From positions 1-26,995 of IMG/VR virus record IMGVR_UViG_3300042520_002149: a DNA stretch of 26,995 bases. One strand, 5' to 3'. Made by a program: the position numbers and the translations under genes. This DNA is from a virus. Each line of letters begins with the position of its first letter. The stretch's first letter is position 1. This document shows, one piece after another, positions 1 to 26,995 of the stretch. The notes below the pieces were generated by a model that was given only the letters and a program-made list of their open reading frames with translations, ran no database searches and was not told the origin of the DNA.

Positions 1-283
1 CGATCGCCGCGTTGTACACCGCGCGGAGTTGCTTCTCCGGCAGCGCCATGAGATCGGTCAGAATGATGTCGGTCTCCCGCTCCCGCTTGATGAGCATGAC
101 GCTGGTGCCATCGCCATTGCAGAGGGTCTCGGTTTTGTAGCCTCGGTAGGAAGCTGCGGAGATCGCCGATTCCATGTAGCAATCCTGCATGGTGTAGACC
201 GCCCGCATTCCTGCGAGGCGGAAGAAGTTGTCCCAATCAATGCCGGTGCGCGTGAGCGTCCGTTTTTTCTCGGCGAGCTTCAC
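1..283 (-). CDS. Hypothetical early phage protein (partial, runs off left edge)
   Basis: The reading frame begins at a GTG (281-283) and stays open for 94 codons to the window edge, so the C-terminus is missing. The start is chosen because an excellent Shine-Dalgarno sequence, AAGGAGGTCAT, lies just upstream on the minus strand. The start falls inside the end of the preceding 60-aa gene (4-base overlap). The visible protein starts MKLAEKKRTLTRTGIDWDNF and contains a MRAVYTMQDCYMESA segment and the later stretch TSVMLIKRERETDIILTDLM. I do not recognise a family. It lies downstream of the Bet annealase, where a partner exonuclease or another recombination or replication gene is often found, but nothing visible shows a nuclease motif. 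The frame is convincing; the function is unknown. Confidence 0.7.
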   Translation of the reverse strand, partial: MKLAEKKRTLTRTGIDWDNFFRLAGMRAVYTMQDCYMESAISAASYRGYKTETLCNGDGTSVMLIKRERETDIILTDLMALPEKQLRAVYNAAI

Positions 284-462
284 ATGACCTCCTTCCATGC
301 GTGGTTGATCGCGTTAGAAAGCACCTGTGCCTTCGCGATGTTTTGTTGGTAGAGCAGTGCTTCCTTTTTGGCCTTGAGCGATGCCAAGGCCATTTTGAAT
401 GCGTCCTTAAAGATCCGCCACTCGGCATCAATCGCCTCGCGTTGAACGGGTTCGTGGCTCAT
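280..462 (-). CDS. Small hypothetical phage protein (60 aa)
   Basis: A 60-residue protein starting MSHEPVQREAIDAEWRIF, charged and predicted mostly helical, with no recognised domain. The start at 462 is supported twice. Its ATG overlaps the TGA stop of bet in an ATGA junction, and AAGGAGGAAGGACAGCAAC immediately precedes it, one of the few strong ribosome binding sites in this window. An upstream in-frame start would add only ten poorly supported residues within bet. Being coupled to bet suggests an accessory role in recombination or early DNA metabolism, but that is inference from position only. Confidence 0.7.
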   Translation of the reverse strand: MSHEPVQREAIDAEWRIFKDAFKMALASLKAKKEALLYQQNIAKAQVLSNAINHAWKEVM

Positions 463-1196
463 GGTTGCTGTCCTTCCTCCTTGTCGCCCCAATCGGCCTC
501 GGGCATCTCGGCGAGATCGAGCGTTGGCTCATCTGCCGGTTCAGCTTCGACCACCTCGGGCTTTGCTTTGGCTTCGGCCTTCTTCGCCGGTTCGGCCTTG
601 GCGAACGGATCGATGATGCCGGTGATCGATGCAGGTTTCGGTGTCACATTGCGGGTGCCAGCGATGTCGGTCGCCTCATCCTCATCGAAGATTCCTCCGA
701 TGCCGAAGGCCACGCGGATCGCTTGGATCATCACCTTGTTGCGGATCATCCGGCGTGGCATTTGATTCCATGGGTCAGTGTTGCGGCGGCATTCCTCAAA
801 GTACTCGGTGACCTTCACCGGGTGAGCGCGGTTCTTGAGGTAGATTTCGCAGGTAGCATGGGTTGGTGTTTTGCCGTCACCGAAGACTTCGACGCTCATG
901 CCGTCATAATTGTCCTGGCGGTTGGCGATCTTCAGCCAGCCATCCACGCCGACCATAGGCACGATGCCTCCGCCCTTTTTCGGGAAGGCGTACATTTCCT
1001 TGAGCAGCGGGTTGAGCTGATAGGTGTTTGCGGTGACGACAAGCGCCAGCATCTCCTCGTCGGTCGCGCCTTTGAAGACGGTGCTTTTGAGGGTCTGGTG
1101 CAGCTTTGCCGGATCGACATTGCAGCGGGAGGCCATGAGATGCATCGCCGATGGCTTCGGCGCGTGGGTGGTAGTGGTAGCGATTTCGGTTGTCAT
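459..1196 (-). CDS. bet: Phage recombination protein Bet (Red-beta/RecT-type annealase)
   Basis: A single-strand annealing protein of the lambda Red-beta family, 245 aa against 261 in lambda. Family landmarks are visible in order: QLNPLLKEMYAFPKK, IVPMVGVDGWLKIANR, a YDGMSVEVF segment, TCEIYLKNR, HPVKVTEYFEECRR, then PWNQMPRRMIRNKVMIQAIR and VAFGIGGIFDEDEA. These match the conserved core of lambda Bet closely. The last 60 or so residues are a low-complexity, Ala/Glu-rich acidic tail (about residues 180-245), typical of the variable C-terminus that contacts partner proteins. Known role: it binds and anneals ssDNA made by a phage 5'-3' exonuclease during recombination and repair. No exonuclease is seen here; it may lie beyond the left edge. 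The start at 1196 is preceded by ACACCCCA rather than a Shine-Dalgarno sequence. The stop overlaps the start of the next gene. Confidence 0.95.
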   Translation of the reverse strand: MTTEIATTTTHAPKPSAMHLMASRCNVDPAKLHQTLKSTVFKGATDEEMLALVVTANTYQLNPLLKEMYAFPKKGGGIVPMVGVDGWLKIANRQDNYDGMSVEVFGDGKTPTHATCEIYLKNRAHPVKVTEYFEECRRNTDPWNQMPRRMIRNKVMIQAIRVAFGIGGIFDEDEATDIAGTRNVTPKPASITGIIDPFAKAEPAKKAEAKAKPEVVEAEPADEPTLDLAEMPEADWGDKEEGQQP

Positions 1197-1215
1197 ATGT
1201 TTTGGGGTGTTCTCT

Positions 1216-1440
1216 TTAATTCATTGAAAGAGGCGCGGTATCAAATTCCAGCGATGGTATGGCTTTCATACTTTTCGTTTTTTCCATCATTCGCTGCGCA
1301 TCCATCGAGGCTTTTGCAAGCGATATAACTTTGCCAACAGTGTTGTTCATCTCCACCGCTTGCACGGGTTTGATCGTTCCAAGCTCTTGCCCTTCCGCGA
1401 GGCGCTCTAAGTATTCCATCCAGTAGGTTGCTTTTTTCAT
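1216..1440 (-). CDS. Small hypothetical early protein (74 aa)
   Basis: Starts MKKATYWMEYLERLAEGQEL and ends LEFDTAPLSMN; 74 aa. The start at 1440 is chosen because its ATG overlaps the TGA of the zinc-ribbon gene upstream (ATGA). The longer frame reaching to 1542 would lie inside that gene. The central stretch (VQAVEMNNTVGKVISLAKASMDAQRMM) looks helical and resembles the short helical proteins often encoded beside phage annealases, but I recognise no named family. It sits 19 bases ahead of bet in the same operon. The DNA here is AT-richer than in bet. Confidence 0.65.
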   Translation of the reverse strand: MKKATYWMEYLERLAEGQELGTIKPVQAVEMNNTVGKVISLAKASMDAQRMMEKTKSMKAIPSLEFDTAPLSMN

Positions 1441-2138
1441 TGTTGTATTTTTTTCAGTTGCCGGTGGAATTTTAGGTGCATCCGCTTGAGTTCCACCAAC
1501 TCTCGCGGAATATCTTTTGGCTTTAGCGATGTCCCATCGCATATAAGTTCTTTAATGTAGCAATCACGAAGCTCAGTAACAGCCCTGCGCCAGAATGCTT
1601 TTTGGTGTTTCCGGTTTTGTTCTATATGGCGCTCTTTGTTGTCAGTTACCCATCTTCTCTTCGCTAATTTTTGAATTTCTTTTGCTCTAGGGTTACATTT
1701 ACGCCTTTCCAGACATTGCTTGTTATAACAACTCTTACATCTTGAGGTAACCCGACCAGATTCTTTGTGTATGCCGCCTTGCATGTAGAATGAATCAATA
1801 GGCAGAGTTAATAAACAACCTATGCAAACACGAAAGCCGCATGGTACTAATGCTTTCAGTTGCCGATATAGATCTAATTCCTCTGGTTGTCGGTGGGGTT
1901 TTAGCGGTTTCAGTTGCCGGTATGATTTCAATTCCTCCCGCTTAATCTGAATTAACTCTTGCGTAATATCTCTTCGTTTTAATTGAGTACCTTTGCACAA
2001 AAGATTTTTAATGTAGCAATCACGAAGCTCAGTAATAGCGCGGCGTCTGTATCGGCTCCGTTGCAAAGAACGCTTTTCTGGATTTCTTGTTCTCATTCGC
2101 TTTGTTTTTTGGTCGCTTAAAAGGAAGCATATCACCAT
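1437..2138 (-). CDS. Zinc-ribbon protein with a duplicated flanking domain
   Basis: About 233 aa, very basic, in conspicuously AT-rich DNA. A C4 zinc-ribbon-like centre (Cys105, Cys108, Cys134, Cys137; CIGC and CKSC) resembles the ribbon found in phage HNH/endonuclease VII-like proteins, but no HNH catalytic segment is visible. It is flanked by two copies of a 45-residue helical domain (about 31-76 and 184-229) sharing a TELRDCYIK core, then a Lys/Arg-rich segment ending in RQLK. The duplication is also seen in DNA as an exact 29-bp repeat (1551-1579 and 2007-2035). A shorter degenerate copy (YRQLKPL, YRQLKAL) lies near residues 73-96. The start at 2138 forms a TAATG junction with the preceding stop; a start at 2096 (Met15) is possible. 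Likely a nucleic-acid-binding protein; its activity is unknown. Confidence 0.7.
   Translation of the reverse strand: MVICFLLSDQKTKRMRTRNPEKRSLQRSRYRRRAITELRDCYIKNLLCKGTQLKRRDITQELIQIKREELKSYRQLKPLKPHRQPEELDLYRQLKALVPCGFRVCIGCLLTLPIDSFYMQGGIHKESGRVTSRCKSCYNKQCLERRKCNPRAKEIQKLAKRRWVTDNKERHIEQNRKHQKAFWRRAVTELRDCYIKELICDGTSLKPKDIPRELVELKRMHLKFHRQLKKIQQ
1551..1579. repeat. 29-bp direct repeat, copy 1
   Basis: Exact copy of 2007-2035, inside the zinc-ribbon gene. It encodes the ELRDCYIK core of the C-terminal copy of the duplicated domain. Identity this high between domains that otherwise differ at many residues suggests recent duplication or gene conversion. Confidence 0.9.
2007..2035. repeat. 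29-bp direct repeat, copy 2
   Basis: Exact copy of 1551-1579, encoding the ELRDCYIK core of the N-terminal copy of the duplicated domain. The two copies are in direct orientation 456 bp apart (a multiple of three), so recombination between them would delete the zinc ribbon and leave an in-frame single-domain protein. Confidence 0.9.
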
Positions 2139-2437
2139 TAAACGCCCGGCAATTCCGGTTGATCAGGATCTGGGAGCTTCGAGGTAATAGTGGATTGGTA
2201 TGTCGCAGAGAATCGGACGGTCGTTTCGATCGTCGCGGCCTCCAGATCGACGGCGGCGGAGATGGCGAGCTTCAGCGGCGGGAATTTCTTTTCATTCGCG
2301 TTGCTCTCTTCGATGTTCTCATGCCAGGCGCGGAGGATGTCGGCGGAGCGTTCCTGCATCGCTTCGCGGGCTTGTGAGACGATGGTCTCGATGAACGAGT
2401 CCATCCGGTCGTTTGATATAGTGTTGATTTCGGGCAT
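2138..2437 (-). CDS. Hypothetical early phage protein (99 aa)
   Basis: Starts MPEINTISNDRMDSFIETIV. An N-terminal helical half (to about residue 45) is followed by KFPPLKLAISAAVDLEAATIE and alternating hydrophobic residues consistent with beta strands, ending LPDPDQPELPGV. The start at 2437 is favoured over the longer frame (to 2587), which lies inside the neighbouring gene. An ACACCCA leader precedes it without a Shine-Dalgarno sequence. Similar short proteins occur in early regions of other phages as far as I recall, but I cannot assign a function. Its stop overlaps the start of the zinc-ribbon gene (TAATG). Confidence 0.65.
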   Translation of the reverse strand: MPEINTISNDRMDSFIETIVSQAREAMQERSADILRAWHENIEESNANEKKFPPLKLAISAAVDLEAATIETTVRFSATYQSTITSKLPDPDQPELPGV

Positions 2438-2448
2438 TGGTTTGGGTG

Positions 2449-2799
2449 TTAGGAAATGAGGCGATGCGCCATTTGGCGGATTTGGATCGAGCGGCGCTTC
2501 ATGGCGTTGACCTGCGAATCGAGGCGCTGATAGACCTCGCGGCACTCGTCGAAGGTGCAGTGGTTGATGTGGCGGTAGCCGGGGCAACCGGGGCCGCTAA
2601 TAATGATACCCTCCGAGTGCTGAGCCAGTGATCGGATCTTGCGTTCGTTATAGCCGAGGCTCGCGGCAATCTGCTTGGCGTTCACCCAGCCATTAGCCGA
2701 CGACCAGAAAAGGAAATCGATCAACTGATCAACCTCCGCCGCTGCCGGCGCTGGCATCCTCTTCGCTTCAAAATCAAAGTCACATTGGGTGGCGGTCAT
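2449..2799 (-). CDS. Small HTH / winged-helix-like protein (116 aa)
   Basis: The centre (about residues 37-56, GWVNAKQIAASLGYNERKIR) reads as a helix-turn-helix. It is followed by a loop and strand GIIISGPGCPGYRHI that could be a wing. The C-terminal third is helical and basic. This is the architecture of small DNA-binding proteins in phage replication or regulatory regions. The ATG at 2799 overlaps the end of the upstream 62-aa gene by 20 bases and is preceded by AACCCACCCCGAAAA, another C-rich leader without a Shine-Dalgarno sequence. DNA binding is inference from the helix pattern; no partner or target is visible. Confidence 0.6.
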   Translation of the reverse strand: MTATQCDFDFEAKRMPAPAAAEVDQLIDFLFWSSANGWVNAKQIAASLGYNERKIRSLAQHSEGIIISGPGCPGYRHINHCTFDECREVYQRLDSQVNAMKRRSIQIRQMAHRLIS

Positions 2800-2968
2800 T
2801 TTTCGGGGTGGGTTGGATGTTCAGCTTTCGGCGGTTGGCCTCGCGTTCGAGTAGGACGAGGCGCTTCTTGCCCCAGCTTCCGAGGTAGTCGCTGCGGCTG
2901 TGACGCAGGTTCTTGATCGCCTCGATCAGCGCGGTGTCGTCGCATTTGGTTAGGTCGAATCCGGTCAT
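2780..2968 (-). CDS. Small hypothetical protein (62 aa)
   Basis: Starts MTGFDLTKCDDTALIEAIKN, continues with an Arg/Lys-rich helix (LVLLEREANRRKLNI) and ends NDRHPM. The start at 2968 lies four bases after the previous gene's TAA (TAACACCATG). The longer frame to 3103 would run through that gene. The DTALIEAI...LEREANRR pattern suggests a small helical hairpin. No family is recognised. Confidence 0.6.
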   Translation of the reverse strand: MTGFDLTKCDDTALIEAIKNLRHSRSDYLGSWGKKRLVLLEREANRRKLNIQPTPKNDRHPM

Positions 2969-2972
2969 GGTG

Positions 2973-3212
2973 TTAGGCGTTGAGCTTCCGGTGTGCGGCC
3001 TCGGTGATGAGCACGCCGTTGCCTTCGGCGGGCGCGAACTTCTCGACTTGGTGTTCGAGCATCTGGAGCGCGAGCACCTCGCGCGCTGTGTGCGGCATGA
3101 CAAGGTGCATGGTCTCAGCGCGTTGAATCGTGCGAACGCTGTCTTGATATGCGGTTCGCTCGGCGATGATGACCGTCGGGCGCTGAATGCGTTGAGTGAT
3201 GGGAAAGATCAT
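2973..3212 (-). CDS. Small hypothetical protein (79 aa)
   Basis: Starts MIFPITQRIQRPTVIIAERT and ends VLITEAAHRKLNA. It is polar with mixed alpha/beta character and has no recognised motif. The start at 3212 is chosen because the longer frame (to 3314) would overlap the coding end of the membrane-protein gene. The leader is TAACCATAGCTACAACC, again without a Shine-Dalgarno sequence. It is the fourth gene of the leftward early operon. Confidence 0.55.
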   Translation of the reverse strand: MIFPITQRIQRPTVIIAERTAYQDSVRTIQRAETMHLVMPHTAREVLALQMLEHQVEKFAPAEGNGVLITEAAHRKLNA

Positions 3213-3234
3213 GGTTGTAGCTATGGTTAGAGAT

Positions 3235-3513
3235 TCAGATCCGCGGCCGGATCGCGCGGCGGGCCTCATGGATTTGGTTTTCGAGGCCGAGGTGATAGAG
3301 GCGGCCAGACTCACGGGCGGCGACGCCTGCCCAGATCGCAGAGCCGATGGCTGTGGCGATGAGGCCGAAGAGGTAGAGCGGGTTTGCTCCTTCGCGGTTG
3401 TCGATGATCGCTCCTGGTATCCAGCAGACGGCCGCGGCGGTGATCATGAGAGCGAGTGTTGCTTGCAGGGCTGAGGCGCGTGAGTTTCGGTAGTATTTTT
3501 CAGATAGTTTCAT
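3235..3513 (-). CDS. Small membrane protein with two TM segments (92 aa)
   Basis: MKLSEKYYRNSRASALQATL leads into a hydrophobic segment (about 17-38, ending WIPGAII) and a second one (about 47-67, LYLFGLIATAIGSAIWAGVAA), with a charged C-terminus (HEARRAIRPRI). Both ends are expected in the cytoplasm. The start at 3513 follows a strikingly C-rich leader (AACCCAACCCAACCTACCA). A small early inner-membrane protein could serve in superinfection exclusion or host takeover, but no family match is claimed. Confidence 0.65.
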   Translation of the reverse strand: MKLSEKYYRNSRASALQATLALMITAAAVCWIPGAIIDNREGANPLYLFGLIATAIGSAIWAGVAARESGRLYHLGLENQIHEARRAIRPRI

Positions 3514-3530
3514 TGGTAGGTTGGGTTGGG

Positions 3531-3740
3531 TTAGTAGGTGAGAGCAGTTGGAGATGGCGGCGCAGTGCGTGCGTCCTTGAGTTGGATGAGCACCTTTGCG
3601 AGGTCGTAGCGAACGAGGCGATCCACGCGGAACTCGGGGGTGATCGCGCCCTTGCCTTCGAGGGTGGAAATGGTGGCGGGCGAAACCCCCAACTCGCGGG
3701 CCAGTTGGCTCGGCGTAATCAGTCGAGGTTTGATTTTCAC
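3531..3740 (-). CDS. MerR/excisionase-like small HTH protein (69 aa)
   Basis: Residues about 8-28 (ITPSQLARELGVSPATISTL) form a clear helix-turn-helix. They are followed by KGAITPEFRVDRLVRYDLAKV, which resembles the wing and second helix of MerR/AlpA/Xis-type winged-helix domains. This size and fold are typical of phage excisionases and small early regulators, so it may be the directionality factor for the integrase or a Cro/CII-like regulator. The GTG start at 3740 is preceded by GGGAGGGGCGA, a usable Shine-Dalgarno sequence, and overlaps the stop of the upstream 53-aa gene (GTGA). Confidence 0.7.
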   Translation of the reverse strand: MKIKPRLITPSQLARELGVSPATISTLEGKGAITPEFRVDRLVRYDLAKVLIQLKDARTAPPSPTALTY

Positions 3741-3898
3741 TCGCCCCTCCCTTCCATGGCTTCGGCGGTCTTAGTGGTAAGAAGATCGCGGACGACTTCG
3801 GAAACTGACTTGCCGGTGGTGGCTGACTTGGTGGCCAGCCATGTAATCTCCTCTGTGGTGAGGTCTTCGATTGGTAAGGGGATCGTTGCTTCGTGCAT
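3737..3898 (-). CDS. Ribbon-helix-helix-like small regulator (53 aa), first early gene
   Basis: Found by reading the minus strand from the ATG at 3898; 53 residues, MHEATIPLPIEDLTTEEI..., ending MEGRGE. A short strand (ATIPLPI) followed by two helices, the second being KSVSEVVRDLLTTKTAEAM, fits a ribbon-helix-helix (Arc/CopG) regulator, so it is a candidate Cro-equivalent. It is the first gene of the leftward early operon and is divergent from the repressor. No Shine-Dalgarno sequence precedes it. A promoter-like pair (3933-3938 and 3911-3916) would start transcription only a few bases upstream, giving a nearly leaderless mRNA. The start codon lies inside a perfect inverted repeat (3893-3908), so a bound repressor could block it. 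Confidence 0.65.
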   Translation of the reverse strand: MHEATIPLPIEDLTTEEITWLATKSATTGKSVSEVVRDLLTTKTAEAMEGRGE

Positions 3899-3908
3899 GG
3901 CAATGCAC
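3893..3908. promoter_or_regulatory. Candidate operator: perfect inverted repeat GTGCAT-4-ATGCAC
   Basis: GTGCATGGCAATGCAC is a perfect 6-bp inverted repeat with a 4-base spacer and covers the start codon of the first leftward gene. The same half-site ATGCAC/GTGCAT recurs at 3946-3951 and 4000-4005, so the divergent region carries four half-sites in about 110 bp. This resembles a multi-site operator of a Cro/CI switch. Which protein binds is unknown. Confidence 0.5.
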
Positions 3909-3910
3909 AA

Positions 3911-3938
3911 CAAATACGCAATCGCGTGTAGTCGTAAA
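3911..3938 (-). promoter_or_regulatory. Candidate leftward early promoter
   Basis: On the minus strand TTTACG (3938-3933) and TATTTG (3916-3911) are separated by 16 bases. This is a moderate match to -35 and -10 hexamers and is placed so that transcription would begin just before the ATG at 3898. It lies between the candidate operators, as expected for a repressor-controlled early promoter. Consensus matching alone is weak evidence. Confidence 0.4.
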
Positions 3939-3945
3939 GCAAAAA

Positions 3946-3951
3946 ATGCAC
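3946..3951. promoter_or_regulatory. Candidate operator half-site ATGCAC
   Basis: ATGCACGAAAA on the plus strand. Read on the minus strand, the site at the repressor start is ATGCACGGAAAA and the site at the early start is ATGCACGAAGC. The shared ATGCACG(G)AA core across three sites suggests one binding protein. Confidence 0.4.
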
Positions 3952-3968
3952 GAAAAGTGATTTTTTAT

Positions 3969-4005
3969 TTCAGACCACTCACGGAAGGGTGTATTTTCCG
4001 TGCAT
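3969..4005 (+). promoter_or_regulatory. Candidate repressor promoter with operator half-site at the start codon
   Basis: TTCAGA (3969-3974) and TATTTT (3992-3997) have a 17-base spacing and would start transcription at or right beside the ATG at 4004. The repressor mRNA would then be leaderless, as is lambda cI mRNA from PRM. The half-site GTGCAT (4000-4005) overlaps the predicted transcription start and start codon, which would permit autoregulation. Based on sequence matching only. Confidence 0.4.
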
Positions 4006-4405
4006 GAACCCCAGCAAAGAAGACATCAAACAGTGGCTCGCAGCTTATCCCGAGAGGGATAGAGAATGGCTTGCGATCAAATGCGGAACGGCCAAAAGGA
4101 CCGTGGATAACTGGTTATCGACCAAGAAAGAAATGCCGCCAAAAGCAGTACGGATCATTGCTTCACTTATGCGTGAGGACGCCGAGAAAACAAAGGTTCA
4201 GCATGAGCAGATGACGCATCTTTCGATCCCAGCCACCATGGCTGAGTTCAATGCCTGGTCAAAGGCCGCTCTTGCCAAGCAGCAGATCCTCACCGAGTGG
4301 GCTGCGGAGGCGGTGCGTAATGCTTACCAAGATCACCTTGCCGAGTCCGGGCTCAAGGTTGCCAAAGATCCCGCTGAGTATGCAGCAAAGAGAAGGCCAG
4401 TGTGA
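4004..4405 (+). CDS. Cro/CI-type phage repressor (133 aa)
   Basis: The first 50 residues (MNPSKEDIKQWLAAYPERDR, then EWLAIKCGTAKRTVDNWLST) carry a helix-turn-helix around 20-40 in which the GTAKRTVDNWL segment is the likely recognition helix. The rest (about 60-133) is helical and charged and ends KRRPV. No Ser/Lys LexA-type autoprotease domain is present, so induction cannot follow the classic RecA-stimulated self-cleavage route unless another protein acts. It is the only plus-strand gene besides the integrase and is divergent from the early operon, the standard position of a lysogeny repressor. The ATG at 4004 is preferred over a GTG at 3989 because promoter and operator signals overlap 3989. 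Alternative: a Cro-like early regulator. Confidence 0.7.
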   Translation: MNPSKEDIKQWLAAYPERDREWLAIKCGTAKRTVDNWLSTKKEMPPKAVRIIASLMREDAEKTKVQHEQMTHLSIPATMAEFNAWSKAALAKQQILTEWAAEAVRNAYQDHLAESGLKVAKDPAEYAAKRRPV

Positions 4406-4525
4406 TCGCGATGTATCCAGCGCGGTGGGTAGCCAAGTGGGCGTCAATCGTCCACACTTTTACCGTTTCGGTAATGCTTGGGTGACTGTTTCGGTGGTGT
4501 CGCTAACATGGTTTTGTGACGCGAA

Positions 4526-4544
4526 AGGTCCATATGAGGTCCAT
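4526..4544 (+). repeat. Candidate integrase arm-type sites, P arm (AGGTCCAT x2)
   Basis: AGGTCCAT occurs at 4526-4533 and again at 4537-4544 in direct orientation, 11 bases apart (one helical turn). The same octamer recurs on the other side of the tRNA core at 4706-4713. Repeats flanking a core site on both sides are the hallmark of arm-type sites bound by the N-terminal domain of lambda-type integrases. Confidence 0.55.
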
Positions 4545-4592
4545 TTTTAGGAAAATGCCTTAAATCCTTTTGAAATATAGGGTCTTTATGTT

Positions 4593-4638
4593 ATTCGTAA
4601 TGAGCAGGTCGTCGGTTCAAATCCGACCAGCGGCTCCA
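4593..4638 (+). other. attP core: 3' half of a tRNA-Thr(CGU) gene
   Basis: The segment is the 3' half of a tRNA. It has an anticodon loop TTCGTAA (4594-4600, anticodon CGT), a 3' anticodon stem TGAGC, variable region AGGTC, a perfect T arm GTCGG-TTCAAAT-CCGAC (4611-4627), a 3' acceptor strand CAGCGGC, discriminator T and encoded CCA (4636-4638). The 5' half is absent: the bases before the anticodon loop pair poorly and no GCCGCTG acceptor strand lies upstream. This is what a phage carries to restore a tRNA gene after integrating near the anticodon loop. Phage genes lie on both sides and the integrase reads away to the right, so this is attP rather than attL or attR. Confidence 0.8.
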
Positions 4639-4696
4639 GTTTTCCTAGGTTTTAAGCCACTCTTGTTTTTTTCCTGTTTGCGGTTTTTGGCTCATA

Positions 4697-4713
4697 AGGT
4701 ACATTAGGTCCAT
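4697..4713 (+). repeat. Candidate integrase arm-type sites, P' arm (AGGTACAT, AGGTCCAT)
   Basis: AGGTACAT (4697-4704) and AGGTCCAT (4706-4713) are direct repeats matching the pair left of the core. They end five bases before the integrase ATG. Integrase bound here would therefore cover its own promoter or translation start, suggesting autoregulation. Confidence 0.5.
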
Positions 4714-4718
4714 AAGAA

Positions 4719-5789
4719 ATGGCGCGCGCACCTGAGATCAAACCGTTCAAGACCGACCAAGGATGGCGGGTGAACATCCCGAAGAGCATGGCTGCCGATG
4801 GAAAGCGGCACAAAAAGTATTTCCGCACCGAATCGGATGCGAAGCGGTATGCTGGTAAGCTAAGGTCGTCATACGCCTCGGGGGTGCGCGGCTCGACGAT
4901 TCCCTTGGAGGTGGCCGTGCAGGCAACCGAGGCGCTGCGTCTGCTCGAAGGCACCGGCATAGGCTTGCTTGAGGCGGTGAAGATCGTTGTGAAGCAAATG
5001 GCGACCTCTGGCGCGCAGGAAACCTTCTCTCAGCGGTACGATCGAGCGGTGCTTGATGGCGAGGGCCGCTGGTCGAAACGATACCGGCAGGACATGGATC
5101 GGCTCCTGCGCTGGCTGCCGAAGAAGTTCCTATCCCTCCCCTGCGGCACGATCGACCGCGCGGTTGTCGAGGCGGCGCTTGTGCAGGATCGGCCATTGGC
5201 TCGCTCCACAATCGACGCCAGGGCGACGCGGGTGCTGGCGGTCCTTCACTACCGCGAACGGCATCGGAAGAGCACCGAGATCAAGATCCTCACGCTGGCG
5301 GAGGTCGAGGCAGTGCTCTCGCATTGCCAGTCGGTCGACGAGCGCCGCGTGGTGGCTCTCCTCGCCTTTGCGGGCATCCGACCTGATGCGGAGTCGGGAG
5401 AGGTCGCGCGGCTCGACTGGGAGGCCGTGGGAGCGAAAGAAATCTACATCGCGCCTGCCGTCTCGAAGACCGGCGCGGATCGCCACATTCCGCTGACGCC
5501 GCGGCTGCGGGCGGAGATCGATGGTCATCCTGCCAGCGGGCCGGTGCTGCCTGCGGGTTGGCGGCGATCATGGCAAAGGATTCGTAAGGCGGCGGGCATT
5601 GCCGGTGAACAAGATATCCTCCGGCATTCGTTCGCGTCGCACTACCTCGCGGCGACAGATGAAGCGAAGGCCAAGGCGGCGATGGGTCACACGGCTGGAT
5701 CATCGACCTTGTTCCGGCACTACCGGCGGGCCGTGACGCAGGCCGATGGCCTCGCTTACTTTGGTATCAAGCCTTTGAGTAAAGGTTAG
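4719..5789 (+). CDS. int: Tyrosine-family phage integrase
   Basis: A 356-aa site-specific recombinase. The N-terminus (about 1-60, including HKKYFRTESDAKRYAGKL) resembles an arm-site-binding domain. Residues about 100-185 form the core-binding domain, and 190-350 the catalytic domain. Catalytic positions are visible: Arg221 (FAGIRPDAESGEVARLDW), Lys250 (SKTGADRHIPL), Arg302 in LRHSFASHY, His324 (MGHTAGS) and nucleophile Tyr335 (FRHYRRAV). The first His of the usual HxxR box appears to be Asp299, a position known to vary in the family. It integrates the phage by recombination between the adjacent attP and a host tRNA-Thr gene. The ATG at 4719 directly follows AGGTCCAT repeats; the ribosome binding site is weak. 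The gene runs opposite to the late operon and overlaps the end of the small gene at 5767 tail to tail. Confidence 0.95.
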   Translation: MARAPEIKPFKTDQGWRVNIPKSMAADGKRHKKYFRTESDAKRYAGKLRSSYASGVRGSTIPLEVAVQATEALRLLEGTGIGLLEAVKIVVKQMATSGAQETFSQRYDRAVLDGEGRWSKRYRQDMDRLLRWLPKKFLSLPCGTIDRAVVEAALVQDRPLARSTIDARATRVLAVLHYRERHRKSTEIKILTLAEVEAVLSHCQSVDERRVVALLAFAGIRPDAESGEVARLDWEAVGAKEIYIAPAVSKTGADRHIPLTPRLRAEIDGHPASGPVLPAGWRRSWQRIRKAAGIAGEQDILRHSFASHYLAATDEAKAKAAMGHTAGSSTLFRHYRRAVTQADGLAYFGIKPLSKG

Positions 5790-6015
5790 CCATCCGGCCA
5801 TTCATTCTCGCCTTGCGCTTTTTGAGAAGCCCTTTGGTGAGCAGGGTGTTCAGGCGGCTGACCGCTGAACTGACGCTGACCGCTTCGCCTTGGGCGGCGA
5901 GGCTTTGGATGAAGTCATCGATGCTGAACTCATCCTCGCGCTTTTCGGCGGTGGAAAGCTCCGAGAGAGCGAAGTCGAGCGCGGATAGCGTTTTGTTGAT
6001 GTTTGTCTTTTTCAT
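5767..6015 (-). CDS. Small winged-helix-like protein, last gene of the late operon (82 aa)
   Basis: Starts MKKTNINKTLSALDFALSEL. A helical N-terminus is followed by DEFSIDDFIQSLAAQ, VSVSSAVSRLNTLLTKGLLKK and an RMANLYS strand. This is the helix-helix-wing order of a winged-helix DNA-binding domain, with SVSSAVSRLNTLL as likely recognition helix. The start at 6015 overlaps the metallophosphoesterase stop (ATGA); the longer frame to 6129 runs inside that gene. Its 3' end overlaps the integrase 3' end by 23 bases, so late transcription produces RNA antisense to int. It may be a regulator, but the target is unknown. Confidence 0.65.
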   Translation of the reverse strand: MKKTNINKTLSALDFALSELSTAEKREDEFSIDDFIQSLAAQGEAVSVSSAVSRLNTLLTKGLLKKRKARMNGRMANLYSKA

Positions 6016-6752
6016 AAAATCCCCATGGGTGTGATCCAATCGCCGGTCTCGGGGTCTTTGCTGACATTCCAGAAGTTCCAGCGCCCTGTTTTTTCGCAGA
6101 TCAATCCGAAGCCGAAACCATTCCGCCACTTGAGACGCCCAGGGTGACGCTCGGCGTAGGTCATGGCCTCGATGTCAGCCATGCAGCCGAGGCTGAAGGA
6201 TTGCCCTCCATCGATCCGTTTCGCGTTGAAGGTCGAAGGGCTGTGGACATGGCCGAAAATTGAGTCGCCGTAGATCGAGTGCATGCTGGTCGCCGGGTAT
6301 TGCCCAGCCACAAAGCCATGGAGAAATTTCGGGCCGCCCTCTGGAAGTGTTAGGTACCTTCCGATGTGGTATGGAACCCACTTGATCTTGCGCTTCTTAA
6401 ACTCCCGCTCGGTCGCTTGCACAAGATCGGCGCAATGCTCCCGCAGGATGCCGTTCGATGATGTTTCCGAAGCCTGCCACATGCGGGCGTCGTGATTGCC
6501 AAGTGTCAGAAACTTGAAGCCGATGTCGAGGAACCTGATGCCTGCTTGGAAATCCTCCGAGACCCCGCGCTGGCGCTCCTCGTCACTCGCACCCTTGCGA
6601 AGACTGCCCATATCGAAGAGGTCGCCGACGTGCAGCAAATGACCGCCCCTCGGCATCCACTCGTCGCGGAACTTGATCAGCTTTTTCGTCGCCTCGTCAG
6701 AGACGAGGTCGCCGTGATTGTCGCCACAGACAATGAACTTTTTTAAGGCCAT
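6012..6752 (-). CDS. Calcineurin-like metallophosphoesterase
   Basis: A 246-aa protein with the full set of metal ligands of the calcineurin-like superfamily: Asp11 and His13 (GDNHG), Asp44 (HVGDLFD), Asn86-His87 (TLGNHD), His145 (FLHG), and His168 and His170 (FGHVHSP). Such enzymes hydrolyse phosphomonoesters or diesters at a two-metal site; the substrate cannot be read from sequence. Phage homologues occur near replication, nucleic-acid-processing or lysis genes. Here it follows the lysis cassette and a small HExxH gene, and overlaps the following gene by an ATGA. The TAAACGCTC before the ATG shows no Shine-Dalgarno sequence. All catalytic residues are intact, so it is probably active. Confidence 0.9.
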   Translation of the reverse strand: MALKKFIVCGDNHGDLVSDEATKKLIKFRDEWMPRGGHLLHVGDLFDMGSLRKGASDEERQRGVSEDFQAGIRFLDIGFKFLTLGNHDARMWQASETSSNGILREHCADLVQATEREFKKRKIKWVPYHIGRYLTLPEGGPKFLHGFVAGQYPATSMHSIYGDSIFGHVHSPSTFNAKRIDGGQSFSLGCMADIEAMTYAERHPGRLKWRNGFGFGLICEKTGRWNFWNVSKDPETGDWITPMGIL

Positions 6753-7039
6753 GAGCGTTTAGTGAGGGAGTCGTAAGCGGGAAAGAATAAGTTATCAAAG
6801 CACCTAACGATAGCTTCCTCGGGCAAGCGGTCGATGTAGGCGATGCCAGAGATCGAAAGGGCTGCGTGCATGAGTTCGTGCCGAAGTGTGACACGCATGG
6901 TTTCCGCGTCGGCTTTCTTGAGTTGGATGGTGAGCGTGTCTTCGGTGAAGTTGCCGTACTCTTCGAGGTCTTCGAGGATAGTGATCTTGACTTGTCGACC
7001 ACCGATACGAATCGACTTTGGAATGTCAGCCATCGCCAT
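6743..7039 (-). CDS. Small HExxH metallopeptidase-like protein (98 aa)
   Basis: The motif TLRHELMHAALS holds a zinc-protease HExxH (His54, Glu55, His58 from the ATG at 7039). It is preceded by beta-strand-like IRIGGRQVKITILEDLEEYG and followed by a PEEAIVRCF helix. The order of strand, HExxH and PEE helix resembles the small phage relatives of the ImmA/IrrE or SprT zincins. The start is uncertain: a TTG at 7057 and an ATG at 7033 are also in frame. Its 3' end overlaps the metallophosphoesterase start by 10 bases. It could be a protease acting on a phage or host regulator, or a wall-associated peptidase. There is no signal peptide, which favours a cytoplasmic role. Confidence 0.7.
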   Translation of the reverse strand: MAMADIPKSIRIGGRQVKITILEDLEEYGNFTEDTLTIQLKKADAETMRVTLRHELMHAALSISGIAYIDRLPEEAIVRCFDNLFFPAYDSLTKRSWP

Positions 7040-7049
7040 GGGTTCCGAG

Positions 7050-7610
7050 TCAAACAATCGGGCCGTCGCAGAGGATGTAGTCGAAGCCCTTTTGATTCGC
7101 CTTCTTCATCTCCGCGCGGGTGAGCAAGTAGAATGCGTTCCATTGATCCGGCGGGATCGTCTGGCAGCCGAGAGAACTTGTCGTGGTGTAGCCGCCGCGA
7201 TGGATGTTGATCGCGATGCCATGCTTGATGCCGTCCATGCCGTCGCGCATGACCGGCAATGCCTCGCCTTTGGTGTTTGGTCTGAACGCAGGATAGCCAC
7301 CACCGGGCTTCGAGATGCCGTGGTTGCCGGGTTTGTATGGGTGGACGCCAGAGATCAGCGAGGCAATGCCTGGGCGATGGCGGCTCGGGTCGGTGTTGGC
7401 ATTGAAGGCCGCGAAGGTTTCCTGACCGACGACGAAGATCGCATCGTCGTAGATGCCGCGATCGTTCTTGCCAGCAGCGCCCATCGTGTCGCGGTAGTAG
7501 CCGCGAATGCCGACCACGAACATGGGCGGCAGCAGTTCATCGGGGTAGGCGCGGCACCACACCTTGACGGCGGCGGCGACTACGCTGAACTGCTTTGCCC
7601 GAGGTTTCAT
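7050..7610 (-). CDS. Candidate endolysin / YkuD-like cell-wall peptidase (186 aa)
   Basis: Lies in the lysis cassette. The C-terminal half has INIHRGGYTTTSSLGCQTIP, in which His137 and Cys149 in an SxGC context resemble the catalytic His...(S)xGC of L,D-transpeptidase (YkuD) folds. The preceding region is rich in Gly, His and Pro (GVHPYKPGNHGISKPGGG). Related phage proteins are thought to act on peptidoglycan peptides. No obvious secretion signal is seen, so release would depend on the holin candidates. The start at 7610 overlaps the stop of the small lipoprotein gene (ATGA). A different wall-associated fold is possible; the spacing between His and Cys is shorter than in classic YkuD enzymes. 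Confidence 0.55.
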   Translation of the reverse strand: MKPRAKQFSVVAAAVKVWCRAYPDELLPPMFVVGIRGYYRDTMGAAGKNDRGIYDDAIFVVGQETFAAFNANTDPSRHRPGIASLISGVHPYKPGNHGISKPGGGYPAFRPNTKGEALPVMRDGMDGIKHGIAINIHRGGYTTTSSLGCQTIPPDQWNAFYLLTRAEMKKANQKGFDYILCDGPIV

Positions 7611-7795
7611 TTTTCAGCGATGACTTCGATCGCCCGCAGGAAGGTCGGCGCATCCACCGTGGCGTCCTTCGATCCGTCGGCGTTGAGGCGGATCGTGCAG
7701 GAGGTCATGACCGCGACCGCCGCCCAGATCAGCGCGGAGATGATGAGCCAGCAGACGAGGCTACGGGTTTCGGGCTTGGGAAGTTCTTGGTTCAT
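7607..7795 (-). CDS. Small lipoprotein-like membrane protein, candidate outer spanin (62 aa)
   Basis: MNQELPKPETRSLVCWLIIS continues as a hydrophobic stretch to VMTSC. Cys33 sits in a plausible lipobox, which would leave a mature tail of about 30 residues (TIRLNADGSKDATVDAPTFL...). A very small lipoprotein beside holin and endolysin genes fits an Rz1-like outer spanin used in diderm hosts. It might instead be a simple single-span membrane protein. It is overlapped at both ends (ATGA with the genes before and after), so the lysis cassette is translated as a coupled unit. Confidence 0.55.
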   Translation of the reverse strand: MNQELPKPETRSLVCWLIISALIWAAVAVMTSCTIRLNADGSKDATVDAPTFLRAIEVIAEK

Positions 7796-7998
7796 GGCTC
7801 GTCGCGGTAGATTTGTTTCTCGGTGGTGTCGATGTAGCTGCGGGCGGTGGTCAACGCGGTGCCGAGCAGGCCGAGGCTGAATCCGATCACCTGCTTGGCG
7901 TCGGTGAAATCGATCGTCGCGAGTCCCGCGCTTCCGGCGGAAACGACGGCGATGAGGACATAGAGGACGAGGCGGAGGGTGCTTTGTTCGGGTGTCAT
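7792..7998 (-). CDS. Holin-like protein with two TM segments (68 aa)
   Basis: Starts MTPEQSTLRLVLYVLIAVVS. It has two hydrophobic segments, about 8-28 and 36-52 (VIGFSLGLLGTALTTARSYI), a short DFTDAK turn between them, and a charged C-terminus (TEKQIYRDEP). This size and topology match small phage holins. It lies directly upstream of the lipoprotein and endolysin candidates with ATGA coupling. The leader ACCCACAAAAC has no Shine-Dalgarno sequence. Assignment rests on topology and context. Confidence 0.6.
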   Translation of the reverse strand: MTPEQSTLRLVLYVLIAVVSAGSAGLATIDFTDAKQVIGFSLGLLGTALTTARSYIDTTEKQIYRDEP

Positions 7999-8015
7999 GT
8001 TTTGTGGGTTTCGAG

Positions 8016-8342
8016 TTAGGAAATGCGGTCTTTGACCTCGCGGAGGATGTCAGAATTTTGCTCGATCACGCGGTGGTTTTGGGAGGTGATTTCGACCAGT
8101 TGGACGAACTGCTTGTCGCGCTCAACGTCACGCGCCTCAAACTTGCTCTCGCTCTTGTCGAGGCGAGTGACGAGCCAGCGCAGGGCGAAGAGCGCGGCAC
8201 CGAGCGCACCGAGCGGGCCGGTGAGGATTTGCAGCCACTGTGGCATTTGGAACGATTCTGCGGTGATCGAGGCGAGCTTGCCACCGGCCACGCCGGAGAG
8301 CATGACGGTGGCTGCGGAAAGGGTGTGAGTGGTGAGCGTCAT
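8016..8342 (-). CDS. Membrane protein with coiled-coil tail, lysis cassette (108 aa)
   Basis: One or two hydrophobic segments (about 5-22, and more clearly 38-60: LQILTGPLGALGAALFALRW) are followed by a charged helical tail with heptad character (residues about 62-108, KSESKFEARDVERDKQFVQL...). A membrane anchor followed by a coiled coil is the layout of an inner-membrane spanin (Rz-like), and it would pair with the small lipoprotein. It could equally be a holin or antiholin. It is the first gene after the tail-fibre gene. Confidence 0.55.
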   Translation of the reverse strand: MTLTTHTLSAATVMLSGVAGGKLASITAESFQMPQWLQILTGPLGALGAALFALRWLVTRLDKSESKFEARDVERDKQFVQLVEITSQNHRVIEQNSDILREVKDRIS

Positions 8343-8359
8343 GCCGGTTTAGTAAATCC

Positions 8360-9661
8360 TCATGCGGATAAGGAATGCCCAAGTAATTTTTTTGCGATCA
8401 TATAGGCACCCGCTCTACATGTAATAACATTTGCAGAAGTAGCTGATTGCCGGAACTCTAGTTTAAGTGTTGTATCTGCGGTAATTGTGACAATTCCAGC
8501 TAGGCGTCTACTGAATGTATTAGCTGTGCCAGTGCTTTGGCGAATAAATGCAGCGGCTAAAGGATCTGATTCAACATCAACATGAACAAGTGGAGTGTTA
8601 CCGTAGTCATCTGAACCATCAAACGCAGCAGCCCCAGCGGCCGATGAAGAAAATCTGATTGTTGTATTAGCCGCTGTACCAATCGCGGCATAGGTTGCGG
8701 CATAAGCCTCTAAGTAATAAGTACCCCCTGATAGCACAAGTTCCGCAGCAGTAACTAATGATACTGAATTGGCAGTAACTGGCGATGTTGTAAAATCGTG
8801 GATCGCAGGTAAATATCTTTCGTCACCTAAAGACCTTGTGACCGCACTCGCTCCGTTCGTTAATGATTGGGCCGCACTTAAAGTTACTTGTCCATTGAAT
8901 GTTTTATCGCCATTGATGGTTTGCGTTCCAGAGAGCATCACCGCTGTGCTGTTCGTTGCAATAGTTCCGGCAGTTGATGGAAATTGAAATGCTACGGTAG
9001 AGGCGCTTACTGCTGGGTTTATTTGAGTGTAAACACCAGAATTTTCATCATTGTATAATCTTATCTGCTTCGCACTGATTCTACCGCCGGAGTCTCGGAG
9101 TACGGCATGGTTGGCTGATGCGTTGGATGTGGCTTGAATGGTAGAAATGCTAGTCCCATTCCCATAAATCAAACCATTGAGATTTGTGCTGGTGCTTGTG
9201 GTTATACTTCCGACGCCGCCGCCGTCTTCGCCTTTCGCGGCTATCAGATCCCAGAATTGGCTGCTCTCGGCTGGGGTATCGCCAACATTGCCACCGTTGG
9301 AGTTTTTTCGGTAGAAAAGTTGACCATTGAAAACCGCGAGGTCGCCAACGGCGTAGGAGGCACCACCGCTGTATGTGCCGGTGTAGTTCCAGACAGCGTC
9401 TTGACCGGCATCGCCAGTGTCACCCTTCAAGCCTTGATTGCCATTGCTTCCTGTATCGCCTTTCGGTAGCACAAGGTTGAGCGTCTGCGCTGGTGCCGAG
9501 CCGGTGATGGTCGCCGAGGGTGTGACTCCGCTGGTCACGCCGCCGATCGTTAGCGTGTTCGCTGGGCCGGTTGCGCCGGTCGGCCCGATTTGCATCACCT
9601 CCAGAGAGATTCCGATCTGGCCGCTGGGCAATGGCTCAATTTCGATTTCGTTGATGGGCAT
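8360..9661 (-). CDS. Tail fibre / receptor-binding protein with collagen-like and carbohydrate-binding-like segments
   Basis: 433 aa, modular. After a short N-terminus (MPINEIEIEPLPSGQIGISL) come Gly-X-Y runs GPTGATGPA (about 27-35) and KGDTGSNGNQGLKGDTGDAG (about 66-85). Next is a Trp/Tyr-rich module (about 90-140, WNYTGTYSGGASYAVGDLAV) resembling the small chitin/carbohydrate-binding domains common in phage fibres. A repetitive TINGDKTFNGQVTLS region of fibre type follows, and then a C-terminal beta-rich domain of about 150 residues ending KKLLGHSLSA. The C-terminal half is encoded in clearly AT-richer DNA than the N-terminal part, a sign of exchange of the receptor-binding tip. It is the last tail gene before the lysis cassette, the usual place for a host-range determinant. 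Confidence 0.8.
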   Translation of the reverse strand: MPINEIEIEPLPSGQIGISLEVMQIGPTGATGPANTLTIGGVTSGVTPSATITGSAPAQTLNLVLPKGDTGSNGNQGLKGDTGDAGQDAVWNYTGTYSGGASYAVGDLAVFNGQLFYRKNSNGGNVGDTPAESSQFWDLIAAKGEDGGGVGSITTSTSTNLNGLIYGNGTSISTIQATSNASANHAVLRDSGGRISAKQIRLYNDENSGVYTQINPAVSASTVAFQFPSTAGTIATNSTAVMLSGTQTINGDKTFNGQVTLSAAQSLTNGASAVTRSLGDERYLPAIHDFTTSPVTANSVSLVTAAELVLSGGTYYLEAYAATYAAIGTAANTTIRFSSSAAGAAAFDGSDDYGNTPLVHVDVESDPLAAAFIRQSTGTANTFSRRLAGIVTITADTTLKLEFRQSATSANVITCRAGAYMIAKKLLGHSLSA

Positions 9662-9665
9662 GACT

Positions 9666-9980
9666 TCAGCGGGGGCTTGGGCTGGTGATGGTGGGCAGGA
9701 TCACGACCTTGATCTTCTGGGTGAACTGGTCGCGGCTCGCGTTGGTAAAGCGCAGATCAAGCACATAGTTCGCAGGGCGGAGATCCACGGTGTCGAAATC
9801 GATGCTGACTTTGCCAGCCACGATCGTCGGAGAGAGGTCGATGGCGGTAGATCCGCCGTTTTCCATGATCGCCGCCGCGATTGACCAGGCCGAATTAAGC
9901 GTGATCGCCACGCCGTCCGTCTTGGCCGTTGCCAGTAAAGCGAGCCGCTCGCCTTTCGAGAGTGTGATGGTGCCGGGCAT
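9666..9980 (-). CDS. Small beta-rich tail protein, BppU-N-like (104 aa)
   Basis: MPGTITLSKGERLALLATAK is followed by strands and an IDLSPTIVAGKVSIDFDTVD segment, ending ILPTITSPSPR. The pattern of a short N-terminal strand, 'KGE.L.L...' and then a beta sandwich resembles the N-terminal domain of baseplate upper proteins (BppU) that attach fibres to the tail tip. The same pattern appears in the two larger neighbours. The ATG at 9980 is used; a TTG one codon earlier is also possible. It may be an adaptor between the tail tip and the fibre encoded next. Confidence 0.55.
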   Translation of the reverse strand: MPGTITLSKGERLALLATAKTDGVAITLNSAWSIAAAIMENGGSTAIDLSPTIVAGKVSIDFDTVDLRPANYVLDLRFTNASRDQFTQKIKVVILPTITSPSPR

Positions 9981-10002
9981 CAATCGGAGGGTGGTGTCAA
10001 AA

Positions 10003-11787
10003 CTAGAAGATCGAGCGTTTCAGCACCACGCCGAGCGTGTCGCTCTTGATCTGCGCGATGGTTGAGCCGCTGCCAGTGGTCAGCGCGACCTCGCAAATTC
10101 CCTCGATGTCACCATTCGATGAGGGCTGGTTTTCGTTGGCTGCGCTGATCTGCTCGACCGCGTCGTCGTCATAGTAATCGTCGATGATCGCATCGAACTC
10201 GTTGGTGATCGGCGTGACGCGCATCCGGTAGTAGGCGGATGATCCAGATCCGACCTTGGTGAAGGTGTCGCCCTGCATGAGCAGCGATCCGCCGGCCTTC
10301 CCAGCCACGCCGAAGCGCAGGCCAGTCGCCACCGGATCAAGCGGTGTGGTGCCTTTCACGAAACGGACATTGAGCCAGAGCGTCTCGCCTGTTTTAATCA
10401 ACAATCGCTCCGCTTGAAGGCCGTTGATCACCTTGGTGTCGCTTGGAATCGCGGTCTCTTTCTTCGGCAAAGTGAGGGCAAGCGCGCGGCTTTGCAGGTC
10501 GAAGAAGACATCCACGCCGTCGTTCTTCAGGAAGATAGGATCTTCGCTGGTTTCTATTGGGCCATCGGGTCCTGTTATGACATTGGGGATTACATCAAAA
10601 CGAAGCGATTTAGGCGATGATGGCCCAATACCATTTGTCGCAACAAAGGTAGCAATGTACATCCCAAGAGTCGTGGGCGAGCCCTGCAATAATCCGGTGG
10701 ATGTGTTGATTGATAGACCAGGCGGGAGGTTTGTGGCGGAGAAAGAAGTTGGACTGTTGCTGGCGGTAATTTGAATGTTCGCATCTATGCCTTGCTTTAT
10801 TTCGCTATAATAAACAACCTGTCCACCATTGGTCTCTGATTTGAAAAACGCCAAGTTTATAACAGGGTGCCCATCATCAACCACGCCGCCGCCGCCGCCG
10901 TCTCCACCGCCGCCAGGAACATAATCTTTATTGTACAAAACGGTGAACTTAACTTGTGCCGTTTTTCCGAACATCTCGGGGTAATTATGGCTATAGGCCA
11001 TTGTACTTGCTGAAAATGTACTAACAAATACCCCTGGCTCGGTTGGGATTCCCTTAATTAGCCCGGTTTGCTGCCATTGATTAGGGTCATATATATTAGT
11101 ATAAATATTTTCAAGGGACAGTCCAATCGGAAGTTTACTAGCTTTCCAAAAGGTTGGATTATTACTCGCAACCATTTGAATGTTTGTGTTTCTCCCCTGA
11201 AGCAGCTCCATTGAGTAAGTGGTAACATTGGTAACAGGGTCTTTTTCGGCCTTGAAATATCTGAGGTCGACTACTGGCTTCCCATCATCCCCATCCCCAT
11301 CCCCAACCTCGTAATCGTAAACCATTTCAACAGGAATCGTTATGTAGGTTGAGCTAGCAAATATGAGCCCGCCGGTGCCTGCTGCATCTTTTGATGCTTG
11401 CCCAACAGATACTTTTACAATCATACTAGCAATACCAGATGCAGTAAGAGTTGCATTAACCGCAACAGGTATTGCAGAAGTGTTCGCTAACCCTTCCCAT
11501 TTATTGCTAGTGGTATTATAGAAAAAACCAACCTTTTGCCACGATGAGTTGTCGGGGGTTGATGACCCAACACTACCTGTCGCAACAATGGATGTTACCT
11601 CAAAAGTAATTACTCGGTCGATAACTGCGCTCGAGCTTCCCGCTATGGCAGGTTGCGAAATAACATTCCCGCCGCTGCCTTTAACTTCAATTATATCATT
11701 AAAAGCAATGAAGTTTGTTTGATTCCTAATGAGCTGTATGCCCTGTAAATTATTTCTAAGTATCGCAGTGAAAATTGTAGTGGACAT
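10003..11787 (-). CDS. Modular tail tip protein with duplicated Ig-like domains
   Basis: About 594 aa. An N-terminal beta-rich domain (1-160) is followed by two tandem copies of a module, about 165-290 and 295-405. Both begin DDG(K/H)PV, contain a (N/D)(T/A)NIQ.(V/T)ASN core, and pass through LP.GLS and LI.GIP or LLQGSP to a final F..TF strand. This is the He_PIG/putative-Ig pattern. The modules are preceded by Gly/Asp-rich linkers encoded by simple repeats (near 11289-11304 and 10884-10914). The C-terminal 180 residues (from about 425: VFFDLQSRALALTLP, GETLWLNVRF) resemble the N-terminus of the neighbouring 751-aa protein. The first two thirds lie in AT-rich DNA and the last third in GC-rich DNA. 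The ATG at 11787 is chosen over a TTG at 11799 that overlaps the upstream stop. Role: tail tip or side fibre; the Ig modules may bind glycans. Confidence 0.7.
   Translation of the reverse strand: MSTTIFTAILRNNLQGIQLIRNQTNFIAFNDIIEVKGSGGNVISQPAIAGSSSAVIDRVITFEVTSIVATGSVGSSTPDNSSWQKVGFFYNTTSNKWEGLANTSAIPVAVNATLTASGIASMIVKVSVGQASKDAAGTGGLIFASSTYITIPVEMVYDYEVGDGDGDDGKPVVDLRYFKAEKDPVTNVTTYSMELLQGRNTNIQMVASNNPTFWKASKLPIGLSLENIYTNIYDPNQWQQTGLIKGIPTEPGVFVSTFSASTMAYSHNYPEMFGKTAQVKFTVLYNKDYVPGGGGDGGGGGVVDDGHPVINLAFFKSETNGGQVVYYSEIKQGIDANIQITASNSPTSFSATNLPPGLSINTSTGLLQGSPTTLGMYIATFVATNGIGPSSPKSLRFDVIPNVITGPDGPIETSEDPIFLKNDGVDVFFDLQSRALALTLPKKETAIPSDTKVINGLQAERLLIKTGETLWLNVRFVKGTTPLDPVATGLRFGVAGKAGGSLLMQGDTFTKVGSGSSAYYRMRVTPITNEFDAIIDDYYDDDAVEQISAANENQPSSNGDIEGICEVALTTGSGSTIAQIKSDTLGVVLKRSIF
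10884..10914. repeat. GCC-rich simple repeat encoding a Gly linker
   Basis: A run of CGC/CCG triplets on the plus strand encodes a poly-Gly/Asp linker (GGGGDGGGGG) before the second Ig-like module. A second simple repeat of CCCCAT units near 11289-11304 encodes GDGDGDD before the first module. Triplet and hexamer tracts can change length without breaking the frame. Confidence 0.7.
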
Positions 11788-11791
11788 ATAT

Positions 11792-14047
11792 TTAGGCAAT
11801 ACTGATTAGAATATCTTCCTCCTTCGCGGTCAGAGAGATCGAGCCGCGCGGGTTAATCTTGTTCTCGGTGTCGAAGGCGTTGAGGCGGGCGCGGACGGCG
11901 AAGGCGGCGGACGACGGCGGCGTGACATTCACGGTGCGTCCGTACATCGTCGCGGTAGCGGTCAGCACGGCGGATGGGTCGCTCTTGACCACAAGGCCGA
12001 ATGGGTGTTCGACAATCGTGTTGGAAAGGATGATGCGCTGCGAGATCACCGGCGTTGCCCAGTTGATGCTGGCAAGGTTCGGGCCGAAGCCGCTGCCGCT
12101 GTCCTGTACGATCGTACCGAAGGCGACATCGAGCGTGAACTGGGCGCGTGTATTACCGAGCAGCTGAAGCACCGGCTTGGCGCTCATGGAGAGCGTGCGC
12201 TTGGCGGTGAGCATCTCGGAGGCGATATAGACCATGAAAATGTCATGTTCGTACTCGACCGGGTAGTAGGTGTTGCCGACCTTGCGGACCTCGTAGAGCA
12301 CGCTGCCGTTGCTCGCGATGTAGCCGCCGGATTGGACCGGCCACGCGCGGCGGTTTTTGCCTGCGGGGATTTCCCATGCGGCGGAAAGCTGCTTGACTTG
12401 TCCGGCAAGCGTTTCGGCTGAGGCCAGCGGCGGGGCCACGCTCTCGACGGTAGCGTCGTTGATAGATCCTAAAAGCGACGGGCGGGTGGTGGCGTTCGAT
12501 CCGGCGGGAATTGCGACATTCACTTCCTCCACGCGCATCTGCATGGCGCTGGCGACGGTATCGTTATTGCCGGGGCCGGTGGCGAGCACAGTATCCTCCA
12601 GCGTCTCGACCCGGCTACCGAGGTCATCGAGCAGGAGTTGCAGGCCCTCGATCTGTTCGACCGTGTGAGTGTGCGCTTGGAAGGCTGAGACCGGACCGGC
12701 GGTGGTGATAGTGACCACATACTGGTTAACAGCTATTGGTGTCATGCCACCAAAACCGATGCTCAAGCTATCCTCCTCCAAAGATACTGTGGATGGTTGT
12801 ACAATCTCCCCTTCTGAGTCATTTGTTCGCACGGTCACATGCAGGTCGCGAGTGCCGAGGTTGTGGTCGATGACATAGTAGTAGTTCACACCATCGCCAA
12901 TCGGTGTCACATAGTGCTGGCTGCCGGTGATGATTTGATCCTCGGTGAACGGGATGTAGGTCTTGCCGTGCGGTGGGCGCAGCCAGTCGATGTTAGCGGC
13001 CGCCTCCAAGCCTTCCCAGTTGAGCTCGCGGATGATTTTTACCGGCACGCGGATTGGTGTGACGGTGTAGAGCGTTTCGGGATCGTTCTCATCCTGAATC
13101 GTCATCTCGACCTCCAGCACGGCGGTCGTGAGGGTGTCCACTGAGCGCAGAGCGTCGGCGAGCTCGGCGGTGTTGAGGTTAAGGACAAAGGTCGGGTCGC
13201 CCGGAGGCGCGGAGAAAACCTCGACCTCGATCAGCTCTTGAGAGATGCCGTCCATCGAGCCGCCGAAGGTGATGTGCGCGGTGTTGTTGTTCGGGTTGGT
13301 GACGGTGAATGTGCCTTCTGGGTCGGCGAGCTTGGCGATGGCTTCTTGGATTTCCTCCGCGCCATCTTCGATCGATAGCTCGCCAGATTTCTTGTAGCCA
13401 CGGCGGAGCTGATAGCTGCCACGGAAAAAAGGATTGACCTTGAGAGCTTGGATCTCCGGCCATGTGGTGGTGTTGTCTGCCCCACCCTCTTGGATCCGCG
13501 TGATGCTAGGCATCGCCGGCAGGATGTCGGTAAAGATTGAGGTCGAGGCGAGCGGAGAATTGACTAGGCGGATCTCATGGCGCGTTTTGCTGCCGACGAG
13601 GTACGAGCGCACCCGCACATGGCAGGAAGGCTCAAGATCGACCGAGACGCCGGTGATGGGCTTGCTGGCCTCGGTGGAGTTGGCTACATCGACCAGCCAT
13701 GAGCCATCCTTGGCTGTGACGGTCGCCGCTGAAGTGTATGCAGGATCAAGCGCCGTCGCCACTTGGGCAGCGGTCGCATTGTAAGGAAGGGTGGTGGCAA
13801 GCGGCGTGCCATCCACCGAAAGCCGGAAGGTGCCGCCGGTCGGGCGGGCGTCCACAAGGCCGATGCTGGCCCGCAGGGAGTTGATCGTGCGCGTGACCTC
13901 GGTCGCCGCGCCTTCGATTTGCTCGGTGAACCGAAGCCCGAGGCGGATTTCGTCGCCCTGGACAAGGTCAGGCAGCGTCAAAGTGCTACCGCCAAGGGTG
14001 CTGTTGAGCTTGCGGTTGGTGAGATCTACGAACGCGAGGGCTTGCAT
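11792..14047 (-). CDS. Large tail tip/fibre protein (751 aa)
   Basis: MQALAFVDLTNRKLNSTLGG leads into a BppU-like domain (to about 75). Next come beta modules with the pattern GGTFRLSVDGTPLATTLPYN-ATAAQVATAL (about 80-125) and a related copy near 225-300 (SIEDGAEEIQEAIAKL...FTVTNPNNNTAHITFGG), typical of repeated adhesin-like modules in phage tail proteins. Around 390-450 is a fibre motif beginning YYYVIDHNLGTRDLHVTV. HTHTVEQIEGLQLLLDDLGS (about 465-495) is a trimeric coiled-coil signature. The C-terminal 250 residues are a further beta-rich domain. The gene ends five bases before the ATG of the 598-codon neighbour. It is probably a trimeric central or side fibre; the exact position on the virion is not certain. 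Confidence 0.75.
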   Translation of the reverse strand: MQALAFVDLTNRKLNSTLGGSTLTLPDLVQGDEIRLGLRFTEQIEGAATEVTRTINSLRASIGLVDARPTGGTFRLSVDGTPLATTLPYNATAAQVATALDPAYTSAATVTAKDGSWLVDVANSTEASKPITGVSVDLEPSCHVRVRSYLVGSKTRHEIRLVNSPLASTSIFTDILPAMPSITRIQEGGADNTTTWPEIQALKVNPFFRGSYQLRRGYKKSGELSIEDGAEEIQEAIAKLADPEGTFTVTNPNNNTAHITFGGSMDGISQELIEVEVFSAPPGDPTFVLNLNTAELADALRSVDTLTTAVLEVEMTIQDENDPETLYTVTPIRVPVKIIRELNWEGLEAAANIDWLRPPHGKTYIPFTEDQIITGSQHYVTPIGDGVNYYYVIDHNLGTRDLHVTVRTNDSEGEIVQPSTVSLEEDSLSIGFGGMTPIAVNQYVVTITTAGPVSAFQAHTHTVEQIEGLQLLLDDLGSRVETLEDTVLATGPGNNDTVASAMQMRVEEVNVAIPAGSNATTRPSLLGSINDATVESVAPPLASAETLAGQVKQLSAAWEIPAGKNRRAWPVQSGGYIASNGSVLYEVRKVGNTYYPVEYEHDIFMVYIASEMLTAKRTLSMSAKPVLQLLGNTRAQFTLDVAFGTIVQDSGSGFGPNLASINWATPVISQRIILSNTIVEHPFGLVVKSDPSAVLTATATMYGRTVNVTPPSSAAFAVRARLNAFDTENKINPRGSISLTAKEEDILISIA

Positions 14048-14066
14048 CTTTCACCCACGCTCCGCG

Positions 14067-14240
14067 TCAACTTGTCTTCTTCTCCTCGGGCGGGTCGAGG
14101 TTTTCGAGGCCGAAGAAGTCGTAGGGGAAAACCGCCATCTTGTACGGAAAACTCGGGTTGAGCTTTGCGGCCTCCGTTTGCTTGGCTTCATCCTCGTCGT
14201 TGCGCTTCTTTTCGAGGTTGGCTTTTTTGTCCAGACTCAT
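14067..14240 (-). CDS. Small charged hypothetical protein (57 aa)
   Basis: MSLDKKANLEKKRNDEDEAK, then a PSFPYKMAVFPYDFFGLENL segment and an acidic/basic end (PPEEKKTS). The start at 14240 forms an ATGA junction with the upstream stop; a TTG at 14249 would add three residues. It is too small to classify and lies among tail genes. Confidence 0.6.
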   Translation of the reverse strand: MSLDKKANLEKKRNDEDEAKQTEAAKLNPSFPYKMAVFPYDFFGLENLDPPEEKKTS

Positions 14241-15301
14241 AGCGACCAAAACCTCCCTGCGAGATTGCGGCTTTTGAGGATTTGTAGTGCTGTGTTCAAC
14301 TGGGAATTAAGCGGGGCTAGAAGTGTAGCGATCAGAATGTCAGCGAGTCCACCTGCAAGCGCCGTGGTCAGGCGAATCGGTTCGATCGGCGTGGAATCAG
14401 GGATGCTCTGTGGCGAGTGGGCAAGGTTCCAGAAGTGGTTGTACTCCACATAAGGCGTCCATGTTTCGTCGAGCGGTGCCGCTGGTTCCGCTCCCTCGGG
14501 ACTCACGAAGTAAATGGTGGCGAGCTTAGTGAGGTCATATTCAGGATCCGTGATACCTTCGAGCAGTGCCATCTCGGATTCCGGCTCGGGCGGTGGTGTG
14601 AATTTAGAGCTCACTCGGATGTAGGGATTCTTTTTCATCCCGCCTGAGTGGTTGTAGGTCACATTGATAGCACCTACGGTTCCTTCCAGCGGGCTACCTG
14701 GGTCGACCTCGAACTTAGCCGACGGCCGATCCTTCCAGAGTGACACATCGCAGGCCCGCAGGCGGCGAGCGGTTTTGGTGTCTTCAATTCCATCGGTGAA
14801 GGTGATGCCGCTGTTGAGGTTGCCGCTGGTCTGCGTGTGGGCGGCGGTCACTCCGAGGTCGGTGAAAAACTGCGGCACCGACTCGTAGCTGAGGTTGAAT
14901 CCGTTAGAGCTAATCCCTGTCGGGTTTGCGCCGGTTCCGATCACGCGCGTCGGACCGATTTCCACGCTCGGCCATTCTGTGAGAAAGGCGTCGACCTCGC
15001 GCTCAGGCTTTTTAATGTCCTCGCCGGCGGCTTCCAGGCGTCTCTGCGATCGCTCGCTCAGGTGTTTCACCCGCGCTGGTATCGTCACCTCCACGCCATT
15101 CACAAAGCCCGGACGGATCTTGAAAAGCCATTGGCCTTTACCCTCACCCTCCTCGGGTTCCTGCCATGTCGGGGTAATCTTCCACGGGTGTCTCCATTTG
15201 CGCCGGTTCGGCCCTGCCTCAAAAATAATCGGCAGTCTTCGCCCGATGGTATCAACCATCGCGTTCCATGTTTCGTGGCGGATGAGCGGGATCCTTTTCA
15301 C
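14237..15301 (-). CDS. Tail-region structural protein of unknown family (354 aa)
   Basis: Starts MKRIPLIRHETWNAMVDTIG (GTG start) and contains WKITPTWQ, GFVNGVEVTIPARVKH, a DAFLTEWPSVEIGPTRVIGT segment and a long beta-rich middle, ending LNTALQILKSRNLAGRFWSL. No family is recognised. It is the third of three consecutive, coupled genes (16697 to 14237) between the tape measure and the fibres. In lambda that region encodes tail tip proteins (M, L, K, I, J), so a tail tip role is likely. The start overlaps the previous stop (GTGA). Confidence 0.65.
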   Translation of the reverse strand: MKRIPLIRHETWNAMVDTIGRRLPIIFEAGPNRRKWRHPWKITPTWQEPEEGEGKGQWLFKIRPGFVNGVEVTIPARVKHLSERSQRRLEAAGEDIKKPEREVDAFLTEWPSVEIGPTRVIGTGANPTGISSNGFNLSYESVPQFFTDLGVTAAHTQTSGNLNSGITFTDGIEDTKTARRLRACDVSLWKDRPSAKFEVDPGSPLEGTVGAINVTYNHSGGMKKNPYIRVSSKFTPPPEPESEMALLEGITDPEYDLTKLATIYFVSPEGAEPAAPLDETWTPYVEYNHFWNLAHSPQSIPDSTPIEPIRLTTALAGGLADILIATLLAPLNSQLNTALQILKSRNLAGRFWSL

Positions 15302-15939
15302 ACCGGAAAGAAGAGGTGACGGTTGCCGGTGGTTTCACCCTCGGTCGATTTGCGCGCTTGGTACAGATAGCGCATGTTGTGGTGAACGATCTGAAAAACC
15401 TCCTCCACAGCGGTGCCTGACTCGTTGAGGTAGCAAAGCGCGAGCGGGTAGTAGCCAGCGCCATCCTTGAGCCCCTCTGCAGTCTTGGTTTGAACGATGC
15501 GCAAATCCTCCTTGGGGGTTTTGATCGTGCCCACATCATTGGGCTTCACGCGCAGCGAGAGGTAGAACTTACCGCCTTCGTGATTCTTCAGATTCAGCTT
15601 CATCGCCGGAGTCGGTTTTTCGGTCTCGTATTTGCTGCCGTCGTCGTCGCGGTTGTCGATGCGCCGCCAGTTTTTGGTGGTCACATCGAGGATGTAGGGT
15701 ACCTGACCATTGACTGTCCCAGCCCGCAGCGAGGCGGTGGCATCACCCAGCCCTGCTTTGAAAGGATGGCTAAAAACCTGCCGCTGCTTGAGCACGGTCA
15801 CGATCGTTCCCTTGGGAGTTTCGCGCACCTTTACGCCTTCCCCTGGTACCACCTTGAGCGTATCGACCCACTTTGCCAATCGCTCCCATGCGGTTTGGAT
15901 CTTCTCACCTTTCTGGACTTTGATCCGCTCGGTTTTCAT
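15298..15939 (-). CDS. Tail-region protein of unknown family (213 aa)
   Basis: MKTERIKVQKGEKIQTAWER; the N-terminal 50 residues look like a helix then strands (LAKWVDTLKVVPGEGVKV, GTIVTVLKQRQV). The remainder is beta-rich, ending TGNRHLFFPV. The start at 15939 shares one base with the upstream stop (TGATG); a longer frame to 15987 would run inside that gene. Similar N-termini occur in tail-associated proteins of other phages as far as I recall, but no function is claimed. Confidence 0.65.
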   Translation of the reverse strand: MKTERIKVQKGEKIQTAWERLAKWVDTLKVVPGEGVKVRETPKGTIVTVLKQRQVFSHPFKAGLGDATASLRAGTVNGQVPYILDVTTKNWRRIDNRDDDGSKYETEKPTPAMKLNLKNHEGGKFYLSLRVKPNDVGTIKTPKEDLRIVQTKTAEGLKDGAGYYPLALCYLNESGTAVEEVFQIVHHNMRYLYQARKSTEGETTGNRHLFFPV

Positions 15940-16697
15940 CAGGTGAAATTGCCAGCGTTGCCGTCGGGGTATACTTCCTTCGGCCATTCATAGTACTCGG
16001 AGAGCTTCCACGATTCGGAAATCTGCCAGACATTGCCGCGCTTGGTGATCTGCGGTGGCATTTTCATCCAGTTGCGTTTTCCTTTGTCCAATGAGTTGAA
16101 CTGAGCCGGTGCGTCGGGCAATTCGCGGTACAGCTTGCCGATATTGTTGATCACTGATTTTGGTAGCGTTTTCTTGGTGTAGCTGACCGAGGCGATGCAA
16201 TTCATCACGATGTAGGTTTTGACGCCCTTCATCGGGTTTTTTTCGCCTGCGCCAACTTTACCTGTTCCTAGAAGGCCAGAGGATGTTTTGGATCCTGCGG
16301 GAAGTTCTTTGGGAAACACCCAATCTTCCTCGTTTTCCGGGTCGGCCCACTTGCCGCCGTATTTTTGCTTGATCTTATCGAAATTCCAATGGGCCTCGAT
16401 CGGTTCCTCAGCCATCTCGAAATCAAGACTCCAGATGGTCGACTCCTCATCGCCATAGGTTGCGCTTTCCGATTCAGTCGATCCGCCTTCGTAGGTGACG
16501 GTCACAATGTAGGACGGTTCGCTCCCGTCGTTGTTGCAGGTCCATGACCGCGAGACTTCTTGGCAGTCTTGGTAGTTATCCTTCCCGACGGTGAGCACCT
16601 CGGCCTTGTTCGCGACATAGTAGGGAATCACCCATTGGATGACGCCTTCTTTGCTCTTTGAGCCGGTGGCTCCTTCGACGATTAGTTCGGTGCTCAT
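15939..16697 (-). CDS. Tail-region protein of unknown family (252 aa)
   Basis: MSTELIVEGATGSKSKEGVI, then beta-rich stretches (VIPYYVANKAEVLTV, TVTYEGGSTESESATYGDEE), an acidic middle and a Trp/Tyr-rich C-terminus (WQISESWKLSEYYEWPKEVY). It comes directly after the tape measure with an ATGA junction, the position of the distal tail protein or minor tail protein in siphophages. A distal-tail or tip role is inferred from position only. Confidence 0.65.
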   Translation of the reverse strand: MSTELIVEGATGSKSKEGVIQWVIPYYVANKAEVLTVGKDNYQDCQEVSRSWTCNNDGSEPSYIVTVTYEGGSTESESATYGDEESTIWSLDFEMAEEPIEAHWNFDKIKQKYGGKWADPENEEDWVFPKELPAGSKTSSGLLGTGKVGAGEKNPMKGVKTYIVMNCIASVSYTKKTLPKSVINNIGKLYRELPDAPAQFNSLDKGKRNWMKMPPQITKRGNVWQISESWKLSEYYEWPKEVYPDGNAGNFT

Positions 16698-18622
16698 GCG
16701 AAAACGGGGATTTGGAGGTCAGGCTTTTGAGTTTTCGGTTGGGTGTTCTTCTCGATCGTCCGTAGCACGGATGTCTGGCGGCGGCTTTCTTCGAGGATGC
16801 CGTCGTTGGCGGCACGACCCATGAGGACATTGGTTGCCTTTGCGATGCTGCCGAGCGTGCTGACTCCGGCGCTTGGGCCTGCTTGCTTCTGTTTGTCTTC
16901 GCGGGCTTTGTCGGCTTCCTCGGCGGCCTTGCGGGCGTCGACCATCTTGGCGGCGGTATCTTTGGCTTTGTCGCCGGTCATGCCGAGCTTGTTGAGCGCG
17001 ACAATCTCTTCTTGGATGGCCTTCTGGCGTTCGAGATCGGCGAGCTTCTTGTCGTCGCCAGCGATGCGCGCGCGAACCATCTCGGCTTCGAGGCGGTAGG
17101 CTTCTTGTTGACTTTTAAGATCGATATTATTGGCTTTCTTATTTGCTTCGTGCAGTTCTTTTTTTAGCCTGATTTCAGACTCAAGCTGTTTCATTTCTTG
17201 CCACGATTTGTTATTTCGCTCATCAATAGAATTTATTTCGTTTTCGCGCTCTTTGATAATTTCCGAGCGTGCAGTTGATGCCGATTTAGAAAGCTCGCTG
17301 TGGATTTTGATCTCTTCTTTTATTGCCTCAATAGATTCGCGTGCTATACGCGCGTTGCGTTCCGCGTTCCCCAAAAGGGTTCCTTTTGAGCCAGTCTCGT
17401 TTCTTTGCTCTATTTCATCTTCTGCCTGTTTTAAGTTGGCTTTAGCGCCTGCGAGATTGACTTTTAGCTCTTTAAGTTTTTTTGCGTCGATGTTACCGGC
17501 CTCGTCATCCTCATTGATCAATATCGAACGCTGGGTTGAAGCCCTAGATCCTCTATCATTCAGGTAATCCTGTTCAACTTTTAATAAATCTACCCTTTTC
17601 TGAATATCTTCAATTTCTTTCTTATTGGCCTCGTCGTTGATTTGTTGCTGGGTTTTTTTGCCTAACGATAAATCAATTTTAGATCTGACCTCATAAATTT
17701 CATCAAGAATGCTTTTTTCTTTTTCAAGCCCATCAATCTTTACGCGTTGGATAGATGCAAAGTCTTGCCCAAGAGAATAAATCTGACGGTAGTTTTGCAG
17801 AGTCAAATCTGTAAGCTCTTTGAGTTTTTTAGCGGCAATGGTAGAGTTTAAAGCAGAGTTAGCGGCCTTGACTCCCTTTTCAAAAACTTTACCCCACTCA
17901 TCCGCTGCCTTTTTGAGTATATCGTTATCGACTGCTGCATATAGCCTTTTGATGACCGGGTACAACGAGACTGCTGCGACCGCTGCGAGCGAGATCGCGC
18001 CGGCAAGCCCCATCGACCCTCCGAAGCCAAGGATCATCTGCGGGATGTTGTTGAGTACCCCCTTGATGCCATACTGGGCGTCTTCGACCGCCTGTGAGAA
18101 TGCCAAGAAGCCCATGCTGGAGTTACCCATCGCCCCAGCAAGGCGATTGAACTTATTCCTAGCGTCCTGGGCGACAAATGCCGCGCGCTCGGTTTGCTTT
18201 AGGTATTCGGCGGTTAAAGGGATTTCTGGTAGCCCCGCTGCTCTAGGATTGGATAATAAAGCCGCTTTTTTATCGGCGGCCGCTTGTTTTACCGCTGCTG
18301 CTTTCTCTTGATTTGCGATATTTCTTTGTAAAATCTCCTGCTGACGAAGAAGTTCCAACGCTTTTTCTTTGGTGATAAGTCCGCTTTGCGACAATTTTTG
18401 AGCTTGGGCCTCGATATTGAGTGTCGTTTTAAGGGATGCGGCGAGCCCCGCATACCCAGCCGCCTGCATTTGCAGCACTCTAATGTTACCCTCAAGCCCG
18501 CTAATTGATTGAGCGGCTCTGCTCATCTCTTGATGGTAGTTCGATGCAGAGCGGCGCGCTTTATCTATACCAGAGGTAAACCCGCTGGTATCTAGGAATA
18601 AATTTGCCGTGAGAGTCGCCAT
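16694..18622 (-). CDS. Tail tape measure protein
   Basis: 642 aa. The N-terminus MATLTANLFLDTSGFTSGID, with KARRSASNYHQEM, is typical of tape measure proteins. A hydrophobic region with possible membrane segments lies at about 165-235 (SMGFLAFSQAVEDAQYGIKG..., MGLAGAISLAAVAAVSLYPV). From 240 to 600 the protein is a long charged coiled coil with repeated Glu/Lys/Arg heptads. It sits directly after the frameshifting chaperones. Known role: it sets tail length and enters the cell at infection. By rough analogy to lambda, 642 residues suggests a tail of about 100 nm. The middle of the gene (about 17100-17900) is AT-rich with a change in base use, so the coiled-coil part may have been exchanged. 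Confidence 0.85.
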   Translation of the reverse strand: MATLTANLFLDTSGFTSGIDKARRSASNYHQEMSRAAQSISGLEGNIRVLQMQAAGYAGLAASLKTTLNIEAQAQKLSQSGLITKEKALELLRQQEILQRNIANQEKAAAVKQAAADKKAALLSNPRAAGLPEIPLTAEYLKQTERAAFVAQDARNKFNRLAGAMGNSSMGFLAFSQAVEDAQYGIKGVLNNIPQMILGFGGSMGLAGAISLAAVAAVSLYPVIKRLYAAVDNDILKKAADEWGKVFEKGVKAANSALNSTIAAKKLKELTDLTLQNYRQIYSLGQDFASIQRVKIDGLEKEKSILDEIYEVRSKIDLSLGKKTQQQINDEANKKEIEDIQKRVDLLKVEQDYLNDRGSRASTQRSILINEDDEAGNIDAKKLKELKVNLAGAKANLKQAEDEIEQRNETGSKGTLLGNAERNARIARESIEAIKEEIKIHSELSKSASTARSEIIKERENEINSIDERNNKSWQEMKQLESEIRLKKELHEANKKANNIDLKSQQEAYRLEAEMVRARIAGDDKKLADLERQKAIQEEIVALNKLGMTGDKAKDTAAKMVDARKAAEEADKAREDKQKQAGPSAGVSTLGSIAKATNVLMGRAANDGILEESRRQTSVLRTIEKNTQPKTQKPDLQIPVFA

Positions 18623-18653
18623 GTTTACTAGCCCCTAGTGTCAAGAATGAGCA

Positions 18654-19316
18654 TCAAAAGCTCTTTCCAATCTTTTTTAGATAGTCGTTGGTCTTGTTGT
18701 TTATTTTTCGCGTTTGAATTTGGAGTGCAGAGTTGATCCTTGCTCTTAATCCATAAACCGAATCCGCCCATTCAACCGCGTTAGTGATGGATGCCTCAAT
18801 ACCGGCAGGGACCTCTTTGATGATGCTGGACCCTGGGGCGGAATGTCTCTTGATCCACTGTGGCACCCGCACCGCGCCGACCTTATTGGCTGCCATGGCC
18901 CAAGCTGAAGCGAGGTAACCGACCTGCTTTTTCTTTTTGACGATGTATTGAGCAATCAGGCGAGATGGGGCCTTAATCCGAACCTTTCTGCTTTTTGCGC
19001 GGATGCTCCCGGCTCTGCGATTTTCTTTCATGACCCTGCTCATTTCTGAGAATGAGGTCACCTCTGGTTTTTTGATATTCTCTCCACGAAAAACCGATCG
19101 AATATCTACCGCGATTGCAGCCTCTCCTGCTTGTTTGGCTTTGGTTCCCCTTACTGGGCCGCGATTTGGGGGGGTAAGGTAAAGCAGAGATCGAATAACA
19201 CCCCTAACCTGTTCTCTCATGTACGCTTTGCCTTCTCTTTTCGAGTAGGCAAACGCACGATCCGCCGCTTTCTGGAACTCGGCAATCCTCAAATCGAATG
19301 AATAATTGCCAGCCAT
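18654..19316 (-). CDS. Basic phage morphogenesis protein of unknown family (220 aa)
   Basis: MAGNYSFDLRIAEFQKAADR; very rich in Lys and Arg (KSRKVRIKAPSRLIAQYIVK), with an LLYLTPPNRGPVRGTKAKQA segment and a helical C-terminus (IQTRKINNKTNDYLKKIGKS). The N-terminal helix and TPP turn recall HK97 gp10-like head-tail proteins, but the position between the chaperones and the tape measure is unusual for that family. The start at 19316 lies three bases after the previous stop. Likely a tail assembly component; the function is open. Confidence 0.65.
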   Translation of the reverse strand: MAGNYSFDLRIAEFQKAADRAFAYSKREGKAYMREQVRGVIRSLLYLTPPNRGPVRGTKAKQAGEAAIAVDIRSVFRGENIKKPEVTSFSEMSRVMKENRRAGSIRAKSRKVRIKAPSRLIAQYIVKKKKQVGYLASAWAMAANKVGAVRVPQWIKRHSAPGSSIIKEVPAGIEASITNAVEWADSVYGLRARINSALQIQTRKINNKTNDYLKKIGKSF

Positions 19317-19319
19317 ACC

Positions 19320-19969
19320 TTATGAGGATTCGTCAACAAGCCCGTCGATGTAACTAAGAATGGAATCAGGCACCATTTCCTGAATCTTCTGGGAGGTCAT
19401 CGGCTCAAGTGTCCAGAGGTTTGCTGCCTGCAAGGTGCAATGGTAATACTGCATAGCTCGGGACAAAGGGATCTCCCAAAGGATATGCCTTTCCGTCCAG
19501 CCGGTTTCCTTTGCAATGGCAAATACCGCGCTCGCCAACCATCCGGGATTTAAGACTTTCCCGGCGGAATATCTCCTTCGGTGGACTTATACTTGGATTC
19601 CACGCGCACCTCATTTGCTGAGATTTGATCGCCGATTTTATTGACCTCGGCTAGTAGATCGGGGAGGTCGGCAAGGTCAACATTGAGAGAGAATTTCAAA
19701 ACTTCCGTTTCCGCGGTGCCATTGGTGACAGCACGAATTACCTCATCTTGCGGAGCAGACTGCATCCACACAAAGGTAGAGATTTGCCTTTGAATCTCGC
19801 GTTCTGTTACTTCGGCCTGAGTCGCGCCTGTAAAAAGGCTGAGATTAAGCAAGTAAGCTAACTGCAATGATCCATACGAAAAAGACCTCACATTGTATTT
19901 GGCGATCTTTTTGGTTTCTTGCTCAAGCATGCTGTGAGCTAGAGTGGTTTGGCGTTTGATTTCGTTCAT
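19320..19969 (-). CDS. Tail assembly chaperone fusion (GT-like) made by -1 frameshift
   Basis: Ribosomes translating the 139-aa chaperone that slip back one base on GGGAAAG (19562-19556) continue through V-L-N-P-G-W into the frame that ends at 19320. This gives a fusion of about 216 aa whose last part contains MASAVFAIAKETGWTERHIL and ends YIDGLVDESS. The downstream frame has no good start of its own (only a TTG at 19538 without a ribosome binding site). The organisation, position and exact heptamer equal lambda G/GT, where the fusion recruits tail tube subunits to the tape measure. Coordinates span both frames; the slip occurs at 19556. Confidence 0.8.
19550..19969 (-). CDS. Tail assembly chaperone (G-like, 139 aa)
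   Basis: MNEIKRQTTLAHSMLEQETK, helical, with a KYNVRSFSYGSLQLAYLLNL segment and an acidic C-terminal part, ending STEGDIPPGKS. This is the unshifted product, stopping at TAA two codons after the slippery site. In lambda-like phages this protein is made in excess and coats the tape measure during tail assembly. The start at 19969 is preferred to a longer frame reaching 20119, which overlaps the upstream gene. It lies five bases after that gene's stop. Confidence 0.8.
   Translation of the reverse strand: MNEIKRQTTLAHSMLEQETKKIAKYNVRSFSYGSLQLAYLLNLSLFTGATQAEVTEREIQRQISTFVWMQSAPQDEVIRAVTNGTAETEVLKFSLNVDLADLPDLLAEVNKIGDQISANEVRVESKYKSTEGDIPPGKS
19556..19562 (-). other. -1 ribosomal frameshift slippery site GGGAAAG
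   Basis: Reading G GGA AAG in the zero frame, a -1 slip gives GGG AAA, the canonical X XXY YYZ pattern and the same heptamer used in lambda G/GT. The zero-frame stop TAA follows at 19552-19550, while the -1 frame stays open to 19320. Confidence 0.85.
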
Positions 19970-19973
19970 AATT

Positions 19974-20441
19974 TTAGAATATCGAAAGGATCTTTTCGCG
20001 CTGGGCCTTGCTTTCGGGGTCATTACCGCTGGGCATGATCGCGAGGCGTTTACCTTTGCGGACGAGCAGCATCGGGCGCATGGTCTTGATCTTGTCGACA
20101 AGGCCGTGGTGCGAATCAAACGCGGCGCGCATGTAGGAAATTGGGTGATCAGGATTCTCCTCGCACCATTCCTGCGAATTGAAGCGCTTTTGAAACTCGA
20201 CGAAGGTGATCTCTTCCTCCTTGGCGATCGGCGTGAATTTGATCTTTTTGCCGCCGTCCATCATCCATGTGACGGTGCGCTTGGGATTGCCGCCGACATC
20301 TTCGATGGTGTCGGAGAATGCCTTTTCCGTTCCGAACTCACAACCAGAGGCGATGGCCGAGCCGATCAGCCGCGTGTTGCGGCTCTCGACGGGCGGGGTA
20401 TCATGGTCGCGCACGATGGCGACCGTGGATCCTTGTCTCAT
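19974..20441 (-). CDS. Conserved-looking phage tail-region protein (155 aa)
   Basis: MRQGSTVAIVRDHDTPPVES, with GGNPKRTVTWMMDGGKKIKF and a KRFNSQEWCEENPDHPISYM segment. It begins with a short Ser/Thr/Pro-rich stretch and ends in a basic helix (ESKAQREKILSIF). No family is recognised. It lies between the tail tube paralogues and the chaperones. The leader is GTCACCCAAAATCAACC without a Shine-Dalgarno sequence. Confidence 0.65.
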   Translation of the reverse strand: MRQGSTVAIVRDHDTPPVESRNTRLIGSAIASGCEFGTEKAFSDTIEDVGGNPKRTVTWMMDGGKKIKFTPIAKEEEITFVEFQKRFNSQEWCEENPDHPISYMRAAFDSHHGLVDKIKTMRPMLLVRKGKRLAIMPSGNDPESKAQREKILSIF

Positions 20442-20471
20442 GGTTGATTTTGGGTGACTCTTGTGAGCCGG

Positions 20472-20816
20472 TTATTGGACGATCGGATCGGCGCCAGGAT
20501 AAACCGTGCCGCTGATCTCGAACTCGTTGAAATCGTCGTTCTTCTCACTGACTTTCACCGAGGTGATGACAGTCACGCCGCCTGCTGCGATGTAGTCGGG
20601 GATGAAGCCCGCTGCGCTGGTGTCTCCTGCTTCGACAGTGGTCGTGCCACGGCCTTTGACCGTGAACTCGTAGGTGGGATCGAAAGTCTTGGCCGCACCA
20701 AATCCACCCTCGGTGGACATGATCATCTTCGACTCCATGTTCTTGGTCGACTCGACGCTCTCGATCAGCTCGGCGGATACCGACTGAACTCCGATTTGGT
20801 TGAAAGTGATTGCCAT
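20472..20816 (-). CDS. Tail-tube-like protein, paralogue B (114 aa)
   Basis: MAITFNQIGVQSVSAELIES, then TFDPTYEFTVKGRGTTTVEA, and near the C-terminus TSVKVSEKNDDFNEFEISGT. The beta-rich layout with a central strand-rich G.G segment and a paired C-terminal hairpin is compatible with a small tail tube subunit. The C-terminal third matches the preceding gene closely (SVK.SE.N.DF.EFEI..T.Y). It follows its paralogue by 12 bases. Assigned from size, copy pair and position upstream of the chaperones; not recognised at family level. Confidence 0.55.
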   Translation of the reverse strand: MAITFNQIGVQSVSAELIESVESTKNMESKMIMSTEGGFGAAKTFDPTYEFTVKGRGTTTVEAGDTSAAGFIPDYIAAGGVTVITSVKVSEKNDDFNEFEISGTVYPGADPIVQ

Positions 20817-20828
20817 GGCTTTGGAAAA

Positions 20829-21143
20829 TTAGATCTCGTCGTAGATGGTCGCTTGGATCTCGAACTCGGGGAAATCCTCGTTGCTTTCGCTCTGCTTGAC
20901 GGAAGTGATCATCGCCACGCCGAGGGCGACGGTGCCGGGTACGACTGCTTCGATGTCGGCATCACCCTTGCCGGAGATGGTGACATTGCGCGTGATGAGT
21001 TTGCGTGGGCCCGCAAAGACAGTGACGCCTTGCTCGTCGCGAATGGTGGCGACCTCGACGGAGGAATCTTTGCTCGACTCGCTCACATGGCCGGTATTCG
21101 GCGCGAGGCCGTGGGTATTATTGACTCCAAAAGTCGCTGGCAT
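20829..21143 (-). CDS. Tail-tube-like protein, paralogue A (104 aa)
   Basis: MPATFGVNNTHGLAPNTGHV, with ITRNVTISGKGDADIEAVVP and a C-terminus TSVKQSESNEDFPEFEIQAT. It shares its C-terminal strand pair and a central VTISGKG / FTVKGRG strand with the next gene, so the two arose by tandem duplication. One may form the tail tube and the other a modified, for example tip-proximal or head-proximal, ring; this is inference. The start at 21143 has the leader TCGCAGGTGTATC. Confidence 0.55.
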   Translation of the reverse strand: MPATFGVNNTHGLAPNTGHVSESSKDSSVEVATIRDEQGVTVFAGPRKLITRNVTISGKGDADIEAVVPGTVALGVAMITSVKQSESNEDFPEFEIQATIYDEI

Positions 21144-21168
21144 GATACACCTGCGAGGATGTCAACTA

Positions 21169-21567
21169 TCACAAGCGGGTGACGCCGATGAGTGCCTCGA
21201 TCGAAGTGACCCAGCGGCTATCGTCCGACACACCCGCGGTGTGATTAGTGATGTGAAATCCGCGCACATCGATGGCCGTGATGCCGAGGCTCTGGGCCGA
21301 TGGTAATGGTTCGGTGAAGGCGTCTCGCACATCGTCCACGATGTCCATGTGGGCGCTGCGGGTGCTTCCGTCTGCCGGCGATGAGATGGAGACTTTGACC
21401 GTGGCCTTGTACAAGCTGCCGACGACGCCTTCGACCTGGTCGGCCAGTACCAAAACGGCGTGAGATTCTGGCGTGCGGACATCCGAGCTGGTGCCGGTGA
21501 AGACCTCGATGTCATTGCCGAGGTTGCCGACGAGCTCGGCGAGATAGTCTTCGATGTGTTGGTTCAT
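21169..21567 (-). CDS. Tail terminator / head-tail completion candidate (132 aa)
   Basis: MNQHIEDYLAELVGNLGNDI, a helix, followed by alternating strands (SHAVLVLADQVEGVVGSLYK, ATVKVSISSP) and a closing segment WVTSIEALIGVTRL. Size, alpha/beta layout and position between head genes and tail tube genes fit lambda gpU-like tail terminators. The start at 21567 follows TAATTTTTCCCC. Family assignment is inference from position and layout. Confidence 0.55.
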   Translation of the reverse strand: MNQHIEDYLAELVGNLGNDIEVFTGTSSDVRTPESHAVLVLADQVEGVVGSLYKATVKVSISSPADGSTRSAHMDIVDDVRDAFTEPLPSAQSLGITAIDVRGFHITNHTAGVSDDSRWVTSIEALIGVTRL

Positions 21568-21576
21568 GGGGAAAAA

Positions 21577-21885
21577 TTAGCGGCGGGCAACTCGGTATTC
21601 GATGACGCCTGCGCCGGGCTTGAGCATGATCTCTTCGACCTTGTAGCGCAGATCGCCGATGGTCATCGCGCTGTTCTGTGCCGGTGCTGGACTAGGCAAA
21701 TCGGCGACCAGCATGCGGACGCTGAGTGATCCGTCCTGTGAGAAGCCTCCCTCTTCGAGATCGATCTGCACGCCACCCATCGAGATCGCGGCTTGGTACT
21801 CCTCATCACCGATGGTGATTGGTACGCCGATGTCATCAAGGATTGAGGCGAACGCCTCTGCGGCTGCTTCTTGAATTGGATTCAC
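21577..21885 (-). CDS. Head-tail joining candidate (102 aa)
   Basis: GTG start at 21885; MNPIQEAAAEAFASILDDIG, then ITIGDEEYQAAIS, an acidic DLEEGGFSQDGS loop, LSVRMLVADL and LRYKVEEIMLKPGAGVIEYR. The strand-rich pattern with 'I.IGD.EY.A' and a final R resembles lambda FII-type joining proteins that sit between portal ring and tail. It starts only about 17 bases after a terminator-like hairpin. Moderately supported by position. Confidence 0.55.
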   Translation of the reverse strand: MNPIQEAAAEAFASILDDIGVPITIGDEEYQAAISMGGVQIDLEEGGFSQDGSLSVRMLVADLPSPAPAQNSAMTIGDLRYKVEEIMLKPGAGVIEYRVARR

Positions 21886-21902
21886 GATTCACGCGCGGCG
21901 TC

Positions 21903-21940
21903 AAAAAAAGCCCCACCCGGATATTTCCAGATGGGGCTTT
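21903..21940 (-). terminator. Intrinsic terminator (minus strand) downstream of the 90-aa gene
   Basis: AAAGCCCCA (21907-21915) pairs perfectly with TGGGGCTTT (21932-21940): a 9-bp stem with a 16-base loop. On the minus strand it is followed directly by seven T residues (21909-21903). This is a strong rho-independent terminator for leftward transcription, lying inside the late operon. Confidence 0.75.
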
Positions 21941-21968
21941 GAACCTAACTACCAATGAAACAAAGGGA

Positions 21969-22241
21969 TTACTTTTTGCCCTTCTTCGGCTGTGGTGCCT
22001 CTTCGGCTTCCACAGCTTCAGGGGCGGGAGCGGCAGCGGCTTGCGGTTGGGTGCTTGGGCGGAAGATGCGGGAGATGTAAGGCATGCCTCCGCGATAAAG
22101 CTCGCGGCGAGGTGCCTTTTCTCCGACTTGCGCTACCAAATCTTTCGCTTTGCCGAAGTCGTAGCCGCAGTAGATTACCGAAGCGTTTGCGTCGGTGCCG
22201 CGAGCGGCGTTGTACTCCACAACAAGATTGAGAACTGCCAT
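21969..22241 (-). CDS. Small head-region protein between two terminators (90 aa)
   Basis: MAVLNLVVEYNAARGTDANA, with a VIYCGYDFGKAKDLVAQVGE segment and a long low-complexity tail (about 58-90: Pro/Ala/Glu-rich, ending QPKKGKK). The N-terminal 55 residues are compact alpha/beta; the tail looks disordered. It directly follows the major capsid gene, where lambda-like phages encode FI or small capsid-linked proteins, so a role in head maturation or DNA packaging is possible. It is flanked upstream and downstream by terminator hairpins, which makes its expression level separate from its neighbours. Confidence 0.6.
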   Translation of the reverse strand: MAVLNLVVEYNAARGTDANASVIYCGYDFGKAKDLVAQVGEKAPRRELYRGGMPYISRIFRPSTQPQAAAAPAPEAVEAEEAPQPKKGKK

Positions 22242-22263
22242 TTTCGTAAAAGGTTGGATTGAG

Positions 22264-22300
22264 AAAAAGCCCCCGGACCGATGTTGTCAGTCCGAGGGCT
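22264..22300 (-). terminator. Intrinsic terminator (minus strand) after the capsid gene
   Basis: AGCCCCCGGAC (22268-22278) pairs with GTCCGAGGGCT (22290-22300), 11 positions with one C/A mismatch and an 11-base loop. It is followed on the minus strand by TTTTTCTC. It lies directly after the capsid stop. Partial termination here would keep capsid mRNA high relative to downstream genes. Confidence 0.7.
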
Positions 22301-22310
22301 GGGGGGAGGA

Positions 22311-23252
22311 TTAAGCGGAGATCACGCGGTGACCGGCGAAGTCGGTGATCGCGCCGGCGCTGCCACCTTGCTTGCCGACTGCGGAGCCGTAGAGCATGGT
22401 CACGGTGAGGGTGAGATCGAGCGTGCCTTGCTTCTGGCCGAGGATGCCGAGGAGCGAGAGACCGCTGTTCGGGTCGGTGACGACTTCGGTCGTGACGACT
22501 TGCGGGATGCCGTATTGAGCGGCAAGCTCGCTGGAATCGTCAGGAAGGCCGGTCCAGATGACAATCGACTCAGGTGAGAAGAACGCACCAGTAAGGTTGC
22601 CAGCGGTCGGAAGGTCGGGATACTCCACGATCTTCTCGAAGCCACCAAGACCCTCAAGGACCACATAAGGGTCGCCAGCGAGGCGTTGGCCGTAGAAGTC
22701 GCCCGAGGAGATGCGGGTGTCGGCCATGAGGGCTTCGGCGAAGTCGCTGTTGACGATACCGTAGCGCTTGGCAGGAGCTTTCTTCGAGTTGAGAGCCTTG
22801 CGAACCGTGCCGAGTGTGTCGCGGTCGGTGTTGGCAATGGTCTCAGTCGTCGACTGGCTGACATTCGTGGCGGTGAACTTGGCGAGGGCCGAATCAACGA
22901 CCGACTTGGCAAGCACATAGGCAGCATCACCAATGGCACCGGCGAGCGCGTCCTTCTTGTCGGCGATCGCGTTGAGGTGAGTGAGGCTGATGGTGACATG
23001 CTTGTGACCGTCGGCGACAATCGGCACATCGGTGAGCAGGCTGCGAGCTTCGGAGGCACCATTGAAGTAGCCACCTTGCGCTGCATCGTAATCAGCAGCG
23101 CTGGGGAGCGTGCGGATGTGAGCATAGCCGGATTGGCCCTTCTTCATGCGGGTAGCGGTGAAGTCGGTGGACATCATGCCCAAAGCGGGCACGCGGGTTT
23201 TGAACGAGTCGAGCGTTGAGCTCAGGATCTCGGAGACGGTAAGTGTGGGCAT
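22311..23252 (-). CDS. Major capsid protein (HK97-fold type)
   Basis: 313 aa; MPTLTVSEILSSTLDSFKTR, then VPALGMMSTDFTATRMKKGQ, an ADGHKHVTISLTHLNAIADK segment, a long helix around the AGAIGDAAYVLAKSVVDSAL stretch (spine-helix-like), GIVNSDFAEALMADTRISSG and a C-terminal beta domain. Size, position after the protease/scaffold and the internal layout fit an HK97-fold capsid subunit. The start is preceded by ACACCCCACAATT with no Shine-Dalgarno sequence and the end is followed by a terminator. No separate gpD-like decoration gene is obvious nearby. The family subtype is not determined. Confidence 0.85.
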   Translation of the reverse strand: MPTLTVSEILSSTLDSFKTRVPALGMMSTDFTATRMKKGQSGYAHIRTLPSAADYDAAQGGYFNGASEARSLLTDVPIVADGHKHVTISLTHLNAIADKKDALAGAIGDAAYVLAKSVVDSALAKFTATNVSQSTTETIANTDRDTLGTVRKALNSKKAPAKRYGIVNSDFAEALMADTRISSGDFYGQRLAGDPYVVLEGLGGFEKIVEYPDLPTAGNLTGAFFSPESIVIWTGLPDDSSELAAQYGIPQVVTTEVVTDPNSGLSLLGILGQKQGTLDLTLTVTMLYGSAVGKQGGSAGAITDFAGHRVISA

Positions 23253-23291
23253 AATTGTGGGGTGTGCTTGGGGTTAAAAAATGCGGGGATT

Positions 23292-23756
23292 TTAGTTTGA
23301 GCCTTGGGCCCGGAGTTTTTCGGCGAGCTTGCCGAGGCGGTACTTTTCGGTCGGGCTTGTGGTCGCCTTGATTTCGGCGAGCACGCTTTCGAGCGATTGG
23401 GCTTCCGCGTTGTCCGGCGACACATTCACGGGTGCGCTGGAGCTACGGCTGGCGATGGCGGCGGCCTTGGCGGCGACTGCCTCGTCGATGGAAAGTTGGT
23501 TGGCCTTCAGCGCGGAGATCTCGCCTTGCAGCGATTCGAGCGTGGCCTTGAGGTCGCCGATGATCTCGGTGGCGGACTCTTCCTTGGGCTCATCAGCAGG
23601 AGAGCTTTCGGTTTCGCCTTCTGGTGCAGATTCAGGAGCTGCCTCTTGTTCACCTTCCGGTGCGGATGGGGCGGCTTCGTTGGTGATTTCCGCAGCAATG
23701 GTTTCGACCGATGCGACGACTTCTTCGGATGGGGTGCTGGCGACTTGTTCGCTCAT
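23292..23756 (-). CDS. Putative nested scaffold protein from an internal start (154 aa)
   Basis: Within the S49 gene an in-frame ATG at 23756 (Met278) is preceded by GCGGAAGATGGC, a usable Shine-Dalgarno sequence. The product, MSEQVASTPSEEVVASVETI..., is an acidic Glu/Ala/Pro-rich stretch followed by a helical coiled coil (ATLESLQGEISALKANQLSI) and a basic end (EKYRLGKLAEKLRAQGSN). This is the arrangement of lambda C/Nu3, where the scaffold is made separately from the same frame. Expression from the internal start is inferred. Confidence 0.5.
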   Translation of the reverse strand: MSEQVASTPSEEVVASVETIAAEITNEAAPSAPEGEQEAAPESAPEGETESSPADEPKEESATEIIGDLKATLESLQGEISALKANQLSIDEAVAAKAAAIASRSSSAPVNVSPDNAEAQSLESVLAEIKATTSPTEKYRLGKLAEKLRAQGSN

Positions 23757-24587
23757 GCCATCTTCCGCAGTGTCAACTGCGCGAAGCGGAGAGGATCCGG
23801 CTTTGCCTGCTTGCGAAGCATTGCGGACCACGGTGGCGAGGCCCAGCGATTCGGCCTGCGGGCCATAAAATGTCTGCCCTTGCATCGCCTCAGTAGGGAT
23901 CTTCCGACCTTGGCGCGTGACGGCGGATTTGAACTCGCCGAATACCTGATCGATGCGCTCTTGGATCAGCTCGCGCTGTGACTCGGTGAGTGATGTGCCA
24001 GGGAAACCGGCGGCCTTAAACTTGCCGGTGGTGAAAAGCTCGACCTTCACGCCGAGCATCTCGGCGCGTTTGCTCTGATCGATGTGCGGGACCATCACGC
24101 CGATGGATCCGACCGATGCTGAGCGCGTCATCGAGATGCTGGTCGCTTGTGATCCGAGCCAGTAGGCGGCGGATGCCATGGTGCCGGAGGTGTGCGCGCG
24201 CACCGGCTTGACCTTGGCGGCTTCGTAGATCGCATCGGCGGCCTCGGGGGTGCCGCGAACGGTTCCGCCAGGAGAATCAATGTTGAGCACGATCGATGTG
24301 ACCGCTGGATCGGCGGCTGCGCTTTCAACGGTGGAGCGGACTTCATCGAGGCTGGTCGCTCCGAGCATCACGCGATCGAACTCGTCGGTGGTCGGAAGAA
24401 GCGGACCGGTGATGTTGATCGTAGCGACGCCATCGGCGACGCTCATGATCGACTTGGGCGCTTCACTTTGCGAAAGGGTGAAGAGTTTCCCGGCGGCCAT
24501 GTCCATGGCCAAACCGATGATGCCGTCCATTGCCTCCGGGGCGATGGCCCACGGCTCTTGTGTCAAAATGAAATCGCGTGCGTTCAC
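23292..24587 (-). CDS. S49 head maturation protease with C-terminal scaffold domain
   Basis: 431 aa. Residues about 40-270 are an S49/SppA-type serine peptidase domain: LNIDSPGGTV (102-110), nucleophile Ser139 in SGTMASAAYW, SVGSIGVMVPHID (158-170) and the general-base Lys191 in TTGKFKAAG. The C-terminal 150 residues are an acidic, helical scaffold-like extension. Known role in lambda-like phages: it cleaves the scaffold and other head proteins during capsid maturation. The GTG start at 24587 has an ACACCCCA leader. It lies between portal and capsid, as expected. Confidence 0.9.
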   Translation of the reverse strand: MNARDFILTQEPWAIAPEAMDGIIGLAMDMAAGKLFTLSQSEAPKSIMSVADGVATINITGPLLPTTDEFDRVMLGATSLDEVRSTVESAAADPAVTSIVLNIDSPGGTVRGTPEAADAIYEAAKVKPVRAHTSGTMASAAYWLGSQATSISMTRSASVGSIGVMVPHIDQSKRAEMLGVKVELFTTGKFKAAGFPGTSLTESQRELIQERIDQVFGEFKSAVTRQGRKIPTEAMQGQTFYGPQAESLGLATVVRNASQAGKAGSSPLRAVDTAEDGMSEQVASTPSEEVVASVETIAAEITNEAAPSAPEGEQEAAPESAPEGETESSPADEPKEESATEIIGDLKATLESLQGEISALKANQLSIDEAVAAKAAAIASRSSSAPVNVSPDNAEAQSLESVLAEIKATTSPTEKYRLGKLAEKLRAQGSN

Positions 24588-24613
24588 GCACCGCGTGGGG
24601 TGTCAATTCCCTA

Positions 24614-26038
24614 TCACTTCGCAGGCCCAGTCGGCGCTTCGACCGGCGGCTCAACCGACACACCCGATGCGAAGAGCATCTGGAGCGGGATGTCGTATTT
24701 CTTGGCGAGTTCTTGAAGGTGGGCGATGTCGCGAGCGCGGCGTTCGGCTTCCTCCTCGAAGTCCATGCCCAGCTCGGCGAAGTGATCGGACAAGGTTTTG
24801 AGACCGGCCTTCACATCCTCGCGGTTTTGCAGCGACTCCCGACCAGCATCGACGGTGACGCGGCGCGGGGTGACGACGGAAATCTTCCACCATGCAGGAA
24901 TCAGCGGAATCTCGCCGCGCGTGATGGCATCGCCGATGACGAACTTCCAGACGGGCGTGAGAAAGCGGCGGATGAGGATGTTTTGGCGGTGGGAGAATCG
25001 GCGGTCTGCTTTTGCGACCACCATGCGGACGCCGGCGCCACCGATCTTGCTGGAATCGGCTGCGAACTCGTATGGAACGACACCAAGTGCTGAATCGCGG
25101 CGGAGGTGATCGAGGAAACCGGTAAAGGTGGGCGATGGGCGGTTAGACTCGAAGGGTTTGAGCTCTTCTCCTGGCTTGAGCGCGACCCATTTGCCACCGA
25201 CGATCTTTTGGAGTGCGGTCGGGTCTGATTGGTTGTCGTCCGACTTTCCAGAGTCGATGTCGAGTCCGCCAAATCCGTCGTTGCTGTCGATCTCGCCGGT
25301 TGCGGTCGTGATTGCGAACGATTTGTCGGCGTGATCCTTGAGCGCGTGCTTTTCGAGCGCGAGCAATTCCATCTCATCGCGGATGTGATTGATCGAGTGA
25401 GCTAGTGACGGCACCCCGCGCGCCGATGAAGCTCGCTCTGGATCAAAGATGTGGAGGACGGATGCGGCAGGAAGGTCGACGACGCTGCCGTCATCCTGCT
25501 TCACATGATAGGAAATCGGGCGGCCGTAGCTATCAAAGCGGATGCCATCGACGCTGCCATCGCCATTTCCACCACTCACACGGTGGCTTTCGATGAGTTG
25601 AATCACTGGGCGGCCATCAACACGGGTGAGGTGAACAAAAATGTCGCCATCTTCGTCGATCGCGCGGCAGATGAGCATTTCGCACTCGGAGAGGGAGAAT
25701 CGTCCGGTGATTTCGCACTGGTTCGACCATTCCTCCCAGTATTCGAGCGTGCTGGCGATCCACTCGCGGTCTTCGGTCTTTGGTTGGATCTTGAGACCAT
25801 CGCCGACTGAGTAGACGGCCATGTCGAAGACCATCTCGCGGGCAAAGCCGCTGTTCTTCATCAAATAGCGGCTGCCCTTGATGATTTCGTTGCGGACAAG
25901 CGGCGTGGTTTCCTTCCGATGATCCTGCGGAGCGGCGGCGGGTAGGCGTTGGCGCACCGATGATGGGTTGGCGCTCTCGTAAGGTGACCATCCGAAGGCG
26001 GATGCGCCCATTTTGGTGATTTTTTGCAGCAGGTTCAT
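24614..26038 (-). CDS. Phage portal protein (lambda gpB family)
   Basis: 474 aa from the ATG at 26038; MNLLQKITKMGASAFGWSPY. Family signs: TPLVRNEIIKGSRYLMKNSG, GFAREMVFDMAVYSVGDGLK, FVHLTRVDGRPVIQLIESHR, VLHIFDPERASSARGVPSLA (a highly typical portal motif), then ALEKHALKDHADKSFAITTA and a C-terminal LKTLSDHFAELGMDFEEEAE-type helix. It forms the dodecameric ring at the head vertex through which DNA enters. The ATG overlaps the stop of the gpW-like gene (ATGA); an upstream frame to 26068 is the spurious extension. Length is a little below lambda gpB (533). Confidence 0.9.
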   Translation of the reverse strand: MNLLQKITKMGASAFGWSPYESANPSSVRQRLPAAAPQDHRKETTPLVRNEIIKGSRYLMKNSGFAREMVFDMAVYSVGDGLKIQPKTEDREWIASTLEYWEEWSNQCEITGRFSLSECEMLICRAIDEDGDIFVHLTRVDGRPVIQLIESHRVSGGNGDGSVDGIRFDSYGRPISYHVKQDDGSVVDLPAASVLHIFDPERASSARGVPSLAHSINHIRDEMELLALEKHALKDHADKSFAITTATGEIDSNDGFGGLDIDSGKSDDNQSDPTALQKIVGGKWVALKPGEELKPFESNRPSPTFTGFLDHLRRDSALGVVPYEFAADSSKIGGAGVRMVVAKADRRFSHRQNILIRRFLTPVWKFVIGDAITRGEIPLIPAWWKISVVTPRRVTVDAGRESLQNREDVKAGLKTLSDHFAELGMDFEEEAERRARDIAHLQELAKKYDIPLQMLFASGVSVEPPVEAPTGPAK

Positions 26039-26286
26039 AGGGAAAATGGCCCGGTGCCGGACTGACATGTGCGGCGAGTCTTGCCGTAGGTGAACGGATC
26101 GAGCTTGCGGAGAGCGTGCTGGCAGGCCGCGATGATCTCTTTGGTGTCATCGAGGCGCTTGTATGTGATCTGCGATCCCGACTCTTGGAAGCTGATCATC
26201 AGTTTCTTGAGTGTCTTTTTGTTCTCTTCGAGGATCTCGACCACCTCTTCGGTGGAAAATCCTGTCGTCATGTCGAGGGCCGCCAT
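26035..26286 (-). CDS. gpW-like head-tail joining protein (83 aa)
   Basis: MAALDMTTGFSTEEVVEILE, a Lys-rich helix, QITYKRLDDTKEIIAACQHA and a basic tail. The central 'ITY...L...I....' segment resembles gpW, the small alpha/beta protein that stabilises packaged DNA at the portal. Its position between terminase and portal is the gpW position in lambda. The start at 26286 lies 16 bases after the terminase stop with AGAGGG nearby; Met at 26271 is an alternative. The long frame to 26439 overlaps the terminase gene and is rejected. Confidence 0.7.
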   Translation of the reverse strand: MAALDMTTGFSTEEVVEILEENKKTLKKLMISFQESGSQITYKRLDDTKEIIAACQHALRKLDPFTYGKTRRTCQSGTGPFSL

Positions 26287-26302
26287 GCCCTCTGACAAGT
26301 TG

Positions 26303-26995
26303 TCAATCTTCAGCGGCTTCCTGCTCGGTCTCGCGGCCAAGGATTTTGAGCATGAAGGCAAAGACTGTCGCCATTGCCTCGCAGTCGAGAAGGTGGTTCG
26401 GGCGCTTCTGGATCCGCGTCCATTGCCAGCGGTCACCATCCTTGATCCGCATCTCGGATTCCAGTTGGCTTAGGTAGGCAATCTTCTTTTCGTCGTTGTC
26501 CGCCTCGGTGAAGGCGTCGGTAGGAACCTCCCATGTCGGCCCGCGTGCCGGATCTTGATTGCGCCGAATTCTAGCCATCGCGTCCTTGATGTTGAGGTTG
26601 CTCCAATAAAACATCTGCGCGGTCTTGCCGGCGGCGACATGAATTGACCTTTTGGGCGAGTAAAATCTCTCCAATGACTTCACCCGGACGCCGACGCCCA
26701 GCCTCTGCTTGAGTCGGTGCGTCCATGTGGCCTTGCGGTCGCCCATCAGCGCCACCCATCCATGCTCGGCGCAGCGCTGGTAGACCTCATAGCTATTGAA
26801 TCCGGCATCGACGCCGACGAGTGAAGATGAAACGCCGTATTTTTCCTGCTTTTCCTGCAACTCTTCCCAGGTGTGGGCCGTGCCCCAGTCGATCCGGCGG
26901 CTGGATCCATCGGGGCTCCATTGGGTGATTAACCACCAGAAGTGATCCATTTGGACATCGACGGTCATCACCCGCAGCCGCACCGGAGGTTCATC
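26303..26995 (-). CDS. Terminase large subunit, C-terminal part (GpA family, partial at right edge)
   Basis: 230 codons visible plus stop; the frame stays open to the window edge (DEPPVRLRVMTVDVQMDHFW). MTVDVQMDHFWWLITQWSPD is the first nuclease-domain strand with its metal-binding Asp, WVALMGDRKATWTHRLKQRL follows, and NHLLDCEAMATVFAFMLKIL is the conserved closing motif containing another acidic ligand. This is the headful/cos-cutting nuclease part of GpA-type terminases; the ATPase part lies beyond the edge. It begins the head gene cluster, consistent with a lambda-type head module. Confidence 0.85.
   Translation of the reverse strand, partial: DEPPVRLRVMTVDVQMDHFWWLITQWSPDGSSRRIDWGTAHTWEELQEKQEKYGVSSSLVGVDAGFNSYEVYQRCAEHGWVALMGDRKATWTHRLKQRLGVGVRVKSLERFYSPKRSIHVAAGKTAQMFYWSNLNIKDAMARIRRNQDPARGPTWEVPTDAFTEADNDEKKIAYLSQLESEMRIKDGDRWQWTRIQKRPNHLLDCEAMATVFAFMLKILGRETEQEAAED

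Follow-up and report, generated by a model that had tools for sequence, protein, structure and literature searches.

A probable phage attachment site at the anticodon loop of Verrucomicrobiales tRNA-Thr(CGU) and the modular inheritance of its parts

We analyzed a linear virus record of 26,995 bases (hereafter, the window), the right end of which cuts a terminase gene, and found that it very probably carries, in non-integrated DNA, the attP of a temperate tailed Verrucomicrobiales phage that adjoins a lambda-type integrase gene (int), undergoes exchange with tRNA-Thr(CGU) at the anticodon loop and is inherited in a modular manner. In the mechanism that we propose, the N-terminal domain of the integrase would bind paired arm repeats on both sides of a tRNA-derived core, and strand exchange with the tRNA-Thr(CGU) gene of the host, at its anticodon loop (TTCGTAA), would be the task of the core-binding and catalytic domains. 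With the 5' half supplied by the host and the 3' half by the phage, integration would rebuild a working tRNA beside int (attL); a fragment of the tRNA 3' part would remain at the opposite end (attR).

Anatomy of the attachment site

Direct reading of the sequence and motif counts identified four arm-type repeats on the plus strand, namely two left copies of AGGTCCAT (4526–4533 and 4537–4544), a right copy of AGGTACAT (4697–4704) and a second right copy, again AGGTCCAT, within the int leader (4706–4713), all in direct orientation. The motif AGGTMCAT occurs five times in the 27-kb window, compared with an expectation of 0.85, and four of the five copies lie within 188 bp at attP. Because the spacing is 11 bp on the left and 9 bp on the right, and the distance to the core is 49 nt on the left and 58 nt on the right, the arms are symmetrical, as originally proposed, only approximately. 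Between them lies the common core (4593–4638, plus strand), a tRNA-Thr(CGU) 3' half that begins in the anticodon loop and ends with CCA. It was delimited by the 46 nt over which it is identical to host tRNA genes, including 22 complete ones. On re-reading 4500–4720, the coordinates in the original prediction for the arm repeats, the tRNA 3' half and the integrase start were reproduced; of the boundaries 4594–4638 given for the tRNA half, the end at CCA stands, whereas host identity begins one base earlier, at 4593. ARAGORN detected no complete tRNA and Rfam no family match in the window, in agreement with the proposal that the tRNA 5' half is absent beside the core. The site is an attP of the ordinary kind, in which a tRNA 3' half lies between predicted integrase docking sites. 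Its resemblance to the lambda-type system extends to the core between arm-type repeats and to an integrase with an N-terminal beta-beta-beta-alpha domain and a catalytic C-terminal part. It differs in that int lies directly downstream of the right arms, in that each side has just two repeats, all direct, and in that an IHF-like site was not found in the attP region, where scans for the IHF consensus, sigma-70 promoters and terminators gave no match.

The adjoining gene (4719–5789, plus strand) encodes a tyrosine integrase of 356 amino acids, residues 1–63 of which form the predicted arm-binding domain. Its catalytic domain is that of a tyrosine recombinase, as indicated by PF00589 (E = 2e-7, above the cut-off), phrog_1 (E = 2e-17) and the invariance of Arg221, Lys250, Arg302, His324 and Tyr335 in the integrase alignment. 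In tyrosine recombinases the His-to-Tyr spacing is about 9 and the HxxR motif usually contains His; here, Tyr335 stands 11 residues after His324, and Asp299 takes the place of the HxxR His. The modelled integrase, in which confidence is modest (mean pLDDT 61.8; 69–89 in the blocks covering residues 1–50), contains strands at residues 9–12, 15–20 and 31–35 and a helix at 38–54, that is, the three strands and helix of an N-terminal arm-binding domain, and its best PDB fold match by Foldseek was lambda Int, with alignments to the full-length protein. As modelled, the integrase is of the lambda, heterobivalent type, and arm binding is predicted. Because the right arm pair ends five bases before the int ATG at 4719, it is also plausible that the arm sites in the leader would repress int.

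The host tRNA gene and the probable crossover point

A pattern covering two versions of the tRNA 3' half (described below) was scanned over 84,980 GTDB genomes; every one of the 34 stretches that it matched came from a record titled Verrucomicrobia (Akkermansiaceae, Verrucomicrobiaceae, Luteolibacter, Haloferula and Prosthecobacter). Thirty of these sit in complete tRNA-Thr(CGU) genes, and 22 of the 30 are identical to the window over the 46 nt from 4593 to 4638, with divergence beginning 5' of 4593 and at the end of CCA. The core accordingly matches the 3' part of a host tRNA at every position, and the predicted integration product for the window core is an ordinary tRNA. The 22 complete genes, all from Verrucomicrobiota by record title, bear out the earlier proposal that tRNA-Thr(CGU) is the attachment target and that an identical 3' half would be found in bacterial genomes. 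The further proposal that tRNA-Thr would reveal the host lineage holds to the level of the order (Verrucomicrobiales) and no finer. We also considered tRNA-dependent lysogeny, in which a phage tRNA replaces a destroyed host tRNA, and rejected it, as the core is 46 nt long and a tRNA gene is absent from the window, a partial genome.

Thirteen viral contigs encode integrases 72–88% identical to that of the window; a 14th viral relative, G401, was detected by its core, and contig C38 of the MAG REEB478 encodes an integrase 69% identical. We aligned 15 attPs and found that all 15 have in common only TTCGTAATG, at the left end of the core (4594–4602, plus strand), a segment also delimited with host tRNAs and further family members. 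Differences from the host begin immediately on its left in G388 and others, and on its right some relatives read TGTGC instead of TGAGC. Since TTCGTAATG alone is invariant, strand exchange is probably located at the anticodon loop, within this segment, in agreement with the crossover position originally suggested. The right-hand bound would loosen if phages with the second tRNA version use hosts with other tRNA stems.

Several features beside the core recur as well. In 14 of the 15 attPs, across different arm groups, the CCA of the tRNA is followed by TTTT(N)CTAGG or a similar sequence (4639–4649 in the window, and equivalents), and in sites of the G393 type CCTAGG flanks the core on either side. 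Upstream of attP, several relatives whose arms differ have conserved TCGTCCACACTTTTACCG...CGGTAATGCT (4446–4478 in the window), together with a small inverted repeat.

Integrated relatives

At the 30 complete host tRNA-Thr(CGU) genes checked for prophages, we found no close relative, and when 387 genomes of the order were searched with a profile, a circular contig was the only close relative recovered, alongside more distant integrases. The expectation that prophages would end at tRNA-Thr(CGU) was thus not borne out for close relatives at these genes, but a more distant one does lie beside a complete tRNA. In that locus (L087), host hemA, hemC and hemD (heme synthesis) lie upstream of a complete tRNA-Thr(CGU), which is followed by paired GGGCGA repeats and by a 48%-identical integrase cut by the contig end; this is the order expected of an attL. 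Related integrases with 38–44% identity are preceded by tRNA-Thr(UGU) in L085 and L086 and by tRNA-Asn(GUU) in L090, which suggests that the integrase family targets anticodon loops and that the choice of tRNA varies at greater distance. The attL order was seen only for these relatives of 38–48% identity, and no attR was seen for the integrase family of the window. A loose tRNA-Thr pattern gave at least 120 matches in viral contigs. In nine further viral loci with integrases 48–56% identical, a tRNA-Thr type core was present in eight (six CGU and two UGU), so that the arms-core-arms-int anatomy is found in the 15 aligned attPs and in eight of these nine loci. In L240, the attP of a 56% relative, the stretch between the anticodon stem and the T-arm is altered (TGAGAAGGATAAACGTCGG), which makes restoration of a normal tRNA uncertain. 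One candidate tRNA, that of G380, was rejected: the downstream DNA resembled a right arm, but the contig ends without an integrase.

Separately, a 5.9-kb element (L036/L043; JAGWXY010000017.1, 4111–10040) is bounded by a complete tRNA-Thr(CGU) on one side and a repeat of the 3' half on the other, and contains few genes beyond those for an integrase (26% identical) and an HTH_17 protein. Another small mobile element therefore appears to use the same site.

Probable non-integrated state of the phage DNA

To the right of attP, tail, head, protease, portal and terminase genes are recognizable in the window, with the head and packaging genes (major head protein, S49 protease, portal and the terminase C-terminal part cut by the window end) at 22311–26983 on the minus strand. 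The open reading frames to the left gave no match to any named family in the window, but in related phages, of which three are circular, the same block also stands to the left of attP, and the order of the left block and the int region is common to the window and its relatives. The view that phage genes flank attP on both sides is hence supported by recognizable genes on the right and by the recurrence of the block on the left. The relatives that share the left block (1–4405) and int nevertheless carry at least two unrelated-looking head and packaging sets, with portals 82–92% or about 26% identical.

The window record has no terminal repeat. Identical contig ends occur in G388 (127 bp), G391 (127 bp), G401 (99 bp) and C38 (94 bp), consistent with circular genomes of 32–39 kb, and attP is internal in each. 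A tRNA 5' half beside the core was found in none of the 15 aligned attPs. Searches of phage records with the attP region and of the genome collection with a protein pattern for the integrase gave no match. Given the internal attP in four relatives with matching ends, the preferred interpretation of the window is a piece of phage DNA that was not integrated, most simply part of a monomer circle or of virion DNA, and the original view that the phage was not integrated is upheld.

The junction between two integrated copies in a tandem prophage is also a complete attP, and the contig might therefore derive from a double prophage whose internal junction mimics the free site. Sequence alone cannot separate a monomer circle from a tandem array, and terminal overlaps are expected from either arrangement. 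However, this explanation would have to hold for many independent records with an internal attP, and a complete tRNA-Thr is absent from the scanned stretches of those records; we consider it very unlikely. Less likely still, to the point of being hardly credible, is that the tRNA piece is a decayed gene or chance relic and that the repeats only regulate int: although repeats do sit in the int leader and tRNA-associated integrases are known to autoregulate, with a promoter overlapping the attachment region (PMC2951348), the piece is an exact 3' half from anticodon loop to CCA, with 46 nt identical to living host genes, it is kept in 15 of 15 aligned attPs while neighbouring sequence diverges to about 35%, and the 48% relative sits at a tRNA in a chromosome.

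Modular exchange of arms, N-terminal domain and tRNA half

In the free attP and adjoining int, the parts have different histories, and arm motif and N-terminal domain change together. The attPs were grouped by eye according to arm motif (AGGTCCAT-like, TGGCAAT-like, TTGGGCAG, and GTGGCAC in G401). Integrase residues 1–63 are 85–100%, 80% and 88–100% identical within the first three groups, respectively, and at most 58% identical between groups, whereas residues 190–350 are 83–97% identical in most pairs whatever the arm group, C38 and G401 aside. Similarly, DNA identity between the window and G392 is 78–100% between positions –350 and –100, counted from the core, drops to about 40–60% over the arms and the start of int, and is again 82–98% from +350. 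In a tree of codons 1–63, the two larger arm groups form single clades (supports 96 and 100); a tree of codons 190–276 rejects both clades (p_AU 0.0012 and 0.0010). Six-letter words are common to left and right arms more within groups than between them (permutation test on eight representatives, p = 0.0012), although the window taken singly gives a weak result in this test (p = 0.01) and the arms of the G388 type are degenerate. Adjacency to int accounts in part for the joint inheritance of the right arms with the N-terminal domain; the left arms, unlike the right, lie beyond a separately exchanged core.

The phage tRNA 3' half itself occurs in two main versions that are swapped independently of the arms: version 1, as in the window, and version 2, with a GAGAG/CTCTC T-stem, and the T-arm pairs properly in both. 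G393 has version 1 and G394, G395 and G400 have version 2, with nearly alike arms, and G392 combines a version 1 anticodon stem with a version 2 T-arm. A hybrid of the usual host 5' half and version 2 keeps the cloverleaf fold, with one anticodon-stem mismatch. No host tRNA with version 2 was found in the pattern scan of the 84,980 GTDB genomes or, with up to three mismatches, in the 387 genomes of the order, and the best identity of version 2 to modelled host tRNAs in 260 genomes of the family was 88–90%; of the best 12 places in this comparison, the ten that were read all carry other versions. C38 has version 2, yet the MAG to which it was assigned has a version 1 tRNA of its own, and binning can be wrong. 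For phages with version 2, exact restoration of the tRNA is therefore no more than a possibility, as these searches found no matching host tRNA.

Judged by these comparisons, left arms, right arms and integrase residues 1–63 pass on together as a single cassette, the catalytic part is free to recombine and the tRNA 3' half can be replaced separately. On balance, we favour the idea that the attachment machinery is assembled around an invariant 9-bp segment of the anticodon loop from three pieces, each exchangeable on its own, namely an arm-specificity cassette, a tRNA 3' half that needs only to fold and match the acceptor stem, and the catalytic domain.

Comparison with known systems and implications

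The anatomy described here is already known; the modular exchange of specificity is unusually clear. Cores of 30–45 bp with a tRNA 3' half (PMC10865867) and pairs of putative arm sites (PMC3203893, PMC3706429) have been described. In mycobacteriophage Boilgate (attB-4) and Cluster J phages at tRNA-Leu, 43–44-bp cores lie over the tRNA 3' half with the core at the anticodon loop, and five core mismatches in Boilgate still give a foldable tRNA (PMC10865867, PMC3706429). The window phage is similar in that the core covers a tRNA 3' half and arm sites are paired, and different in its Verrucomicrobiales hosts and its use of tRNA-Thr; moreover, arm motif and N-terminal domain change together here, whereas the sites of Cluster J do not differ systematically according to N-domain type. 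For Cluster K1 integrases (CrimD, Anaya, Adephagia), small arm-consensus changes were proposed to track N-domain substitutions (PMC3203893). The arm motif likewise tracks the N-terminal domain here, but whole domains (at most 58% identical between groups) and wholly different motifs are swapped against a near-constant catalytic domain; the literature that we found contains only single-residue tracking of arms by the N-terminal domain, or none.

The tRNA match ties an otherwise unplaced phage group to Verrucomicrobiales hosts. If the modular scheme is true, cassette exchange would let related phages share one tRNA site without cross-recognizing arms. Several arm motifs, each with its own N-terminal domain, on a near-constant catalytic core provide a natural data set for the arm-recognition code of tyrosine integrases.
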